A DNA stretch of 64,000 bases from Rhodanobacter sp. Soil772 (GTDB lineage: Bacteria; Pseudomonadota; Gammaproteobacteria; Xanthomonadales; Rhodanobacteraceae). Positions 1 through 64,000 of the stretch are shown here, one piece after another (the stretch's first letter is position 1; every line of letters begins with the position of its first letter). The stretch lies in assembly GCF_001428385.1 (NCBI RefSeq), contig NZ_LMSK01000001.1:63355-127354 (forward strand), written 5' to 3'. The notes under the pieces were generated by a model. That model was not told where the DNA came from, did no database searches, and saw only the letters and a program-made list of their open reading frames with translations. A program made the position numbers and the translations under genes.

Positions 1-36
1 GCCGCGCCGGCCGAGGCAGCCAGCGCCGGCGAATAA
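1..36 (+). CDS. 3' end of an unidentified protein (partial)
   Basis: The first bases read in frame as an alanine-rich tail ending in AAPAEAASAGE and a TAA stop at 34-36, followed 24 bases later by a strong intrinsic terminator. The terminator supports this being the true end of a gene that begins outside the window. Ala/Glu-rich tails of this sort occur on several ribosomal and stress proteins, but eleven residues are too few to name it. Confidence 0.5.
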   Translation, partial: AAPAEAASAGE

Positions 37-60
37 GCCGGGCGCCGCTGCAGTACGTCG

Positions 61-94
61 AAAGGCCCTTCCATCCGGAAGGGCCTTTTCTTTT
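61..94 (+). terminator. Rho-independent terminator
   Basis: A perfect 12-bp stem (AAAGGCCCTTCC / GGAAGGGCCTTT) with a 4-nt loop ATCC is followed by TCTTTT. It ends the transcript of the upstream partial gene and isolates the ABC transporter operon. Confidence 0.9.
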
Positions 95-200
95 CAGGCC
101 GCAGGCCAGTGTCTTGCGGTACATTGCAGGGCGAGCCGCGGCGTCGATCAGCAGACCCGCCCGCGCTCGACGCGACCCCCGCCACAGCCCACCGCCGGAC

Positions 201-1148
201 ATGATCGAGACCGACCAGCTCACCCGATGCTATGGCAACCTGACCGCAGTGGACGCGCTGAGCATTCGTGTCGAGCCCGGCCAGGTGCTCGGCCTGCTCG
301 GGCCCAACGGCGCCGGCAAGTCCACCGCGATGCGCATGATCGCCGGGTTCCTGGTGCCCACCTCGGGCACTGCGCGGGTTTGCGGCCATGACGTCGGCCG
401 CGAGCCGCTGAAGGCGAAGCGCGCGCTTGGCTACCTGCCCGAAGGCGCACCCAGCTACGGCGAGATGACGGTGCGCGAGTTCCTGCAGTTCATCGTGCGC
501 ATGCGCGGGCTCAAGGCCGAAGCCGGCTACCGGCAGTTCGACGCGGTGGTGCAGCAGCTGCAGCTGGAGGAAGTGCTGGGGCTGTGCATCGACACGCTGT
601 CGAAGGGCCTGCGCCGGCGCGTCGGCCTGGCCCAGGCGATCCTGCACGATCCGCCGGTGCTGATGCTGGACGAACCCACCGACGGCCTCGATCCGAACCA
701 GAAGCATGCGGTGCGCCAGCTGATCGACGCGATGGCGCGCGACCGCACCATCCTGATCTCCACCCATCTGCTGGAAGAAGTGCATGCGCTGTGCAACCGG
801 GTGGTGATCATCGCCCACGGCAAGCTGCTGGCGGATGCCACGCCGGCCGAGCTGGAGGCGCGCTCGCGCTATCACGGCGCGGTGTCGTTCAGTGCACCGG
901 GCAGCGGCATGTCGCAGGAGATGCTGGGCCGCCTGCCGCAGGTGGCGGCGATCGAGGTCGATCCGCTGGATGGCCGCATCACGGTGTTCCCGAAGCCGGG
1001 CGAGCGGATCCTGGAGCCGGTCGAGACGCTGCTGCGCGAGCAGGGCCTGGAGGTGTCGGAGATCCAGCTTGAGCGCGGCCGGCTGGATGAAGTGTTCCGC
1101 CAGATCACCACCGGCGGTGACGGCGATCTTGCCGGAGGCCACGCATGA
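201..1148 (+). CDS. ABC transporter ATP-binding protein, GldA-like
   Basis: Nucleotide-binding subunit of an ABC-2 type exporter. The Walker A box GPNGAGKST lies at residues 34-42, the signature appears as LSKGLRRRVGLAQA, and the Walker B box is VLMLDEP followed by a switch histidine in STHLLEEV. At 315 aa it matches GldA and related exporter ATPases, whose C-terminal extension of about 90 residues is also present. The start at 201 (MIETDQL) fits the family; the frame is open further upstream but that stretch is arginine-rich and implausible. The stop overlaps the next start (ATGA), so the two are translationally coupled. The transported substrate is unknown; in Bacteroidetes the related complex supports gliding, but it occurs widely elsewhere. 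Confidence 0.9.
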   Translation: MIETDQLTRCYGNLTAVDALSIRVEPGQVLGLLGPNGAGKSTAMRMIAGFLVPTSGTARVCGHDVGREPLKAKRALGYLPEGAPSYGEMTVREFLQFIVRMRGLKAEAGYRQFDAVVQQLQLEEVLGLCIDTLSKGLRRRVGLAQAILHDPPVLMLDEPTDGLDPNQKHAVRQLIDAMARDRTILISTHLLEEVHALCNRVVIIAHGKLLADATPAELEARSRYHGAVSFSAPGSGMSQEMLGRLPQVAAIEVDPLDGRITVFPKPGERILEPVETLLREQGLEVSEIQLERGRLDEVFRQITTGGDGDLAGGHA

Positions 1149-1879
1149 GTCCGGTCAGCGCCGTGCTGCGGCGCGAACTGCGCAGCTATTTCGTGACGCC
1201 AGTGGCGTACGTGTTCCTGGTGATCTTCCTGGTGCTGGCCGGCATCCTCACGTTCTACGCGGGCGATTTCTACGAGCGCGGCCAGGCCGACCTGCAGCCG
1301 TTCTTCATGATGCACCCGTGGCTGTACCTGATCCTGGTGCCGGCGATCACCATGCGCATGTGGGCGGAGGAAGCCAAGGGCGGCACGCTGGAACTGCTGC
1401 TGACCCTGCCGCTGACGCTGTGGCAGGCGATGCTGGGGAAGTTCCTCGCGGCGTGGCTGTTCATCGGGCTGGCGCTGGTGCTGACGTTTCCGGTCTGGAT
1501 CACCGTCAACTACCTGGGCTCGCCGGACAACGGCGTGATCCTGGCCGGCTACCTGGGCAGCTGGCTGATGGCGGGCAGCTTCATCGCGATCGGCGCCTGT
1601 CTGTCCGCGCTGACGCGCAGCCAGGTGGTGGCATTCATCCTCACCGCGCTGGTGTGCGTGTTGCTGATCCTGGTCGGCCAGCCGCAGGTGCTGGATTTCT
1701 TCTCCGGCACCTTGCCGCGCAAGCTGATCAACGCGGTGGCGCACTTGTCCATGCTGCGGCACTTCGAGGCGATCGCGCGCGGCGTGCTGGACATCCGCGA
1801 CCTGACGTACTTCCTGCTCAGCACGATCGGTTGGCTGATCACCGGCGTGCTGCTGCTCGACCTGAAACGGACGCGTTGA
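1145..1879 (+). CDS. ABC-2 type permease, GldF-like
   Basis: Integral membrane subunit of the exporter, 244 aa with about six hydrophobic helices, beginning with the cytoplasmic N-terminus VLRRELRSYFVTPVAYVFL that is typical of the ABC-2 permease family that includes GldF and NosY. The segment RMWAEEAKGGTLELLLTLPL is the conserved 'coupling' stretch of this family (E-E-x-x-x-G-T-x-E-x-L-L). Translation starts within the ATGA overlap with the ATPase gene, and the partner auxiliary protein begins 3 bases after its stop, so the three genes form one operon. The substrate cannot be deduced from sequence. Confidence 0.88.
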   Translation: MSPVSAVLRRELRSYFVTPVAYVFLVIFLVLAGILTFYAGDFYERGQADLQPFFMMHPWLYLILVPAITMRMWAEEAKGGTLELLLTLPLTLWQAMLGKFLAAWLFIGLALVLTFPVWITVNYLGSPDNGVILAGYLGSWLMAGSFIAIGACLSALTRSQVVAFILTALVCVLLILVGQPQVLDFFSGTLPRKLINAVAHLSMLRHFEAIARGVLDIRDLTYFLLSTIGWLITGVLLLDLKRTR

Positions 1880-1882
1880 GCC

Positions 1883-3799
1883 ATGCTCCGCTCGCGCCTG
1901 CATCGCCTGCTTACCACGCCGCTGCAACTGACCCGGCGCGGTGTGCTGTATGGCGCGCTGGTGCTGCTGGTGTTGCTGTTCGTGCCGTTGATCGTGGCCA
2001 GCAGCCGTTGGCTGCATGCGTCGCGGGTCGACCTCACTACCGACAAGCTGTACACCCTGACGCCGGGCACGCTGCACATCGTCGATACGCTGCAGCGGCC
2101 GCTGCGGCTGACCCTGTATTTCTCCGAACACGCCACCCGCGACCTGCCGCAACTGCGCAGCTACGAGCAGCGCGTGCGCGAGATGCTGCAGGAAATGGTG
2201 GCGCGCTCGCACGGGCATATCCGCCTGCAGATCATCGACCCGGTGCCGTATTCCGACGACGAGGCCAGCGCCGAAGGCAACGGCCTGACCGCGGCGAACG
2301 GCGGCAGCAACGGCGAGCGGGTGTTCTTCGGCCTGGCCGGCAGCGCCATGTCCGGCGGCCTCGAGAGCGAGGGCACGGACGACCGCGTGCCGGAAAAGAC
2401 GCTGGCGATCGCGTTCTTCGACCCGGCCCGCGAAGCCTTCCTGGAATACGACATCGCCAAGCTGCTGTACGAGTTGAACCAGACCAGCAAGCCGCCGATC
2501 GGGGTGATCAGTTCGCTGCCGGTCGCGGGCAACCCGATGCTCAGCGAGCAGCCGTGGACGGTGCTGCAGCAGCTCGGCCAGCTGTTCGACGTGAAGACGC
2601 TGGACTCATCCACGCTGCGGAAGGTCGACGACAGCATCAAGGTGCTGTTGCTGATCCATCCCAAGCGGCTGCCGCCCGACGCGCAGTACGCGATCGATCA
2701 GTACGTGCTGCGCGGCGGCCACCTGGCGGTGTTCGTCGATCCCGATGCGGAGCTTGACACCTCGCCGTACGGACCCGACAGCATCACCTTCCCCGATCAC
2801 GGCTCGGACCTGCCGCGGCTGTTCAAGGCCTGGGGAGTGAGTTACGACCCGCACAAGGTGGTGCTGGACCGCGCGCGTGCGCTGCAGATTGAGCTGGCCG
2901 GCAGCAGCCTCAACCATCCGGCGATGCTCGACCTGGGCGCGCAGGAACTGAATCGCAACGACGTGGTTACCGCCAGCCTGCAGCGCATCAACGTGTCCAC
3001 CACGGGCTACTTCGACCTGGCCGCGGATGCGCGCACGCGGCTGGTGCCGCTGCTGCAGAGCAGTGCCGAGGCCGAGGTGGTGGCGACCCAGCGGGTGCTG
3101 GATGCGAGCAGCGACCCCACGACCTTGTTGCAGGATTACAAGCCGGACAACGCGCATTACGTGCTGGCGGCGCGCCTGCGCGGCACCTTCGAGAGCGCGT
3201 TCCCCGAACGGGCCGGCGTGGCGGGCCATCGGGCCAAGTCGGCGCCGAATGCCGAGGTGATCCTGGTCGCCGACACCGACCTGCTCAGCGACCGGCTGTG
3301 GGTGGAGCCGCAGACCATCCTCGGCCAGACCATGATGCGGATCTTCGCCAACAACGGGGATTTCGTCACCAACCTGGTGGACAACCTCAGCGGTTCCTCG
3401 GCGCTGCTGTCGATCCGCGGCCGCTCCACCTCGCAGCGGCCGTTCACGCGGGTGCAGGCGCTGCGCAACGTGGCCGACCAGAAATTCCTGCAGAAGGAAC
3501 AGGAACTGGAGCAGGAACTGGCCGACACCCGGCGCCGGCTGGACGAGCTGCAGCCGGCCAAGGGTGGCCACGCCAGCACGGCCACCGCCGAACAGCGCCG
3601 CGAGATCGAGCAGTTCCGCCAGCGCCAGCTGGCGATCAACAAGGAATTGCGTGACGTGCAGCACCAGCTCAACGCCGAGATCGACGCGCTCGGCCTGCGC
3701 CTGAAGTTCATCAACATCGTGCTGGTGCCGGCGCTGGTGGTGCTGCTCGGCCTGCTGTACGGCTGGCGGCGCACCAGGTACAGCCGCCAGCGGCGTTGA
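1883..3799 (+). CDS. GldG-like ABC transporter auxiliary protein
   Basis: A 638-aa protein anchored by an N-terminal helix (about residues 17-40, LYGALVLLVLLFVPLIV) and a C-terminal helix (about 608-628, INIVLVPALVVLLGLLYG), with a large extracytoplasmic region between them. It matches the architecture of the 'ABC-type uncharacterised transport system, auxiliary component' family that includes GldG, with the characteristic opening VDLTTDKLYTLTPGT. A region around residues 530-600 is rich in Glu, Gln and Leu and probably forms a coiled coil. It is the third gene of the operon and probably works with the permease; whether the complex exports or acts as a mechanochemical device is unknown. Confidence 0.85.
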   Translation: MLRSRLHRLLTTPLQLTRRGVLYGALVLLVLLFVPLIVASSRWLHASRVDLTTDKLYTLTPGTLHIVDTLQRPLRLTLYFSEHATRDLPQLRSYEQRVREMLQEMVARSHGHIRLQIIDPVPYSDDEASAEGNGLTAANGGSNGERVFFGLAGSAMSGGLESEGTDDRVPEKTLAIAFFDPAREAFLEYDIAKLLYELNQTSKPPIGVISSLPVAGNPMLSEQPWTVLQQLGQLFDVKTLDSSTLRKVDDSIKVLLLIHPKRLPPDAQYAIDQYVLRGGHLAVFVDPDAELDTSPYGPDSITFPDHGSDLPRLFKAWGVSYDPHKVVLDRARALQIELAGSSLNHPAMLDLGAQELNRNDVVTASLQRINVSTTGYFDLAADARTRLVPLLQSSAEAEVVATQRVLDASSDPTTLLQDYKPDNAHYVLAARLRGTFESAFPERAGVAGHRAKSAPNAEVILVADTDLLSDRLWVEPQTILGQTMMRIFANNGDFVTNLVDNLSGSSALLSIRGRSTSQRPFTRVQALRNVADQKFLQKEQELEQELADTRRRLDELQPAKGGHASTATAEQRREIEQFRQRQLAINKELRDVQHQLNAEIDALGLRLKFINIVLVPALVVLLGLLYGWRRTRYSRQRR

Positions 3800-3911
3800 G
3801 AGCGGCAATCTGTCGCAAGAGCGCGGCACCGCTGCGGCTGACTCTGCCGACGCGCGGCATTATGCTGGGAGGTCGCCGGCCGTTGCCGGCGCAGACAGAA
3901 GTGCCGGTGCA

Positions 3912-4793
3912 GTGACCGCAATCTTGTTGAAATGGATCGTGCCGTGGGAGTTCTCGTGGGTCTTGCTCGCGTGCTTCGTGTCGGCCAGCGTGCTGTATCT
4001 GCGCGGCAGTCGCCGCCTGCCGGTGAGCTTCGGCCGCAAGCTGGCGTTCTGGTGCGGCATGGCGATCATCTACCTGTCGCTGCACACGTACCTGGATTAC
4101 TACGCCGAGCATGAGTTCTTCATGCACCGCATCCAGCAGCTGCTGCTGCATCACCTGGCGCCGCTGCTGATCGTCACCGCGTATCCGGCCACGGTGTTGC
4201 GCGCCGGCCTGCCGCTGGCCTGGCGGGTGCGCCTGCTGCGGCCGCTGCAGCGTTCGTGGCCGTGGCGGCTGACCGCCGGGGTGCTGCTGAATCCCACCGT
4301 GGCGACGTTGCTGTTCATCGCCTTCATCCTGGTCTGGCTGATCCCGTCCATGCAGACGCTGGCGATGCTGGACTGGCGCATCTACCGCTTCATGAACTGG
4401 AGCATGTTGATCAGCGGCTTCGCTTACTGGTCGCTGGTGCTGGACCACCGGCCGCATCCGCCGGGGCGGATGACCGCCGGGCTGCGCGTGCTGTCGCCGG
4501 CGATCACGATGACGCCGCAGATCATCGCCGGCGCAATCATCACGTTTTCCAAGACCGACCTGTACCCGATCTTCGAGATCTGCGGCCGCGCGTTCACCTT
4601 CAACGTGCTGACCGGACAGCTGATCGGCGGCGTGATCATCTGGGTGCCGTCGGCGCTGGTGGAATCGATCGGTGGCCTGATGGCGCTGCGCATGTGGCTG
4701 CGGCTGTCGCGCAACGGTCGCTTGCCGCGCAAGCCGCTGCGTCGGCCCGCGGCGCGCCGCGCGGCCGTGGTCGATACGGTCGTGCCGGACTGA
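3912..4793 (+). CDS. ctaG: Cytochrome c oxidase assembly protein, CtaG (caa3-type) family
   Basis: A 293-aa polytopic membrane protein with about seven hydrophobic helices, of the caa3_CtaG family, which is needed for assembly of the copper centre of haem-copper oxidases. The start is a GTG at 3912 (MTAILLKWIVPWEFSW); no in-frame ATG lies before the first helix and the ribosome site is weak. Conserved-looking histidines occur in MHRIQQLLLHHLAP and in the LDHRPHPPG loop. It is convergent with the PCuAC/SCO operon, two other oxidase copper-delivery proteins, which supports the role. It should not be confused with the unrelated Cox11 protein, also called CtaG. Confidence 0.87.
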   Translation: MTAILLKWIVPWEFSWVLLACFVSASVLYLRGSRRLPVSFGRKLAFWCGMAIIYLSLHTYLDYYAEHEFFMHRIQQLLLHHLAPLLIVTAYPATVLRAGLPLAWRVRLLRPLQRSWPWRLTAGVLLNPTVATLLFIAFILVWLIPSMQTLAMLDWRIYRFMNWSMLISGFAYWSLVLDHRPHPPGRMTAGLRVLSPAITMTPQIIAGAIITFSKTDLYPIFEICGRAFTFNVLTGQLIGGVIIWVPSALVESIGGLMALRMWLRLSRNGRLPRKPLRRPAARRAAVVDTVVPD

Positions 4794-4807
4794 GTTTCGC
4801 CGCGGGC

Positions 4808-5317
4808 TCAGTGGTCGTGCGGCATCGCGCCGTGGTCCATCGCCGGCATCGCGTGGTCGGTGTGTCCGTCGCCGGCGTCCAGCGCATTCGCCGGGCGCGC
4901 AATGAAGTCGGTAGCCAGCGTGCTGCCATCGCCGAACTGCAGCGTCAGCGTGACGGTGTCGCCCGGTTTCACCGGCGCGTTCGGCTGCATCAGCATCAGG
5001 TGGTAGCCGGCCGGCGCCAGCTCCGCCTTGCCGTGCGCAGGCACGTTCAGCGCGTCGACCATGCTCATGCGGCTCATGCCGCCCGCGCGCGAACTCTGGT
5101 GCAGCATCACCTCGGCGTACACCGTGCTGCCGGCGCCGCGCAGCGCGACCGGCTGCTCGCCATCGTTTTCCAGCGTGACGTAGGCACCGGCCGGCAGCGC
5201 GCCGGGCAGCACGCGGATCCAGGCGTGGCTGGCGCGGATGTGGTCGGCGTCGGTGGCGTGGGCGCCGCCGGCCAGCAGCAGGCCGGCCAGCAGCAACGAC
5301 AACGTGGATGACTTCAT
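4808..5317 (-). CDS. Periplasmic copper chaperone PCu(A)C
   Basis: A secreted 169-aa protein with a clear signal peptide (MKSSTLSLLLAGLLLAGGAHA). The family's copper-binding motif H(M)X10MX21HXM is intact: His73, Met84, His106 and Met108 fall at exactly the expected spacing. An extra C-terminal tail rich in His, Met and Asp (about residues 150-169) may add low-affinity copper sites. PCu(A)C hands Cu(I) to the CuA or CuB site of cytochrome oxidase. Its start codon overlaps the stop of the SCO gene (ATGA), making a two-gene operon, and ctaG lies convergently just beyond it. Confidence 0.93.
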   Translation of the reverse strand: MKSSTLSLLLAGLLLAGGAHATDADHIRASHAWIRVLPGALPAGAYVTLENDGEQPVALRGAGSTVYAEVMLHQSSRAGGMSRMSMVDALNVPAHGKAELAPAGYHLMLMQPNAPVKPGDTVTLTLQFGDGSTLATDFIARPANALDAGDGHTDHAMPAMDHGAMPHDH

Positions 5318-5931
5318 GGGGTGGCTCCGGTGTCGAGCAGCAGGTGCAGGTCGTGCACCAGGTCGTCCTGCGAGGCGGACGGCGTGGCCAGCACGCGGGC
5401 GCGGCCGTCGCGGTCGAACACGTAGATCGCCGAGCTGTGGCTGACTTCGTAGGCGCCGTCGGCGGAGCTGGGCTCGCGGGTGAACGCCGAGCGGTAGCGC
5501 TTGCTCAGCGCTTCGACCGCGCGGGCGCTGCCGGTAAGGCCGATCGCGCGCGGGTCGAACGCGTTGACATAGGCATGCATGATCGCCGGGGTGTCGCGCG
5601 CCGGGTCGACGCTGACGAACAGGATCCGCGCGCCGTCGGCCAGCGGCCCCAGCCGCTGCATCACCACGTGCAATTGCGCCAGGGTCAGCGGGCAGACGTC
5701 GGGACAGTGGGTGTAGCCGAAGTACAGCACCGCCACCTTGCCGCGGTAGTCGGCGCCGGTGACGGCCTTGCCGCTGTCGTCGGTGAGCTTGAAGTCGAGG
5801 TCGGGCATGTGTCCGCTGATGTTGGTCAGCCGGAACGGCAGCGGTTCGCCGCGGTGGCAGCCGCCCAACAGCAGGCCGGCGGCAAGCAACAGGAACAGCA
5901 GGGCGGGGCGCAGCCAGTGGCGAGGCTTCAT
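5314..5931 (-). CDS. SCO1/SenC family copper chaperone lipoprotein
   Basis: A 205-aa thioredoxin-fold protein for copper insertion into cytochrome oxidase. It starts with a lipoprotein signal (lipobox LLGGC, lipidated Cys25). The metal/redox motif CPDVC gives Cys76 and Cys80, and the third ligand is His165 in EVSHSSAIYVFD. I chose the start at 5931 because an AGGA ribosome site lies about eight bases upstream and it opens directly into the signal peptide; two in-frame ATGs further upstream have poor sites. It is the first gene of an operon with PCuAC and is divergent from the DUF423 gene. Confidence 0.92.
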   Translation of the reverse strand: MKPRHWLRPALLFLLLAAGLLLGGCHRGEPLPFRLTNISGHMPDLDFKLTDDSGKAVTGADYRGKVAVLYFGYTHCPDVCPLTLAQLHVVMQRLGPLADGARILFVSVDPARDTPAIMHAYVNAFDPRAIGLTGSARAVEALSKRYRSAFTREPSSADGAYEVSHSSAIYVFDRDGRARVLATPSASQDDLVHDLHLLLDTGATP

Positions 5932-6012
5932 GCGAGAATCCTGGGTCTTCATCCGTTCAAGCATACGACACCGGCCGCGTTGCCGGGTCCGCCGACCAGG
6001 GATACGAACCCG

Positions 6013-6390
6013 ATGCGACAACCTGTCAGTACCCGCATCGCCCTGCTGGTCGGCATCACCGGCGCCAGCGCGGTGCTGCTGGGCGCCTTCGGCGCGCATG
6101 CGCTGCGCGGCGTACTCGATGCCCGTGGCACCGAGTTGTGGCATACGGCGGTGAGCTACCACGCGTGGCATGCGCTGGCGCTGGCTTTGGCGGCCGGGCT
6201 GGGGCGCGGCCGCAGTGGGCGCGTCGCGGTGGCGGCATTCGCCGTCGGCATCGTGCTGTTCAGCGGCAGCCTGTACGCATTGGCGTTGGGTGCGCCGCGC
6301 TGGGTCGGGATCATCACGCCGTTCGGCGGGCTCGCCTTCGTTGCCGGCTGGCTCGCGCTCGGGTGGGCGTTGCGCACGCGTAACGAATAA
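6013..6390 (+). CDS. DUF423 family membrane protein
   Basis: A 125-aa protein with four predicted membrane helices, matching the small DUF423 family (YgdD in E. coli). The diagnostic stretch LGAFGAHALRG is present near residue 25, followed by WHTAVSYHAWHALAL and, near the C-terminus, ITPFGGLAFVAGW. The molecular role of the family is unknown. It is divergent from the SCO gene, with only 81 bases between them, so both promoters must lie in that gap. Confidence 0.88.
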   Translation: MRQPVSTRIALLVGITGASAVLLGAFGAHALRGVLDARGTELWHTAVSYHAWHALALALAAGLGRGRSGRVAVAAFAVGIVLFSGSLYALALGAPRWVGIITPFGGLAFVAGWLALGWALRTRNE

Positions 6391-6439
6391 TTCTTGCAGG
6401 CGTCATCCCGTGGTCATGGCCGGTTGCGATGGTGCCGGC

Positions 6440-6853
6440 ATGAACACGCAGATCGCCCTTCACCATCGATCCCTTGCGGCGTGGCCACCCGGCCACCTTC
6501 CCCGCAGCCTGCCGGTCATCGTGCTGCTCGCGCTGTTGTCGGCAGGCTTGCTGTGGTGGTGCTGGCCGGCTGCCGATCGTGCGGCGGAAGCGCCTTCGAC
6601 CCAGCAACTCGTGCACTGGCAGGACGCGGATCACGATTGGCTGCTGGTGGTCGATCCGGCGACCCGCGAGCTGGTGGTCTACGACGCCACCGACGGCCGC
6701 CCGCTGGAGCGGCTCGGCGCGGACGACGGCTTGCCGGACGTACAGTCGATCGCGCAGCAGGGGTCGTGGTTGTTCGTGACGGGCCGGCAGCAGCCGAAGG
6801 TGCGCCTGCTGAAGTTGCCGGAGCTGCAGGCGGTTGCCATGAGCGGCCGCTAG
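6440..6853 (+). CDS. Hypothetical membrane-anchored protein
   Basis: A 137-aa protein of unknown family. A single hydrophobic helix (about residues 24-42, LPVIVLLALLSAGLLWWCW) is followed by a soluble domain predicted to face the periplasm, with a beta-rich look (WLLVVDPATRELVVYDATDG). An in-frame ATG at 6416 is an alternative start adding eight residues. Its last codons overlap the end of the convergent CPBP gene by four bases. No motif suggests a function; codon use and GC look like the neighbours, which supports it being a real gene. Confidence 0.55.
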   Translation: MNTQIALHHRSLAAWPPGHLPRSLPVIVLLALLSAGLLWWCWPAADRAAEAPSTQQLVHWQDADHDWLLVVDPATRELVVYDATDGRPLERLGADDGLPDVQSIAQQGSWLFVTGRQQPKVRLLKLPELQAVAMSGR

Positions 6854-7620
6854 AAACCGCCGGCCAGCGGCAGGGCCACGTGCAGGATCAGGTCGGCGCA
6901 GAAGTGCGCCAGCATCGCGTGCTCCAGCCCGTACTTCCAGAACAGGCCGCCGAAGGCGATGCCGACCACGGCGTTGAGCAGCACGATGCGCGCCACCAGC
7001 AGCGGCGAGCCGAGCAGGCCGGCAGCCTGCGCGGCGGGCAGGTGGCCGGCGCCGAACAGCAGCGCGGCCAGCACGATCGCCAGCACGAACATCCACGGTC
7101 GAGCCACGCGCCGGTTGCAGCGCGCCAGCAGCCACACCAGCGCGCTGACCAGCAGCAGCCGGGACAGCACTTCCTCCACGATGCCGCCATAGAACGAAGC
7201 CAGCACGCCACGCCACACCTGTATGGTGTCCTCCGCATGCTTCGGGCCGAGTAGCGACAAACCGCCCACCAGCAGCGCCATCAGCACACCGATCAGGACG
7301 GCCAGCCACCAGTGCGGGCGCCGTGCCGGATCGCGCGGGCGCCGGTACACCCAGGCGCGCAGCCAGGGTGCATCGAGGCCGTACGGCGCGCCCAGGTACA
7401 GGCCAAGCCAGCCCAGCAGCCAGCACGGCATGCCGGTCTGCGCTGCCGCGGCCAGCACGATGACCGGCAAAGGCAACGGCAGCGCGGCGAATTTCTGCGG
7501 CGTCAGCGCCATCAGGTACGGCATCAACGCCAGCGTGGCCAGCACGCCGGCGATGCCGAACAGCGCGGCGAGTTTCAGGTGCGGTCCGTTGACCGGCAGG
7601 ATGGACGGGTTGGCAGACAT
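6850..7620 (-). CDS. CPBP family intramembrane metalloprotease
   Basis: A 256-aa polytopic membrane protein of the CPBP (CAAX protease and bacteriocin-processing, ABI) family. All three family motifs are visible: EExxxR (Glu149, Glu150, Arg154 in VEEVLSRLL), FxxxH (FGAGH, His193) and the third motif as HFCAD (His239, Asp243; Asn is commoner than Asp there). These residues coordinate metal within the membrane in the Rce1-type fold. It lies 25 bases downstream of the ribbon-helix-helix gene on the same strand and may be the last gene of the SPFH operon. Substrates are unknown. Confidence 0.88.
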   Translation of the reverse strand: MSANPSILPVNGPHLKLAALFGIAGVLATLALMPYLMALTPQKFAALPLPLPVIVLAAAAQTGMPCWLLGWLGLYLGAPYGLDAPWLRAWVYRRPRDPARRPHWWLAVLIGVLMALLVGGLSLLGPKHAEDTIQVWRGVLASFYGGIVEEVLSRLLLVSALVWLLARCNRRVARPWMFVLAIVLAALLFGAGHLPAAQAAGLLGSPLLVARIVLLNAVVGIAFGGLFWKYGLEHAMLAHFCADLILHVALPLAGGF

Positions 7621-7645
7621 GCGTGCGTACTTCCTCGTGAGCGGT

Positions 7646-7840
7646 TCAATCCGCGTCGCTGTCGTCGACTGCCGGCCTGGTCGGGCCGGCCTTCAGGCGA
7701 CCGGCCTTGCGCAACGCCTCGCGCAGCACGTATTCGATCTGTGCGTTGACGCTGCGCAACTCGTCGTCCGACCAGCGCTGCATTGCGTCCAGCACCGTGG
7801 CGCTGATGCGCAGCGGGTAGGCTTTTTTCTCGACGGCCAT
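7646..7840 (-). CDS. Arc-like ribbon-helix-helix DNA-binding protein
   Basis: A 64-aa protein with the layout of an Arc/MetJ-type regulator: a short strand (KKAYPLRIS) that would insert in the DNA major groove as a dimer, then two helices ([15 protein letters not shown] and [18 protein letters not shown]), ending in a charged disordered tail. The phrase [18 protein letters not shown] is very typical of the Arc-like family. It begins 9 bases after the SPFH gene stop, so the two are co-transcribed. A perfect palindrome just upstream of the SPFH start (8755-8775) is a plausible autoregulatory operator; that link is inference. Confidence 0.8.
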
Positions 7841-7849
7841 CGCGACGCG

Positions 7850-8725
7850 TCAGTACAGCGTGCCGGTATTCAGCACCGGCTGGGTACCACGCTCGCCGCA
7901 CAGCACCACCAGCAGGTTGCTGACCATCGCCGCCTTGCGCTCCTCGTCCAGGTTCACCACGCCGCGCTGGCTGAGCTGGTCCAGCGCCATCTCGACCATG
8001 CTCACCGCGCCCTCGACGATCTTCGTGCGGGCGGCGATGATCGCGCCGGCCTGCTGCCGCTGCAGCATCGCCTGGGCGATTTCCTGGGCGTAGGCGAGGT
8101 GGCTGATGCGTGCCTCGACCACCTGCACGCCGGCCTTGCCCAGGCGTGCCTGGATCTCGTCGCGCAGGTGCGAGTTGATCACGTCGCCATGGCTGCGCAG
8201 CGACGGCTTGCCGTCGTCATGGGCGTCGTACGGGTAGCTCTGCGCCATCTGCCGCAACGCCGATTCGCTCTGGATGTGCACGTAGTTCTCGTAGTCGTCG
8301 ACGCAGAACACCGCCTCGGCCGTATCCAGCACCTGCCACACCACCACCGCGCCGATCTCGATCGGGTTGCCGTCGTTGTCGTTGACCTTCAGTTTGCCGC
8401 TCTCGAAATTGCGCACGCGCAGCGAGATGCGCCGCCGGCTGTAGAACGGATTGGTCCAGCGCAGGCCTTCCATGCGCACGGTGCCGGCGTACTTGCCGAA
8501 CAGCTGCAGCACCTGGCCCTCGTTCGGAGCGACCTGGAAGAAGCCCTTGAGCATGAAGCCATCGACGGCCAGCAGGACCACGCCCATCAGCAGCTTGGTC
8601 AGCGGCGGCGCTTCGGGCTGGGCGTGGATGGCCGAGATCAGCAAGGCCGCGCCGATGCCGGCCAGCACCAGGCACAGTCCGATGAAGGGAATGCCTGCGA
8701 CGGAAAAGCCATTGCGTTCGTTCAT
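7850..8725 (-). CDS. SPFH/Band 7 domain membrane protein
   Basis: A 291-aa SPFH (stomatin/prohibitin/flotillin/HflK) protein with two closely spaced N-terminal helices (about residues 10-30 and 43-60), then the SPFH core ([20 protein letters not shown] through [23 protein letters not shown]) and a C-terminal helical region likely to oligomerise. Such proteins scaffold membrane microdomains and often regulate membrane proteases. I placed the start at 8725, preceded by AGGGAGA, rather than further upstream. It heads a run with the ribbon-helix-helix gene and, 25 bases on, a CPBP protease, an arrangement that suggests a membrane quality-control unit. Confidence 0.88.
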
Positions 8726-8754
8726 GGATGTTGTCTCCCTTGGGGTGTGCGAAT

Positions 8755-8775
8755 TAGATATCAAAATGATATCTA
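8755..8775. promoter_or_regulatory. Perfect palindromic operator upstream of the SPFH gene
   Basis: Perfect 9-bp arms TAGATATCA and TGATATCTA are separated by AAA, in an AT-rich patch that stands out from the surrounding GC-rich DNA. It lies 30 bases upstream of the SPFH start and about 80 bases upstream of purT. The symmetric, short-spaced form suits a ribbon-helix-helix dimer pair, and such a protein is encoded in the downstream operon. Which protein binds is not shown by the sequence. Confidence 0.65.
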
Positions 8776-8856
8776 GTGCAAGAGCCGGCGGCAGTAGCCC
8801 GCTGCGCGGACGGGATCGCCGCATACAATGCCGGTTTGCCAGCACCGGAGAACCCG

Positions 8857-10038
8857 ATGAAGCCATTCGGCACGCCCCATTCCGACCACGCGCTGCGTGT
8901 CCTGCTGCTCGGGGCCGGCGAGCTGGGCAAGGAGGTGGCGATCGAACTGCAGCGTTACGCCGTGGAGGTGATCGCGGTGGATCGTTATGCGAATGCGCCG
9001 GCCATGCAGATTGCCCATCGCAGCCACGTCGTCGACATGCTCGACGGCAAGGCGTTGCGCGCGGTGATCGAGCTGGAAAAACCCGACCTGGTGGTGCCGG
9101 AGATCGAGGCGATCCACACGCCGACCCTGATCGAGCTGGAGAAGGAAGGGCAGCGGGTGATTCCGACCGCCCGCGCGGCGTGGCTGACGATGGACCGCGA
9201 AGGCATCCGCAAGCTGGCCGCCGAGGAATTGAAATTGCCGACCTCGCCGTATCGTTTTTGCGACGACGAGGTGCAGTACCGCGAGGCCGTCGCGGCGATC
9301 GGCTACCCGTTCGTGATCAAGCCGGTGATGAGCTCTTCCGGCAAGGGCCAGAGCGTGGTGCGCGGCGCCGGCGAACTGCAGCACGCGTGGGACTACGCGC
9401 AGTCCGGCGGGCGCGCCGGCAAGGGCCGGGTGATCGTCGAGGGCTTCGTCGACTTCGACTACGAGATCACCATGCTCACCGTGCGGCACGTCGATGGCGT
9501 CAGCTTCTGCGCGCCGATCGGCCATCGCCAGGAGGAGGGCGACTACCGCGAATCGTGGCAGCCGCAGCCGATGAGCGATGCCGCGCTGGCCGAGGCGCAA
9601 CGACAGGCCGCTGCAGTCACCGGCGCGCTGGGCGGCTGGGGCGTGTTCGGCGTGGAGTTCTTCGTGAAGGGCGATGCGGTGATCTTCTCCGAGGTCAGCC
9701 CGCGGCCGCACGACACCGGCCTGGTCACGCTGATCTCGCAGGAATTCTCCGAGTTCGCCTTGCATGCGCGGGCGATCCTCGGTCTGCCGATTCCGGTGAT
9801 TCATCAGTACGGGCCGTCGGCTTCGTGCGCGGTGCTGGTCGAGGGCGACGGCGCGGGGCCGCGCTACCACGGCGTCGCTGCGGCACTGGCCGAGCCGGAC
9901 ACGCAGCTGCGCATCTTCGGCAAACCCGAGGTGAAGGGGCGGCGGCGCATGGCGGTGACGCTGGCGCGCGCCGAGTCGCTGGAGGCGGCGGTGGGCAAGG
10001 CGGTGCGCGCGGCCGGGCATCTGCGCATCGAGCTGTGA
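8857..10038 (+). CDS. purT: Formate-dependent phosphoribosylglycinamide formyltransferase (GAR transformylase 2)
   Basis: A 393-aa ATP-grasp enzyme that formylates GAR with formate and ATP, the third step of purine synthesis, independently of folate. Family marks include the N-terminal [18 protein letters not shown], the ATP-grasp stretch [19 protein letters not shown], the metal-binding region [26 protein letters not shown], and [18 protein letters not shown]. Length and motif order agree with E. coli PurT. The start at 8857 follows a CCGGAG ribosome site. It is divergent from the SPFH operon and probably transcribed alone. Confidence 0.96.
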
Positions 10039-10140
10039 GCGCAGGCATGGGTTCGGTTCGATGCGATAGGCTTGGGTGACGAGACTCCTGCAAGCACGCA
10101 GGCGGTCTGCCGTGACAGCTGACTGACAGAGGGTGGCAGG

Positions 10141-11667
10141 ATGGAATCGACGGGATTTGCGCACTGGCTAGTCGTGATGGTCGAACTGGTTGCGGCTTTT
10201 GCCCTGCTGCTGCTGGCGTTGGCGGTGGTGGTGCTGCTGGTGACCTGGGTGGTCGACCGCAACCAGACCGGTAATGCGGTGCTGCGCAACTTCCCGATCA
10301 TCGGCCACTTCCGCTACTGGTTCCTGCACCTGGGCGAGTTCTTCCGCCAGTACCTGTATTCCAGCGATCGCGAGGAGATGCCGTTCAACCGCGCGCAGCG
10401 CACCTGGGTCTATCGCGCCGCGAAGAACGTCGACAACACCAACGCGTTCGGCTCCAGCCGCGACCTGCGTGCGGAGGGCGTGCCGTTCTTCGTCAACGCG
10501 CCGTTCCCGGACTTGGGCGTGGATCACGTCGAGCCGGTACCGGTGACAGTCGGTCCGTACGCGCGCGAGCCGTACAGCCACGCGGCGTTCTTCAACATCT
10601 CGGCGATGAGCTTCGGCGCGTTGTCGGCGCCGGCGGTACGCGCGCTGTCGCGCGGCGCGGCGAAGGCGGGCATCTGGATGGATACCGGCGAGGGCGGGCT
10701 GGCGCCGTACCACCTCGAAGGCGGCTGCGACATCATCTTCGAGATCGGCACCGCCAAGTACGGCGTGCGCACGCCCGAGGGCAAACTCGACGACGACAAG
10801 CTGCTGGCGATCTGCGCGCACCCGCAGGTGAAGATGGTCAGCATCAAGCTGGGCCAGGGCGCCAAGCCCGGCATGGGCGGCCTGCTGCCGGGCGCCAAAG
10901 TCACCGCCGAGATCGCGGCGATCCGCGGCATCCCGGTCGGCGAGGATTCGCAGAGTCCGAACCGTCATCTCGACATCGGCAACGTGTCGCAGCTGATGGA
11001 CAGTATCGGCCACATCCGTGAACTCACCGGCAAGCCGGTGGGTTTCAAGGCGGTACTGGGCGGGGTGGAATGGATCGGCGAGCTGTGCGATGAAGTGCAC
11101 AAGCGCGGCATCGAGAGCGCGCCGGATTTCATCATCGTCGACGGTTCCGAAGGCGGCACCGGCGCGGCGCCGCAGACCCTGATGGAAGGCGTCGGCCTGC
11201 CGCTGCACGAGGCGCTGCCGGCGCTGCTCGACATGCTGATCGTCAAGGGCCTGCGCGAGCGCATCAAGGTGGTCTGTTCGGGCAAGTGCATTACCGCCTA
11301 CGACGTGGCGTGGGCGCTGTCGATCGGCGCGGACTTCGTCAACTCCGCGCGCGGCTTCATGCTGGCGCTGGGCTGCATCCAGTCGTTGCAGTGCAACCGC
11401 AACACCTGTCCTACCGGCATCACCACGCAGAACCCCAAACTGCAGCGCGGCCTGGTGGTCAGCGACAAGAGCGAGCGGGTGTTCCACTACGCGAAGAACG
11501 TGATGCACGAAGTCGGCATCATCGCGCACAGCTGCGGCGTCAGCGAACCGCGCCAGCTCAACCGCGGGCACTGCCGCGTGGTCGGCGATGACGGGTTGTC
11601 GATTCCGCTGGAGAAACTATTTCCGTATCCGCAGGCGGCAAGGCGGCAGGCCGGGGTCGACGCGTAG
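10141..11667 (+). CDS. FMN-binding glutamate-synthase-like protein, membrane anchored
   Basis: A 508-aa protein with an N-terminal membrane helix (about residues 14-38) followed by a Glu_synthase FMN-binding barrel. The stretches ISAMSFGALSAPAVRALSRG, TGEGGLAPYH, IKLGQGAKPGMGG and DGSEGGTGAAP are diagnostic of the FMN site. Cys412, Cys418 and Cys423 (CIQSLQCNRNTC) have the spacing of the 3Fe-4S ligands of glutamate synthase. The amidotransferase domain of GltB is missing, so it cannot make glutamate from glutamine alone; members of this stand-alone family remain biochemically unclear. It is convergent with bpt, only one base apart. Confidence 0.85.
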   Translation: MESTGFAHWLVVMVELVAAFALLLLALAVVVLLVTWVVDRNQTGNAVLRNFPIIGHFRYWFLHLGEFFRQYLYSSDREEMPFNRAQRTWVYRAAKNVDNTNAFGSSRDLRAEGVPFFVNAPFPDLGVDHVEPVPVTVGPYAREPYSHAAFFNISAMSFGALSAPAVRALSRGAAKAGIWMDTGEGGLAPYHLEGGCDIIFEIGTAKYGVRTPEGKLDDDKLLAICAHPQVKMVSIKLGQGAKPGMGGLLPGAKVTAEIAAIRGIPVGEDSQSPNRHLDIGNVSQLMDSIGHIRELTGKPVGFKAVLGGVEWIGELCDEVHKRGIESAPDFIIVDGSEGGTGAAPQTLMEGVGLPLHEALPALLDMLIVKGLRERIKVVCSGKCITAYDVAWALSIGADFVNSARGFMLALGCIQSLQCNRNTCPTGITTQNPKLQRGLVVSDKSERVFHYAKNVMHEVGIIAHSCGVSEPRQLNRGHCRVVGDDGLSIPLEKLFPYPQAARRQAGVDA

Positions 11668-11668
11668 T

Positions 11669-12376
11669 TCAGGCCATGGCCTGCCAGCCCTCGGCTGTGC
11701 GGATCTGCAGCGGTTTGAAGCGCCGCTTGTAGTCCATCTTCGGATGGCCGTCGATCCAGAAGCCCAGGTACAGCCACGGCATGCCGCGGCGGCGCGCCAG
11801 CGCCACTTGCTGCAGGATCGCGCAGGTGCCCAGGCCGCGCGCGGTTTCGTCGGGGTCGTAGAAGGTGTAGACCGCCGAGACGCCGTTGAGGCAGATGTCG
11901 GTGACCGCCACGGCGAGCAGGCGCTCGCCCAGACGCAGCTCCATGAACAGGGTGGGGCTCCACGGCGCGGTGAGGAAACGGCGGAAATCGCTGGCTTCCG
12001 CATCGTCCATGCCGCCGCCGGCGTGGCGGCTCTGCAGGTAGCGTTCGTACAGCGCGTGGCGCTCGCGGTTGTACCCGGGGATCGACTCACTGACCGCGAG
12101 GTCGGCGTTGCGCTTCAGGCAGCGGCGCTGGGCGCGGTCCGGCTGGAAGTTCGCCACGTCGATGCGGCACGGCGTGCAGGCGTGGCACTGCGCGCAGTTC
12201 GGGAAGTACAGATGGCCGCCGGCGCGACGGAAGCCGCGCTCCAGCGCCGGGCCGTACAACTGGTCGAGATTCGGCGCGGCCGGGTCCAGCACCAGGTTCT
12301 GCGCCGTGCGGTCGGCGTAGTAGCCGCACGCGTGGGGCAGCGTCTGGAACAGGCGGACTTGGTCGGAACGGCGCAT
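11669..12376 (-). CDS. bpt: Aspartate/glutamate leucyl-tRNA-protein transferase
   Basis: A 235-aa enzyme of the bacterial Bpt/ATE1 group, which transfers leucine from Leu-tRNA to N-terminal Asp or Glu and so marks proteins for ClpAP through the N-end rule. Recognised by the N-terminal cysteine-rich stretch (CGYYADRTAQNLVLDP, then FPNCAQCHACTPCRIDV), by FQPDRAQRR, and by the C-terminal YLGFWIDGHPKMDYKRRFKP that typifies the family. Length fits. It is convergent with the glutamate-synthase-like gene and followed downstream by a small signal-transduction-like protein on the opposite side of a short gap. Confidence 0.93.
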   Translation of the reverse strand: MRRSDQVRLFQTLPHACGYYADRTAQNLVLDPAAPNLDQLYGPALERGFRRAGGHLYFPNCAQCHACTPCRIDVANFQPDRAQRRCLKRNADLAVSESIPGYNRERHALYERYLQSRHAGGGMDDAEASDFRRFLTAPWSPTLFMELRLGERLLAVAVTDICLNGVSAVYTFYDPDETARGLGTCAILQQVALARRRGMPWLYLGFWIDGHPKMDYKRRFKPLQIRTAEGWQAMA

Positions 12377-12419
12377 TCGCCGATTCTATGCCCGCGTGAC
12401 GGGCGTCGCACTGTCGAAC

Positions 12420-12812
12420 TCAGATCACCCGCAAATAGCGCAGCATCGCCATGGCGAGTACGGCCAGCACCGCCAGCAGCACGATGCGTCGCACGCGGGT
12501 CACCGTATGCGCGCGCCGGTCGGCCGGGGTGGGGTTGCGTGCGGCGGCCAGCTCCTCGCCGTGGCGGACCACCGGCTCGATGCCGATCTCGCGCAGCAGG
12601 GTGCGCGCCTTGGTGTAGTCGTCGGCGTGGGTGATCCACACCTGTGCCCAGCTGCCGCGGTCGTCCCGCCGCTGCGAATAGCTGAAACGCTGCCAGGTCG
12701 GCCGGTTGTAGTTGGACCGATTGGCCACGGTGGCCTCGATGCCGTGCTCGGCCATCAGGGCGACCACGGTGTCGATGTTTTCCTGGCGGGGTGAGGTATA
12801 GATCTGGCGCAT
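12420..12812 (-). CDS. DUF2007-like 'pathogenicity-like' protein with C-terminal membrane helix
   Basis: A 130-aa protein whose first 85 residues look like the small ferredoxin-fold DUF2007 domain (MRQIYTSPRQENIDTVVALM, then AQVWITHADDYTKARTLLREIG), followed by a basic linker and a C-terminal hydrophobic helix (about residues 109-125). Proteins of this layout are annotated as 'pathogenicity-like' or signal-transducing proteins in Xanthomonas relatives, but no direct function is established that I know of. It lies between bpt and the thioesterase gene on the same strand, with modest gaps on both sides. Confidence 0.65.
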   Translation of the reverse strand: MRQIYTSPRQENIDTVVALMAEHGIEATVANRSNYNRPTWQRFSYSQRRDDRGSWAQVWITHADDYTKARTLLREIGIEPVVRHGEELAAARNPTPADRRAHTVTRVRRIVLLAVLAVLAMAMLRYLRVI

Positions 12813-12847
12813 GGGCGCAGTTTACGCGAATGCCCCGGAACCGGTGT

Positions 12848-13714
12848 TCAGTCGCCGCGCACGCGGATCAGCCCTTCCTGCGCGCTGGAGGCGACCAGCC
12901 GGCCGTCGCGGCTGAAAATCTGCCCGCGCGCCAGGCCGCGGCCGCCTTGCGCGGTGGGGCTGTCGAACGAGTACAGCAGCCATTCGTCGACGCGGAACGG
13001 GCGGTGGAACCACAGCGCGTGGTCGAGGCTGGCCATCTGCACGTTGTGGGTGAGGTAGGAGATGCCGTGTGGCAGGGTGGCGGTGCCGATCAGGTGGAAA
13101 TCCGAGGCATACGCGAGTAGCGCGCGGTGCAGGATCGCCGAGTCGTCGATCGGCGAGGTCAGCTTGAACCAGATGTGCTGGATCGGCGGGCGCTTGGCCG
13201 GGTGGCGTTCGTCGCGCGGCCATACCTGGCGGAACTCGAACGGGCCGTCGATACCCATCCAGCGTTGCAGCTTCACCGGCAGTCGCGCCAGTTCGTCCGG
13301 CGGCAGCGGGCGCAGCGGTTCCAGGTCCTCCGGTGCGGGTACTTCCGGCATCGAGGTCTGGTGTTCCACACCGACTTCGGGCAACTGGAACGAGACCGAG
13401 CCGTTCAGGATCGGCTGGCCGTGCTGGATCGCCAGCACGCGTCGCGACGAAAACGTGCCGCCGTCGCGCGCGCGCTCCACGCTGTAGACGATCGGTGCCT
13501 CGATGTCGCCGGCGCGCAGGAAGTAGGCGTGCAGTGAATGCGCCTCGCGCGCCGGATCGACCGTCTGCTGCGCCGCCGCCAGCGCCTGCCCCAGCACCTG
13601 GCCGCCGAACACGAAGCGGGTGCCGATGTCGCGACTCTGGCCGCGGAACAGGTTGTCTTCCAGCCGTTCCAGGTGCAGCAACTCGACAAGTTCGGCAACG
13701 TGGTCTTCGCTCAT
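12848..13714 (-). CDS. tesB: Acyl-CoA thioesterase II
   Basis: A 288-aa double hot-dog protein that hydrolyses medium- and long-chain acyl-CoA. It follows the TesB pattern: N-terminal LVELLHLERLEDNLFRGQS, FVFGGQVLGQALAAAQQTV, HSLHAYFLRAGD, and in the second half LAYASDFHLIGTATLPHG and SLDHALWFHRPF, followed by the C-terminal GRGLARGQIFSRDGRLVAS. The Asp/Ser-Thr/Gln active-site positions of E. coli TesB appear preserved. The start at 13714 (MSEDHVAEL) was chosen over in-frame upstream positions because those precede any homologous sequence. Confidence 0.95.
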   Translation of the reverse strand: MSEDHVAELVELLHLERLEDNLFRGQSRDIGTRFVFGGQVLGQALAAAQQTVDPAREAHSLHAYFLRAGDIEAPIVYSVERARDGGTFSSRRVLAIQHGQPILNGSVSFQLPEVGVEHQTSMPEVPAPEDLEPLRPLPPDELARLPVKLQRWMGIDGPFEFRQVWPRDERHPAKRPPIQHIWFKLTSPIDDSAILHRALLAYASDFHLIGTATLPHGISYLTHNVQMASLDHALWFHRPFRVDEWLLYSFDSPTAQGGRGLARGQIFSRDGRLVASSAQEGLIRVRGD

Positions 13715-13769
13715 GGCGTGTCCTTGCAGGGGGCCGCCAGTATAGCGGTGGCGCTGCCCGAACCCGCAT

Positions 13770-14813
13770 TCAGCGGGTGCCGGCCGAGCCTGCGCCGGCT
13801 TCGAACGTGACTGTGATTGCCGCGGGATCGAGCGCGGCCAGAAAGTCGCGTGCATCGAAGGCCTGACCCGCGGCCAGCGTGCCACGAGCGCGGACACGGC
13901 CATCGAGGATGCGTTGCAGCGCCTCGACCAGCAGTGGCGCGGTGACGGCGTAGATGTCGCGTCCGCTGGCGATGGCGCGGCAAGTGTGGTTGCCGCGGCG
14001 CACGCGTACGTCGACCGCGAAGCGCTGCGCGGAGCGGCCGCTGTCGTCGGCGGCGACCGGCGCGGGCGTGGCCGGATCGCGCAAATCGCGCAGCGGGGCC
14101 AGGTTCATCCACGAGTGCAGGTTGCGGCAGGCGATGTGGTGCGGCACCACGACAGCCTCGGACAGCGGCAGCAGCACCGTTTCCAGCCGCCCGAACGGTG
14201 CCGGGAAATCGGTCTCGCGCACGGGCGCGGGGTCGGGCACGGTGCGGGTGCGGCCGTGCTCGATGTACGTGCGCGGGTCATGGTTGCGCTCGCCGGTGAG
14301 GCGGGTGCCGCGCGTCGGATGCCAGCCGTCGAGCGCGACGGCGATGTCCACCGCGTCCGCGTCGGTGGCGCCGTCGAGCGCGGCGCTGGCCAGCAGGTCG
14401 GCGAGGCCGCCGTAAAAGGCCATCGCCGGCACCACCGTCACGCCCGCGGCTTTCGCCTCGCCATCGCGCGCCAGGGTGTCGGCCACGGCACGCTGTTCCG
14501 CCGCCACGTCGAGGTAGTGGATGCGTGCGCGCAGCGCCGCATCCAGCACCGGCGTGGCGGTGTCGAGAAAGGGGCCGGCGCAATGCAGGACGGCGGCGGT
14601 GCCGGCGATGGCGGCGTCCAGCGCGGCGGGGTCATCGGTGGCGGCCACCCGGACCTCGACGCCGACGACCGTGGCCAGTTCGTGCAGCCGGGCCGCGTCG
14701 CGGCCGCAGGCTACCGGCACGAAACCGCGGCGGCGCAGTTCGGCGAGCACGAAGCGGCCGGTATGGCCGTAGGCGCCGTACACCGCGATGCGGGGGGAAG
14801 GATGCGTCGTCAT
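13770..14813 (-). CDS. Saccharopine dehydrogenase-like NAD(P)-binding oxidoreductase
   Basis: A 347-aa protein with an N-terminal Rossmann motif (IAVYGAYGHTGRFVLAELRRRG) and the layout of the saccharopine dehydrogenase/trans-acting enoyl-reductase superfamily; the substrate is not evident. The stretch VLHCAGPFLDTATPVLDAAL is typical of this superfamily. Its ATG overlaps the stop of a 50-codon gene upstream (ATGA), and an AraC-type regulator heads the run of genes, so it is probably the enzyme of a small inducible operon. True lysine-pathway saccharopine dehydrogenases are usually longer, so lysine metabolism should not be assumed. Confidence 0.8.
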   Translation of the reverse strand: MTTHPSPRIAVYGAYGHTGRFVLAELRRRGFVPVACGRDAARLHELATVVGVEVRVAATDDPAALDAAIAGTAAVLHCAGPFLDTATPVLDAALRARIHYLDVAAEQRAVADTLARDGEAKAAGVTVVPAMAFYGGLADLLASAALDGATDADAVDIAVALDGWHPTRGTRLTGERNHDPRTYIEHGRTRTVPDPAPVRETDFPAPFGRLETVLLPLSEAVVVPHHIACRNLHSWMNLAPLRDLRDPATPAPVAADDSGRSAQRFAVDVRVRRGNHTCRAIASGRDIYAVTAPLLVEALQRILDGRVRARGTLAAGQAFDARDFLAALDPAAITVTFEAGAGSAGTR

Positions 14814-14962
14814 GCCTGGTCTCCCTGCGCGGCCCACAGTCGGCGCGCTTCTTCGGCGATCACGTCGGGGCGCTCCTCGGGCCAGAACAGCTTGCTGCCC
14901 TGGAGTTGGCGCACACCCAGCGAACGGCCGAAGGCGCGGTCGAGGAAGCGGCGCCGGTTCAT
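14810..14962 (-). CDS. Small hypothetical protein (50 aa)
   Basis: A 50-residue gene ending in an ATGA overlap with the dehydrogenase gene, which is good evidence of translation. It begins MNRRRFLDRAFGRSLG, resembling the first residues of a twin-arginine signal (RRRFLDRAF), but no hydrophobic region follows; the rest (WPEERPDVIAEEARRLWAAQ) looks like a short amphipathic helix. The family is not recognised. It could be a small partner of the downstream enzyme, or a decayed Tat substrate retained as a coupling cistron. Confidence 0.55.
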   Translation of the reverse strand: MNRRRFLDRAFGRSLGVRQLQGSKLFWPEERPDVIAEEARRLWAAQGDQA

Positions 14963-15006
14963 GCCCGGCGCCGCCAGTCGTGCGGCGGGTGATGAGGTTC
15001 CGCCGC

Positions 15007-15144
15007 TCACGACTGCGCTTCCGCCTCGCGCAGCTTCTGTGCGCACTCCTCGCAACAGACCTCGACGGTGCGGCCGCCGATGGTGACCTTGATGGCGTTG
15101 CCGTCGAGCGGATAGTCGCAGGCGGCGCAGGTGTTCTCGTTCAT
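15007..15144 (-). CDS. Small cysteine-rich, probably zinc-binding protein (45 aa)
   Basis: A 45-residue gene encoding four well-placed cysteines plus one: CAAC at residues 6-9 and CCEEC at 30-34, around a short beta hairpin (NAIKVTIGGRTVEV). This is the shape of a TRASH/YHS-like or rubredoxin-knuckle metal site, so zinc or another thiophilic metal is likely. It is set between the AraC regulator and a 50-codon gene on the same strand, 44 bases before the latter. It may act as a metal-responsive adaptor or chaperone; this is inference. Confidence 0.65.
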   Translation of the reverse strand: MNENTCAACDYPLDGNAIKVTIGGRTVEVCCEECAQKLREAEAQS

Positions 15145-15227
15145 GGCGTGTCTCCGGTAGGGCCCGCGATCGGGCAGGCACAGGAGACCACCAGCCGCCG
15201 GCGGCGGCTGTCAGGATCTTTAGCGAT

Positions 15228-16064
15228 TCACAGCGATCGCGACAGCGCGGCCTGGCGGAAGGCCGTAGGCGTGCGGCCGTAGGCCTGGCGGAACGCGGCG
15301 CTGAAATGGCTGTGGCTGGAGAAGCCCAGGTCCTGCGCCAGCGCGGCGACGTCCTCGCAGTCGGCCACCAGATCCAGCGCGCGCGCCAGGCGTAGGCGCA
15401 GGTGGTAGCGGTACAGCGGCATGCCTTCGACTTGCTGGAAGGCCTGGGTGAGATAGACCGGCGAACCGCCGACTTCCGCGGCGATGTCGGCCAGCGCCCA
15501 GCGCCGGGTGAGGTCGCTGGCGAGCAGCAGCTTCGCCCGATCCACCAGCCGTTGCCGCGCGCGCGACGCGCCGGGCGCATGGGTGGTGCGCGGGCCGAGG
15601 CTGCGGCACACCAGGGTCAGCGCCAGGCTCTCGGCCTCCAGCGACTCGATGCCGCCGTTGCGCAGGCTGTGGCGCAACAGCGCCACCAGCACCTGCGCGC
15701 GCTCGTCGATGCGCAGCGCCTGGTGGCGAAACACGGGCTGGTCGCGCCGTTGCAGCATCGCGGCCGGCGCGAGTTCGCGCAGCAGCGGCTGCGATACCGA
15801 CAGCGACAGGCAGGCGTCGCCGCCGGTCGCCGGGTGGCTGACCTGGTAGCCCTCGCCGGCGTTGAAGAACAGCACGTGGTTGGCGTCGGCCACCGATTGC
15901 GTACTGCCGACGTGGCGCAGGAACAGCCCGCGATACGGAAACACCAGTTGGGTCGAGCCCGCACATTCCTCGGCGCTGCGATGGCGGCAGGCGCCGCGAC
16001 AGCACACGTCGTGCACCGCGACGGTGGTCGATTGCAGCAGCGGCTGGACGTCGAACTCCGGCAT
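15228..16064 (-). CDS. AraC family transcriptional regulator
   Basis: A 278-aa regulator with an N-terminal sensing domain and a C-terminal pair of helix-turn-helix motifs (LADIAAEVGGSPVYLTQAFQ and VAALAQDLGFSSHSHFSAAF) closing with the family signature AFRQAYGRTPTAFRQ. Near the N-terminus there is an unusual cysteine group (CCRGAC and a further Cys about nine residues on) that could bind metal or sense redox state. It lies upstream of, and on the same strand as, two tiny genes (one cysteine-rich) and a dehydrogenase, which it probably controls. Confidence 0.88.
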   Translation of the reverse strand: MPEFDVQPLLQSTTVAVHDVCCRGACRHRSAEECAGSTQLVFPYRGLFLRHVGSTQSVADANHVLFFNAGEGYQVSHPATGGDACLSLSVSQPLLRELAPAAMLQRRDQPVFRHQALRIDERAQVLVALLRHSLRNGGIESLEAESLALTLVCRSLGPRTTHAPGASRARQRLVDRAKLLLASDLTRRWALADIAAEVGGSPVYLTQAFQQVEGMPLYRYHLRLRLARALDLVADCEDVAALAQDLGFSSHSHFSAAFRQAYGRTPTAFRQAALSRSL

Positions 16065-16092
16065 GGCGGCGGCTCGAAGGGGGCGATGCAGT

Positions 16093-16647
16093 CTAGCGCA
16101 GCCGCTGCAGGCCGCAGGCCTCGACGATGGCAGGCCAGGGGAAACGCGGGCCGGGGTCGAGCTTGCGGCGGATCGGCAGCGCGGGATCGTCGCTGGCCGG
16201 CATCAGCGCGGTGTCCAGGTCCTCGTGGCCGGCGATCTGGCGCAGGTTCGGGAATGCCACGCGCAACTGCGCCAGCAGGGCACTCAGCGCGGCGATCTGC
16301 GCATCGGTGTACGGCTCGTCCATTTGCTGGTGGCACGAATCCCACCAGTGCGGATAGCGGCCCCGGTTGACCAGCTCGATGCCGATCGAGTTCGGGTTGT
16401 GGCCGCGCACGTGGTTCGCCACGCGGGTGCCGGGCACGTAGCGGTACACCGCACCGTCGCGGTCGACGTAGTAATGGCCGCTGTTGCCGGCGCCGCTGGG
16501 ATGCAGCACGCGTTCGCCGTATTCGCGTGCGGTGGCCAGATCGGGCAGTTCGGTGCAGTGGATTACCACCAGCTCGACCGCGTCGGCTGGGCGCTCGGGC
16601 AGGATGTCGACGTAGGGCAGCGGCTGCTCGTGGATGCTCAGGCTCAT
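16093..16647 (-). CDS. N-acetylmuramoyl-L-alanine amidase, AmpD-like
   Basis: A 184-aa amidase_2 family enzyme that cleaves the amide between N-acetylmuramic acid and the stem peptide. The zinc ligands are visible as His30 (VVIHCTE), His141 (IAGHEDLD) and Asp164 (RKLDPG), with a likely catalytic Glu91 (IGIELVN). It lacks a signal peptide, so it is likely cytoplasmic and involved in muropeptide recycling like AmpD, although sequence alone does not separate AmpD from related amidases. The start at 16647 is chosen because the residues before it are not family-like. Confidence 0.85.
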   Translation of the reverse strand: MSLSIHEQPLPYVDILPERPADAVELVVIHCTELPDLATAREYGERVLHPSGAGNSGHYYVDRDGAVYRYVPGTRVANHVRGHNPNSIGIELVNRGRYPHWWDSCHQQMDEPYTDAQIAALSALLAQLRVAFPNLRQIAGHEDLDTALMPASDDPALPIRRKLDPGPRFPWPAIVEACGLQRLR

Positions 16648-16737
16648 GCGCGGCAGTTTCGCACGCGGCAAGGCCGCGCGGAAACGCCGCCTGTTACCAT
16701 GCGCGCCTTGCTTCCAGCAGTTTCACGGAGACGCGCC

Positions 16738-17265
16738 ATGCGCGGCCAGATCATCCTTTCGCACGGCTCGGACTCCAGTCCGGACGCCACCAAGGTCAGT
16801 GCGCTGGCCGCACTGGCCGAATCGCTGGGCTGGCGCACGCAACGGCCGGACTACGGCAGCGACGATGCGCGCGGTCACGCCGGATCGGTGGCCCCGCGGA
16901 TCGCCCGCCTGCGCGCCACCATCGAGGCGCTGGATGCGCCGCCGCTGCTGGTCGGCTCCAGCATGGGTGCGTTCGTCTCCGGGCTGGTCTCGCTGGACGT
17001 GCCGGTGGCCGGCCTGTTGCTGCTGGCCACGCCCAGCGCGATTCCCGGCTATGCGCGGGCGTTCGATCTGCGCCCGGATGTGCCGACCATCCTGATCCAC
17101 GGCTGGCGCGACGAGGTGTGCCCGCTGGCCGGCGTGCACGCATTCGCCGCGAAGCGCCGGTTGCCGCTGCTGCTGGTGGATGACGATCACCGGCTGGGTT
17201 CCAGCATGCCCATGATCACGGCGCAGTTCCGGTACATGCTCGATCAGCTGGCGACCACCGCATGA
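16738..17265 (+). CDS. Alpha/beta hydrolase (small, YqiA-like)
   Basis: A 175-aa alpha/beta hydrolase. The nucleophile is Ser75 in GSSMG; an oxyanion region (IILSHGSDSSP) lies at the N-terminus, and the acid and base are likely the Asp in HGWRDEVCP and the His in DDDHRL. The compact size is that of small esterases with little lid. A CACGGAG ribosome site precedes the start. Its stop overlaps the rlmKL start (ATGA), so the two are co-translated; no functional reason for that pairing is evident. Confidence 0.8.
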   Translation: MRGQIILSHGSDSSPDATKVSALAALAESLGWRTQRPDYGSDDARGHAGSVAPRIARLRATIEALDAPPLLVGSSMGAFVSGLVSLDVPVAGLLLLATPSAIPGYARAFDLRPDVPTILIHGWRDEVCPLAGVHAFAAKRRLPLLLVDDDHRLGSSMPMITAQFRYMLDQLATTA

Positions 17266-19448
17266 ATCACTACTTCGCCACCTGCCCGAAAGGCATGGAA
17301 TACCTGCTGCGCGACGAACTCGTCGCGCTCGGCGCCAGCGACGTGCGCGAGGCACTGGCCGGCGCACATTTTTCCGGCACGCTGGAAACCGCCTACAAGG
17401 CCTGCCTGTGGTCGCGCCTGGCCAGCCGCATCCTGCTGCCGCTGACCGAGTTCGACGCGGCCGACGACGATGCGCTGTATCGCGGCGTGCAGACGATCGA
17501 CTGGAGCCAGCACCTGGCCGCGCATGCCACCTTCGCGGTGGATGCCGGCACCGCGATGAGCAAGCTCACCCACAGCCAGTTCATCGGCCTGCGCGTGAAG
17601 GACGCGGTGGTCGACCAGTTCCGCCAGCGTGACGGCAACCGGCCGGGCATCGATACTGACGAGCCGGACATCCGCATCAATGTGCGCCTGCGTCGCGACC
17701 GCGCCACGCTGTCGCTGGACCTGGCCGGCTCGCCACTGCACCGGCGCGGCTGGCGCGAGGAGCAGGGCGAGGCGCCGCTGAAGGAAAACCTCGCCGCCGC
17801 GATGCTGCTGCGCGCGCGCTGGCCCGAGGTGTACGCCGCCGGCGGCGCGCTGCTCGATCCGATGTGCGGCTCGGGCACCTTGCTGATCGAAGGCGCGTTG
17901 ATGGCGGCCGACGTGGCGCCCGGCCTGCGCCGCGAGTACTTCGGTTTCCTCGGCTGGCAGCAGCACGACATCGCGCTGTGGCGCGGCTTGCTGGATGAAG
18001 CGAAGCAGCGCGCCGAAACCGGCCTGCGCGGTCTGCGCAGCGTGTTCTTCGGCAGCGACGCCGACCCGCGCATGGTGCAGACGGCCAAACGCAACGCGCA
18101 GGCCGCGGGCGTGGCCGGCTTCTTCACCCTGGACAAGCAGGACGTGGCGCGTGCCGCGCCGCCGCCGGGCGTCGACTACGGCCTGGTCATCACCAACCCG
18201 CCGTACGGCGAGCGGCTCGGCGACCGCGCCGAGATGCCGAAGCTGTATCGCGCCGTGGGCGACACCTTGCGCAACCGCTTCAGCGGCTGGCGTGCCGCGG
18301 TGCTGGCCGGCGACGTGGAGCTGGGCCGGGCGATGCAACTGCATGCCGACAAGCGCTACGCGCTGTACAACGGCGCGCTGGAAACCGTGTTGCTGACCTT
18401 CGACCTGAAGCCGCGCGACGAAAAACCACGCGAGCCGAAACCGCTGTCGGCCGGCGCGCAGATGCTGAAGAACCGGCTGGAAAAAAACGTCAAGCATCTG
18501 CGCAAGCGGCTGCTGCGCGAGGATATCCATTGCTGGCGTGCCTACGACCAGGACCTGCCCGAATACGCCGCGGCGATCGACGTCTACGGCGACACGAATG
18601 GCGACGACCACCTGCACATCCAGGAATATCGCGCACCGGCCGATGTGCCGCCTGACGTGGCCCGGCTGCGCCTGCGCGAGATCGCCCGCGTCGCCGGCGA
18701 GGTGCTCGGCGTGCCGCGCGAACGCATTGCGCTGAAGACCCGCGAGCGCGGCAAGGGCGGTTCCAAGTACGGCCAGCTCGACCAGCGCAACGAGTTCATC
18801 GAAGTGGAGGAGGGCGGCCTGAAGTTCCTGGTCAACCTCACCGATTACCTGGACACGGGCCTGTTCCTCGACCACCGGCTGGTGCGCGCGAAAGTGCGCG
18901 AGCTGGCCGAGGGGCGCTGCTTCCTCAACCTGTTCGCCTACACCGCCACTGCCAGCGTGCACGCGGCGGCCGGCGGCGCGCTGGAAACCACCAGCGTGGA
19001 TCTTTCCGCCACCTACCTGGAATGGGCCTCGCGCAATCTCGCGCTGAACGGTTTCAGCGGCGCCAGCCATCGCCTGATGCAGTTCGACGCGCTGGAATTC
19101 CTGCAGCGCGATCGCGGCCATTACGGCTTGATCTTCGTCGACCCGCCGACGTTCTCCAACTCCAAGCGCGCCGAGGATTTCGACGTGCAGCGTGATCACG
19201 TGAAGTTGCTGGAAGCCTGCAATGAGCGGCTGACCCGCGACGGCGTGATCGTGTTTTCGAACAATTTCCGCCGCTTCAAACTGGATCGCGAGGCGCTGGA
19301 ACAGCACTTCGAGATCGAGGACTGGACCACGCCCAGCATCCCGTTCGACTTCGCCCGTCGCGCCGATATCCACGGCTGCTGGCTGCTGCGCCGACGCAAG
19401 GCTGACCCGGGGATCAACCCGTGGGATACGGCGCGCATCAAAAGGTGA
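17262..19448 (+). CDS. rlmKL: Bifunctional 23S rRNA m2G2445 / m7G2069 methyltransferase
   Basis: A 728-aa fusion of RlmL and RlmK. The N-terminal half holds a THUMP domain (about residues 45-155) and an N2-guanine methyltransferase with catalytic NPPYGERLG at about residue 312. The C-terminal half holds a second Rossmann methyltransferase (FLNLFAYTATASVHAAAGGA and the DPPTFSNSKR motif at about residue 627) that makes m7G. Both halves are intact, as in E. coli RlmKL. Together they modify the peptidyl-transferase region of 23S rRNA. The start lies in the ATGA overlap with the hydrolase gene. Confidence 0.96.
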   Translation: MNHYFATCPKGMEYLLRDELVALGASDVREALAGAHFSGTLETAYKACLWSRLASRILLPLTEFDAADDDALYRGVQTIDWSQHLAAHATFAVDAGTAMSKLTHSQFIGLRVKDAVVDQFRQRDGNRPGIDTDEPDIRINVRLRRDRATLSLDLAGSPLHRRGWREEQGEAPLKENLAAAMLLRARWPEVYAAGGALLDPMCGSGTLLIEGALMAADVAPGLRREYFGFLGWQQHDIALWRGLLDEAKQRAETGLRGLRSVFFGSDADPRMVQTAKRNAQAAGVAGFFTLDKQDVARAAPPPGVDYGLVITNPPYGERLGDRAEMPKLYRAVGDTLRNRFSGWRAAVLAGDVELGRAMQLHADKRYALYNGALETVLLTFDLKPRDEKPREPKPLSAGAQMLKNRLEKNVKHLRKRLLREDIHCWRAYDQDLPEYAAAIDVYGDTNGDDHLHIQEYRAPADVPPDVARLRLREIARVAGEVLGVPRERIALKTRERGKGGSKYGQLDQRNEFIEVEEGGLKFLVNLTDYLDTGLFLDHRLVRAKVRELAEGRCFLNLFAYTATASVHAAAGGALETTSVDLSATYLEWASRNLALNGFSGASHRLMQFDALEFLQRDRGHYGLIFVDPPTFSNSKRAEDFDVQRDHVKLLEACNERLTRDGVIVFSNNFRRFKLDREALEQHFEIEDWTTPSIPFDFARRADIHGCWLLRRRKADPGINPWDTARIKR

Positions 19449-19510
19449 ACCCTTCAGTTCACATTAAGCGTGATCCGACGAGCATCCGCCCTGTACAACG
19501 GAGAACGATC

Positions 19511-19933
19511 ATGACCCAACGTTTCAGCGGTGCAGGCAAGCTGGCAGCCATCGGTCTGGCAGTCGCGGCGGCGGTGGCGATGCCACTGAGCGCGTCTGCG
19601 CGCGGTCATGGCTACCACGGCGGTGGTTATCACGGCGGTTACCATGGCGGCTATCACGGCGGTTACTACGGTGGCCATGGCGGTCACTGGAGCGGCGGTC
19701 GCTGGATCGCTGGCGCGATCGTCACCGGTGCGGTGATCGGCCTGGTCGACAATGCGCTGCGCCCGGCGCCGGTGTACTACGGCGCGCCGGTCTACGGCCC
19801 GCCGCGTACGGTGATCTACGAGGATGCCCCGGTGGTGCGTCGTCGCGTGGTCGAGACCCGCACGGTGGTGTACGACGACCCGTACCAGACGCGCTACATC
19901 CGTGACGATGGCTACGATTACGACGGCGACTGA
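19511..19933 (+). CDS. Secreted Gly/His/Tyr-rich protein
   Basis: A 140-aa exported protein with a signal peptide cleaving after ASA (about residue 32). The next stretch is a repeat of the unit GGYH (HGGGYHGGYHGGYHGGYYGG), followed by one hydrophobic helix (IAGAIVTGAVIGLV) and a Tyr/Arg/Asp-rich tail. GGYH repeats are low-complexity and could bind metal or a surface. A good GGAG site lies before the start, and a strong terminator follows, so it is a single-gene transcript. The family is not characterised; similar proteins occur in many Xanthomonadales. Confidence 0.7.
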   Translation: MTQRFSGAGKLAAIGLAVAAAVAMPLSASARGHGYHGGGYHGGYHGGYHGGYYGGHGGHWSGGRWIAGAIVTGAVIGLVDNALRPAPVYYGAPVYGPPRTVIYEDAPVVRRRVVETRTVVYDDPYQTRYIRDDGYDYDGD

Positions 19934-19963
19934 GCCGAGCGGTCAAGTCATCACGCATGACAC

Positions 19964-19994
19964 GAAGGGCCCGGCATGTCCGGGCCCTTCTGTT
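19964..19994 (+). terminator. Rho-independent terminator
   Basis: A perfect 11-bp stem GAAGGGCCCGG / CCGGGCCCTTC with loop CATGT, followed by TGTTT. It ends the transcript of the Gly/His-rich protein gene and, read on the other strand, may also serve the convergent DUF6491-type gene. Confidence 0.85.
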
Positions 19995-20019
19995 TCAGCG
20001 CAATCGGTACCGCACCCGT

Positions 20020-20466
20020 TCAATGGGCGGGCATGGCCGTCGGCTGCTCCGCACCGCTGCCATGACGCGTGGCGCGGGCGCTGAGCTGATCGAAGCGCTC
20101 CTTGTCGATCTTGCTGACCGACTGGATCGCGCACGGTGGCTGGTAGCGTGAGTGCACGGTCTCGCCTACCTCGCCGCAGATGCGGCTGCGATTGACGACG
20201 GTATTGGACGGGTTGGCGCGGAAGATCAGCCCGGGCGGCGGAGTACCCAGTCGCGGACAGTCGCTCTGCAACGTCACCAGGTAGCGCTTGGGACCGGTGC
20301 GCACGATGGCGGTGCGGGCGTCGACGATGTGCCATTCGTTGATCTGGGTGGTGTCGATGCAATCACCTGCAGGCAGCGGCGATCGGGCGGGCGCCGTGTC
20401 GGCGGCCTGCGCCGCGCCGACGCCGACGGTGAGAGCAAGCAGCAGGGTGGGGAGGATCGTTTTCAT
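20020..20466 (-). CDS. DUF6491-type secreted protein
   Basis: A 148-aa exported protein with a signal peptide (MKTILPTLLLALTVGVGAAQA). The mature part has an INEWHIVDARTAIVRTG-KRYLVTL pattern and four cysteines (in GDC, SDC, RIC and PPC) that could form two disulfides; the pattern resembles DUF6491 proteins, common in Xanthomonadales and without known function. The start at 20466 follows a GAGGTAACG site. It is divergent from egtBD with 236 bases between; that gap contains no further gene that I can see. Confidence 0.7.
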   Translation of the reverse strand: MKTILPTLLLALTVGVGAAQAADTAPARSPLPAGDCIDTTQINEWHIVDARTAIVRTGPKRYLVTLQSDCPRLGTPPPGLIFRANPSNTVVNRSRICGEVGETVHSRYQPPCAIQSVSKIDKERFDQLSARATRHGSGAEQPTAMPAH

Positions 20467-20702
20467 GGGCGTTACCTCGTCTGTTTCGGGTAATACGCAT
20501 ACCGTGAATTCCGTCACGGGAACTGCATGCCGGCCCGCATCGGCACGGGTACGGGGGAAGGGCGCTGCAAAGTATCTGCCATCTTCGTATCACAATAAGT
20601 GAACGGTTGACGCGGCATGCTGGCCGACATGCGTTTGAGCGACAAGACACTCGATACCCACCGCCACGCGACCGCCTTGCCGGCCGTACCAAGGGAGTCG
20701 CG

Positions 20703-21953
20703 ATGACGACCTGGCACTCGTCCGCACCTGCAGGCATCGCCGCCCGATTCCTGCAGGTGCGGCAGCGAACGCTTGAACTCTGTGCCAACCTCAGCGCCGA
20801 GGATCTGCAACTGCAGTCGATGCCCGACGCCAGCCCCGGCAAATGGCACTTGGCACATACCAGCTGGTTCTTCGAGCAGTTCGTGCTGGGCCGCGACCCG
20901 GCCTACCGGCCGCGCGATCCGGCCTGGCATTACCTGTTCAACTCCTACTACCAGTCGGTCGGGCCGATGCACGCACGGCCGCAACGTGGCCTGCTGTCGC
21001 GGCCGTCGCTGGACGAGGTACGCGACTACCGGCGCTGCATCGACGACGCGGTGGGCGAACTGCTCGGCCGCGCCGAGGATGCCGAGCTGCCTGGGCTGGT
21101 CGAGTTGGGTCTGCAGCACGAACAGCAGCATCAGGAACTGCTGTTGACCGACATCAAGCACGCGTTCTGGTGCAATCCGTTGCAGCCGGCCTATCGCGCA
21201 CCGATCGCTGCGGCGGCGAATACGAAAGCCGTGCCGCTGCGCTTCGTCGATGGCCGCGAGGGCATCGTCGAGATCGGCCATCGCGGCGAGAGCTTTGCGT
21301 TCGACAACGAGACCCCGCGCCATCGCACCCTGCTGCAGCCGCATGCACTGGCCAACCGCCCGGTGACCAATGCCGAATACCTGGCGTTCGTGCGCGAAGG
21401 CGGCTACCGCGAACCCGGGTTGTGGCTGTCCGACGGCTGGGCCACGCTGCAGCGCGAGGGCTGGCAGCATCCGATCTACTGGCAGGATGACCTGGCCAGC
21501 GAGTTCACCCTGGCTGGCGTGCGCGCGCTCGATCCGCACGAACCGGTCTGCCATCTCAGCTATTACGAGGCTGAGGCATTCGCACGCTGGGCCGGTGCGC
21601 GGCTGCCCACCGAGGCCGAGTGGGAATCGGCGGCGCACGGCGTCGCGATCGACGGCAACCTGCAGGACGCGCAGCGCTTCCAGCCGCGCGCGGCGAGCGG
21701 CGACGCCGGCCTGCTGCAGCTGTACGGCGACGTGTGGGAGTGGACCGCCTCGCCCTACGTCAGCTACCCGGGCTTCCGCCCGCTGCCCGGTTCGCTGGGC
21801 GAGTACAACGGCAAATTCATGTGCGGCCAGTGGGTGTTGCGCGGCGGTTCCTGCGTCACCCCGCGCGATCACCTGCGCGCCAGCTACCGCAATTTCTTTC
21901 CACCCCAGGCCCGCTGGCAATTCGCCGGGCTACGACTGGGACAGGACCGATGA
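20703..21953 (+). CDS. egtB: Ergothioneine biosynthesis sulfoxide synthase EgtB
   Basis: A 416-aa iron enzyme joining a DinB-like helical domain (residues 1-170) to a formylglycine-generating-type domain. The 3-His iron triad is visible as His52 (HLAHTSWFFEQF), His139 and His143 (LQHEQQHQELL). It couples hercynine to a thiol donor (gamma-glutamylcysteine or cysteine) with O2. The C-terminal domain shows the FGE-like WEWTASPY and VLRGGSCVTPRDHLRASYRN. The start at 20703 has an AGGGAG site eight bases upstream. The stop overlaps egtD (ATGA), giving the common two-gene ergothioneine operon. Confidence 0.95.
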   Translation: MTTWHSSAPAGIAARFLQVRQRTLELCANLSAEDLQLQSMPDASPGKWHLAHTSWFFEQFVLGRDPAYRPRDPAWHYLFNSYYQSVGPMHARPQRGLLSRPSLDEVRDYRRCIDDAVGELLGRAEDAELPGLVELGLQHEQQHQELLLTDIKHAFWCNPLQPAYRAPIAAAANTKAVPLRFVDGREGIVEIGHRGESFAFDNETPRHRTLLQPHALANRPVTNAEYLAFVREGGYREPGLWLSDGWATLQREGWQHPIYWQDDLASEFTLAGVRALDPHEPVCHLSYYEAEAFARWAGARLPTEAEWESAAHGVAIDGNLQDAQRFQPRAASGDAGLLQLYGDVWEWTASPYVSYPGFRPLPGSLGEYNGKFMCGQWVLRGGSCVTPRDHLRASYRNFFPPQARWQFAGLRLGQDR

Positions 21954-22939
21954 GCAGCGTGCAACCCTGTGGCATCAGCGACGACGATCGTCGTCCGCCA
22001 TCAAGCGATCTTCTGGAAGTCGTCCAGCGCGGCCTCGGCGCGAAGCCCAAGCGGCTGCCGTCGTGGCTGTTCTACGACGAGCGCGGCTCGATGCTGTTCG
22101 AGCGGATCTGCGAGCAGCCGGAGTATTACCTCACGCGCTGCGAGATCGCGCTGATGGATGAACACGCGGCCGGCATCGCCGATGAACTCGGTGCCGACGT
22201 GCGCCTGGTCGAGTACGGCAGCGGCAATGCGCACAAGACCCGTATGCTGCTCGAACACCTGCATGCACCGGTGGCCTACGTGCCGGTGGAGATTTCGCCG
22301 GAACCGTTGCGGCAAAGTGTCGAGCGGCTGGCGGTGGCGTTCCCGCAGCTGCCGCTGCAGCCGCTGTGCGCGGATTTCAGCAAGCCGCTGCGGCTGCCGA
22401 TTCCGCCGCGTGCGCCGCGGCGCACCGTGCTGTATTTCCCCGGCTCCACCATCGGCAATTTCGAGAATCGTGAGGCCGCCATTCTGCTGCGCAAGATGCG
22501 CAACGAGATGGGCGATGCCGGCGGCATCCTGATCGGGGTGGATTTGAAAAAGGATCCGGCGCTGATCGAGGCGGCCTACAACGACCGCGCCGGCGTCACC
22601 GCCGAGTTCACCCTGAACATGCTGGCGCGGCTGAACCGCGAGATCGGCAGCCACTTCGAGCTGTCGGCGTTCGCCCACCGCGCGCACTACAACCCGATGG
22701 CCGGGCGCATCGAGACGCACCTCGTCAGCCGCCGCGAGCAGCAGGTGAAGGTGGGCCGCGTGAACGTGCCGTTCCGCGCCGACGAGGCGATCCAGGTCGA
22801 ATACAGCTGCAAGTATTCGCTGGAAGACTTCGCCGCGCTGGCCGCCCGCGCCGGGCTGGCCGTGAAACACGTGTGGACCGACCCGCAACGGATGTTCAGC
22901 GTGCAGTACCTGGTGCGCGCCAGCACGCTGGCGCGCTGA
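21950..22939 (+). CDS. egtD: L-histidine N(alpha)-methyltransferase EgtD
   Basis: A 329-aa SAM-dependent methyltransferase that converts histidine to hercynine, the first step of ergothioneine synthesis. Recognised by PEYYLTRCE, the SAM motif VEYGSGNAHKTRMLLEHL, LYFPGSTIGNF, GVDLKKDPALIEAAYND and the C-terminal WTDPQRMFSVQYLV. It follows egtB in an overlapping operon. No egtA, egtC or egtE gene is in the window, which is normal for proteobacterial EgtBD loci, where those steps are supplied by other enzymes or a different thiol donor. Confidence 0.95.
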   Translation: MSSVQPCGISDDDRRPPSSDLLEVVQRGLGAKPKRLPSWLFYDERGSMLFERICEQPEYYLTRCEIALMDEHAAGIADELGADVRLVEYGSGNAHKTRMLLEHLHAPVAYVPVEISPEPLRQSVERLAVAFPQLPLQPLCADFSKPLRLPIPPRAPRRTVLYFPGSTIGNFENREAAILLRKMRNEMGDAGGILIGVDLKKDPALIEAAYNDRAGVTAEFTLNMLARLNREIGSHFELSAFAHRAHYNPMAGRIETHLVSRREQQVKVGRVNVPFRADEAIQVEYSCKYSLEDFAALAARAGLAVKHVWTDPQRMFSVQYLVRASTLAR

Positions 22940-22983
22940 GTGCGAGGCGTGGCGCGCGTATCCAGGCCTGCCGGCGGCTTATC

Positions 22984-24489
22984 TCATTTGACGCCGTACA
23001 ACGCCTTCACGTCGCTGGTCAACGCGGCCTGACTGTCCGCCCGCGCGTAGAACATGTGGCCGCCGGGGTAGTTCTTCACCTGCACGCGGGTCGGGTCGCC
23101 CATCGCCGGCATCTGGTCGACGATCAGCACCGAGGCCATGAACGGGCAGGACAGGTCGTCCCAGCCGTGCGCGATCAGCACGCGCAGGCCCGGATCGTTG
23201 GCGACCGCTTCGCGCAGTTGCGAGACCGAACCCTTGTTCGCGTCCTTGTCCTCGTGCCACAGCTTGTTCACTTCGTAGCTGAGCGCGTTGTAGCGGCCGT
23301 CGTATTTCCAGCCCACGGTCTGGGTGACGAAGTTGACCATTGCCGTGGTGGTGGGCGCGATGATGCCGTTGAGGATCGGGTCGCCGGTCTGCTGGTGCGG
23401 TGCGTACGGGAACGGGTCCCAGGCGGTGACGTTGGAGTCGTAGCGGCTGCCCAGCTTGCCTTCGGCGCGATATACCTCGCGCAAGTAGGCCTGGGTTTCG
23501 ATGCGGCCGCCGGAGCGCCTCACGAACAGCGGATCGAGCCCGGTCAGCTCGGTGACTTTCTTCACCACGCGATCGGTGGCCTGCGGGTCGGAGCGGCCGC
23601 GCATCAGGTCACTGGCGTATTCGCCGCGGGTGTACTCGATGATCGGCGCCATCGCCTCGGCGCTGAGCTTGTGCTCGCGCTCCAGGTGCGCGGCGGCGAT
23701 CGATGGCAGGGTGAGCATCCACGGCAGCGGCGACACGTTCTCGTCGTCCGATGCCGCCGGGTCGAGATAAGGCGACAGCAGCACCACGCCGTTCATCGCC
23801 ACGCCGAGCCGGGTCTGCAGGTACTCGGTGATGCGCGGGCCGCGGAAGCCGCCGTAGCTCTCGCCGACCAGGTACTTGCGCGAGCTCATGCGGCCGTTCT
23901 TGACCAGCCAGTCGTAGACGATGCGCGACAGGTACTGGATGTCGCTGTCGGTGCTGTAGAACTGTTTGGTCGCTTCCTTGTCGTCGACCAGCGCGCGGCT
24001 GTAGCCGGTGCCTACGGGATCGATGAACACCAGGTCGGTGAAGCCCAGCCAGGTACCGGGGTTGTCGTGCAGCGTCGCCGGGTCGGACGGGTTGTCGCCC
24101 TCGACGCCGAAGTTCACCCGCTTCGGTCCGATCGCGCCGAGGTTCAGGTACACCGACGAGGCACCCGGGCCGCCGTTGAGCGCGAACGTCACCGGCCGTT
24201 CCTTGCCAGCCATGGTGTAGGCGGTGAACACCACTTCGCCGGTGGTCTTGCCCTTGTCGTCGCGCACCGGCAGCGAGCCGACGGTGACCGTGTACTTGAG
24301 CGTGCGGCCGTCCACCGTGGCCGATTGCGTCACGTGCGCATCGGCAGGCAACGGTGGCAGTTGGAAGCCATCGCTGCTGGCCGCATCCGGCGCCGCCGGC
24401 TTGTGGGCGTCGGCGGCGAGGGCCGGGGCGGCGTGGGACCCGGCCAGCACGAGGGCCGCCAGCAGAACGGATTGCAGGGACTTGCGCAC
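22984..24489 (-). CDS. S10 family serine carboxypeptidase-like protein
   Basis: A 501-aa exported hydrolase with a signal peptide (cleavage after ALA, about residue 25). The S10 family marks are present: FALNGGPGASSVY (oxyanion loop), the nucleophile Ser211 in VGESYGGFRGP, an Asp in AHGWDDLSCPF and a His in NYPGGHMFY. Such enzymes release C-terminal residues from peptides; the bacterial subfamily is periplasmic or secreted. It appears to be a single-gene unit, oriented opposite to egtBD. Length is typical of the bacterial group. Confidence 0.88.
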   Translation of the reverse strand: MRKSLQSVLLAALVLAGSHAAPALAADAHKPAAPDAASSDGFQLPPLPADAHVTQSATVDGRTLKYTVTVGSLPVRDDKGKTTGEVVFTAYTMAGKERPVTFALNGGPGASSVYLNLGAIGPKRVNFGVEGDNPSDPATLHDNPGTWLGFTDLVFIDPVGTGYSRALVDDKEATKQFYSTDSDIQYLSRIVYDWLVKNGRMSSRKYLVGESYGGFRGPRITEYLQTRLGVAMNGVVLLSPYLDPAASDDENVSPLPWMLTLPSIAAAHLEREHKLSAEAMAPIIEYTRGEYASDLMRGRSDPQATDRVVKKVTELTGLDPLFVRRSGGRIETQAYLREVYRAEGKLGSRYDSNVTAWDPFPYAPHQQTGDPILNGIIAPTTTAMVNFVTQTVGWKYDGRYNALSYEVNKLWHEDKDANKGSVSQLREAVANDPGLRVLIAHGWDDLSCPFMASVLIVDQMPAMGDPTRVQVKNYPGGHMFYARADSQAALTSDVKALYGVK

Positions 24490-24571
24490 GGCTTTTCCTC
24501 GCGGGCGAAAGCGGCCAGCTTAACCGGCCGCGCCGTGGCGGGGGTGTGCGTAAAGGCATGGGTGATCGCGG

Positions 24572-25198
24572 TCAGCGCGCTGCCACCGCCGCGGGCTCCA
24601 GCTTGCCGACCGATGGCGCCACACGCTCCATCCATCGTTCGAATGCCAGCGTGAAGTTCTGCAGCGACTGCACGATGGCCAGGTCGGTCAGCACGCCGTC
24701 CGCATCGAAGCGGCTGGCCGTGTTCGCCACGAACAGGGTCGGGGTGGGCATCACCAGGGCGCCGCAGGTGTGCAGCACCTGGCGCAGCGAGGCCTGCGCC
24801 AGGCGCGTACCCCACGGACCGCTGCTGGCGCCGAGTACGCCGACGGGTTTTTCCGACAGCACGTCGCCGGCGGGACTTTCGCGCGAGAGCCAGTCCAGCG
24901 CGTTCTTCAGCACGCCAGGCATGGCATGGTTGTACTCGGGCGTGGCGATGATCAGGCCGTCCGCGGCGGCGATCGCCGCGCGCAGCGCCTGTACGCCGGC
25001 GGGGCCGGCCGGTTCGCGCCGCTCCAGGTCCTCGTCGAACAGCGGCACGGCGGACAGCGCGTCGTAGACGTCCAGCTGCAGCGTCGCCGGTGCCTGGGCC
25101 ACGGCCGCCTGCAGCAGGCGGCGGTTCCAGGAATCGCGGCGCAGGCTGCCGGCAAGGCACAGCACGCGGCGGGCGGGAGTCGTATGGAAGGCGGTCAT
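24572..25198 (-). CDS. NADPH-dependent FMN reductase family protein
   Basis: A 208-aa flavodoxin-fold reductase. The phosphate loop is VLCLAGSLRRDSWNRRLLQ (a GSLRxxSxNRxL pattern), followed by the family's ATPEYNHAMPGVLKNALDWLSR and GASSGPWGTRLAQASLRQVL. These enzymes reduce FMN, quinones, chromate or azo compounds with NAD(P)H. The start at 25198 lies just 25 bases from the LysE gene end on the same strand, so both are probably co-transcribed and could fall under the divergent LysR regulator. Confidence 0.88.
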   Translation of the reverse strand: MTAFHTTPARRVLCLAGSLRRDSWNRRLLQAAVAQAPATLQLDVYDALSAVPLFDEDLERREPAGPAGVQALRAAIAAADGLIIATPEYNHAMPGVLKNALDWLSRESPAGDVLSEKPVGVLGASSGPWGTRLAQASLRQVLHTCGALVMPTPTLFVANTASRFDADGVLTDLAIVQSLQNFTLAFERWMERVAPSVGKLEPAAVAAR

Positions 25199-25223
25199 CT
25201 CGGTATCTCCGGTGAGCAAAGCG

Positions 25224-25820
25224 TCAGGGTTCGATCAGCAGCAGGAAGGCGCAGGCGACCAGCAGGGCGCCCATCACGATGTCGACGCCGCGGCGGACCG
25301 CGGGGCGCACCAGCCAGCGGGCCAGCCACGCGCCCAGCGCGGCCCACAGCAGCAGGCACAGGGCGGGGATCAGCACGAACAGTCCGGCCAGCGGCAGGTA
25401 ATCGCGCAGGCCGGTGGCCGGCATCGCCGCCAGCACGGTCAGCACGATCACCCAGCTTTTCGGGTTGAGGAACTGGAAGCCGATCAGGCCCAGGGTGCCG
25501 GCCGGCAAGGCTGCCGACGTCGCGGCGGCGTGTCGTGGCGCGATGCCGGCGGCGCACAGCGATACGCCGAGCCAGACCAGGTACAACGCGCCGATCGCGC
25601 CGGTCCAGCGCCGCAGCGGCGGGTGTGTGGCGAAAGCCGCGCCCGCACCCAGTGCCGTCACCGCGAGCAGCAGCAGGCCGCCGCATACAATGCCGACGAT
25701 CGCCGGCATCGCGCCGCGCAGGCCGGCATGCCCTGCCGCGCGCAGCACCACCAGGTTGTTCGGGCCGGGCGTGATCGCGGCCACGCAGAGCAGGCCGCAC
25801 GCGGCAAGCAACGGATCCAT
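25224..25820 (-). CDS. LysE/RhtB family amino-acid exporter
   Basis: A 198-aa membrane protein with about six helices. The LysE/RhtB signature is ITPGPNNLVVLRAAGHAGLRGAM, where TPGPN is the family hallmark, and the second conserved region is GFQFLNPKSWVIVLT. The family exports amino acids or derivatives such as homoserine lactone, threonine or cysteine; the substrate here is unknown. It is divergent from a GcvA-like LysR gene with 92 bases between them, the usual layout of an exporter and its regulator. Confidence 0.9.
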   Translation of the reverse strand: MDPLLAACGLLCVAAITPGPNNLVVLRAAGHAGLRGAMPAIVGIVCGGLLLLAVTALGAGAAFATHPPLRRWTGAIGALYLVWLGVSLCAAGIAPRHAAATSAALPAGTLGLIGFQFLNPKSWVIVLTVLAAMPATGLRDYLPLAGLFVLIPALCLLLWAALGAWLARWLVRPAVRRGVDIVMGALLVACAFLLLIEP

Positions 25821-25893
25821 GGCATGTCCCTCATCGCTAATGGTCGGATGAAGTACATACTCGGGGCTTTGGTTGGTCTGTGCCGTGTGGTTT

Positions 25894-25914
25894 ATGGTCT
25901 AGAATTGCGACCAT
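25894..25914. promoter_or_regulatory. Candidate LysR-type operator overlapping the regulator's start
   Basis: A 6-bp inverted repeat ATGGTC-N9-GACCAT occupies 25894-25914 and runs into the ATG of the LysR gene at 25913. It lies in the divergent gap between the LysE and LysR genes. A T-N11-A core, as in LysR operators, is present, and a possible -10 element TAGAAT at 25900-25905 would start transcription at about the ATG. No ribosome-binding site is visible, so the regulator mRNA may be leaderless. Confidence 0.4.
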
Positions 25915-26818
25915 GAACGAGCTGCCGCTGAATGCCTTGCGTGCCTTCGCCATGGTCTACGCCCACGGCGGCGTACGCGCCGCCGCGCGCGAGCTGGGCA
26001 TGGCGCACTCCTCGGTAAGCCGCCACCTGGGCGAGCTGGATCGCTGGCTGGGTGTGCCGCTGCTGCGCACGGCAGCCGGGCGCGGCGCGCTGGTTTTCAC
26101 GCCGCAGGGCGAGGCGCTGGGTCGCGCCACGCTGTCCGGCCTGCGCGAGATCGAACAGGCGGTGGCAGCGTTGCGCGAGACCCGCCCGGCGCATGCGGTG
26201 ACCCTGTCCGCCTCGCCATCGTTCGCGATCCGCTGGCTGCTGCCGCGACTGCCCGCACTGGAGAAGGCGCATCCGAAGATCGAGCTGTCGGTGCAGGTGG
26301 AACAGCGCCTGGATGCGCTGGACGACGGCCGCATCGACCTGGCGATCCGCATGGGCAAGGGGCCGTGGCCGGAACTGCACGCCGAACCGCTGATGGACGA
26401 CGCGCTGTATCCGGTGATGAGTCCGGCGCTGTGGCAGGCATCCGGACGTCCATCCAAACCGGCCCAGTTGGCCGGCCTGCGCCTGCTGCACGACCGCGAT
26501 CCGCAGGCGGCGTGGGAGTTGTGGCGGCAGGCGCACGGGCCGGCGAAACTTTCGCTGCAGGGCGGCGCGCGCTACACCTCGTCCGACCTGGTGCTGCGCG
26601 CGGCGATGCAGGGCCAGGGCGTGGCGCTGGCGCGGCACCGGCTGGCGGCGGACGACGTGGCGAACGGCAGTCTGCTGCGCCCGTTCGGTGAACTCGCCGT
26701 GGCGCTGGGGCCGTCGTACTGGATCGTGCGGCCGCCCGCAAAACCGCGTGCGGCGGTGGCCGCGGTGATCGACTGGCTGCGCTGGCAGGCGGCGGGTACC
26801 GGCCAGCCAGCCATGTGA
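25913..26818 (+). CDS. LysR family transcriptional regulator (GcvA-like)
   Basis: A 301-aa LysR regulator with an N-terminal winged HTH (LNALRAFAMVYAHGGVRAAA, then ELGMAHSSVSRHLGELDRWL) and a C-terminal effector domain. The set of phrases RHLGELDRWLGVPLL, PRLPALEKAHPKIEL and the DGRIDLAIRMGKGPWPEL pattern puts it in the GcvA group. The start at 25913 has no ribosome site, and an inverted repeat covers it. It faces the LysE exporter and FMN reductase genes, its probable targets. It is convergent with trxC, which ends immediately after its stop. Confidence 0.9.
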   Translation: MNELPLNALRAFAMVYAHGGVRAAARELGMAHSSVSRHLGELDRWLGVPLLRTAAGRGALVFTPQGEALGRATLSGLREIEQAVAALRETRPAHAVTLSASPSFAIRWLLPRLPALEKAHPKIELSVQVEQRLDALDDGRIDLAIRMGKGPWPELHAEPLMDDALYPVMSPALWQASGRPSKPAQLAGLRLLHDRDPQAAWELWRQAHGPAKLSLQGGARYTSSDLVLRAAMQGQGVALARHRLAADDVANGSLLRPFGELAVALGPSYWIVRPPAKPRAAVAAVIDWLRWQAAGTGQPAM

Positions 26819-27262
26819 TCAGCCGCGCGCCAGCGCGCCCTCGACGAACTGCTGCAGCTGCGCCGCGTTCAGCGCGCCGGACTGCCGCGCGATCTCGCGG
26901 CCCTGCTTGAACAGGATCAGGGTGGGGATGCTGCGGATGTTGAAACGCCCGGCCAGTTGCGGCTGCGCCTCGGTATCCAGCTTGGCCAGCCGCAGGCGCG
27001 GTTCGAACTTGCCGGCGGCCTGCACGAACACCGGCGCGAAGCCGACGCACGGCCCGCACCATGGCGCCCAGAAATCCACCAGCACCGGCAGGTCGCCGCG
27101 GCCGGCGATCGCGTCGAAGTTCGCCGCGGTGAGTTCTACCGGGTGTCCCTCGAACAGCGCCTGCTTGCAGCGGCCGCAGTTCGGATGCTCGCCCACCCGT
27201 TCGGCCGGCACGCGATTGAGCGCGCCGCAATGCGGACAGGGGATGGCCCGTGGTGTACTCAT
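26819..27262 (-). CDS. trxC: Thioredoxin 2
   Basis: A 147-aa thioredoxin with the extra N-terminal zinc finger of the TrxC type: CPHCG (Cys9, Cys12) and CGRC (Cys29, Cys32). The active site is FWAPWCGPC (Cys69, Cys72) and the cis-proline loop IRSIPTLILFKQG follows. TrxC reduces disulfides and is induced by oxidative stress in related bacteria. The start at 27262 (MSTPRAIPC) is set by the zinc finger; an in-frame extension upstream lacks homology. It is convergent with the LysR gene and divergent from a small membrane protein gene. Confidence 0.95.
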   Translation of the reverse strand: MSTPRAIPCPHCGALNRVPAERVGEHPNCGRCKQALFEGHPVELTAANFDAIAGRGDLPVLVDFWAPWCGPCVGFAPVFVQAAGKFEPRLRLAKLDTEAQPQLAGRFNIRSIPTLILFKQGREIARQSGALNAAQLQQFVEGALARG

Positions 27263-27350
27263 GGCAGACTCACTCCGATGACAGGTCAGGCGCCGGGCGC
27301 CAACGCCGACAAGATGGCGACGACCACCGTCGAATCCAAGCGGAGCCGAT

Positions 27351-27809
27351 ATGCCGCAACGTCCCGATGCCTCCGCTTCACGCTGGCCGCAGCGAAGCCT
27401 GCTCGCGCTGGGCATGCTGTGGACCTTGCCGAACAGCCTGCTCGGCCTGTTGCTGGGAGTGGTCGGCCTGGCTTTCGGCGCACGTATGCGCTGGCAGCCG
27501 CGCGAACTGGCGCTGGTGGTGCGCCGCTGGCCGTGGGGCCGCGGTGGCGCGCTGACCCTGGGCAATGTGATCGTGCATACCGGCGAGCGGCTGGATACGT
27601 TATGCCTCACCTACGCGCATCGCGCCGGCCGCGGCATCGAGCCACCGGTGTCGCTGGCCGACCACGAGCGCGCGCACGTCTACCAGTACATGCTGCTGGG
27701 GCCGCTGTTCCTGCCGCTGTACCTGTTGTGCGGCGGGGTCAGCGCGCGCAACCCGTTCGAGCGCGCGGCCGACCGCTATGCGCGCTCGGGGCGCGGCTGG
27801 TGGCCGTGA
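27351..27809 (+). CDS. Membrane protein with an HExxH motif, family not recognised
   Basis: A 152-aa protein with two hydrophobic segments near the N-terminus (about residues 16-42) and one near residues 113-127. Between them is ADHERAHVYQYMLLGP, which contains HExxH (His-Glu-Arg-Ala-His, about residues 104-108), the zinc site of many metalloproteases, directly followed by the last helix. A CGGAG ribosome site precedes the start. Whether it is a working protease is unknown: there is no obvious third ligand of the usual kind. It is convergent with the SH3-domain gene. Confidence 0.6.
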   Translation: MPQRPDASASRWPQRSLLALGMLWTLPNSLLGLLLGVVGLAFGARMRWQPRELALVVRRWPWGRGGALTLGNVIVHTGERLDTLCLTYAHRAGRGIEPPVSLADHERAHVYQYMLLGPLFLPLYLLCGGVSARNPFERAADRYARSGRGWWP

Positions 27810-27833
27810 TGGCGCACGGCGCCACCACCGCGA

Positions 27834-28661
27834 TCAATGGCCATCGCGGTCCTCGTGATCGTTCTTCTTCTTGTCGGCGGATTTCGGCTTGGCGCGGTCG
27901 GACCGGGCCGGCTGACCATGCGCGGCGTTCGACGGGCGATTGCCTTGCTGGCTGGCCCGGTTGTCGCCGTGCGCTTCCGGTCGGTTTTGCCGGGCCGGAC
28001 GTGCCGTGTTGTCCTGTTGCGACGACACGGGCGAGCGCTGGCTCGTGACGGGAGGCCTCTGGTTGTCGTCGTATCGCCGTGGCTGCTGGTCCTGTTGCGG
28101 GCGCGTGTCGCGCTGTGTGCTGCCCGGGCGCGGCTGCGGCCATGCCGGTGGCCGCGACCGGTCATTGCCCGGCGACCGATAGTCGTTCGACGTGCGTGCC
28201 GACGGCCGGTACGGGTAGCGCATCGGCGGTGGCGACGGCCGATGCACGATCGGGCGGCGGTACCAGCGCTCGCGCTCGCGGTAGAACGGCCGTCCGCGGT
28301 AGTAGCTGTCCCAGTAGTTGCCGATCACGAAGGTGATGATCGGGACACCGATCTGCGCGCCATAGGCGGGCAGCAGCACCGGCCGGTCCTGGTATTCGTA
28401 CTCGACATAGTTGCCGGCGACCCAGCCGCGGTTGCCGTAGACGATCACGTCGCACCACTCCCAGCCCTCGGTGCATCCCAGCACGTCGACGTAGGTGCCG
28501 GCCAGGATCAGCGCGATCCGTGGATAACCCGGGTCGGGGCCGGCACGCAGGTTGACGTTGCCGGTGACGTAGCCCTCGGCTGCCTGCGCCAGCGCGGGGA
28601 GGGCGAGTGACGCTGCAGTCAACGACAGCGTGGCAAGGGCGAATCGGGTCAGGCGTTTCAT
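27834..28661 (-). CDS. Secreted SH3-domain protein with a disordered basic tail
   Basis: A 275-aa exported protein. A signal peptide (cleaved near AQAA, residue 28) precedes a bacterial SH3 domain (YVTGNVNLRAGPDPGYPRIA through VYGNRGWVAGNYVEY), a type that often binds cell-wall peptides. From about residue 140 the sequence is low-complexity, rich in Arg, Pro, Gln, Asp and Ser, and probably disordered. The SH3 domain points to an envelope role; no catalytic domain is present. It is convergent with the HExxH gene and upstream of none on the same strand. Confidence 0.75.
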   Translation of the reverse strand: MKRLTRFALATLSLTAASLALPALAQAAEGYVTGNVNLRAGPDPGYPRIALILAGTYVDVLGCTEGWEWCDVIVYGNRGWVAGNYVEYEYQDRPVLLPAYGAQIGVPIITFVIGNYWDSYYRGRPFYRERERWYRRPIVHRPSPPPMRYPYRPSARTSNDYRSPGNDRSRPPAWPQPRPGSTQRDTRPQQDQQPRRYDDNQRPPVTSQRSPVSSQQDNTARPARQNRPEAHGDNRASQQGNRPSNAAHGQPARSDRAKPKSADKKKNDHEDRDGH

Positions 28662-28761
28662 GCAGGCGAACTCCAGCGATCGTCGAATGACCGTCGCCTG
28701 CGGTTATGCACGCGGGAATGTGAGGACGCCGTTGTTGAAGCGTTGTGTAGTCAGGTCCGAC

Positions 28762-29364
28762 TCAGGCTGTCGCACGCGGCACGAAGCGCAGCGCCACCGA
28801 GTTCATGCAATAGCGCAACCCGGTCGGTCGCGGGCCGTCGTCGAAGACGTGGCCGAGGTGGCTGTCGCAGCCGGCGCAGCTGATCGCGGTGCGCTGCATG
28901 CCGAACAGATGATCGCTGCGCTCGATCACGTTGCGGGCAGCGATCGGTTGCCAGAAGCTGGGCCAGCCGGTACCGGAGTCGAACTCGGTGGCCGCGTCGT
29001 ATAGCGCGGTGGCGCAGGCCACGCAACGGAAGAGGCCGGGCACGGCGGGGCGCTCGTGCTCGCCGCTGAACGCGCGCTCGGTGCCCTCGCGGCGCATGAT
29101 GTCGTACGCCGCCGGCGGCAGCCGCTGCCGCCATTGCGCATCGCTCAGCACCAGCTTCGCCACCTTGCGCGCGCCGAGGTCATGGCCGGCGTCGTCGAAG
29201 ATTTCCAGCAACACCTCGCCCGGCGTGCCGACCGGCGCGTTCGCCGCGGCGTACAGCCGCGGCAGCAGCAGGCCGCCGCCAACGGCCAGCAATGCACCGC
29301 CGCCAAGCGCGGCGCGCAGGAAGCGGCGGCGGTCCATCGCGAGGGTTTCATCGATGCGGGACAT
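28762..29364 (-). CDS. msrB: Tat-exported peptide-methionine (R)-S-oxide reductase
   Basis: A 200-aa MsrB with an apparent twin-arginine signal (RRRFLRAALGGGALLAVGG) ahead of the catalytic domain, implying repair of methionine sulfoxide in the periplasm. The zinc site is formed by Cys114/Cys117 (CVAC) and Cys163/Cys166 (CAGC), and the catalytic Cys186 lies in RYCMNSVALRF; the conserved FDSGTGWPSFWQP and DSHLGHVFDDGP blocks are intact. A GGAGG site precedes the start. It lies 33 bases downstream of dipZ, a membrane thiol-reductant protein that could supply its electrons. Confidence 0.93.
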   Translation of the reverse strand: MSRIDETLAMDRRRFLRAALGGGALLAVGGGLLLPRLYAAANAPVGTPGEVLLEIFDDAGHDLGARKVAKLVLSDAQWRQRLPPAAYDIMRREGTERAFSGEHERPAVPGLFRCVACATALYDAATEFDSGTGWPSFWQPIAARNVIERSDHLFGMQRTAISCAGCDSHLGHVFDDGPRPTGLRYCMNSVALRFVPRATA

Positions 29365-29397
29365 GACAGCCTCCGTGGAGATGCATGCAGCGGTCAA

Positions 29398-31128
29398 TCA
29401 GCCGAACGTGAACGCGTATGCCTGCACGCCCGGATCCAGGAACTCGATCTCGAACAGTCGCTCGCCGCTGCCGTGGGCCTGGCGTACCAACTGGTACAGC
29501 CGCTGCGTGGTGACCGTGCCGCGGCCGTCTGCGTCGGTGTCCATGCCGTGGTCGGCGCCGGGCGGCTTGCCGTCGATGCTCACGCGATAGCGGATCGGCT
29601 TGCCGTCCGCCGCCGGGCCGAGCACCAGGTGCAGGTCGCGGCCACGGAAGCGGTAGACGATGGCGCCGCCGGCCTGCTCCAGTTGCGCGTTTTCGTCGCG
29701 CACGGTCCAGCGGCCGTCGAGCGACCACTGGTCCGCGGCGAGCGAGGCAGGTGCGTGATAGTCGTGGGCGTCGTCGCGCGCCACCCGGCCGCCGACGAAG
29801 TTCATCGCGCGGGCGTAGCCGACGTAGGTTTCCGGCGAACGGGTGGGGTCGTTCGACGCGGCCGCCTCGATGCCGTTGTGGTCGTCGCTGACGTAGCCGC
29901 CGGGCAGGTTCTTCTGGCCGGCGTCGGCCAGCAGCTGGCGGATCACGTCCTCGCTTTCCCGGTACTCGCCTTCGCCGAAGTGGTGATGGCGGATCTGTCC
30001 CTGCGCGTCGATGAAGTAGTGCGCCGGCCAGTACTCGTTGTTGAAGCCTTTCCAGATCGCGTAGTCGTTGTCCAGCGCGACGGGATAGTCGACGCCCAGG
30101 TCCTTGATCGCCTTGGCCACGTTGGCCGGATCCTTCTCGAACGCGAACTCCGGCGCATGCACGCCGATCACCACCAGGCCGTGGTCCTTGTATTTGTCGG
30201 CCCAGCCGCGCACGTACGGCAGCGCGCGGATGCAGTTGATGCAGGAGTACGTCCAGAAATCGACCAGCACCACCTTGCCGCGCAGCGACTCGGTGGTCAG
30301 CGGCGGGCTGTTCAACCACTGCGTGGCGCCGGCCAGCGACGGGAGCGTGCCTTCCACCGGCAGCGGTTCGCCAGCCTTCAACACCGGCTGCGGCGCCGGT
30401 GCCGGGCGCACGGCGTTGATCAGCTTCTGCTCGATGCCGCCGGTGCTGGCCAGCGAAACGCGGGTGAGCAGGCCGGTATCCAGGCCCAGCGCGATCGCGG
30501 CGACGCCGCACAGCACCAGTGCGCCGAGCGCGCGGCGTACCCATTCGCCGGCGCCGAGTGAGCGCTTCATCAGCGCGAACACCTTGCCGCCGATCAGCAG
30601 CGCCAGGCCCAGCGAGGTGGCTGCACCGGCGGCGTAGGTGAGCAACAGCAAGGTGGTCTGCACGCTGGCCCCGTTCAGCGCCGCGCCGGTCAGCAGCAGA
30701 CCCAGGATCGGCCCGGCGCAGGGCGCCCACAGCAGGCCGGTGGCGACGCCGAGGCCGGCCGCGCCCCAGACCGAATCGCCGTCGCCGGCCGACCGCTGCG
30801 ACAGCCGGTTGCCCAGCGCCACGAATGGGCGCGTGATCCATTCGGCAAGCCGGGTCGACAGCAGGGTCAGGCCGAGGAAGGCCAGCACCAGCATCGCCAC
30901 GTAGCGGCCGTACTGGTTCGCGTGCACCGCCCAGCCGCCGCCGAGCGCGGCCAGCGTGGCGACCACGGCGAAGGTGATCGCCATGCCCAGCAGCATCGGG
31001 AAACCGTTGCGCATGAACGGCCGGTCGGAGCGGGCGAACACGAACGGCAGTACCGGCAGGATGCACGGGCTGAGGATGGTCAGTACGCCGCCGAGGTAGG
31101 CGAGGATCAACACGAGCATGGGGAGCAT
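29398..31128 (-). CDS. DipZ-like cytochrome c biogenesis/thiol-disulfide transporter
   Basis: A 576-aa three-part protein: a CcdA/DsbD-type membrane domain (to about residue 230) with the electron-relay cysteines Cys22 (SPCILP) and Cys137 (APCAGP); a periplasmic thioredoxin-like domain with Cys296-Ile-Asn-Cys299; and a C-terminal beta-rich domain that ends with GVQAYAFTFG. This is the architecture of DipZ. It moves reductant across the membrane to periplasmic partners, here plausibly the adjacent MsrB. It is divergent from an ECF sigma factor gene. Confidence 0.9.
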   Translation of the reverse strand: MLPMLVLILAYLGGVLTILSPCILPVLPFVFARSDRPFMRNGFPMLLGMAITFAVVATLAALGGGWAVHANQYGRYVAMLVLAFLGLTLLSTRLAEWITRPFVALGNRLSQRSAGDGDSVWGAAGLGVATGLLWAPCAGPILGLLLTGAALNGASVQTTLLLLTYAAGAATSLGLALLIGGKVFALMKRSLGAGEWVRRALGALVLCGVAAIALGLDTGLLTRVSLASTGGIEQKLINAVRPAPAPQPVLKAGEPLPVEGTLPSLAGATQWLNSPPLTTESLRGKVVLVDFWTYSCINCIRALPYVRGWADKYKDHGLVVIGVHAPEFAFEKDPANVAKAIKDLGVDYPVALDNDYAIWKGFNNEYWPAHYFIDAQGQIRHHHFGEGEYRESEDVIRQLLADAGQKNLPGGYVSDDHNGIEAAASNDPTRSPETYVGYARAMNFVGGRVARDDAHDYHAPASLAADQWSLDGRWTVRDENAQLEQAGGAIVYRFRGRDLHLVLGPAADGKPIRYRVSIDGKPPGADHGMDTDADGRGTVTTQRLYQLVRQAHGSGERLFEIEFLDPGVQAYAFTFG

Positions 31129-31246
31129 CCGTGGAAGGTTGTCTGGTTATTCGCCGTTGCCCTGGCGAGGGTTACGCGCCGGCACGAAGTAACGTTGGCG
31201 TCGGCCGCAGCGAATACCTGTCAGGCGTTCCGCCGCGGAGCGAAGC

Positions 31247-31912
31247 ATGTCGCAAGTCTTGACCGCCACCGGCTTCATGGGTCTAGATAGTGGACTTTCC
31301 CTGCGGGCGAGTCTCGACCAGACCATGCCAGCCGACGTCGCCACGGTGAACGACAGCGAATCGCCCGGCCAGCGCCGGGCGGCGTGGATGGCGGCTGCGC
31401 AGGCCGGCGACCGGCGTGCCTACGAAAAGCTGCTGGCCGATTCGGTGGCGCTGATCCGTGCCACCGCGCGGCGCCAGGGCGTGGCGCAGGATCACCTGGA
31501 CGACGTGGTGCAGGAGACCCTGATCACCGTGCACCGGGTGCGCCACACCTACGACCCGACTCGCTCGTACGATGCGTGGCTGACCGCGATCGCCAGCCGC
31601 CGCGCGATCGACGCCCTGCGCAGCCGCGGCCGTCGCGACAGCCGCGAACTGCACGATGATTTCGCGCTCGACAATCATCCGGACAGCAGCGATGCCAGCG
31701 CCGCCACCGAAAGCGAACAGCGCGCGCAACGCCTGCACGAGGCGATCGCCGAGTTGCCGCCAGGCCAGCGCGAAGCGGTGGAACAGCTGGGCCTGCGCGA
31801 GCGTTCGCTCGGCGAGGCGGCCAAGCTGACCGGGCGCAACGCCGGCGCGCTGAAAGTGAACCTGCATCGCGCGCTGAAGGCGCTGCGCGAACGTTTCCAT
31901 GGAGAACCCTGA
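31247..31912 (+). CDS. ECF-type RNA polymerase sigma factor
   Basis: A 221-aa extracytoplasmic-function sigma factor with region 2 (DHLDDVVQETLITVHRVRHTYDP, then WLTAIASRRAIDALRSRGRR) and region 4 (LPPGQREAVEQLGLRERSLGEAAKLTG). The start is uncertain: 31247 has a GGAG site, but 31325 (MPADVATVN) would give a more usual length. The next gene, a DUF1109/NrsF-type membrane protein, overlaps its end and is presumably its anti-sigma factor. It is divergent from dipZ-msrB, which may be part of its regulon. Confidence 0.88.
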   Translation: MSQVLTATGFMGLDSGLSLRASLDQTMPADVATVNDSESPGQRRAAWMAAAQAGDRRAYEKLLADSVALIRATARRQGVAQDHLDDVVQETLITVHRVRHTYDPTRSYDAWLTAIASRRAIDALRSRGRRDSRELHDDFALDNHPDSSDASAATESEQRAQRLHEAIAELPPGQREAVEQLGLRERSLGEAAKLTGRNAGALKVNLHRALKALRERFHGEP

Positions 31913-32570
31913 CGTGATGTCCGATCCGCCATCCCATGAGGCATTGATCGACCGCCTGGGCACCGGCCTGGTGCCGGTGCGGCGGCTGCTGCCGCCATGG
32001 CTGCGTACCGCCGGCTGGCTGCTGCTGGTGGTGGCGCTCGCGATCGGGTTGCTGATGCATTACGGCGCGGACCCGATGCTGCGGCGCTGGGCCGCCACGC
32101 CGGACCTGGCCTGGGCCGGCATCGGTGCGGCGATCACCGCGATCTGCGCGGCGTGGGCCGCGTTCGCGCTGGGCGTGCCGGGGCGCCGTGCGGCGTGGGC
32201 GTGGCTGCCGCTGCCCGGGGCCCTGTTGTGGATCGGTGCCAGCGGCCTCGGCTGCCTGCGCACGTGGATCGCGCCGGGCACCGAACTCGCCGGCGTGCAT
32301 CAGTCCGCCGACTGCCTGCTTTTCATCATCGGCTTCTCGGTGCCGCTGTCCGCGCTGCTGATCATGCTGCTGCGCCGCGCCTGCCCGCTGCGGCCGGTGC
32401 TCGCCGCGGTGCTGATCGGCCTGGCCAGCGCGGCGGCCTCGGCCAGCCTGCTGGAGATCTGCCATTCGTTCGACGCGGCTGCCACCGACCTGCTGACGCA
32501 TGCGCTGGCGGTGGCGGCGGTGGTGGCGGCCAATGCCGCGATGGGTGGTCGGCTGCTGTCGAGGACCTGA
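31899..32570 (+). CDS. NrsF/DUF1109 family membrane anti-sigma factor
   Basis: A membrane protein of about 220 aa with six hydrophobic helices. The N-terminus (HEALIDRLGTGLVPVRRLLPPW) and the even spacing of helices fit the NrsF (DUF1109) family, membrane anti-sigma factors paired with ECF sigmas. A cysteine pair occurs as GLGCLRTW and QSADCLLF, similar in position to the redox-sensing cysteines seen in NrsF. The start may be 31899, overlapping the sigma gene, or an in-frame ATG at 31917; a GGAG at 31901 suits the latter. Confidence 0.85.
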   Translation: MENPDVMSDPPSHEALIDRLGTGLVPVRRLLPPWLRTAGWLLLVVALAIGLLMHYGADPMLRRWAATPDLAWAGIGAAITAICAAWAAFALGVPGRRAAWAWLPLPGALLWIGASGLGCLRTWIAPGTELAGVHQSADCLLFIIGFSVPLSALLIMLLRRACPLRPVLAAVLIGLASAAASASLLEICHSFDAAATDLLTHALAVAAVVAANAAMGGRLLSRT

Positions 32571-32572
32571 GC

Positions 32573-33055
32573 TCAGTCGCGGAAGTTGTCGAACTGCAGC
32601 GGCAGCTCGACCTCGGACTTGCGCAGCAAGGCCATCGCCGCCTGCAGGTCGTCGCGCTTCTTGCCGCTGACGCGCAGCTTGTCGCCGTTGATCTGCGCCT
32701 CGACCTTGAGCTTGGCCGCCTTCAGCTCGGCCACCAGCTTTTTCGCGACCGGTTGCTCGATGCCCTGCTTCACGGTGATCTTCTGCCGCGAGCCGCCCAG
32801 GTTGGTTTCCGGGTCGCCCACGTCGAGCGCGCGGACGTCGATCTTCCGCGCGGTCAGCCGGCCGCGCAGGATGTCCAGCATCTGCTGCAGCTGGAATTCG
32901 CTGGGCGCGCTCTGGGTGATCACGCCATCGTCCAGCACGTACTGCGCGTCCACGCCCTTGAAGTCGAAGCGGGTGGTCAGCTCGCGGTTGGCCTGGTCGA
33001 TCGCATTGGTCAGTTCGTGCTTGTCGACTTCGGAGATCACGTCAAAGGAAGGCAT
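32573..33055 (-). CDS. yajQ: YajQ family nucleotide-binding protein
   Basis: A 160-aa protein of the YajQ (DUF520) family with two ferredoxin-like repeats. Distinctive phrases are MPSFDVISEVDKHELTNAID, DFKGVDAQYVLDD, KQGIEQPVAKKLVAELK and the C-terminus LPLQFDNFRD. A member from Xanthomonas (XC_3703) binds cyclic di-GMP and regulates virulence; other members bind nucleotides and RNA. Length and content agree with the family. It ends two bases after the stop of the convergent anti-sigma gene and is divergent from a flavoprotein gene. Confidence 0.94.
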   Translation of the reverse strand: MPSFDVISEVDKHELTNAIDQANRELTTRFDFKGVDAQYVLDDGVITQSAPSEFQLQQMLDILRGRLTARKIDVRALDVGDPETNLGGSRQKITVKQGIEQPVAKKLVAELKAAKLKVEAQINGDKLRVSGKKRDDLQAAMALLRKSEVELPLQFDNFRD

Positions 33056-33174
33056 GGCGGCGGCTCGCTGGGAACAGGCACAAAGTGTAAGCCATGCGGC
33101 TGGGTGATAATGCGCGACTTCCCTTTTCGCCGGGATGACGAACAGAAGCAAAGCGGCGTAGCCATGGTGAGTTT

Positions 33175-34353
33175 TTGAAAACCGACGTGTTGATCATCGG
33201 CGCCGGCGCCGCGGGCCTGATGTGCGCGATCGCCGCCGGCCAGCGCGGTCGCCGCGTGCTGGTGGTCGACCACGCCAACAAGGTCGGCAAGAAGATCCTG
33301 ATGTCCGGTGGCGGGCGCTGCAATTTCACCAACACGGGTGCGACGCCGGCGAACTACCTGTCGGCGAACCCGCATTTCGCCAAGTCCGCGCTGGCGCGCT
33401 ACACGCCGTGGGATTTCATCGCGCTGGTCGAGAAGCACCGCATCGCCTATCACGAGAAGGAACTGGGCCAGCTGTTCTGCGACGACTCGTCCAAGCAGAT
33501 CGTGCGCATGCTGCTGGATGAATGCGCCGCCGCCAGCGTCACAGTGGAAGCGAACTGCGGCGTGCAGCGCGTGCGCAAGACGCCGGAAGGTTTCAGCGTG
33601 CACACCGCGCGCGGCGAGGTGCATGCCGAATCGCTGGTGGTCGCCTCGGGCGGCCTGTCGATCCCCAGCATGGGCGCCAGCGGCTTCGGCTACGAACTGG
33701 CGCGCCAGCTCGGCCACGCCGTGCTGCCCACGCGCGCCGGGCTGGTGCCGCTGACCATGAGCGGCAAGCACCAGGAGCATTACCAGGATCTCGCCGGCGT
33801 GGCGCTGCCCGCGGTGGAGACGCGTGTCGGCAAGCAGGGTTTCCGTGCCGGCCTGCTGTTCACCCATCGCGGCATCAGCGGTCCGGCGATCCTGCAGATC
33901 TCCTCGTACTGGCAACCCGGCGACGACCTGCGCATCGATCTGCTGCCGGACCGGGACGCCGGCGCGCACCTGATCGAGCAGCGCGCGGCGCGGCCGCTGG
34001 CGGAACTGAAGACCGTGCTCGGCGACGCGCTGCCGAAACGCCTCGCGCAACGCCTGTGCGAGCCATGGTTTGAGAGCCGCCCGATGCGCCAGTACCGCGA
34101 TGCCGAACTGGAGCAGATCGGCACGCAGCTCAATGCGTGGCCGATCACCGCCAGCGGCACCGAAGGCTATCGCACCGCCGAAGTCACCCTGGGCGGCGTC
34201 GACACTGACGGTTTGTCCTCCAGCACGATGCAGTCGAAGCTGGTGCCGGGGTTGTACTTCATCGGCGAGGTGGTCGACGTCACCGGCTGGCTCGGCGGCT
34301 ACAACTTCCAGTGGGCGTGGGCGTCCGGGCAGGCGGCGGGGCAGGTGGTGTGA
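33175..34353 (+). CDS. BaiN/HI0933-like FAD-dependent oxidoreductase
   Basis: A 392-aa flavoprotein with an N-terminal FAD-binding motif (DVLIIGAGAAGLMCAIAAG), the family GKKILMSGGGRCNFTN stretch, and a C-terminal FAD motif (LYFIGEVVDVTGWLGGYN), typical of the HI0933/BaiN (YhiN) family, whose functions are mostly unknown. Translation must start at TTG 33175 (MKTDVLIIG), because no ATG or GTG lies in frame nearby before the Rossmann motif. A five-codon mini reading frame (33164-33178) overlaps the TTG and may couple initiation. It is divergent from yajQ. Confidence 0.87.
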   Translation: MKTDVLIIGAGAAGLMCAIAAGQRGRRVLVVDHANKVGKKILMSGGGRCNFTNTGATPANYLSANPHFAKSALARYTPWDFIALVEKHRIAYHEKELGQLFCDDSSKQIVRMLLDECAAASVTVEANCGVQRVRKTPEGFSVHTARGEVHAESLVVASGGLSIPSMGASGFGYELARQLGHAVLPTRAGLVPLTMSGKHQEHYQDLAGVALPAVETRVGKQGFRAGLLFTHRGISGPAILQISSYWQPGDDLRIDLLPDRDAGAHLIEQRAARPLAELKTVLGDALPKRLAQRLCEPWFESRPMRQYRDAELEQIGTQLNAWPITASGTEGYRTAEVTLGGVDTDGLSSSTMQSKLVPGLYFIGEVVDVTGWLGGYNFQWAWASGQAAGQVV

Positions 34354-34402
34354 GGACGGCGCCCGTCGGTGGGCCGTGCCTGTCTTGCCACGGCGACCAG
34401 CG

Positions 34403-35281
34403 TTACGGCTGCCACGCCAGGGTGCCGTCGATCACCGTATGGCTGCGCCCGCCGACCCAGATCGCGTTGCCGTCGATGTGCACGATCAGTTGCGCGTCGT
34501 GGCCGATCTCGCGGCCCTGGCTGACCCGGTAGCCGCGGGCCAGCGCGCCGTGTGGTTCGGCGTGCACGATATACGCGGCGATCAGTCCGTTGGCAGCGCC
34601 GGAGGCGGGGTCCTCGACGATGCCGACACCGGCCGGAAACGCGCGCACCACCAGCTGGTAGTCGGGATGTCCGCTTCTTGCGAATGCGCACAGCCCCATG
34701 CTGTCGCTGGCCTGGGCCAGCGCAGCGATCGCCGCGTGATCGGGCTGCCACGCGCGCAGGCTGGCTTCGTCCGCCACCTCGGCCAGCCACCAGCGCCGCC
34801 CGCCATCGACCAGCGCCGGCGGGAGTGCACCCAGTTCGATGCCGGCCAGCGTGGCGGCCAGCAGCGGGTGCGCGTCGCGGCCGGTGTCCAGCACGCGCTC
34901 GCCGGGCGACTGCAGCAATAGCTCGCGGTTGGCACCGTTGCCTTCGACGCGGATCGGCAGCACGCCGGCGCCGCATTCCTGCCACAACAGGCCATCGTGC
35001 GGCTCGGCCAGGCCGCATTCGAGTACGGCGTGAGCACTGCCGATGCTGGGGTGGCCGGCGAACGGGATCTCCTTGTGCGGAGTGAAGATGCGCACGCGGT
35101 AGCTGGCCCGCGGATCGGTCGGCGGCAGCAGGAAGGTGGTCTCGACCAGCGCCGTCCAGCGCGCGAAGCGCTGCATCGCCGCGCTGCTCCAGCCGTCCGC
35201 GCCGATCACCACGCCGAGATGATTGCCGCCGCCCAGAGTGGCGGCAAAGACGTCCAGGTGCAGGTAGCGAAGCGAAGTCAT
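34403..35281 (-). CDS. PhzF family isomerase/epimerase-like protein
   Basis: A 292-aa protein of the PhzF family. Family marks are the N-terminal LDVFAATLGGGNHLGVV, the RIFTPHKEIPFAGHPSIGSA block and the C-terminal VEDPASGAANGLIAAYI, with the catalytic Glu replaced or shifted relative to classical PhzF being hard to judge by eye. Most members are not in phenazine clusters, and no other phenazine genes are near, so its substrate is unknown. The start could be 35281 or an in-frame ATG at 35290. It is convergent with the flavoprotein gene and divergent from the rhomboid gene. Confidence 0.85.
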   Translation of the reverse strand: MTSLRYLHLDVFAATLGGGNHLGVVIGADGWSSAAMQRFARWTALVETTFLLPPTDPRASYRVRIFTPHKEIPFAGHPSIGSAHAVLECGLAEPHDGLLWQECGAGVLPIRVEGNGANRELLLQSPGERVLDTGRDAHPLLAATLAGIELGALPPALVDGGRRWWLAEVADEASLRAWQPDHAAIAALAQASDSMGLCAFARSGHPDYQLVVRAFPAGVGIVEDPASGAANGLIAAYIVHAEPHGALARGYRVSQGREIGHDAQLIVHIDGNAIWVGGRSHTVIDGTLAWQP

Positions 35282-35482
35282 GGGATCCATCGAGCGGCTG
35301 GTGGCCGCATAAAGCGCCGAATGATAACCGCCTGCCGCCGGTCCGGGCAGTGGCCTTTCGGAATATCGACGCGGCGGCGAGGCATGAGCGCCGGCAGAGC
35401 GGCAACTGCGCCAACGAAAAGTCGACAAGTCGCGGCAGCGGCGCCAAGATGGCCGCTTTTGTTACCTGGCGCGGAACCGTCT

Positions 35483-36091
35483 ATGCCGATCACCCTGGTC
35501 ATCATCGCCATCACCTGCATCGTTTCGTTCATGGCATTCAAGAACAGCCGCCTGATGAACGACCTGATCCTGTGGCCGCCAGCGATCGCCCGCCAGCGCG
35601 AGTACCACCGCCTGGTGACCTACGGCGTGGTGCATGCGGACTTCGGGCATCTGTTGTTCAACATGTTCACGCTGTTCTTCTTCGGCCGGGTGATGGAGGG
35701 CTTCTTCACCGCGCGCATGGGGCCGTTCGGTTTCGCGCTGTTCTATATCGGCGGCCTGGTGATCTCGATCCTGCCGACCTACCTGAAGAATCGCGCCAAC
35801 CCGGACTATCGCAGCCTCGGTGCCTCGGGCGCGGTGTCGGCGGTGCTGTTCGCCTTCATCCTGCTGGCGCCGTGGTCGCGGATCATCGTGCTGGTGATAC
35901 CGATGCCGGCGATCGTTTACGCGGTGCTGTACACCGGCTACTCGATCTACATGGACCGGCGCGGGCAGGGCAACGTCAACCACAGCGCGCACCTGTGGGG
36001 CGCGGCGTACGGCGTGATTTTCACCCTGCTGGCGGAGCCGCGGGTGTTGCCGCATTTTCTCAATGCGCTGATGCAGCCCAGCTTCCGATGA
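35483..36091 (+). CDS. Rhomboid family intramembrane serine protease
   Basis: A 202-aa six-helix membrane protein. The catalytic dyad is visible as Ser115 in GASGAV and His170 in NHSAHLWGAAYG; the HADFGHLLFNMFTL stretch (His51, His56, Asn60) is the conserved second-helix region that lines the active site. Rhomboids cut transmembrane substrates near helix-breaking residues. No soluble extra domain is present. The start at 35483 (MPITLVIIAITCI) leads directly into the first helix. It is upstream of the histone-like gene on the same strand. Confidence 0.92.
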   Translation: MPITLVIIAITCIVSFMAFKNSRLMNDLILWPPAIARQREYHRLVTYGVVHADFGHLLFNMFTLFFFGRVMEGFFTARMGPFGFALFYIGGLVISILPTYLKNRANPDYRSLGASGAVSAVLFAFILLAPWSRIIVLVIPMPAIVYAVLYTGYSIYMDRRGQGNVNHSAHLWGAAYGVIFTLLAEPRVLPHFLNALMQPSFR

Positions 36092-36180
36092 TGAACGTTT
36101 CCTGCGCTGCGTAATGCCCGTCGCGGCCGGGGCGCGCATACTGGGCACGGTTCCATCGACCACCGCAGGAGAACGAACGC

Positions 36181-36807
36181 ATGGCTATGACCCGCAAGTC
36201 GGCTGCGAAGAAGTCCGCGGCAAAGAAAGCAACCGCCAAAAAGGCACCGGCCGGGAAAACGGTCGCGAAGAAGCCCGCGCCGCGCAAGGCGGCGGTGAAG
36301 AAAGTCGCCGCGAAGAAATCCGCGACGAAGAAACCGGCAGCGCGGAAACCCGCAGCAGGAAAAGTTGCGACGAAGAAGGCGGTGGCGAAAAAGGCCGTGG
36401 CCGGGAAGGTCGCCGCAAAGAAGGTGGCTGCGAAAAAGCCGCTGGCGAAACCGGTTGCAAGCAGGAAGGCCGCGGCAGCAAAACAGGTGGCGAAGAAGCT
36501 GGCGACAAAACCTGCCGCCCGCCCCGTCGCTGCCGCGAAAAAGCCGGCTCCACGCAAACGTCCGCCGGCGGAAGCACCGGTCCAGCACATCAGCCAGGAA
36601 GACGCCGTGGCAAAAATCCAGGCCTTGCTGGCGGCCAAACAGAATCGGGTGAGGCAAGGGCCGAGTTGGCCGGATGCCAACCTGGCGCAAGCGGGATCGG
36701 GCAGTGCGGAGCTGCACCTGCCGGTAGCGGGTGCAGCCGGCGGCGAAGCTGCCGGCGGACGCGTGCTGGCGCCGGAACGCGGCGAGCAGAGCAAGCGCAA
36801 GGATTGA
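36181..36807 (+). CDS. Histone H1-like lysine/alanine-rich protein
   Basis: A 208-aa protein whose first 130 residues are almost wholly Lys, Ala, Pro and Arg in loose AAKK/VAKK repeats, like the C-terminal tail of eukaryotic histone H1 and the AlgP/Hc1-type bacterial proteins. It is expected to bind DNA nonspecifically and compact it. The final 70 residues are different: a short helical segment (ISQEDAVAKIQALLAAKQNRV) and a Gly/Ala-rich end. A GGAG ribosome site precedes the start. The codon pattern is biased to AAG/GCG and the reading frame is clear. It probably belongs to nucleoid management. Confidence 0.82.
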   Translation: MAMTRKSAAKKSAAKKATAKKAPAGKTVAKKPAPRKAAVKKVAAKKSATKKPAARKPAAGKVATKKAVAKKAVAGKVAAKKVAAKKPLAKPVASRKAAAAKQVAKKLATKPAARPVAAAKKPAPRKRPPAEAPVQHISQEDAVAKIQALLAAKQNRVRQGPSWPDANLAQAGSGSAELHLPVAGAAGGEAAGGRVLAPERGEQSKRKD

Positions 36808-36942
36808 TGGTCTTTGTCGACGGGTGGGCGGCGGCGCTACATGGCTGGCGGGTGAACGCCGGTAGGCGACACGCTGGAACTCAGTGCGCGTTCAAGCACC
36901 GCGGGCTAGCGTGACATCGCTACTCCAGAACGGGGACGGATC

Positions 36943-37407
36943 ATGAAACGCCTGTTGGCCAGTCTTGTCCTGATCGTCGCTGCGGCGACGTTGTCGGGCT
37001 GCTATTACGATCCGGGCTACAGTTATGTACGTGGTTCCGGCTACAGCGGTGATGCCTACTATGGCGCCGGCGGCAATGCCTACTACGTGGCGCCGGGTTA
37101 CTACGACGGCTATTACGGTGGCTACGGCGGCGGTTATTACGGTTGCTGCTATGCACCCGGCGTGAGCGTGGGCGTCAGCAGCGTGTGGTACGGCGGTTCG
37201 CGTTATCGGCATGATGGCTATCGCGATCATCGCAACTACCGCGACTATCGCAGCCACGCCGGCCAGTGGCGGGGCCGTGGCGATGGACGCAGCGATGGCC
37301 GCAGCGATGGCCGCAGCGACTATCGCGGCGGCAGTCGCGAAAGCAGTCGCGACGGCAACCGGCAGCGGCGAGGCTCCCGTAGCGGCGATCGCGATCATCG
37401 CGACTGA
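36943..37407 (+). CDS. Tyr/Gly-rich lipoprotein
   Basis: A 154-aa secreted protein with a lipobox (LSGCYY; Cys20 lipidated). The mature part is a Tyr/Gly-rich stretch (YDGYYGGYGGGYYGCC) followed by an Arg/Asp/Ser-rich tail containing three tandem copies of GRSD. It resembles other Xanthomonadales low-complexity lipoproteins; function is unknown. A gap of 135 bases separates it from the histone-like gene, in which I see no other gene. The following aminopeptidase gene starts within about 22 bases of its stop. Confidence 0.7.
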   Translation: MKRLLASLVLIVAAATLSGCYYDPGYSYVRGSGYSGDAYYGAGGNAYYVAPGYYDGYYGGYGGGYYGCCYAPGVSVGVSSVWYGGSRYRHDGYRDHRNYRDYRSHAGQWRGRGDGRSDGRSDGRSDYRGGSRESSRDGNRQRRGSRSGDRDHRD

Positions 37408-37428
37408 GGCTTGAGGCACAATCGGGGG

Positions 37429-38502
37429 ATGCCCGGATTCGTGCCGCCACGCACCCGTATTGCAAGGCTCATCGTCATCGCGACGGTGGGCCTTTTGCTG
37501 TGCGCCTGCGGCAGCCTGCGCTACTACGCGCAGGCAGCGCACGGGCAGGGCGTGCTGATCGTGCACCGACGCGCGGTGAGCGAGCTGGTGCGCGATCCGG
37601 CCACCGATCCGAAACTCGCCATGCGCCTGCGCCAGGCGCAGCAGGCACGCCGGTTCGCCTCGCAGCGGCTGGCCCTGCCGGACAACCGCAGCTATACCGG
37701 CTACGTCGCGCTGGATCGGCCGTACGTGGTGTGGAACGTGTTCGCCGCGCCGCGCTTTTCGGTGCAGGCAGTGCCGCAGTGTTTTCCGGTCGCCGGTTGC
37801 GTCGCCTATCGCGGCTGGTTCAGGGAGGCCGATGCGCAGGCGGATGCGACGCGGCTGCAGGCGCACGGCGACGACGTCTGGGTCGGCGGCGTGCCGGCGT
37901 ATTCCACGCTGGGCTGGTTCGCCGATCCGATCCTGTCGAGCATGCTGCGCTGGGACGACGACGAGCTGGACGGCACGATCTTCCACGAGCTGGCGCACCA
38001 GCTGATCTACGTGAAGGGCGACACCGCGTTCAACGAATCCTTCGCGAGCTTCGTGCAGAGCGAAGGCCTGCGCGAATGGCGCCAGTCGCGCGGCCTGCCG
38101 CCACCGGACGAGCATGCCCGGGCGATGGAGCAAGGTTTCACCCATCTGGTGCTGGACCTGCGTACACGACTGGAAGCCCTGTATGCCAGCGACGTGGATG
38201 CATCGGCGATGGATGCGGACAAGCAACGCGAAATCGCGGCGTTCCGCGTCCGCTATGCACAGTGGCGCGAGCACGACTGGCCGGACGACCACCGTTACGA
38301 CGCCTGGGTCGCCATGCCGATCAACAATGCACGGCTATTGCCGTTCGGCCTGTACGACCGGTGGACGCCGGCGTTCGCCGTGCTGTTCCAGCGTGCCGGG
38401 CGCCGCTGGCCGGCGTTCTACGCCAGCGTGCGCCAGCTGGCGCGCGAGCCGAAGGTGCGGCGCGACCAGGCACTGCAGGCGCTGTTGCAGCAACGCTCTT
38501 GA
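37429..38502 (+). CDS. Putative zinc aminopeptidase (DUF2265-like) lipoprotein
   Basis: A 357-aa protein of the 'putative aminopeptidase' DUF2265 family. It has an N-terminal hydrophobic signal ending at a possible lipidation Cys27 (LLCACGS). The metal site is HELAH (residues 186-190) with a downstream glutamate in NESFASFV (Glu203), giving a gluzincin-like arrangement. Family phrases include VWNVFAAPRFSV and GGVPAYSTLGWFADPILSSML. A TTG at 37411 is an alternative start in frame. Enzymatic activity of the family has not been securely shown to my knowledge. It closely follows the lipoprotein gene. Confidence 0.82.
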   Translation: MPGFVPPRTRIARLIVIATVGLLLCACGSLRYYAQAAHGQGVLIVHRRAVSELVRDPATDPKLAMRLRQAQQARRFASQRLALPDNRSYTGYVALDRPYVVWNVFAAPRFSVQAVPQCFPVAGCVAYRGWFREADAQADATRLQAHGDDVWVGGVPAYSTLGWFADPILSSMLRWDDDELDGTIFHELAHQLIYVKGDTAFNESFASFVQSEGLREWRQSRGLPPPDEHARAMEQGFTHLVLDLRTRLEALYASDVDASAMDADKQREIAAFRVRYAQWREHDWPDDHRYDAWVAMPINNARLLPFGLYDRWTPAFAVLFQRAGRRWPAFYASVRQLAREPKVRRDQALQALLQQRS

Positions 38503-38549
38503 CCTGGCGCGGCGTGTCCGCGGTGGACGTACCGGCTGATCCGGCGGAG

Positions 38550-39359
38550 TCAATGCCCCGGCTTGCGCCCGGCCATGTGCCGCAGATAGGCCAGCACGGT
38601 GTCGAGATCGGCGTCGGACAGCGCGTGCGTGTCGAACCCCTGCATTTTCGCCTGCGGCCACTGCCGCAGCGACTGCGGATTGCGGATGAAGGCGCGCAAC
38701 AGGTCGGCACGCAGGTATTCGGTGGGGTTGTGCGGAAGGTTCAGATCCGGGCCGAGTTTCGAATCGCCCTGGCCGTTGAGCGTGTGGCAGGCGAAACAGG
38801 TGCGCTGGAAGACGGCGAAACCGCGTTGCACGTCGCCTCCCGCCGGCAGCGAAGGGTCGGGCAGGATCGCCGGGAAGCGTTCGGCCACGCCGCCCAGCTT
38901 GCGGATGCGGGCCAGCTGGTACGGCCATTGTTCCGGGCCCACGCGGGCGGCCTGCGGCCGGGTCCACACGACGTAGAACGGCCCGGCGCTGCCGCGGTTC
39001 TTGTCCAGCGCGGGCCAGGGCCGGGACGGGTCCTCGATCGCCAGCCAGGCTGCGCTGCCTTGCGTGTTCAGCAGCAATGCGGCGGGGATCTCGGCGGCAA
39101 AGCCATCGCCGGCGACGAACTGCAGGTGATCGTCGGGACCGATGCCCTCGAGCAGGGCGGCCAGCGGCACGGCACGGTAGTGCATCGTGCGATGGAACGC
39201 GACATCGCCGGGCACGCTGATCGTGCGCGCGTCGTGGCGCTTGAGTAGAGCTTCGGTGCGATAGGTGATGACGCCATGGCCGAGGTCGACTTTCAGCTCG
39301 GCGGCCGCCGCAGGCAGGGCCAGGCACCACACGAGCAGGTAGATGGCGAACAGCTTCAT
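38550..39359 (-). CDS. Secreted c-type cytochrome with an N-terminal molybdopterin-domain-like region
   Basis: A 269-aa exported protein. After a signal peptide (cleaved after AAA, residue 20) there is a region of about 130 residues (LKVDLGHGVITYRTEALLKR...VPGDVAFHRTMHYRAVPLAALLEGI) resembling the small oxidoreductase molybdopterin-binding-like domain seen in some cytochromes, then a cytochrome c domain with CFACH (Cys188, Cys191, His192) and a likely axial Met239. The partner and reaction are unknown. It is convergent with the aminopeptidase gene and divergent from the sRNA-pncB region. Confidence 0.8.
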   Translation of the reverse strand: MKLFAIYLLVWCLALPAAAAELKVDLGHGVITYRTEALLKRHDARTISVPGDVAFHRTMHYRAVPLAALLEGIGPDDHLQFVAGDGFAAEIPAALLLNTQGSAAWLAIEDPSRPWPALDKNRGSAGPFYVVWTRPQAARVGPEQWPYQLARIRKLGGVAERFPAILPDPSLPAGGDVQRGFAVFQRTCFACHTLNGQGDSKLGPDLNLPHNPTEYLRADLLRAFIRNPQSLRQWPQAKMQGFDTHALSDADLDTVLAYLRHMAGRKPGH

Positions 39360-39504
39360 GGTCGATTCCGCACGGAAGTAAAGAAATTGTAGGTGATGGG
39401 TACGCGAACCGTTCCCGTCCGCTTCGTTGCAGCAAGCCTGTCGGGAAGCTGAACAAAGTTCGACATGCACGTTGAACTCACGCGCTGCCGGCCACACTAA
39501 GCAT

Positions 39505-39631
39505 GTGTATCGCCGTGATGGCGACAGGAAGCGGCGCAATACAGCGTGTCACTGAGGGGCCGGCATTTCCTCCCCTGGATGCCGCCTGACAAACCCCGTC
39601 AGTCCTCCCCTGGCTGATGGGGTTTCTTTTT
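39505..39631 (+). ncRNA. Candidate small RNA with two identical C-rich hairpin loops
   Basis: In a 333-base gap without an ORF, two hairpins display the same 11-nt loop TCCTCCCCTGG (39568-39578 and 39603-39613). The first has stem CGGCAT/ATGCCG (39561-39566, 39579-39584); the second is a 12-bp terminator stem (39591-39602, 39614-39625, one G-T pair) followed by CTTTTT. A small hairpin (TCGCC/GGCGA) lies at 39510-39524. The loop is complementary to GGGGAGG-type ribosome sites. The form recalls the C-rich-loop sRNA sX13 of Xanthomonas; homology is my inference. The 5' end is a guess: no firm promoter was found. It could also be a leader or attenuator of pncB. Confidence 0.6.
39591..39631 (+). 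terminator. Rho-independent terminator of the candidate sRNA
   Basis: Stem AAACCCCGTCAG / CTGATGGGGTTT with one G-T pair, an 11-nt loop, then CTTTTT. No annotated + strand gene ends just before it (the nearest ends at 38502, beyond an opposite-strand gene), so it terminates either the sRNA or a premature pncB leader. Confidence 0.85.
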
Positions 39632-39693
39632 GCGCGAAACAAGCCGCGGTTCGCGTGGATAATGGCCCATCCCGCTCCCCGCCTGGGTTACCG

Positions 39694-40875
39694 ATGATCA
39701 TCGATTCGCTGCTCGACACCGACCTGTACAAGTTCTCGATGATGCAGGTGGTGTTGCACCAGTATCCGGCAGCCCAGGTCGAGTACCGCTTCAAGTGCCG
39801 CACGCCGGGCATCGATCTGGTGCCGTACATCGACGAGATCCGCACCGAGCTGAGAGCCTTGTGTCAGCTGCGTTTCGCACCGGACGAGCTCGACTACCTG
39901 CGCACGTGGCGCTTCATCAAGAGCGACTTCGTGGATTTCCTGGGGCTGTTCCAGCTCAATGAGAAGTACGTGAAGATCGCACCGGCGGCGGCCAACGGCG
40001 AGATCGAGATCCGCATCCGCGGGCCGTGGCTGCATACCATCCTGTTCGAGGTGCCGCTGCTGGCGATCGTCAACGAGGTGTACTTCCGCAACACCAGCGG
40101 CGGCCTCGACCTTGCCGAGGGGCGCCGGCGGTTGCAGGCGAAGATCGAACTGCTGCGCGACACGCCGGACTACGCCGGCTGCAAGATCGCCGACTACGGC
40201 ACGCGCCGGCGCTACTCGCGGATGTGGCAGGAGGAGGTGGTGACCGCGTTGCGCGAGGGATTGGGCGAGCAGCTGGCCGGCACCAGCAACGTGTGGCTGG
40301 CGCGCAAGCTCAACCTGACCCCGCTGGGCACGCTGGCGCACGAATACCTGCAGGCGCACCAGGCGCTGGGCCCGCGCCTGCGCGACTCGCAGGTGGCGGC
40401 ACTGGAGGCGTGGGCGAAGGAGTATCGCGGCGACCTCGGCATCGCGCTGTCGGACGTGTACGGGCTCGACGCGTTCCTGCGCGATTTCGACATGTACTTC
40501 TGCAAGCTGTTCGACGGTACCCGCCACGACTCCGGCGACCCGTTCGCCTGGGGCGAGAAAGTGCTGGCGCACTACGGCGCGAACCGCGTCGACCCGCGCA
40601 GCAAGGTGCTGGTGTTCAGTGACGGGCTGGACATCCCCACGGTGATGCAGCTGTACGCGCACTTCCGCGGCCGCTGCCTGCTGGCGTTCGGCGTGGGCAC
40701 CAACCTCACCAACGACGTGGGCCCCATGCCGCTCAACATCGTGATCAAGATGATCCGCTGCAACGGCCAGCCGGTGGCCAAACTGAGCGACTCGCCGGGC
40801 AAGAACATGTGCGAGGACAAGGCCTACGTGGCGTATCTGCGGCAGGTGTTCGAGATTCCTGCGTCGCAGGGGTGA
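39694..40875 (+). CDS. pncB: Nicotinate phosphoribosyltransferase
   Basis: A 393-aa enzyme of NAD salvage that makes nicotinate mononucleotide from nicotinate and PRPP. It opens with the family signature [20 protein letters not shown] and has the phosphorylatable-His loop region in the middle, the [12 protein letters not shown] block and [15 protein letters not shown] (PRPP site). Length fits E. coli PncB. The start at 39694 has a weak ribosome site (GGGTTACCGATG). It lies 62 bases after the terminator described above, which might therefore be regulatory. It is convergent with metNIQ across a repeat pair. Confidence 0.95.
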
Positions 40876-40912
40876 GGCCCAGGCAGGAGGAGTCAGAAGC
40901 CGCCAAGCTCTG

Positions 40913-40953
40913 CTCCCTCCCCTGCAAAGCAGGGGAGGGTTGGGGAGGGGTTG
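40913..40953 (+). repeat. GC-rich hairpin repeat, copy A (+ orientation)
   Basis: An 11-bp perfect stem CCCTCCCCTGC / GCAGGGGAGGG with loop AAA (40915-40939), followed by TTGGGGAGGGG. It lies between the convergent genes pncB and metQ, together with an inverted copy B. A third copy is at 52890-52925. Placement suggests a bidirectional 3'-end element. Confidence 0.75.
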
Positions 40954-40980
40954 CTCTTCGGTACGAGCAAGATCAAAAGC

Positions 40981-41024
40981 CTCACCCCCTCCTGACCTCC
41001 CCCTGCTTCGCAGGGGGAGGGACC
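40981..41024 (-). repeat. GC-rich hairpin repeat, copy B (inverted)
   Basis: The same repeat as copy A in opposite orientation: stem CCTCCCCCTGC / GCAGGGGGAGG with loop TTC (40996-41020), preceded on this strand by CTCACCCCCTCCTGA. With copy A it forms a facing pair, like a REP/BIME unit, in a convergent gap. Confidence 0.7.
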
Positions 41025-41060
41025 GAGCGTGTAAGAGTCAGGGGAGGGAGCGATGCGTGG

Positions 41061-41855
41061 TCAGAACGCCGGCAATACGGCGCCGTGGTACTTCTGCTCG
41101 ATGAACGCCTTGATCTGCGGGCTGTTCAGCACCCGGGCCAGTTTCTGCACGCGCGGGTCGTGCTGGTTGTCGGGGCGGCCGACCAGGTAGTTCACGTAGG
41201 GCGAGTCCTTGCTCTCGATCAGTAGCGCGTCCTTGGTGGGATTCAGGCCGGCGGCCAGCGCGTAGTTGGTGTTGATCAGGGCCAGGTCGACCTCGTCCAG
41301 CGTGCGCGGCAGCATCGCCGCTTCCAGCTCGCGGAACTTCAGGTGTTTCGGGTTCGCGGTGATGTCCTTCAGCGTGGCCATCTCGTCGGTCGGATCCTTC
41401 AGCGTGATCAGGCCGTGTTTCGCCAGCAGCAACAGCGCGCGGCTGTTGTTGCTGGGGTCGTTCGGCAGCGTCACGCTGGCGCCGTCGGGCAGCTGGTCGA
41501 TGCTCTTGTACTTGTGCGAATACGCACCGAACGGCTCGATGTGCACGCCGGTGATGATGGTGAGCTGGGTGCCGCGCTCGCGGTTGAACGCATCCAGGTA
41601 GGGCTTGGTCTGGAAGTAGTTCAGGTCGATGTTCTTCTCGGCCACCTGGGTGTTCGGCTGCACGTAGTCGGCGAACACCTTGATCTGCAGGTCCACGCCT
41701 TCCTTCGCCAGCAGCGGTTTGGCCTGCTTGAGGATTTCCGCGTGGGGCACGGCGGTGGCGGCAACCGTGAGGACGTTCTCGCCCTGCTTGCCGGAACCGG
41801 AGCAGCCGGCAAGCAACAGCAGGGACAGGGCGGCGATGGGCAGGAGCAGTTTCAT
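41061..41855 (-). CDS. metQ: Methionine ABC transporter substrate-binding lipoprotein
   Basis: A 264-aa NlpA-family periplasmic lipoprotein with a lipobox ending at Cys18 (LLLLAGC). The family pattern is clear: VAATAVPHAEILKQAKPLL, VFADYVQPNTQVAEKNIDLN, YFQTKPYLDAFN, and the ligand-loop ANTNYALAAGL-like stretch ALINTNYALAAGLNPTKDAL. It binds D/L-methionine and delivers it to MetNI. It is the third gene of the metNIQ set, separated from metI by 65 bases, and ends near the repeat pair. Confidence 0.95.
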   Translation of the reverse strand: MKLLLPIAALSLLLLAGCSGSGKQGENVLTVAATAVPHAEILKQAKPLLAKEGVDLQIKVFADYVQPNTQVAEKNIDLNYFQTKPYLDAFNRERGTQLTIITGVHIEPFGAYSHKYKSIDQLPDGASVTLPNDPSNNSRALLLLAKHGLITLKDPTDEMATLKDITANPKHLKFRELEAAMLPRTLDEVDLALINTNYALAAGLNPTKDALLIESKDSPYVNYLVGRPDNQHDPRVQKLARVLNSPQIKAFIEQKYHGAVLPAF

Positions 41856-41920
41856 GGCGGCATGATCTTGTGCGGCGCACAAGAATAGCCGTCTATACCG
41901 CCAGATGCAAAGACGTTCGT

Positions 41921-42598
41921 TCAGCGCCGACCGTAGCGCGCCACGATGCGGTCGCCGATCATCTGCAGCAGCTGCACCAGCACGATCAGCAGTACCACGG
42001 TGACCAGCATGTAGTCGGACTTGTAGCTGAGGTAGCCGTAGCGGTAGGCCAGGTCGCCGAGGCCGCCGGAGCCGATCGCGCCGCCCATCGCGGTATAGCC
42101 GACCAGCGCGATCGCGGTGACCGTGATGCCGGCAAACAGGCCGCCACGCGCTTCGGGCAGCAAGACGTGGCGCACGATCTGCCACAGGCTGGCGCCCATC
42201 GCCTGGCTGGCCTCGATCACGCCCTGCTGCACTTCGCGTAGCGCGGTCTCCACCAGTCGCGCGAAGAACGGCGCCGCGCCGATCACCAGCGGCGGGATCG
42301 CGCCGCGGATGCCCAGCTTGGTGCCGACCAGGGCGTACGTGATCGGCATCAACACGATCATCAGGATGATGAACGGCACCGAGCGCAGGATGTTCACCAG
42401 CAGCGAGGTGATCGCATAGAGCTTCGGCATCGGCCGCAGCTGGCCCTTGGCGGTGAGATACAGCAGCACGCCCAGCGGCAGGCCGATCAGCACGGTGAGC
42501 GCCAGCGAGCCGCCCAGCATCAGCAGGGTGTCGATGCAGGCGCGGCCGATCTCGCCCCAGTCGTCGATGTTCGGAAAGAGCTTCTGCAGCGGGTTCAT
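41921..42598 (-). CDS. metI: Methionine ABC transporter permease
   Basis: A 225-aa permease with five predicted helices. It carries the EAA coupling loop ([22 protein letters not shown]) that contacts the ATPase, and the helix-rich family pattern ([35 protein letters not shown]). The start at 42598 lies in an ATGA overlap with the metN stop, so the two are translationally coupled. The gene order metN-metI-metQ is that of the D-methionine transporters of many proteobacteria. Confidence 0.95.
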
Positions 42599-43605
42599 CG
42601 GTGCAACTCCTCGATCTCGATGCCGGCTTCGCGCAGTGCGGCCAGTGCGGCGTCCACCCGTTCGCCCTGCATCGCCAGAGTGAGCTGGCCGTAGGGCAGG
42701 TCCTTGATGCGGTCGATGCGGCCGGCGAGGATGTTGAACTCCACGCCGGTCTCGCGGGCGATGCGGCCCAGCGCCGGGGTCAGCGTGGCGTCGCCGCGAA
42801 AGCTCAGACGCAGGATGCGTCCGGGTACCTGGGCGAACGGCGCCAGCTCGCTGGCCGCTTCCTCGGGCAGCGCCTCGTTGACGAAGCGTTTGGTGGTGGG
42901 ATGCTGTGGGTGCAGGAACACGTCGGCGACCGCGCCGCGCTCCACGATCGCGCCGGCGTCGAGTACCGCCACGCGATCGCACACGCGGCGCACCACGTCC
43001 ATCTCGTGGGTGATCAGCACGATGGTGAGTTTCAGTTCGCGGTTGATCTCGGCCAGCAGCTCCAGCACCGAGGCGGTGGTCTGCGGGTCGAGCGCGCTGG
43101 TGGCCTCGTCGCACAGCAGGATGGACGGCCGGTTGGCGAGCGCGCGGGCGATGCCGACGCGCTGCTTCTGGCCGCCAGAAAGCTGCGACGGGTATTTGTC
43201 CGCGTGCGCGGTCAGCCCCACCCGCGCCAGCAACTCGTCGACGCGCGCGCGCAATGCGCCGGCATCGCGCTCGCCGGCCAGCCGCAGCGGGAATGCCACG
43301 TTGTCTGCCACCGTCTGCGAGGCGAGCAGGTTGAAGTGCTGGAAGATCATGCCGATCCGGCGCCGCTGTGCGCGCAACGCCGGCTCGGCCAGCGTGGTCA
43401 TCTCGGTGTCGCCCACGAAGATGCGCCCGCCGCTGGGTCGTTCGAGCAAGTTGATCAGCCGTATAAGCGTCGATTTGCCGGCGCCGGACAAGCCGATGAT
43501 GCCGAACACCTCGCCATCGGCGATGTCGAGGCTGAACGGCTGCAACGCTGGAATGTCCTTGCCGTCGACGCGGTAGGACTTGTGGACATCGACGAAGCGG
43601 ATCAC
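42595..43605 (-). CDS. metN: Methionine ABC transporter ATP-binding protein
   Basis: A 336-aa ATPase. Walker A is GLSGAGKST (residues 38-46), the signature LSGGQ at 142-146, Walker [11 protein letters not shown] at 161-170, and the switch His in LITHEMD. The C-terminal 75 residues ([19 protein letters not shown]) form the NIL domain that binds methionine and trans-inhibits transport, a MetN hallmark. The ATG at 43605 ([11 protein letters not shown]) is the family start. Upstream I see no S-box or other SAM riboswitch. It heads metNIQ. Confidence 0.96.
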
Positions 43606-43704
43606 GGCGGAATCTGGCTTGCGGGTGGTGGGCCATTCTATGCCACGGACATCACGGTCGATGGCGTATGCTGCCGGATTGATCCATCAAGACGGAGTCC
43701 GTCC

Positions 43705-44190
43705 ATGTCCAGCGTCTACGATTTCACCGTTCGCGATATCGATGGCAACCAGCGCTCGCTCGCCGAATGGCGCGGCAAGACCCTGCTGATCGTCAATGTG
43801 GCATCCAAATGCGGCTTCACCCCGCAGTATCAGGGGCTGGAGACGCTGTGGCAGGACCAGCGCGACCTGGGCCTGGTGGTGCTCGGTTTTCCGTGCGACC
43901 AGTTCGGCCATCAGGAGCCCGGCGACGAGGCCGAGATCAAGACCTTCTGCAGCACTCAGTACGACGTGACCTTCCCGCTGTTCGCCAAGCTCGAGGTCAA
44001 CGGCGAGCACGCCGACCCGCTGTACAAGTGGCTGAAGAGCGAAGGCAAGGGCATCCTCGGCAGCGAGTCGATCAAGTGGAACTTCACCAAGTTCCTGATC
44101 GATGCGGACGGCCAGGTGGTGAAGCGCTACGCCTCCACCGACACGCCGGAGAAGATCGGCAAGGACACGCAGGCCCGGCTCGCCGGCTGA
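43705..44190 (+). CDS. Glutathione peroxidase family protein
   Basis: A 161-aa peroxidase. The active-site cysteine is Cys36 in NVASKCGFTPQY, the conserved Gln in FPCDQFGHQEPG and Trp-Asn in WNFTKFL complete the tetrad. The single-domain form lacks the mammalian selenocysteine; bacterial members are usually reduced by thioredoxin rather than glutathione. An additional cysteine (FCST) may act as the resolving residue. A GGAG within a short palindrome lies upstream. It is divergent from metN with 99 bases between. Confidence 0.93.
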   Translation: MSSVYDFTVRDIDGNQRSLAEWRGKTLLIVNVASKCGFTPQYQGLETLWQDQRDLGLVVLGFPCDQFGHQEPGDEAEIKTFCSTQYDVTFPLFAKLEVNGEHADPLYKWLKSEGKGILGSESIKWNFTKFLIDADGQVVKRYASTDTPEKIGKDTQARLAG

Positions 44191-44335
44191 TCCGGTTCCC
44201 TCTCGATCGCTCGCGGCAGCACGCCGGCGCATGCATGGCGCTGCACGGCCTGCGGCCGGTTTGCGCGGTTCTGGTATTCTGCGCGGCTCGTGTCGGCGCC
44301 TGGCCGGCGGACTTGAACCTATTCGCGAGAATTTC

Positions 44336-44818
44336 ATGCAGATTGCCCAGAACTCCGTTGCCGCTTTCCACTACACGCTGACCGACGACGAGGGCCAGGT
44401 CATCGACAGCTCCGAAGGTCGCGAGCCGTTGACCTATCTGCATGGCAGCGGCCATATCGTGCCGGGCCTGGAAAAGCAGATGGAAGGCCGTTCGGTCGGC
44501 GACAAGTTCACTGCCGACGTGGCGCCCGAAGAGGGCTACGGCGTGCGCCATGACGAGCTGATGCAGGAAGTGCCGCGCGCGGCGTTCCAGGGCGTCGAGG
44601 ACATCCAGCCCGGCATGCAGTTCCAGGGCCATGGCCCGGAAGGCCAGATCAACGTTACCGTGAGCAAGGTCGAGAACGACGTGGTCTTCATCGACGCCAA
44701 CCATCCGTTGGCCGGCAAGACCCTGCACTTCGCCATCGAGGTGACCGACGTGCGCGGCGCCACCGCGGAAGAGCGGGAGCACGGTCACGTGCACGGCGCC
44801 GGCGGTCACCACCACTGA
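44336..44818 (+). CDS. slyD: FKBP-type peptidyl-prolyl isomerase, SlyD family
   Basis: A 160-aa SlyD-type prolyl isomerase and chaperone: an FKBP core (FHYTLTDDEGQVIDSSEGRE, YLHGSGHIVPGLEKQMEG) with the inserted IF chaperone domain (about residues 70-125), then a His-rich tail HGHVHGAGGHHH that could bind nickel or other metals. The tail is shorter and lacks the cysteines of E. coli SlyD. The start at 44336 has a modest GAGA site. It shares a terminator with the convergent pldA gene. Confidence 0.94.
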   Translation: MQIAQNSVAAFHYTLTDDEGQVIDSSEGREPLTYLHGSGHIVPGLEKQMEGRSVGDKFTADVAPEEGYGVRHDELMQEVPRAAFQGVEDIQPGMQFQGHGPEGQINVTVSKVENDVVFIDANHPLAGKTLHFAIEVTDVRGATAEEREHGHVHGAGGHHH

Positions 44819-44852
44819 TCGCCGGCGCGGCCAGGCCGCCATCCGCCGATAA

Positions 44853-44886
44853 GCGAAGGCCCGGTATTTGCACCGGGCCTTCGTCG
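44853..44886. terminator. Bidirectional terminator between slyD and pldA
   Basis: Stem CGAAGGCCCGG / CCGGGCCTTCG with loop TATTTGCA, followed by TCGTTTG on the + strand. It is placed in an 81-base convergent gap, so it can serve both slyD and pldA. Confidence 0.75.
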
Positions 44887-44899
44887 TTTGCGACTTGAG

Positions 44900-45997
44900 T
44901 CAATACCAGTCGAGCAGCGACACGCCCAACCCCAGGTAGGTGGCGTTGTGGTTGTAGTCGATCAGGCTTTCGCCGTAGCCCTTGAACACTTCCATGTAGC
45001 CGCGCAGGTTGCCGGCCATCGGGAAGCTCCAGCTGAAGCGCGCCGAGCCGTGGCTGCGGCTGCCGCCGCGCAGGGAGTGACGCAGCAGCATGCCGAATTC
45101 CTGGCCGTGCCATTCGTGCACGACCTGCATTTCGGCGCGGCCCATGTAGTTGCCGATGTCGGGGTTGTTGTCGTCGCTGCGGGCTTCCGGCACGCGCCAC
45201 CACGGGCGCAGCATCACGGTCCAGCCATCGCGTTCGAAGCCGACGTTGGCGATCACCCGGTTCCAGCTGCGCGACAGCGGATCGCTGCGGCCGTTGGACT
45301 GGTGGTTGAAGCCGATGCTGAGCATCCGCCCATCCCATCCCAGTACCTGATAGTGGGTGTTGAACACCAGCATCGCCTCGGGCTCGTAGTTGGTTTCGCG
45401 GAACGGGCGCGACAGCTGCGAGTTGTAGACCTGCCAGCGCGAGGACTGGGTGTAGCCCACCCACAGGTCGCCGGCGTCGCCGAACACGCCCTGCCACACC
45501 TTGGCCTTCAGGCTGAGCTGGAATTTCGCCTCGACGTTGTCCAACTGTTCGCCCTGGTCCGTCACCGTATTGTTCGGATTCGGGCTGTGCGGCTGGTTGT
45601 TCTGGTTGCTGGTGAGGAAGGCTGGCAGCACGTACACCGGCTTGTAGCCGCGGATGTTGTAGGTGCCGAGCTTGCTTTCCGGCGACAGTTCCCAGCGGCT
45701 GTCGAGCAGCGACAGCGGCGTGGCTACTTCGCTGTTGGGTTCCACGCCGGCGCTGGACGTCTTCTGGCGGTCGCGGCTGAAGATGCTTGGCGTCGTGGTT
45801 GCCTCGTCCACCCGCTTCTGCGCGATCGGCAGGTTGACCCGGCCGGTCGCATGGTCGTAGCAGGCCAGCCGCTGGGCGTCGCTCTCGATGGCGGTGCAGG
45901 CGCGGATGTCGGTAGGGTCCGGGTTCTGCGCGTGCGCGGCGGTGGCCAGGGTGCCGGCGGACAAGGCCAGGAGGACGGCCGCGGTCAATCGCTTCAT
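44900..45997 (-). CDS. pldA: Outer membrane phospholipase A1
   Basis: A 365-aa outer-membrane beta-barrel phospholipase with a signal peptide (cleaved after AHA, residue 23). The OMPLA active site is complete: His232, Ser234 and Asn246 in NHQSNGRSDPLSRSWNR, with the same spacing as E. coli His142/Ser144/Asn156. It keeps the outer leaflet free of phospholipid. The long region before the barrel (residues 24-100) is an extension beyond the E. coli enzyme. The protein ends in a Trp-Tyr, aromatic as expected for BAM substrates. Confidence 0.93.
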   Translation of the reverse strand: MKRLTAAVLLALSAGTLATAAHAQNPDPTDIRACTAIESDAQRLACYDHATGRVNLPIAQKRVDEATTTPSIFSRDRQKTSSAGVEPNSEVATPLSLLDSRWELSPESKLGTYNIRGYKPVYVLPAFLTSNQNNQPHSPNPNNTVTDQGEQLDNVEAKFQLSLKAKVWQGVFGDAGDLWVGYTQSSRWQVYNSQLSRPFRETNYEPEAMLVFNTHYQVLGWDGRMLSIGFNHQSNGRSDPLSRSWNRVIANVGFERDGWTVMLRPWWRVPEARSDDNNPDIGNYMGRAEMQVVHEWHGQEFGMLLRHSLRGGSRSHGSARFSWSFPMAGNLRGYMEVFKGYGESLIDYNHNATYLGLGVSLLDWY

Positions 45998-46111
45998 GAA
46001 GGAAAGTTCCTGGCGGGCGGCGGGTCAGTTTAGCGGAGCGGCCGCGGGCGACGGTGACTGGCACATGAAAACGCCGGCCGCGGGTGCGGCCGGCGTCTGC
46101 TGCGGGCAGGT

Positions 46112-46594
46112 TTATTTGCCGGTGGTCCAGCGCGCGTACTCGCTCTTGCTGATGCGGCCATCGCGGTTGTGATCGGCATAGAGAAAGTCGTTGGCGAGCA
46201 ACGGATAGGCCGAGGCCTGGTCCTCGCTGATGTATTTCCCGCCGCCGGACAACTGCTCGAAAGCGGGTGCCGGACCGGCCGGCGGAGGCGGCGGCATGCT
46301 CGAATGCACGGTGAGCTCGCCGGCCGGCGTGTTCATGGTGGCCGTGTCGGCCTGGCCGGTCGGCGGTGCGACTGCCGTACTGGCCGCCGGCGGCGGTGTC
46401 GCCGGCATGCCCGATTGCGCCGGCGGTGGTGGTGCAGGCGGCGTCGGCGGAACGGGTGGCGGCTGGGGCATCGTATCCGTGGGCGGCGGCGGAGGTGCCT
46501 GCGTCGGCAGGTCCTGTTGCGCGATCAGGCTGCCGGCGAACAGCAAGGTGCCGGCGGCGAGGACGGTCAATAAGGGTTTGCGGGATTTCATCAT
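46112..46594 (-). CDS. Secreted proline-rich protein with one EF-hand
   Basis: A 160-aa exported protein: signal peptide, a long Pro-rich low-complexity stretch (about residues 28-65), then a short C-terminal region with an EF-hand loop DHNRDGRISKSE (D-x-N-x-D-G-x-I-x-x-x-E), a probable calcium site. EF-hand proteins with this plan occur repeatedly in Xanthomonadales and lack assigned functions. Two adjacent ATGs (46594 and 46591) are possible starts behind a GGAG. It is divergent from the YcaQ-like gene. Confidence 0.72.
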   Translation of the reverse strand: MMKSRKPLLTVLAAGTLLFAGSLIAQQDLPTQAPPPPPTDTMPQPPPVPPTPPAPPPPAQSGMPATPPPAASTAVAPPTGQADTATMNTPAGELTVHSSMPPPPPAGPAPAFEQLSGGGKYISEDQASAYPLLANDFLYADHNRDGRISKSEYARWTTGK

Positions 46595-46777
46595 CGGTAC
46601 TCCATGCCAGAATGATCGGCGAGGTTGTGCGGATGTCCGCACGCCATCGGGCGGGATTCCCGTCCGGCCCAACTCGAGTTTCACGCTAGCAGGGGCTTTG
46701 TAAATGCCGGCTCAATATCCGGGTCATGAGGTTGTGAAGACACTTCGCCATTGGGCGCCGCTTCAGGTGATGGTCGC

Positions 46778-48013
46778 GTGCTGAGCCTGGCGCAGGCGCG
46801 GGCGCTGCAACTGTCCGCGCAGGGCCTGCTGCAGTCGCCGCGACGGCGGCCCCGGCGCGACGACGTGGTGGCGGCGATCGAGCGCATGCGCCTGCTGCAG
46901 ATCGACACCATCCACGTGGTCGCGCGCAGCCCCTACCTGGTGCTGCATTCGCGCCTGGGCGACTACCCGATGGTCTGGCTGGACGAAGCGCTGGCGCAGG
47001 GCCGGCTGGCCGAGTGCTGGGCGCACGAGGCGTGCTTCGTCAGCGCCGCCGATGTCGCCTGGCATCGCGGCGGGCACGGTCAGCGCGCGCATCACTGGGC
47101 GCATCGGAATGCGGCGCGGATGCATCGCGAACAACGCGCCGAGATGGAGGCGTTGCTGGAAGCCGTTCGTGCGTCCGGCCCGGTACGTGCGGCGGATTTC
47201 GCGCGCAAAGACGGCGCCAGCAAGCCGGGCTGGTGGGAGTGGAAACCGGAAAAACGCTGGCTGGAGGCGTGGTTCGCGCTGGGCGAGCTGATGGTGGCGC
47301 GGCGCGACAACTTCCAGCGCGTGTATGACCTGGCCGAGAACGTGCTGGCCCGGCTCGACCCGCCGTTCGATTCCGCCGCCGCACCGTCGGCGGCGCAACT
47401 GCGCCGGCGTTTCATCGTCGACAGCGTGCGTGCGCTGGGGGTGACGCCGGCCGGCTGGATCGCCGACTACTTTCGCCTGAAGCCGAAAGTCAGTGATCGC
47501 GAACTGGCGCCGCTGCTGGCCAGCGGCGAGTTGCTGGCGGTGCCGGTGCAGGGCTGGAGCACGCCCGGCTATGTGCACCGCGACCACGCCGAGGCGCTGG
47601 ACAAGGCGCTGGCCGGCCGCCTGCGCGCCACCCGCACCGCACTGCTGTCGCCGTTCGATCCGCTGGTCTGGGATCGCGCACGGGCGCTGGCGATGTTCGA
47701 TTTCGAGTACACCATCGAGTGCTACACGCCGGCGCCGAAGCGCCGCTACGGCTACTTCGTGCTGCCGATCCTGCATCGGGGCCGATTGATCGGCCGGCTC
47801 GATGCGAAAGCCCATCGCAGTACCGACCAGTTCGAGGTCAAGGCCTTGTTCCTGGAGCCGGGCGTGTTGCCGGAACCGCCGCTGGTGCAGGCGGTGGCCA
47901 GGGCGATCGCCGATACCGCCCGCTGGCACGGCACTCCGGAGATCCGTTTGGGCCGCACTCAGCCCGCGGCGATGGCGCGGCTGCTGCGCGCGGCCTGGCG
48001 CGAAGCCGGCTAG
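46778..48013 (+). CDS. YcaQ-like winged-helix DNA glycosylase family protein
   Basis: A 411-aa protein of the winged-helix AlkZ/YcaQ family (DUF1006), in which AlkZ-type members excise interstrand crosslinks and bulky alkyl adducts from DNA. The family phrases are the N-terminal LSLAQARALQLSAQGLL, LQIDTIHVVARSPYLVL, the ECWAHEACFVSAADV block and the C-terminal YGYFVLPILHRGRLIGRLD. The start is a GTG at 46778 with an AGGTGA site seven bases upstream; a TTG at 46751 is a less likely alternative. It seems to be a stand-alone gene. Confidence 0.85.
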   Translation: MLSLAQARALQLSAQGLLQSPRRRPRRDDVVAAIERMRLLQIDTIHVVARSPYLVLHSRLGDYPMVWLDEALAQGRLAECWAHEACFVSAADVAWHRGGHGQRAHHWAHRNAARMHREQRAEMEALLEAVRASGPVRAADFARKDGASKPGWWEWKPEKRWLEAWFALGELMVARRDNFQRVYDLAENVLARLDPPFDSAAAPSAAQLRRRFIVDSVRALGVTPAGWIADYFRLKPKVSDRELAPLLASGELLAVPVQGWSTPGYVHRDHAEALDKALAGRLRATRTALLSPFDPLVWDRARALAMFDFEYTIECYTPAPKRRYGYFVLPILHRGRLIGRLDAKAHRSTDQFEVKALFLEPGVLPEPPLVQAVARAIADTARWHGTPEIRLGRTQPAAMARLLRAAWREAG

Positions 48014-48040
48014 CCCGCGCTCGTTATCGCCCGATGGGAC

Positions 48041-48502
48041 TTACGGCGTGCCGGCCGGTGCCGGGTTCCCCGCACACGGCTTGCCGTGCAGGGCCTGGCG
48101 CAGCTGGCCGGCCAGCGAGTTGCAGCGTGCCGCCAGTTGCGGACGGATATCCGGGTTCTTCGAATCGCGCAGCAGGCTGCTGCGCATCGCCTCGTAGCGG
48201 GATTGCAACTGGTCCGGCGCGTAGATCGCCGCCGCGCGATGGCAGGCGAGATAGCTGGAGAGATAGTCGTCGCAGGCGGCAATACCGGTGTTGCCGGACA
48301 GGTCGGGTTCGGCGGCGGGCTTGCTGCTGGTGGCCGCGGCGTGTTCCCGGTGCGGGGTGCTGGCGGCCTTCGTGGTGGAGGTGGATGAGGTTGTCGTGGT
48401 GGAGGTGGTCGTTGTCTTGGTGGCCGGGTGCTGTGCGCAACCAGCCAGCAGCAGGCCTCCGAGCATGCTGGCCAGGGTCAGGCGGGACAGGGCAGGCATC
48501 AT
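48041..48502 (-). CDS. Small lipoprotein with a Thr/Ser-rich linker
   Basis: A 153-aa lipoprotein (lipobox LLLAGCAQ, Cys21) with a Thr/Ser/Ala-rich, probably disordered linker (about residues 25-60) and a C-terminal helical domain with four cysteines (AACDDYLSSYLACHRAA, ARCNSL, KPCAG) that likely form two disulfides. The pattern looks like a small periplasmic sensor or anchoring protein, but I do not recognise a family. A GGAG site lies before the first of two adjacent ATGs. It is convergent with the YcaQ-like gene. Confidence 0.65.
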   Translation of the reverse strand: MMPALSRLTLASMLGGLLLAGCAQHPATKTTTTSTTTTSSTSTTKAASTPHREHAAATSSKPAAEPDLSGNTGIAACDDYLSSYLACHRAAAIYAPDQLQSRYEAMRSSLLRDSKNPDIRPQLAARCNSLAGQLRQALHGKPCAGNPAPAGTP

Positions 48503-48838
48503 GGCGCTCCTCGACTTGATGACCATACCGACGGGCCGGGGCGGCCAGCGGGTAATGGATCGGGTGACTGGCTGCCACTAGAGCGCGGCGGAGGTCAAGG
48601 AAATCTGAATTTACCGCCGAATCGGCAAAAAACCGTGAATGGGCTCCATTCCGTTCAGCCCCGTTGTGCCGTTATGATCCGCCCACTGTGTTTGCCGGGG
48701 TCAGCAAAGTTTGTGACCCGATGCAGCCGATCCGCGATCTGCCTCATCGTTCACCCCAGGGTTGTTTCCTTGCACACCAGTCAAGCCGGCCGGCCGCCGT
48801 CGTGGGGGTCGCGTCTATAAACCTGTGGAGTGATTAAC
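48503..48838 (+). promoter_or_regulatory. Promoter and long 5' leader of the first csp gene
   Basis: This 336-base gap holds no ORF that I trust. A -10-like TATGAT lies at 48673-48678; the -35 is weak. From there a leader of about 150 nt reaches the csp start and contains a hairpin GGGTCA/TGACCC (48698-48703, 48714-48719). Long structured leaders are typical of cold-shock mRNAs and may act as an RNA thermosensor. The ribosome site is GTGGAG at 48825-48830. Confidence 0.5.
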
Positions 48839-49048
48839 ATGTCTGATCGTCAGATGGGTACCGTCAAGTGGTTCAACGACGCCAAGGGCTTCGGTTTTAT
48901 TGCCCGCGACAATGGCCCGGACGTATTCGTGCATTTCCGCGCCATTACCGGCGGCGGCTTCAAGAGCCTGCAGGAAGGCCAGCAGGTGTCGTTCAAGGTG
49001 GTGCAGGGCCAGAAAGGCCTGCAGGCCGAAGAAGTAACCCCGGCCTGA
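48839..49048 (+). CDS. Cold-shock protein (CspA family), copy 1
   Basis: A 69-aa single cold-shock domain ([20 protein letters not shown]) with both RNA-binding motifs, KGFGFI (RNP1) and VFVHF (RNP2). Such proteins bind single-stranded nucleic acid and melt RNA structure. A near-identical copy lies 256 bases downstream (60 of 69 residues identical). The gene has a GGAG site, a long leader and its own terminator, so it is expressed separately from copy 2. The CspA letter cannot be assigned. Confidence 0.95.
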
Positions 49049-49067
49049 TCGCCGCGTTTGTAGGGGA

Positions 49068-49093
49068 AACCGGGCAGAGATGCCCGGTTTTTT
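49068..49093 (+). terminator. Rho-independent terminator of csp copy 1
   Basis: A 9-bp stem AACCGGGCA / TGCCCGGTT with loop GAGA, followed by TTTT; a strong intrinsic terminator 20 bases after the stop codon. Confidence 0.9.
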
Positions 49094-49154
49094 CCTGCCC
49101 GGATCATGTCCGAAATAACCTGCTTGACAAATCACTCACGGGCTGAAAATCCGT

Positions 49155-49304
49155 TATGCTTGGGCCGCTGCGTCTGCTTGGCTACGTGAGTGCCCGGTAA
49201 GGATTTCCTGAATCCGACTGTTGCACCGGACCCTGCATGCTCAGTGAACCGTCGGCCCGTTGGGGCCGGTTTGTCTCAGCGTCTGGATAGGATCGGAGTT
49301 AGTC
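49155..49304 (+). promoter_or_regulatory. Promoter and long 5' leader of the second csp gene
   Basis: TATGCT at 49155-49160 could be the -10 element, in the same GTTATG(A/C)T context as the first gene; a TTGACA at 49124-49129 is too far upstream (25 bases) to be its -35. The leader would be about 138 nt. It contains a stable hairpin CGGCCC-GTTG-GGGCCG (49253-49268) and a GGAG site before the start. Confidence 0.5.
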
Positions 49305-49514
49305 ATGTCGGATCGTGAAGTAGGTACCGTCAAGTGGTTCAACGACGCCAAGGGTTTCGGTTTCATCAGCCGCGAAAATGGCCCTGACGTATTCGTGCAT
49401 TTCCGCGCCATCACCGGCTCGGGTTTCAAGAGTCTGCAAGAAGGCCAGAAGGTCAGCTTCAAGGTCGTCGACGGCCAGAAGGGCCTGCAGGCCGAAGACG
49501 TCACCCCCGTTTGA
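49305..49514 (+). CDS. Cold-shock protein (CspA family), copy 2
   Basis: A 69-aa cold-shock domain differing from copy 1 at only nine positions (for example Glu5, Val6, Ser22, Glu24, Lys49 and Asp56), with RNP1 KGFGFI and RNP2 VFVHF intact. The changes are surface-type, so both copies likely bind RNA alike but may be regulated differently, since each has its own promoter, leader and terminator. Tandem duplication is the simplest origin. Confidence 0.95.
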
Positions 49515-49536
49515 TCGCGGTGGCGGAATCCGTTTG

Positions 49537-49567
49537 AGGAGGCCGGCGCAAGCCGGCCTCCTTTTTT
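49537..49567 (+). terminator. Rho-independent terminator of csp copy 2
   Basis: An 11-bp stem AGGAGGCCGGC / GCCGGCCTCCT with loop GCAA, followed by TTTTT. Strong intrinsic terminator. Confidence 0.9.
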
Positions 49568-49600
49568 GTAGTGGCGAAGGCAATTCGCTAGCCTGTCGGA

Positions 49601-50518
49601 ATGTCCGATCATTCCGTCGAAAACATTCCTGCAGCGGCCGAGCCGCTGGTCATCCCGGTAACTGCTGCCGACGGCGCCCGTTACGAGTTGTTGGCCGTGC
49701 TTCCCGCCGACGCCTGGCAGTACTTGCTGTACTGGATTCCGGCGATGGGCATACCAGCCCGGCACTATCTGCCGCTGGCCCAGGCGCTGGCGGCGCGGGG
49801 CGTCGCGGTGGTGCTGCACGAGTGGCGCGGCATCGGCTCCAGCGATCGACGCGCCGGCCGCGGCTGCGACTGGGGCTATCGCGAGTTGCTGCAGGACGAC
49901 CTGCCCGCGGGCATGGCGGCGGTGCGCCAACGCTGGCCGCAGGCGCACCGCTGGTTGGGCGGACACAGTCTCGGCGGCCAGCTCGGGTTGCTTTACGCCA
50001 GCCTGCATCCGCACGACTTCACCGGCCTGCTGCTGGTCGCCAGCGGCGCGCCGTACTGGCGCCGGTTCCGGCGTGGCTGGCTGATCGGTGCGGCTTACAC
50101 GCTAGCCCCGTTGCTGGCCGGGTTGGCGGGTTATCTGCCCGGGCGGCGGATCGGCTTTGGCGGCAACGAGGCGCGCGGGGTGATCGCCGACTGGGCGCGC
50201 AGCGGACGCAGCGGTCGCTATGTGGTGGCCGGGATGGCGCAGGATTTCGAGCGTCAGCTGGCCGCGTTGCAGTTGCCGCTGCTGGCGCTGCGCCTGCAGC
50301 AGGACTGGCTGGGTCCGCCGGCGTCGCTGGAGTGGCTGCTGGGCAAGCTGGGTCCGGGCGAGCGCCGCGTGGATGTGATCACGCGGGAAGACATGGGTGG
50401 CTTGCCGGCCGACCATTTCGGCTGGATGAAGACGCCCGCGCCGATGGCTTCGCGCATCGCCGACTGGCTGGCTGCGCCGGACGCAGCGTTCGCCGCGCGC
50501 GACGGCACGGCGGCTTGA
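49601..50518 (+). CDS. Alpha/beta hydrolase (serine aminopeptidase S33-like)
   Basis: A 305-aa alpha/beta hydrolase. The nucleophile is Ser123 in GGHSLGGQ, the oxyanion region lies around IPAMGIPARHYLP, and a catalytic His is likely in LPADHFGWMKTP, near the end of the core. The fold is that of the serine aminopeptidase S33/hydrolase_4 group of esterases and lipases; the exact substrate is unknown. It starts 34 bases after the csp terminator and is followed on the same strand by an OYE gene with a 51-base gap. Confidence 0.85.
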   Translation: MSDHSVENIPAAAEPLVIPVTAADGARYELLAVLPADAWQYLLYWIPAMGIPARHYLPLAQALAARGVAVVLHEWRGIGSSDRRAGRGCDWGYRELLQDDLPAGMAAVRQRWPQAHRWLGGHSLGGQLGLLYASLHPHDFTGLLLVASGAPYWRRFRRGWLIGAAYTLAPLLAGLAGYLPGRRIGFGGNEARGVIADWARSGRSGRYVVAGMAQDFERQLAALQLPLLALRLQQDWLGPPASLEWLLGKLGPGERRVDVITREDMGGLPADHFGWMKTPAPMASRIADWLAAPDAAFAARDGTAA

Positions 50519-50569
50519 TTCCATGGGACTTTGTCTGCATCTCGGCAGTTCCATGACGCTGGATTCCCC

Positions 50570-51631
50570 ATGAACCTGTTCGATCCGTTCCCCCAACGCA
50601 GCCTGACCTTGCGCAACCGCCTGGTGGTGTCGCCGATGTGCGAGTACTCGGCCACCGACGGCGTGCCGAACGACTGGCATATGGTGCACTTGGGCAGCCG
50701 TGCGGTCGGCGGCGCGGCGCTGGTGATCGCCGAAGCTTCGGCGGTTTCCGCGCAGGGGCGCATCTCGCCGCAGGACACCGGCCTGTGGAACCAGGCCCAG
50801 TTGCAGGCGTGGCAGCCGATCACCCGCTTCATCAAGGCGCACGGTGCGATCGCCGGCATGCAGCTGGCGCATGCCGGGCGCAAGGCCAGCACGCTGCGGC
50901 CGTGGGACGGGCACGGCCCGGTGCCGGCCGGGCAGGGCGACTGGCGCACCGTGGCGCCGTCGGCGCTGCCGTTCGATACCGGCTGGCCTGCACCGCAAGC
51001 GCTGGACGAAGTCGGCATCCAGACGGTGATCGCGGACTTCCGCGCCGCCGCGCAACGCGCGCTGGCGGCCGGCTTCGAGTTGATCGAAGTGCACGCGGCG
51101 CATGGCTACCTGCTGCACCAGTTCCTGTCGCCACTGAGCAACCGGCGCGATGATCGTTACGGCGGCAGCTTCGAGAACCGCACCCGCCTGGTGCGCGAAG
51201 TGATCGTCGCCGTACGTGAAGTGTGGCCGGCCGAGTTGCCGCTGTGGCTGCGCCTCTCGGCCACCGACTGGGTGGACGAAGGCGGTTGGGACATCGGGCA
51301 GAGCGTCGAGCTGGCGCGCCAGGTGAAGTCGCTGGGCGTGGACCTGATCGACGTCTCCAGCGGCGGTCTGCTGCCGCACGCGAAGATCGCGCCGGCGCCG
51401 GGCTACCAAGTGCCGTTCGCGGCGCAGATCCGCCGCGAGGCCGGCATCGCCACCGGTGCGGTGGGCCTGATCACCGGCGCGGAGCAGGCCGCGCAGATCG
51501 TCGCCAACGGCGACGCCGACGTGGTGCTGATCGCTCGCGAAAGCCTGCGCGATCCGTACTTCCCGCGCCGCGCCGCGCAACAGCTGGGTGCGAAGATCGA
51601 CCCGCCAGTGCAATATCAACGGGCCTGGTAA
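50570..51631 (+). CDS. NADH:flavin oxidoreductase, YqjM-like old yellow enzyme
   Basis: A 353-aa TIM-barrel flavoprotein of the OYE family. The YqjM-type N-terminus NRLVVSPMCEYSATDG contains the redox-sensitive Cys24 of that subgroup; the active-site pair is in EVHAAHGYLLHQFLSP and the FMN-binding region includes GGSFENRTRLVREV and GAVGLITGAEQA. These enzymes reduce C=C bonds of enones and nitro compounds with NADPH. The ATG at 50570 has no strong SD. It is followed 10 bases later by the pirin gene, making a likely operon. Confidence 0.92.
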   Translation: MNLFDPFPQRSLTLRNRLVVSPMCEYSATDGVPNDWHMVHLGSRAVGGAALVIAEASAVSAQGRISPQDTGLWNQAQLQAWQPITRFIKAHGAIAGMQLAHAGRKASTLRPWDGHGPVPAGQGDWRTVAPSALPFDTGWPAPQALDEVGIQTVIADFRAAAQRALAAGFELIEVHAAHGYLLHQFLSPLSNRRDDRYGGSFENRTRLVREVIVAVREVWPAELPLWLRLSATDWVDEGGWDIGQSVELARQVKSLGVDLIDVSSGGLLPHAKIAPAPGYQVPFAAQIRREAGIATGAVGLITGAEQAAQIVANGDADVVLIARESLRDPYFPRRAAQQLGAKIDPPVQYQRAW

Positions 51632-51641
51632 GGAGAGCGTG

Positions 51642-52517
51642 ATGGAAGCTGCCCCGATGCTGATTGCCGATGCCCGCGTGCACGACCTGGGCGACGGCTT
51701 CATGGTGCGCCGCATGCTGCCGGTGCTGCAGGCACGCCACGTCGGCCCGTTCGTGTTCTTCGATCACGTCGGGCCGGCCACGTTCGCCGCCGGCAAAGGC
51801 ATGGACGTGCGCCCGCATCCGCATATCGGCCTGGCCACGGTGACCTGGCTGTTCGACGGCGTGATCCGCCACCGCGACAGCTTGGGCAGCCTGGCCGACA
51901 TCCGCCCCGGCGAAGTGAACTGGATGACCTCCGGTCACGGCATCGTCCACTCCGAACGCACGCCGCCGGAAGCGCGCCAGGATGGCCAGCTGCTGCACGG
52001 CATCCAGGTCTGGGTGGCCTTGCCGCAGACCGATGCCGAGGTGGACCCGGAATTCCATCACCACGACCGCGACGCACTGCCGAAGATCCGCCGGCCCGGC
52101 ATGGAAGCCGTGCTGATTGCCGGCACGGCCTACGGCGAGCGCTCGCCGGTGAAGGTGTTCGCGCCGATGTTCTTCCTGGAAGTGCAACTGGCCGCGGGCG
52201 CCGAACTGGCCTTGCCGGCCGAGCACGCCGAGCGTGGCGTGCACGTGGTCGAGGGTGCGATCCGCTGGGGCGAACTGGAAGTCGGCGCGCAACAGATGGC
52301 GGTGCAGGCCGGCCCCGCCGCGCCGCCGCTGCGCGCGCACGAGGCGAGCCGCCTGATGCTGTTCGGCGGCGCGCCGCTGGATGGCGAACGGCACCTGTGG
52401 TGGAACTTCGTGGCCAGCACGCGCGAGCGCATCGAGCAGGCCAAGGCCGATTGGCGCGAAGGACGCTTTCCGAAAGTGGCCGGCGACGACAAGGAATTCA
52501 TTCCGCTGCCGGAATAG
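51642..52517 (+). CDS. Pirin family protein
   Basis: A 291-aa bicupin of the pirin family. The N-terminal cupin shows the metal-site stretch PHPHIGLATVTWLFDG and HRDSLGSLADIRPGEVNWMTSGHGIVHSE, with the His and Glu positions needed for iron; the C-terminal cupin (FFLEVQLAAGAELALP) is degenerate, as is usual. Some pirins are quercetinases, others regulate transcription. An AGGAG site lies before the start. It directly follows the OYE gene, suggesting joint detoxification of electrophiles. Confidence 0.92.
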   Translation: MEAAPMLIADARVHDLGDGFMVRRMLPVLQARHVGPFVFFDHVGPATFAAGKGMDVRPHPHIGLATVTWLFDGVIRHRDSLGSLADIRPGEVNWMTSGHGIVHSERTPPEARQDGQLLHGIQVWVALPQTDAEVDPEFHHHDRDALPKIRRPGMEAVLIAGTAYGERSPVKVFAPMFFLEVQLAAGAELALPAEHAERGVHVVEGAIRWGELEVGAQQMAVQAGPAAPPLRAHEASRLMLFGGAPLDGERHLWWNFVASTRERIEQAKADWREGRFPKVAGDDKEFIPLPE

Positions 52518-52576
52518 GCGGAGCGCACGGTGTGTCTGCGTGGCAGAATCGGGCCATCTCGCCACGGAGCAGAAAC

Positions 52577-52879
52577 ATGTCCGGCTACAGCAGCTTTGCC
52601 GAGTTCTATCCGTTCTATCTCAGCGAGCACAGCAACCGCAGTTGCCGCCGGATGCATTTCGTCGGCAGCACGCTGGTGATCGCGGTGATCGTGTTGGCCC
52701 TGGCGAGCGGCCAGCTGCGCTGGCTGTGGCTGGCGCCGGTGTTCGGCTACGGATTTGCCTGGATCGGCCACTTCGGGTTCGAGAAGAACCGCCCGGCCAC
52801 GTTCAAGCACCCGCTGTACAGCCTGGCCGGCGACTGGGTGATGTACGGGCAGATGCTGCGCGGAAAGATCCGCTTCTGA
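52577..52879 (+). CDS. Mpo1-like (DUF962) membrane protein
   Basis: A 100-aa protein with two hydrophobic helices, of the DUF962/Mpo1-like family. The N-terminal SFAEFYPFYLSEHSNRSCRR and RRMHFVGSTL are typical and include conserved histidines; a later AWIGHFGFEKNRPATFKHPL holds others. Yeast Mpo1 is an Fe-dependent dioxygenase of 2-hydroxy fatty acids, and the His pattern is compatible with iron. The role in bacteria is unproven. A GGAG site precedes the start; a GC-rich repeat follows the stop. Confidence 0.87.
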   Translation: MSGYSSFAEFYPFYLSEHSNRSCRRMHFVGSTLVIAVIVLALASGQLRWLWLAPVFGYGFAWIGHFGFEKNRPATFKHPLYSLAGDWVMYGQMLRGKIRF

Positions 52880-52889
52880 GCGCTTTTCT

Positions 52890-52925
52890 CCCTCTCCTGC
52901 TCGCAGGGGAGGGTTGGGGAGGGGT
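52890..52925 (+). repeat. GC-rich hairpin repeat, copy C
   Basis: A third copy of the 40913-40953 element: stem CCCTCTCCTGC / GCAGGGGAGGG (one G-T) with loop TC at 52890-52913, then TTGGGGAGGGG. As with copies A/B, it sits in a convergent gap (52879 / 52938) and could terminate both transcripts. Confidence 0.72.
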
Positions 52926-52937
52926 GCTCTTGATCTT

Positions 52938-53327
52938 TCAGCGATACTGCTGGTGGCAGCTCTTGCAGGTCTCGCCGACCGGCTTGACCGCCGCGGCCAG
53001 CGCCTCGCAGGTGGCGGGCGCACCCTGCACGGCCTGCTGCAAGCGGTTCTGCAGCTGGGTGGCGTCGTCGGTGAAAATTTTCTCGTCGATGCCGAATACC
53101 GGCACGATATCCGTGGCAGTGGACTGCAGGCGGGCCAGGTGATGCTGGACCTTGACCGGATCGCACTGCTTCGCCTTCATGGCGTTCTTCAGTTCGCCCA
53201 TGTGGTAGCCCATGGTTTCCATCACGGCTTTCGGCATCGGGTTGCGCGCGGCCAGCGCATTCATCACGTTGGCCGTACCGATCACGCCGATCGCCAGGCC
53301 GAGCAGGATCATCAAAGCTACGCGCAT
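52938..53327 (-). CDS. Cytochrome c' family protein
   Basis: A 129-aa exported haem protein with a signal/anchor (MRVALMILLGLAIGVIGTAN). The only haem motif, CKSCH (Cys121, Cys124, His125), lies at the very C-terminus, which together with a four-helix layout identifies the cytochrome c'/c556 type. In this family the haem is usually five-coordinate and binds NO or CO. Its role may be NO binding or electron transfer. It is convergent with the Mpo1-like gene and divergent from tcdA. Confidence 0.85.
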   Translation of the reverse strand: MRVALMILLGLAIGVIGTANVMNALAARNPMPKAVMETMGYHMGELKNAMKAKQCDPVKVQHHLARLQSTATDIVPVFGIDEKIFTDDATQLQNRLQQAVQGAPATCEALAAAVKPVGETCKSCHQQYR

Positions 53328-53403
53328 CGTTACGATTCCAGGAATGAAGATGGCCGCAAGGATAACCCCCGCAGACGCGTTGCAGCCACGCGGGCGCGAT
53401 AAA

Positions 53404-54261
53404 ATGGCGGATACGCAGCAGCAAGGCAGGCCCGTGACACACGCAGATACGACCCCGTACACCAGCGGCGATGCCGTGGACGAGACGACTTTTCCGGCCG
53501 AGCGCTTCGCCGGCGTCGAACGCCTGTACGGCAGCGGCAGCGTGGCTGCGCTGGCGCGCGCGCATGTCTGCGTGATCGGCATCGGCGGCGTCGGTTCGTG
53601 GGCGGTCGAGGCACTGGCGCGCAGCGGCGTGGGCCGACTCACCCTGATCGATGCGGACGAGGTCTGCGTGTCGAACACCAACCGCCAGCTGCACGCACTG
53701 GACGGCGAGTACGGCAAGTCCAAGGTGGGCGTGATGGCGGCGCGCGCGCACGCGATCAACCCGACCATCCGGCTGGAGGCGATCGAACGCTTCCTCACCC
53801 CGTCCACGCTGGACGAGCTGCTCGACCACGGCTACGACGTGGTGCTGGATGCCTGCGACGCGTTCCGCGTGAAGCTGGAGACGATCGCCTGGTGTCGCCG
53901 GCGCAAGCTGCCGATCGTCAGCGTGGGTTCGGCCGGCGGGCGCACCGATGCCACCCAGATCCGCGTGCGCGACCTGTCGCGCACCGAGCACGACGCGATG
54001 TTCAGCCTGATCCGCAAGAAGCTCCGCACGGATTTCAATTTTCCGCGCAACCCGGATCGCTACTTCGGCGTTTCAGCCGTCTATTCGTTGCAGAACGTGC
54101 AGTACCCGCAACCCGATGGCACCGTCTGCGGCACCCGCCCGCCCGGCGGCGACACGATGAACCTGGCCTGCGGCGGCGGGCTGGGCGCGGCCACCCACAT
54201 CACCGGTGCGTTCGCATTCGCGGCCGTGGGCAAGGTACTGGAGAAGTTACTGGGCGGTTAG
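53404..54261 (+). CDS. tcdA: tRNA threonylcarbamoyladenosine dehydratase
   Basis: A 285-aa E1-like enzyme that cyclises t6A37 to ct6A on tRNAs. The nucleotide motif VIGIGGVGSWAVEALARSG, the ATP-adenylation signature DADEVCVSNTNRQLHAL, DACDAFRVKLETIAWCRR and the C-terminal glycine-rich ACGGGLGAATHITGAF match TcdA (CsdL/YgdL). The start is uncertain between ATG 53404 and GTG 53434; the former has no strong ribosome site. It is convergent with phaB across 18 bases. Confidence 0.93.
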   Translation: MADTQQQGRPVTHADTTPYTSGDAVDETTFPAERFAGVERLYGSGSVAALARAHVCVIGIGGVGSWAVEALARSGVGRLTLIDADEVCVSNTNRQLHALDGEYGKSKVGVMAARAHAINPTIRLEAIERFLTPSTLDELLDHGYDVVLDACDAFRVKLETIAWCRRRKLPIVSVGSAGGRTDATQIRVRDLSRTEHDAMFSLIRKKLRTDFNFPRNPDRYFGVSAVYSLQNVQYPQPDGTVCGTRPPGGDTMNLACGGGLGAATHITGAFAFAAVGKVLEKLLGG

Positions 54262-54279
54262 CGGCTCGGTTATGCGGCC

Positions 54280-55020
54280 TTACCAGCCCATGTAGTGTCC
54301 GCCGTTGATCGCCAGGTTCGCGCCGGTGATCCAGCTGGCCTGGTCGCCGGTGAAGAACGCCACCGCGTGGGCGATTTCGTCCGGCCGGCCGAGGCGGCCC
54401 ACCGGGATCTGCGCCACGATCTTCTCGCGCACTTCCTCGGGCACCGCCATCACCATGTCGGTACCGACGTAGCCGGGCGACACGGTGTTCACGGTGATGC
54501 CGAACTTCGCGTTCTCCTGCGCCAGCGAGATGGTGAAGCCGTGCATGCCGGCCTTCGCCGCGGCGTAGTTGGCCTGGCCGTACTGGCCCTTCTGGCCGTT
54601 GATCGAGCTGATCTGCACGATGCGGCCCCACTTGCGCGCGCGCATGCCTTCGATCACCGGGCGGGTGACGTTGAAGCAGGCGTTCAAGTTGGTGTTCACC
54701 ACGTCGGTCCACTGCTCGTAGGTCATCTTGTGGAAGGTGGTGTCGCGGGTGATGCCGGCGTTGTTGACCAGGATGTCGACCGGCCCGCACTTGGCCTCGA
54801 TCGCGCGGATCATCGCTTCGCAGGCGACCGGGTCGCAGACGTCGCCCTGCACCATGCACACCTCGATGCCGTCCGCCGCCATCGCCTTGCGCCAGGCTTC
54901 GGCCTTGTCCGGGTCGCGATAATTGGTGGCCACCCGATGTCCCTGTCCGGCGAGGTAGCGAACGATCGCGCTGCCGATGCCACCAGTGCCGCCTGTGACC
55001 AATGCCGTGCGCTGAGTCAT
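54280..55020 (-). CDS. phaB: Acetoacetyl-CoA reductase
   Basis: A 246-aa short-chain dehydrogenase with Rossmann motif VTGGTGGIGSAI, NNAG (residues 86-89) and the Ser139-Tyr152-Lys156 triad in QISSINGQKGQYGQANYAAAK. The longer stretch SINGQKGQYGQANYAAAKAG is the hallmark of PhaB/PhbB acetoacetyl-CoA reductases, which make (R)-3-hydroxybutyryl-CoA for polyhydroxyalkanoate. The PHA synthase is not in the window. It could also serve another 3-ketoacyl-CoA reduction. It is convergent with tcdA. Confidence 0.9.
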   Translation of the reverse strand: MTQRTALVTGGTGGIGSAIVRYLAGQGHRVATNYRDPDKAEAWRKAMAADGIEVCMVQGDVCDPVACEAMIRAIEAKCGPVDILVNNAGITRDTTFHKMTYEQWTDVVNTNLNACFNVTRPVIEGMRARKWGRIVQISSINGQKGQYGQANYAAAKAGMHGFTISLAQENAKFGITVNTVSPGYVGTDMVMAVPEEVREKIVAQIPVGRLGRPDEIAHAVAFFTGDQASWITGANLAINGGHYMGW

Positions 55021-55131
55021 ATCCTTGAATCTCCTGTGCAGGTGTAGCGGAGGGCTGTCGCGCCGAAGCATGGCAAGCCGATGTTGCAGCCGTTGCCGTG
55101 CGAGCCGGTGCGTCCGCACATTTATAGCGTT

Positions 55132-55995
55132 TCAGGCGAGAGAGTGACCGCTGCAGTGCGGCAAAGCGGCCGGATCGAAATTCGCCAGTGCCCGTGTCAG
55201 CAGGTCGCCCACACTTGTTGCGCCCGAAGGCGGCAGCCGCAGGAACGCCAGCGCCCGCCGCAGCGCCGGCAACGGGTCGGCCGGGTCGACCGGGAAGGCT
55301 TGTTCGGACTTGGACAGCTTGAGCCCCTCGCCATCCAGCACCAGCGGCAGGTGGCGATAAGCCGGCGTGGGCAGGCCCAGGCAGCGTTGCAGCCAGATCT
55401 GCCGCGCGGTGGAGTCGAGCAGGTCCTGCCCGCGCACCACCTCGGTGATGCCCTGGTAGGCGTCGTCGACCACGCAGGCGAGCTGGTAGGAATAGAAACC
55501 CTCGACCCGGCGGATCACGAAGTCGCCCACCTCGTCGCGCAGGTTCTGCCGCTGCGGGCCTTGCAGCGCGTCGTCGAATGCGATGGCGATATCCGGCACG
55601 CGCAACCGCCAGGCCGGCGGTTGATCCGGCTGCGGCGACGCAACGCAGTGACCGTCGCGATGGATGCCGCCGTTGCCGGCCAGCTCGCTGCGGCTGCACC
55701 AGCACGGGAACACCTGCTGCGCCGCGCGCAATTGTTCGAACGCTGCCTCGTACGCCGCGCTGCGCTGCGACTGGAACAGCGCCGGCGCGTCGGCGACCAG
55801 GCCGAACGCCGGCAGCGCGGCCAGGATGCTCGCCGCCGAGCCGGGAACCTCGCGCGGCGGGTCGATGTCTTCCATCCGCAGCAGCCACTCGCCGCCGGCA
55901 TGCCGCGCGCATAGCCAGCTGCCCACCGCGGCGACCAGCGAGCCGAAGTGCAGGTATCCGGTGGGCGAGGGGGCGAAGCGGCCGCGATAGCTCAT
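55132..55995 (-). CDS. gluQ: Glutamyl-Q tRNA(Asp) synthetase
   Basis: A 287-aa truncated GluRS paralogue that attaches glutamate to the queuosine of tRNA-Asp. The HIGH motif appears in RFAPSPTGYLHFGS, the KMSKS motif as KLSKSEQA, and the zinc knuckle as CWCSR with later His and Cys (HRDGHC). The anticodon-binding domain of GluRS is absent, as expected for GluQ-RS. It is on the strand opposite the htpX gene and divergent from it; no dksA neighbour (often linked elsewhere) is in view. Confidence 0.93.
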   Translation of the reverse strand: MSYRGRFAPSPTGYLHFGSLVAAVGSWLCARHAGGEWLLRMEDIDPPREVPGSAASILAALPAFGLVADAPALFQSQRSAAYEAAFEQLRAAQQVFPCWCSRSELAGNGGIHRDGHCVASPQPDQPPAWRLRVPDIAIAFDDALQGPQRQNLRDEVGDFVIRRVEGFYSYQLACVVDDAYQGITEVVRGQDLLDSTARQIWLQRCLGLPTPAYRHLPLVLDGEGLKLSKSEQAFPVDPADPLPALRRALAFLRLPPSGATSVGDLLTRALANFDPAALPHCSGHSLA

Positions 55996-56101
55996 CGGCG
56001 CATCTTAGATGCCGTGCCGAACCCTTGAAAGCGCCGGCCGTCGCCCCGAATTCCCAACCCACCCCAGTCCCCTTCATGACTGCCACGATAGAGAGACAGC
56101 C

Positions 56102-57004
56102 ATGCGTCGCATCGCATTATTCATTGGTACAAACCTTGCCGTCCTGCTCCTGCTGAGCATCGTTTGCCACCTGTTCGGCATCGACCAGATGGCCGCCGCC
56201 CGCGGCTACGGCGGCATGGGCGGCCTGCTGGCCTACGCCGCCGTATTCGGCATGGGCGGCGCGTTCATTTCGCTGGCGATGTCCAAGATGATCGCCAAGT
56301 GGTCCACCGGCGCGCGGGTGATCGAGCAGCCGCAGAACGAGACCGAGCGCTGGCTGGTCGACACCGTGCGCCGCCACGCGCAGGCCGCCGGCATCGGCAT
56401 GCCCGAGGTAGCGATCTACGACGCGCCGGAAATGAACGCGTTCGCCACCGGCATGACGAAGAACAGCTCGCTGGTGGCGGTCAGTTCCGGCCTGCTGCAG
56501 CAGATGAACCGCGAGCAGGTCAGCGCCGTGCTCGGCCACGAGATCGGCCACGTCGCGAACGGCGACATGGTCACCCTGACCCTGATCCAGGGCGTGTTGA
56601 ACACGCTGGTGATCCTGGCTGCGCGCATCGTGGGCCGGCTGGTCGACAGCTGGATGTCGGGCGGCCGCGACAACCGCGAAGGCGGCACCGGCATGGGTTA
56701 CTTCGTGGTGGTGATGGTGCTGCAGGTGGTGTTCGGCCTGTTCGCCTCGATCATCGTGGCCGCGTTCTCGCGCTGGCGCGAGTTCCGCGCCGACACGGCG
56801 GGCGCGCAGTTCGCCGGCCGCGGTGCGATGATCTCCGCGCTGCAGCGGCTGCAAGGCAACCACGGCGAAAGTACACTGCCGAGCACGATCGCCGCGTTCG
56901 GCATCTCCGGCCCGCTGGCCGACGGCTTCAAGCGCCTGTTCATGAGCCATCCGCCGCTGGAGGAGCGGATCGCCGCGCTGCAGAACGCCAGCCAGGCAGG
57001 TTAA
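56102..57004 (+). CDS. htpX: Heat-shock membrane zinc protease HtpX
   Basis: A 300-aa membrane metalloprotease with two N-terminal helices and two central ones. The zinc site is HEIGH (His146, Glu147, His150), with a third ligand Glu in SRWREFRADTAGAQF. Family motifs include RVIEQPQNETERWLVDTV and YDAPEMNAFATGMTK. It degrades misfolded inner-membrane proteins along with FtsH. The start at 56102 (MRRIALFIGTNL) is standard. It lies upstream of htpG on the same strand with a large inverted repeat between, so both are heat-shock genes but probably not one message. Confidence 0.95.
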   Translation: MRRIALFIGTNLAVLLLLSIVCHLFGIDQMAAARGYGGMGGLLAYAAVFGMGGAFISLAMSKMIAKWSTGARVIEQPQNETERWLVDTVRRHAQAAGIGMPEVAIYDAPEMNAFATGMTKNSSLVAVSSGLLQQMNREQVSAVLGHEIGHVANGDMVTLTLIQGVLNTLVILAARIVGRLVDSWMSGGRDNREGGTGMGYFVVVMVLQVVFGLFASIIVAAFSRWREFRADTAGAQFAGRGAMISALQRLQGNHGESTLPSTIAAFGISGPLADGFKRLFMSHPPLEERIAALQNASQAG

Positions 57005-57022
57005 ACCGTACACTTTCAAGTC

Positions 57023-57107
57023 CGTCATTCCGGCGAAGGCCGGAATCGCACTTCCGGCACGATGACGCAAAGGTGCAAGTGCGATTCCGGCCTTCGCCGG
57101 AATGACG
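57023..57107. repeat. Perfect 31-bp inverted repeat between htpX and htpG
   Basis: Arms of 31 bp (57023-57053 and 57077-57107) are perfect inverses; each holds the smaller palindrome CATTCCGGCGAAGGCCGGAAT. The 23-base spacer includes CACGATGACG. The shape is that of a mobile REP-type unit found in many proteobacteria. A related unit (CATTCCTGCGAAGGCAGGAAT) is at 59162-59186. It ends 36 bases before the htpG start. Confidence 0.85.
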
Positions 57108-57143
57108 ATCAAAGACATCAACGCATCAACGGAACATCCACGC

Positions 57144-59015
57144 ATGAACGCACCCGTCGCCGAAACCCGCAAGTTCGAAGCCGAAGTCGCCCAGGTCCTG
57201 CACCTGGTCACGCACTCGCTGTACTCGCACAAGGAGATCTTCCTGCGCGAGCTGATCTCCAACGCCTCCGACGCCTGCGACAAGCTGCGTTTCGAGTCGA
57301 TCGCCAACCCCGAGCTGATGGCCGGCGACAGCGAGCTGCACATCGACGTGAGCTGGGATCCGGACGCGCGCACCGTCACCATCCGCGACAACGGCGTCGG
57401 CATGAACCGCGACGAGGTGGTGGCCAACATCGGCACCATCGCCAGCTCCGGCACGCGCCGTTTCCTGGAGGCGATGTCGGGCGAGCAGAAGGCCGATGCG
57501 CGCCTGATCGGCCAGTTCGGCGTGGGCTTCTACTCCGCCTTCGTGGTCGCCGACAAGGTCACCGTGCTGAGCCGCCGCGCCGACGCGCCGGCGGGCGAGG
57601 GCGTGAAGTGGGAGAGCGACGGCAAGGGCGAGTACTCGCTGGAGCCGGCCGAGCTGGCCGAGCGCGGCACCGCCGTGATCCTGCACCTGAAGGCCGACGA
57701 GGACGAGTTCCTCAGCCGCTGGCAACTGCGCGCGCTGATCACCCGCTACTCCGACCACGTGGCGTTTCCGATCCGCATGCCGACCGAGAAGGACGGCAAA
57801 CCCACCGACGAGTTCGAGACCATCAACGCCGCCTCGGCGCTGTGGACCAAGCCGAAGTCGGAGATCAGCGACGCGGACTACCAGAGCTTCTACAAGTCGC
57901 TAGGCCACGATTTCAACGACGCATTGGCGTGGACGCACAACCGCGTCGAAGGCAGCCAGAGCTTCACCACCTTGCTGTACATCCCCGCGCAGCCGCCGTT
58001 CGACCTGATGATGGGCGGCCGCGACGAACGCAAGGGGCTGAAGCTCTACATCAAGCGCGTCTTCATCATGGATGCCGCCGAAGAGCTGCTGCCGAACTAC
58101 CTGCGCTTCGTGCGCGGTGTGGTCGACGCCGACGACCTGCCACTCAACGTCAGCCGCGAAATCCTGCAGCACAACCGCCAACTCGAGCGCATCAAGGCTG
58201 CCTGCGTCAAGCGCGTGCTCGACCTGATCGAGAAGCTGGCGAAGGACGAGCCGGAGAAGTTCACCACCTTCTACAAGGCGTTCGGCAACACGCTCAAGGA
58301 AGGCATCAGCGAAGACGCCAACAACCGCGAGCGCATCGCCAAGCTGCTGCGCTTTGCCAGCACCAAGGGTGACGGCACCAACCAGACCACCTCGCTGGAC
58401 GATTACATCGGCCGCATGGCCGTTGGCCAGGACGCGATCTGGTACATCACCGCCGACAGCTACGCCGCCGCCTTCGGCAGCCCGCAACTGGAGGCGTTCA
58501 AGGCCAAGGACATCGAAGTGCTGCTGATGTCCGACCGCATCGACGAGTGGATGATCGGCAGCTTGAGCGAATACGACGGCAAGAAGCTCAAGAGCGTCGC
58601 CAAAGGCGACGTGCCGCTGGACGAGGCCGACAAGAAGAAGCAGGAAGAGGCGACGAAAGAAGCCGAGCCGTTGCTCAAGAAGCTGAAGGACCTGCTCGGC
58701 GACCGCGTGGGCGAGGTGAAAGTCTCCGCCCGCCTCACCGACTCGCCCTCATGCCTGGCCCTCAGCGACTACGAAATGGCCCCGCACCTGGCCCGCCTGC
58801 TGCGCGAAGCCGGCCAGGACATGCCCGAGAGCAAGCCCACGCTGGAGATCAACCCGCAGCACGCATTGCTGAAGCGCGTCGAGGCGGAAGCGGACGAGGC
58901 GAAGGCGAAGGATCTGGCCACCCTGTTGCTGGAGCAGGCAGAGATTGCGGTGGGTGCGCAGTTGCCGGATCCGTCGGCGTTCGTGCAGCGGATGAATCGG
59001 GTGTTGCTGGGGTGA
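57144..59015 (+). CDS. htpG: Molecular chaperone HtpG (Hsp90)
   Basis: A 623-aa Hsp90. The GHKL ATPase domain shows NASDACDKLRF, DNGVGMN, NIGTIASSGT and GQFGVGFYSAF; the middle domain carries LYIKRVFIMD and FVRGVVDADDLPLNVSRE, and the C-terminal dimerisation domain follows. Length agrees with E. coli HtpG. The start at 57144 (MNAPVAETRKF) is chosen from homology; an upstream in-frame ATG at 57102 lies inside the inverted repeat and is unlikely. Downstream is a strong terminator. Confidence 0.97.
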   Translation: MNAPVAETRKFEAEVAQVLHLVTHSLYSHKEIFLRELISNASDACDKLRFESIANPELMAGDSELHIDVSWDPDARTVTIRDNGVGMNRDEVVANIGTIASSGTRRFLEAMSGEQKADARLIGQFGVGFYSAFVVADKVTVLSRRADAPAGEGVKWESDGKGEYSLEPAELAERGTAVILHLKADEDEFLSRWQLRALITRYSDHVAFPIRMPTEKDGKPTDEFETINAASALWTKPKSEISDADYQSFYKSLGHDFNDALAWTHNRVEGSQSFTTLLYIPAQPPFDLMMGGRDERKGLKLYIKRVFIMDAAEELLPNYLRFVRGVVDADDLPLNVSREILQHNRQLERIKAACVKRVLDLIEKLAKDEPEKFTTFYKAFGNTLKEGISEDANNRERIAKLLRFASTKGDGTNQTTSLDDYIGRMAVGQDAIWYITADSYAAAFGSPQLEAFKAKDIEVLLMSDRIDEWMIGSLSEYDGKKLKSVAKGDVPLDEADKKKQEEATKEAEPLLKKLKDLLGDRVGEVKVSARLTDSPSCLALSDYEMAPHLARLLREAGQDMPESKPTLEINPQHALLKRVEAEADEAKAKDLATLLLEQAEIAVGAQLPDPSAFVQRMNRVLLG

Positions 59016-59040
59016 GGCGCGGGGCGCCTTGCTGATGTGA

Positions 59041-59071
59041 AAAGGCCCGCCTACTCGGCGGGCTTTTTCTT
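59041..59071 (+). terminator. Rho-independent terminator of htpG
   Basis: Stem GCCCGCC / GGCGGGC with loop TACTC, followed by TTTTTCTTT. It lies 29 bases after the htpG stop codon. Confidence 0.88.
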
Positions 59072-59135
59072 TGCTCCCTCTCCCTCTGGCGACCGAAGGG
59101 AGTCCCCTTGTGGGTGAGAGGGTTGGGGTGAGGGT
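59072..59135 (+). repeat. GC-rich repeat related to copies A-C
   Basis: GCTCCCTCTCCCTCTGGCG, AAGGGAG and GAGAGGGTTGGGGTGAGGGT resemble the CTCCCT...GAGGGTTGGGGAGGGG pattern of the copies at 40.9 and 52.9 kb, with a different centre. It follows the htpG terminator in the convergent, gene-poor gap. Confidence 0.5.
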
Positions 59136-59161
59136 TCGGCTCTCGCCACATTCTCCCCACT

Positions 59162-59186
59162 CGTCATTCCTGCGAAGGCAGGAATC
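59162..59186. repeat. REP-like palindrome related to the htpX-htpG repeat
   Basis: CGTCATTCCTGCGAAGGCAGGAATC contains CATTCCTGCGAAGGCAGGAAT, differing from the unit at 57023-57053 by a changed base pair in the stem (C/T), with the GAAG centre conserved. Confidence 0.7.
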
Positions 59187-59224
59187 GCATCTGCATTTCT
59201 TCACCTCGGCATCAGAGCCAAGAG

Positions 59225-59510
59225 CTTTCGTACGCTTTCAGCGCCCGAGTCACTTTTCTCTTGCGTGGCCAAGAGAAAAGTAACCCAAAGAGAAGGCCAC
59301 CCCGCTTGGCGCTTGCCGCCCTTCCATGGGCGGCAAGTCCGTGAGCCGGGGCCGGGCTTTTCGAACGGGCATCCTGCCCGTGCGAAAAGGAGTCGACATC
59401 CCTGTCGACTCCCGCTGCGTGGCCTGTCGACCCCGACTCACCGCCGCACAGGGGCCCTGGGTAGAGCGGCGGGCCATCCTGGCCCACACTCAGTAGGTCT
59501 GCCGGTTGGT
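59225..59510. repeat. Structured intergenic repeat mosaic
   Basis: Four hairpins in 290 bases: ACTTTTCTCTTG / CAAGAGAAAAGT (59252-59281), CGGGCATCCTGCCCG (59366-59380), GTCGACATCCCTGTCGAC (59392-59409) and GGGCCATCCTGGCCC (59471-59485). The last three share an ATCC-type centre. Reading frames exist on both strands but are low in family signal, so I call no gene. Similar strings are common between genes in Xanthomonadales, from memory. Confidence 0.6.
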
Positions 59511-59614
59511 CAACTCGGCCCCTCAATGTGTGACGATGAACGAGAAAGAATCCGAAGAGCCCGAATAGAAAGGGGCTGACCCCGGTGACGGTTTACGGTA
59601 CAGCGAGGACCTTC

Positions 59615-60835
59615 CTAGCGGTTCTTCATGAGTGTGGTGACGAGGTTTGAAATCTGGGCAAGAACATTCCCTGTTTCTCCTGCCTTGTCGCCACCAATCG
59701 GAAGTGTGTCCGCGAAGATGCTTTTAGCCACCTCGGCTTTAATTTCCTCGGCTTTCTTCACATCGAGGAGGGCGAGATATGGACCAATCGTAGTAAGGAT
59801 ATGCTGCCGCCGACGATTGACCACTTCGTTGTTTCGATGTTTGCTCGACTCCCTAGCGAGATAGACGGCTGGGGCAAAGAGAATGAGGGAAAAGGGAAGG
59901 CGGTATAAGGCCTTTTGCCAGTCGACGGTGTATCCGTTGAGCGTTTGAGCAAAATGCCCGATTTCCGGAAGAAAGAGGACCAGTGCGGCGACAGCCATCA
60001 TGCTGATAGCAAGGCGTCTGTAGGTGTTTGCGTTTTTCTTTTCCTCGGATGCGTAAGTGGCGTATGCACCTGCTTGGGACGTATCCACGACAGAACCGAG
60101 AACCTTTCCAGCCTGATCTTGGTAGCCCCCAAGAACTACAAGGCCAGTTGCATGTTTCGCTGCAACTAAAGTGAATTGTTCATCCACCTTCGATTGTTGA
60201 GCTTCCATCCATTTGTCATATCGTTCAGCGCGTGACGATTCGCTGGTTTGAAATGCAGTGTTGAATCCCGCCAGCTGAGTCTGAAGTTGGGTTTCAAGCG
60301 CGGCCAAGCGCTGATCGAGTTTATCGACTGCCTCGTTAGCTCTTACGGAATGCCGTGCAACTTCTTTTACTTGCTCGTCCAAGCGACCGACCAGTTGACT
60401 GGTTCGGTTGTGCCAGTCAGAAACGTATTTGCTAAGCGAGTCCGCGGCGGCAGCAACAGCCTTAGCCGCTGCGGCCGTTTTTTGGGTGATTGGTCCCCCC
60501 ACATATTTGTGAAAAAGGTCCGCAAGGGCATCCGCCTGGGCGTTGGCATTCCGCACATGCCCAATATTTTTGTTGCTGATATAAGCTTGAATCTCTCCAA
60601 GGATTGCCCGAGCTCCGTTATGCAAGCCTCCAAATGCATCACTGCTTATCAGTTCCGGATCAGCACCATCAAGCATTGCGTCAAGGTAAACGATTAACTT
60701 TCTCAGGCGTGAAAGTTCTTCCGCATCGCTGATGCCCGCTTCATCGGGCAAGATGACTTGTGCTGATGTTTCCTTGACCGACTGCCAAACCCCCTTAAAT
60801 GGGTGATCCTTGAACTGGTCCGTCCATCGCGACAT
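59615..60835 (-). CDS. Coiled-coil membrane protein, family not recognised
   Basis: A 406-aa protein in a lower-GC block. The N-terminal half is helical, with Ala/Lys- and Gln-rich coiled-coil segments (about residues 120-225); two membrane helices follow (about 274-291, ISMMAVAALVLFLP, and 312-327, PFSLILFAPAVYLA), and the C-terminal 75 residues are probably cytoplasmic. A GGGAGAGG ribosome site precedes the start at 60835. It resembles nothing I can name. Its neighbour on the same strand, 106 bases upstream, encodes an EVE-HNH endonuclease, so a defence role is possible but unproven. Confidence 0.6.
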   Translation of the reverse strand: MSRWTDQFKDHPFKGVWQSVKETSAQVILPDEAGISDAEELSRLRKLIVYLDAMLDGADPELISSDAFGGLHNGARAILGEIQAYISNKNIGHVRNANAQADALADLFHKYVGGPITQKTAAAAKAVAAAADSLSKYVSDWHNRTSQLVGRLDEQVKEVARHSVRANEAVDKLDQRLAALETQLQTQLAGFNTAFQTSESSRAERYDKWMEAQQSKVDEQFTLVAAKHATGLVVLGGYQDQAGKVLGSVVDTSQAGAYATYASEEKKNANTYRRLAISMMAVAALVLFLPEIGHFAQTLNGYTVDWQKALYRLPFSLILFAPAVYLARESSKHRNNEVVNRRRQHILTTIGPYLALLDVKKAEEIKAEVAKSIFADTLPIGGDKAGETGNVLAQISNLVTTLMKNR

Positions 60836-60900
60836 TGGGCCTCTCCCTTGATTGGCGTGGCGCAATGATAGCTCTCGATGAGAGCCATGGCTTCAAAGAG

Positions 60901-60935
60901 TGCGGGGCTGACACAAAGGTCAGTGTGAACTTTTC
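60901..60935. repeat. GGGGCTGAC-type palindromic remnant
   Basis: GGGGCTGACACAAAGGTCAG carries a hairpin CTGAC-ACAAAG-GTCAG and is followed by TGTGAACTTTTC. Similar text (GGGGCTGACCCC) is at 59572-59583, so the two flank the coiled-coil gene. It resembles strings often seen at transposed or REP-associated units, from memory. Confidence 0.4.
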
Positions 60936-60941
60936 GAGTTG

Positions 60942-61895
60942 CTAACCGGATGTCGCCTTTCGGGCGAAAAGCTCCCGGTGGTGCGCGAGGAACGTAGTCT
61001 GCTCTGGTCGAAACCGCTCAACCTGCTTCGATGGATCAATCGACCACCGTTCAAGCACGTCGCGCGACAGCGACGAATGCACCAGCATCCGCCCGCTATC
61101 TTCAAAGCTGATGAACTGCTCGTCGAACAGTGCGTCGACATGCGGAGATAGCAGCAGGCCGTTGTAACCGCTGAGGCGTTCGGCGTTGTTGGCTTCGCGC
61201 CAAGGTTTGATATGGCTGGCGATCAGCAGACGAGTGTCAGTGACGCCGGTGACGCGACACGCCTTGTCGAGCAAAATCACGCGTGTCCGGAAAACGCCTT
61301 GACCTATCCGGGCTCTGGTGAGCTGTAGGCGTTGGGTTTCCGGAATGGACGTGTCGGACTCGATACGTTGAATGTCGTTCAATACTTGCGCATTGGGCTC
61401 TTGGTTGATCACGTAGCGAGGCAATTGATCAAACTCACGCACTTGATCCATGCCCAACAGCGCCATCAGCACGTGGCCGAGCGCATCGGAGATGCCGGCC
61501 AGGTAGCAGCCTTGATTGCCGTCCCCGTTTTTCTGCAAAGGAGAGTAGCGATTGGGAAGCATTGGACCGATGGCGTCGATGTGTTCCTTCGGGCGTAACG
61601 GACGGCGTGTGTCTTGATAAGCGACTTTTACAAACCTGCCTTCGTGTGCCCAGTAGTCGCCCACATTGCCAAATTCGATCGGCTTGGGACTGGGTGAGGC
61701 GGCTTCGGTGACACGGCCCACGGCACCGATGCGACCATGAGCATACGAGAACACGATATCCCCCGGACTTACGAGCTTCATGTTTTCGTAGGTCTGGTTG
61801 AAGGCGCCGTTCGTGTTTCGGTAGGGCGACCACAGGTAGCCGCCACGAACTTCGTGGTCGCGAGTCTGTTTGTGGTTGACCCACCAGTAAGCCAT
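60942..61895 (-). CDS. EVE/PUA-like plus HNH endonuclease (putative modification-dependent restriction)
   Basis: A 317-aa two-domain protein. Residues 1-110 have the look of an EVE/PUA-type domain (MAYWWVNHKQTRDHEVRGGY, then LVSPGDIVFSYAHGRIGAVG), which binds modified bases in DNA. The C-terminal part is an HNH_2-type nuclease (Cys213, His228 in ASHIKPW, Asn245 in YNGLLLSPHVDALFDE). EVE-HNH fusions have been described as type IV, modification-dependent restriction enzymes; assignment here is inference. The start at 61895 is set by the domain. It is divergent from another membrane gene and lies beside a coiled-coil protein gene. Confidence 0.75.
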   Translation of the reverse strand: MAYWWVNHKQTRDHEVRGGYLWSPYRNTNGAFNQTYENMKLVSPGDIVFSYAHGRIGAVGRVTEAASPSPKPIEFGNVGDYWAHEGRFVKVAYQDTRRPLRPKEHIDAIGPMLPNRYSPLQKNGDGNQGCYLAGISDALGHVLMALLGMDQVREFDQLPRYVINQEPNAQVLNDIQRIESDTSIPETQRLQLTRARIGQGVFRTRVILLDKACRVTGVTDTRLLIASHIKPWREANNAERLSGYNGLLLSPHVDALFDEQFISFEDSGRMLVHSSLSRDVLERWSIDPSKQVERFRPEQTTFLAHHRELFARKATSG

Positions 61896-62020
61896 TTCGT
61901 ACCCCTTGCACCAGGTTAGCCGAAAAGGAGCGAGCGAGCAGGGAATAGCGTGTCGCGCCCTCGCTGTACGCCGGGCATTGCGCGATGATGGAGTTGCTGA
62001 AATCGCCTGCAGGGACGCCA

Positions 62021-62674
62021 ATGACGAACGAATCACTTACCTATGCACTGATCGAGAAAAAGATCGACCAGTACGTCAAGGATGTCGGGGATGACAAGCC
62101 GGGCATCGTGGAACGTTTGGCCTTTGGGACGACGATGGTGTCGTGGATGCCGTTGTTGCTTGCGACCCAATTCGCGAAGTCTCAGGTAGCAGTTATCGTC
62201 CTCGCAGCATGCACAGTGCTCCCTCTGATCGCGTTGGGAGTCAGCATGGTTTGTTTTGTACGACGCGAGTGGCGCACGTTCCATCGCAAACACGACAAGT
62301 TATCTCGCGAATTGGATCGCGACTATGACCAATGGCGCGAGTTGGTGGCCGCCGTGAGGCGCTTCCCGAGGGCCGAACTTGCGCGTCGACTACGCTACTT
62401 GAGCACGCGCAAGTCGTCGCTTGTGTATCGCTTGGGGCTCGTCACCGGTAGCGTGCAGCGACTGGGCATCCTGCCATTGCTGGCGATTCTCTACGTGCAG
62501 TTCAAGGACTGGCGGTTTGGTGACTGGCAGGCGTTTGGACAGGTACACATGCTGGGCGGTCTGCTGCTATGGGCACTATTCCTTACCTACCTCCTTTCAT
62601 GGTGGGCGGTGGGGCTGGGCACGCGCTGGGATGCCTACGAGGCGTTGCTGATCGAGGCGACTTGCGACGAGTGA
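62021..62674 (+). CDS. Hypothetical membrane protein
   Basis: A 217-aa protein with about four hydrophobic helices in two pairs (about residues 45-85 and 145-205) separated by a charged, helical cytoplasmic segment (REWRTFHRKHDKLSRELD). It has an AGGGA site before the start at 62021 (MTNESLTYALIEKK). The family is unknown to me. It is divergent from the EVE-HNH gene with 125 bases between and is followed by the 21-bp repeat array. It may belong to the same accessory block. Confidence 0.55.
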   Translation: MTNESLTYALIEKKIDQYVKDVGDDKPGIVERLAFGTTMVSWMPLLLATQFAKSQVAVIVLAACTVLPLIALGVSMVCFVRREWRTFHRKHDKLSRELDRDYDQWRELVAAVRRFPRAELARRLRYLSTRKSSLVYRLGLVTGSVQRLGILPLLAILYVQFKDWRFGDWQAFGQVHMLGGLLLWALFLTYLLSWWAVGLGTRWDAYEALLIEATCDE

Positions 62675-62757
62675 GGAAATACCGGGGTTGTCCTGCCGAT
62701 CTTCCGGCGTTTTGGACGCTGGACTCGCCCCGCCGCCCCTTTTCCCAGGCACCCTGA

Positions 62758-63062
62758 GAAATTTTCTCGGCTGGCCAGGCAAATTGCCCGGTAACCCGAG
62801 CTTTTTTCTCGGAGCGCCGAGGTCACCAGCTCGGCGCTCCGGGTTATTTGCTCGGCCGGCCGAGCTTTTTACTCGGCGTGCGGAGCTTTTTTCCCGGATC
62901 GCCGAGCAACGAGCTCGGCGGTTCCCGCTTTTTCCCCGGCGTGCCGAGTTCACCTGTTCGGCGCGCCGAGTTATTTACTCGGCCGGCCAGGCTATTTTCT
63001 CGACGCGCGGAGCTTTTTCACCGATGCGCCGGGCAACAAGCTCGGCGCATCGGACTTTTCCT
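62758..63062. repeat. Tandem array of degenerate 21-bp units
   Basis: About 14 units of period 21 (22 at two points), recognisable by CTCGG or a variant at 62766, 62787, 62808, 62830, 62851, 62872, 62893, 62914, 62935, 62957, 62978, 62999, 63020 and 63041. The consensus is roughly CTTTTTACTCGGCGTGCCGAG: a T-tract then a GC palindrome. Certain variants recur in the same order 126 bases apart, a higher-order repeat. It fills most of the 423-base gap between 62674 and 63098. Reading frames through it are repeat-derived and I do not call them genes. Confidence 0.85.
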
Positions 63063-63097
63063 GTGGCGGTTGCGGAAATTGCCTGGGCTGGTTCGGC

Positions 63098-63598
63098 CTA
63101 TACCGACGCGTGCCGGGCCGGAGGGCGCACCAGCATGTAGAGCGCGGCGATGTGCGTGATCATCAGTAGCGGGACATAGATGATCGGGATCGCGTAGGCG
63201 GCGCCGAGCTCTCCGGCCATCGCGGGAAGGTTGGCCCGAATGGCGTGGAAATAATCCAGGGAAAGGTCGCCTATGCCTACGACATTGAAGGCGACGACGA
63301 ACAGCCAGAAGAGTGGTCCCGTCTTCACGGCGAGTAGCGCGAGGATGGCGAGCAGCCCGGTTGCCAGGTCGCCGTAGGCGGCGAATGTGGCAAAGGCACT
63401 CGGCAGGTGAGGGCCGACGACGCCGGGGACCACAAAGACGAGTCCGAAGAATCGAAAGCTGTGCAAGGTCGCGATGGCCCGCTGCGCTTCGATCCGATCC
63501 ATCGATTTGAGGCGCGGCCAGATGTACGCGCGAAAGCAGAGCAGCCAGGCGATATAGCCCAGGACGAGTTGCATGGTGAAGATGTTTGCCGGCGGCAT
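63098..63598 (-). CDS. Hypothetical multi-pass membrane protein
   Basis: A 166-aa protein with about five hydrophobic segments (MQLVLGYIAWLLCFRAYIWP, FRFFGLVFVVPGVVG, LATGLLAILALLAV, LFWLFVVAFNVVGIG and IPIIYVPLLMITHIAALYML). The stretch AIATLHSFRFFGLVFVVPG is the most distinctive. I do not recognise the family. The start at 63598 has a GGGAG site. It is divergent from a TetR gene, and a four-box operator lies between, so it is the probable target of that repressor. Confidence 0.65.
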   Translation of the reverse strand: MPPANIFTMQLVLGYIAWLLCFRAYIWPRLKSMDRIEAQRAIATLHSFRFFGLVFVVPGVVGPHLPSAFATFAAYGDLATGLLAILALLAVKTGPLFWLFVVAFNVVGIGDLSLDYFHAIRANLPAMAGELGAAYAIPIIYVPLLMITHIAALYMLVRPPARHASV

Positions 63599-63696
63599 GG
63601 GGACTCCCATCAACGGTTGGTTGCCACGGCTTGGGCCATGGCGTGCGATAGAGGATGCGCACGCCATGCGGCCCTCCAGCGTGGCTGTTGGGTTGA

Positions 63697-63748
63697 TTGG
63701 TACCGGCTGGTACCGGTGCGCTCATGCTACGGTACCTGTCGGTACCAA
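63697..63748. promoter_or_regulatory. Four-box GGTACC operator in the TetR intergenic region
   Basis: GGTACC occurs at 63699, 63709, 63731 and 63741: two pairs spaced 10 bp, with 22 bp between pairs. The outer text is also inverted: TTGGTACCG on the left, CGGTACCAA on the right. The whole thus forms a symmetric double operator, as expected for cooperative TetR dimers, between divergent genes starting at 63598 and 63764. The rightmost box is 16 bases from the TetR start. Confidence 0.7.
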
Positions 63749-63763
63749 TGCAAGGGGGTCTTC

Positions 63764-64000
63764 GTGAAGAAGCAGGTAAACGTCGAATCCGGTCCGCAGC
63801 CGCTGCGCGAACGGATCCTGCACGCCGCCATGGAGACATTCATGGAGCATGGCTACGTCGAGGCGAGCACGCTGAAGATCGCGACGCGCGCTCAGGTGTC
63901 GAAGCGCGAGCTGTACGCCTTGTTCGGCAACAAGCAAGCCATGCTTTCCGCATGCATCGCCGATCGGGCAGGGCGCATGCAGTTTCCAAGCCTGCTGCCG
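63764..64000 (+). CDS. TetR family transcriptional regulator (5' part)
   Basis: Runs off the end of the window after 79 residues. The N-terminal HTH is typical of TetR: LRERILHAAMETFMEHGYVE, ASTLKIATRAQVSKRELYAL and FGNKQAMLSACIADR. The start is a GTG at 63764 with an AGGGGG site; no ATG is in frame nearby. It is divergent from a membrane protein gene and faces the four-box GGTACC operator, so it probably represses both itself and that gene. The ligand domain is outside the window. Confidence 0.85.
   Translation, partial: MKKQVNVESGPQPLRERILHAAMETFMEHGYVEASTLKIATRAQVSKRELYALFGNKQAMLSACIADRAGRMQFPSLLP

Follow-up and report, generated by a model that had tools for sequence, protein, structure and literature searches.

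The window in this study is the whole analysed stretch of 64,000 nt from Rhodanobacter sp. Soil772. Its plus strand carries, at 39505–39631, a predicted small RNA of ~127 nt, the 5′ end of which is placed from the promoter (± a few nt) and the 3′ end of which is the T run. The gene pncB (39694–40875, +), encoding nicotinate phosphoribosyltransferase (PF04095, 248 bits; PF17767, 125 bits), starts 62 nt past this terminator T run. On the 5′ side the nearest gene is divergent (38550–39359, −; signal peptide and cytochrome c domain, PF00034, 47 bits) and starts at 39359, which confirms the statement of the initial annotation that no plus-strand gene lies directly before the RNA.

Structure of the RNA

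The 140-nt fold has a z-score of −2.65, and equally good folding was found in 1 of 200 shuffles. The RNAalifold consensus of the genus alignment consists of four hairpins, two of them with C-rich loops. Hairpin 1 (TCGCC-GTGAT-GGCGA, 39510–39524, +) has a stem that is invariant in 25/25 genus sequences and 99.4% paired over 36 sequences, and it is the hallmark of this twin C-rich-loop type of RNA. Hairpin 2 (39530–39553, +) is without a C-rich loop; double changes occur in four of its eight pairs in the genus and in all eight in the wider set described below. Hairpin 3 (39557–39587, +) carries C-rich loop 1 at 39568–39578. Hairpin 4 (39591–39631, +) is the terminator and carries C-rich loop 2 at 39603–39613; its stem spans 39591–39625, CTTTTT follows directly, the T tract runs to 39631, and 9 of its 12 pairs show double changes in the genus.

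It had been proposed in the initial annotation that the same loop, TCCTCCCCTGG, sits on two hairpins with starts 35 nt apart, the second being an intrinsic terminator. This is borne out, with exact plus-strand copies of the loop at 39568–39578 and 39603–39613; no third site with at most one mismatch is present within the 64-kb window. The count of two copies is by itself unremarkable (at least two one-mismatch matches were seen in 23 of 100 shuffles), and the striking part of the case is the structure together with its conservation. Pairing between the outer CC and GG of each loop is possible in the consensus fold, which would leave an exposed loop nearer to the hexamer UCCCCU.

Two further conserved stretches lie outside the loops. 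GAGGGG, just 5′ of hairpin 3 (39552–39559), is kept in 25/25 genus sequences and could pair with the RNA's own C-rich loops or with another copy of the RNA. Between hairpins 1 and 2, ACAGGAAG(T/C)G is conserved at 39525–39533; it resembles what we take to be a CsrA-type GGA site.

Conservation and distribution

A blastn-type search recovered the region in all genomes of the genus, 25/25 with the own genome counted, and in 0/16 others from the order. All 25 genus genomes have the same loop 2 on a stem that varies by compensatory changes; loop 1 matches TCCTCCCCTGG exactly in 15 of them and retains TCCCC in every one. In the genus alignment 98.0% of pair cells are paired and 16 of 32 pairs show double changes. 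None of 500 shuffles reaches any of the five measures and slid controls stay at or below 51.5% paired, where the shuffle control leaves relatedness in, the slid control removes it, and the structure itself derives partly from this same genus alignment. Double changes are found in 26 of 32 pairs when the set is widened to 36 matches, drawn from 32 chosen sources with sX13-type loci excluded and aligned by fitting to the model. TCCCCT occurs near the 3′ end in 35/36 of these sequences and the first C-rich loop in 33/36; the three copies without it form a tandem array in one genome (L091). Conserved loops on covarying stems were what the initial annotation had proposed to look for, and the lack of conservation of the two loops, which it had set beforehand as a refutation, did not occur in the relatives. 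Judged from these alignments, it is nearly certain that a conserved structured RNA exists at this locus.

A covariance model of the RNA, R1, matches the window at 39501–39635 with 153.4 bits, the window sequence being part of R1's own alignment. R1 matches were found in 94 of 147 family genomes (21 of 26 genera) and in 67 of 250 genomes of the order. These matches are a mixture of the twin-loop RNA, polA-linked sX13-type RNAs and a few likely chance matches: polA adjoins the RNA in 45 of 70 checked R1 loci, and two matches (L093, L135) lack C-rich loops and are likely due to chance. As some R1 matches look like chance, 94/147 gives an upper limit for the group as a whole. When 84,980 named species genomes were searched with a strict pattern combining hairpin 1 and loop 2, 51 stretches were returned: 27 Rhodanobacter, 12 Dyella, 2 Frateuria, 1 Fulvimonas, 1 Oleiagrimonas, 1 Rhodanobacteraceae bacterium and 7 broadly titled metagenome bins.

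Relation of the RNA to pncB

The initial annotation had also considered a pncB leader in which termination, here at hairpin 4, would be regulated. The gene order agrees with this, as pncB follows on the same strand in 25/25 genus loci, 31/33 family loci and 49/51 named loci (within 600 nt for the named ones; of the two without a pncB call, L323 is close to the end of its stretch and in L322, from Oleiagrimonas, no pncB is seen). Several observations argue the other way. A candidate −10 box for pncB itself, GGATAAT (39657–39663, +), lies past the terminator and is found between the RNA and pncB in 24/25 genus loci, and the gap from the T run to pncB ranges from ~58 to 211 nt. The RNA also persists away from pncB: it stands after a recN-like gene in two relatives (L097, L099) and after purH in another, where there are three tandem copies (L091:1709-2383), and at L077:1749-2939 an ISL3 transposase gene occupies the usual place of pncB directly after an RNA that is intact and scores 100.8 bits. 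No antiterminator or reading frame was seen. More specifically, inspection of the genus alignment by eye revealed no shared frame through hairpin 1, and none could hold there, since hairpin 1 of L010 and L020 carries a 1-nt deletion. The leader interpretation is therefore disfavoured and, in our estimate, highly improbable. As far as comparison of related loci can tell, the structured RNA, its promoter-like elements and its terminator are conserved and are independent of pncB in several relatives, and the window RNA is most probably a free-standing small-RNA gene with its own predicted promoter rather than a leader.

Three tandem R1-like copies each were observed in two other genera (G065, G119; L091:1709-2383 and L092:1883-2607).

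Promoter

A promoter of the sigma-E/ECF type is predicted 5′ of the RNA at 39472–39500 (+), with the −35 box TTGAACTC at 39472–39479 and the −10 box CACTAA at 39495–39500. The arrangement TTGAAC-N17-CACTAA precedes the RNA in 25/25 genus loci. A script found GAAC exactly 27 nt before the −10 end in 48/51 named loci; among the exceptions, L308 fits if its −10 is read by eye, L312 has a distance of 28 and L326 has GAAG. More divergent copies have GGAACTT..ATCTAA (L104, L138) or GGGAACC..GTCCAA (L097). The sX13 orthologues of the genus have CAACTTT followed at the same distance by CACTAA, ATCTAA or TTCAAA; the strict pattern is present in 14 of 27 rows, with L032 left out of the script and L026–L028 not included, and the other rows, which have another first −35 base or a −10 such as TTCAAA, are similar by eye. 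The genome encodes an RpoE homologue (TIGR02939, 320.8 bits vs 236.15), and rpoE itself is preceded by TGAACTC-N15-GTCTGA, 104 to 77 nt before its ATG (L110:1401-1428, ATG at 1505). Sigma-E-like promoters stand before both the window RNA and the polA-linked RNA, and a similar one before rpoE. Published sigma-E boxes are GGAACTTTT and GTCAAA (PMC1804206). The −10 box CACTAA is without the first T of the sigma-E TCTAA/TCAAA. The conserved promoter motifs strongly suggest transcription by a sigma-E/ECF-type holoenzyme.

Other sigma factors were considered and rejected. A simple scan revealed no sigma-70 promoter; although TTGAAC and the 17-nt spacing would be suitable for this factor, CACTAA makes a poor −10. 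Letters resembling CTTGAA and CC.CA of sigma-32 are present in some copies, and a few of these (L092) look like good sigma-32 promoters too. Against sigma-32, L095–L098 and L104 retain, by eye, just GAAC and TC/CAA.

A conserved upstream element, CCTGTCG..AGCTGAAC, lies at 39437–39454 (+), and CTGAA[CT] is found 5′ of the promoter in 25/25 genus loci. Among the 51 named loci there are 39 occurrences of a second GAAC 49–51 nt before the −10 end. The element GCTGAAC usually stands 22–24 nt before the −35 GAAC and ~33 nt before it in L078, L083, L085 and L086. This larger spacing is one helical turn more, which suggests a possible activator site.

Relation to sX13 and other known RNAs

Membership in a known RNA family was rejected, as the Rfam scan of the window gave no family at its own cut-off. 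In a relaxed scan the best hit by both bits and E-value is sX13 (RF02232; 29.4 bits vs a cut-off of 50, E 6.6e-4), followed by 6C and ar14, both far under their cut-offs. ErsA (RF01719, Pseudomon-1) was rejected as well, with 13.9 bits vs a cut-off of 50 and E 3.1. The ErsA gene lies beside polA.

The sX13 model has a second and better match in the same genome (G000:C4:213580-213694, 37.6 bits, still below 50). This sX13-like RNA lies ~135 nt past the end of polA on the same strand (L090:2081-2195; polA end at 2331; PF00476, 533 bits). According to the sX13 study, every published sX13 gene is found downstream of polA (PMC3771888), and by position the polA-linked RNA is therefore the sX13 orthologue and the window RNA something else. 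That the window RNA is sX13 itself is not supported in view of the score below cut-off, the two C-rich loops, the pncB locus and the separate RNA at polA.

The two RNAs have much in common. sX13 also has C-rich apical loops with UCCCC cores, one of them on the terminator hairpin, is encoded by a short intergenic gene and is proposed to pair with G-rich motifs at ribosome sites (PMC3771888). They differ in that sX13 has three stem-loops, all C-rich, and lies at polA, whereas the window RNA has four hairpins, two of them C-rich, with a 5′ hairpin of its own, and lies at pncB. Could the window RNA be a copy that diverged from sX13 yet still does what the polA-linked RNA does, a plain paralogue kept for dosage? 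The R1 and sX13 models cross-match and both RNAs have promoters with the same spacing. The different 5′ hairpin, two rather than three C-rich loops and the different locus speak against such a copy, and so does the frequency of GGGG at receptor sites, 19/33 in the own genome with the RNA vs 1/30 in a genome with sX13 only (see below). We consider a dosage paralogue improbable. What the sequences allow is that the window RNA and sX13 may share ancestry or may have converged, the one being a relative or a mimic of the other.

sX13 represses mRNAs with 4G motifs and does not need Hfq, and it accumulates at high salt, at 37 °C and in minimal medium (PMC3771888). Such accumulation conditions would fit sigma-E control rather than show it.

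The alpha-r14 or cuckoo RNAs (NfeR1; RF02344, ar14) likewise expose an unpaired anti-Shine-Dalgarno-like motif on several differing stems (PMC10746234). In these alpha-proteobacterial RNAs CCUCCUCCC is found on three hairpins, in the window RNA UCCUCCCCUGG on two, and the ar14 model gives 24.2 bits on the window RNA, under its cut-off of 58.8.

In another family (f3), polymerase-I-linked RNAs with a GTGA-loop 5′ hairpin and three C-rich loops were observed (L109, L122). Their 5′ hairpin is like that of the twin-loop RNA and their three C-rich loops are like those of sX13; they are possible intermediates between the two.

Predicted targets

The pattern GGGGAGG-N4-12-ATG occurs at 43 sites in the own genome vs 6 for the reversed pattern. 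As a target list these sites were rejected because many of the 30 of 43 that were read are short frames, probably not genes. The sites are mostly away from receptor genes; two genes on the list looked like TonB receptors, and the test of the receptor class follows from this, the class having been chosen after seeing the list. GGGG is present at −30 to −1 in 19/30 receptor genes (PF07715) and in 19/235 baseline genes (p 1.8e-11), in 5/30 response-regulator genes (p 2.4e-4 for receptors vs these) and in 5/51 baseline genes with a clear Shine-Dalgarno sequence. In an open scan of 5-mers before receptor starts the most enriched is GGGGA (18/30 vs 11/235 baseline genes, p 4.9e-13), and this 5-mer is complementary to UCCCC, the core of the loops. 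A GGGG with its first base between −9 and −17 is present in 16 of the 19 receptor genes listed. The receptor genes are paralogues and their counts are not independent; 30 of 33 receptor loci entered the class and 5-mer tests and all 33 the genome comparison. Response regulators were represented by 30 of 49, several of which are domains inside larger proteins. A fixed rule assigned the start codons, and gene calling for the baseline yielded only 236 genes in 424 kb. Secretion as such does not appear to be the cause, since GGGG was found in 0/13 baseline genes with a signal-peptide-like start, a small sample. Loop duplex energy was rejected as a test of targets for being unspecific: of 20 permuted loops, one told receptor genes from baseline genes better than the real loop did, and a second one about equally well.

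We compared GGGG at receptor starts in five genomes, two of them close relatives. In genomes with the RNA it is common, 19/33 in the own genome and 15/30 in G111 (R1 111.2 bits). It is rarer in G063, of the same family and with no R1 match (4/17), in G036, which has sX13 only (1/30), and in G027, with no match to either model (5/30). The p values vs the own genome are 0.62 for G111, 0.036 for G063, 2.0e-6 for G036 and 0.0016 for G027. In G036 sX13 scores 116.7 bits, and an R1 match of 36.3 bits falls on the same place. With starts picked by signal peptide the counts are 18/33, 15/30, 3/17, 2/30 and 4/30 for the own genome, G111, G063, G036 and G027, respectively. The receptors used were 30 of 43 in G111, 17 of 17 in G063, 30 of 55 in G036 and 30 of 30 in G027.

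The initial annotation had proposed a C-rich-loop regulator of GGGGAGG-like ribosome sites. This stands in a modified form: there is a conserved small-RNA gene, and GGGGA is enriched at the ribosome sites of one gene class. Pairing of the window RNA through its C-rich loops is very likely. The sequence evidence strongly suggests that GGGGA at the ribosome sites of TonB-dependent receptors marks the main target class, and receptors as the main targets are likely. A C-rich-loop RNA whose main targets are other genes, either a broad set or another one, like that of sX13, would leave GGGGA before receptors as a translation-enhancing ribosome site only. In the sX13 study 4G motifs are translational enhancers in Xanthomonas and sX13 regulates 63 genes (PMC3771888), and most of the 43 GGGGAGG sites (vs 6 reversed) lie outside receptor genes, which is in line with such a broader role. 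Under it one would not expect receptor-start GGGG to be common in genomes with the RNA and rarer in those without it, nor the top 5-mer of an open scan to be the exact complement of the loop. This broader role is unlikely in our view, though it deserves more weight than a leader or a dosage paralogue.

In Xanthomonas the TonB receptor XCV3572 is lower, not higher, in the sX13 mutant (PMC3771888). The fall fits the rarity of GGGG at receptor starts in G036 and gives no support for C-rich RNAs repressing receptors. As XCV3572 is the one TonB receptor tabled for sX13, it argues against extending receptor repression to sX13. Part of receptor regulation may also fall to the polA-linked, sX13-like RNA of the own genome.

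Proposed function

Based on the sequence evidence, we favour the interpretation that the window encodes a trans-acting, four-hairpin envelope-stress RNA of ~127 nt with GGGGA-bearing receptors as its main target class, the translation of which it would repress; on balance we consider this probable. Within it sigma-E control of the RNA is likely, and we infer repression rather than activation. Envelope stress would free sigma-E, upon which the twin-loop RNA would be transcribed and its level would rise. The two loops would make kissing contacts with the GGGGA that receptor mRNAs carry at the Shine-Dalgarno position. Blocked ribosome entry would in turn lower receptor translation and outer-membrane protein synthesis, and the RNA would probably tune the cell surface under stress.

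Known small RNAs offer precedents. MicA and RybB of enterics have a sigma-E-type promoter and outer-membrane protein mRNAs as targets (PMC1804206, PMC8103513). Both features are predicted for the window RNA as well; it differs in its structure and in the predicted binding through C-rich loops at GGGGA. RybB regulation needs Hfq (PMC1804206). In Pseudomonas, the sigma-E homologue sigma-22 drives the small RNA ErsA, which lowers the porin OprD (PMC5819304), and the likeness, a sigma-E-type small RNA lowering an outer-membrane protein, is again a predicted one for the window RNA. The twin-loop RNA would do the job of MicA and RybB with the C-rich-loop chemistry of sX13.

A further-reaching and more tentative interpretation, which we regard as possible but somewhat doubtful, is that the outer-membrane branch of the envelope-stress response has been built anew in Rhodanobacteraceae. 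A twin-loop RNA under sigma-E control would then silence much of the TonB-receptor set at once, and the GGGGA docking motif would have co-evolved with it, appearing and disappearing at receptor sites with the RNA.

A literature search on Rhodanobacter small RNAs, on an sRNA upstream of pncB and on C-rich sRNAs and TonB in Xanthomonas found no earlier report. C-rich-loop RNAs as a kind are known; the family, the locus, the architecture and the predicted target class are apparently new, and the RNA is a candidate new Rfam family with strong covariation. If the proposed function is true, one short RNA ties envelope stress to nutrient uptake by TonB receptors throughout a bacterial family associated with soil and plants, and C-rich-loop RNAs, which occur in Xanthomonas, rhizobia and Staphylococcus, can replace MicA and RybB in their role. 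Dozens of target genes would share one docking motif readable from the genome, and the regulon would be testable in non-pathogens.

C/G-rich inverted repeats (CCCTCCCCTGCAAAGCAGGGGAGGG and similar) containing GGGGAGG lie 3′ of pncB at 40910–41045. If transcribed, they could be decoys for C-rich-loop RNAs.
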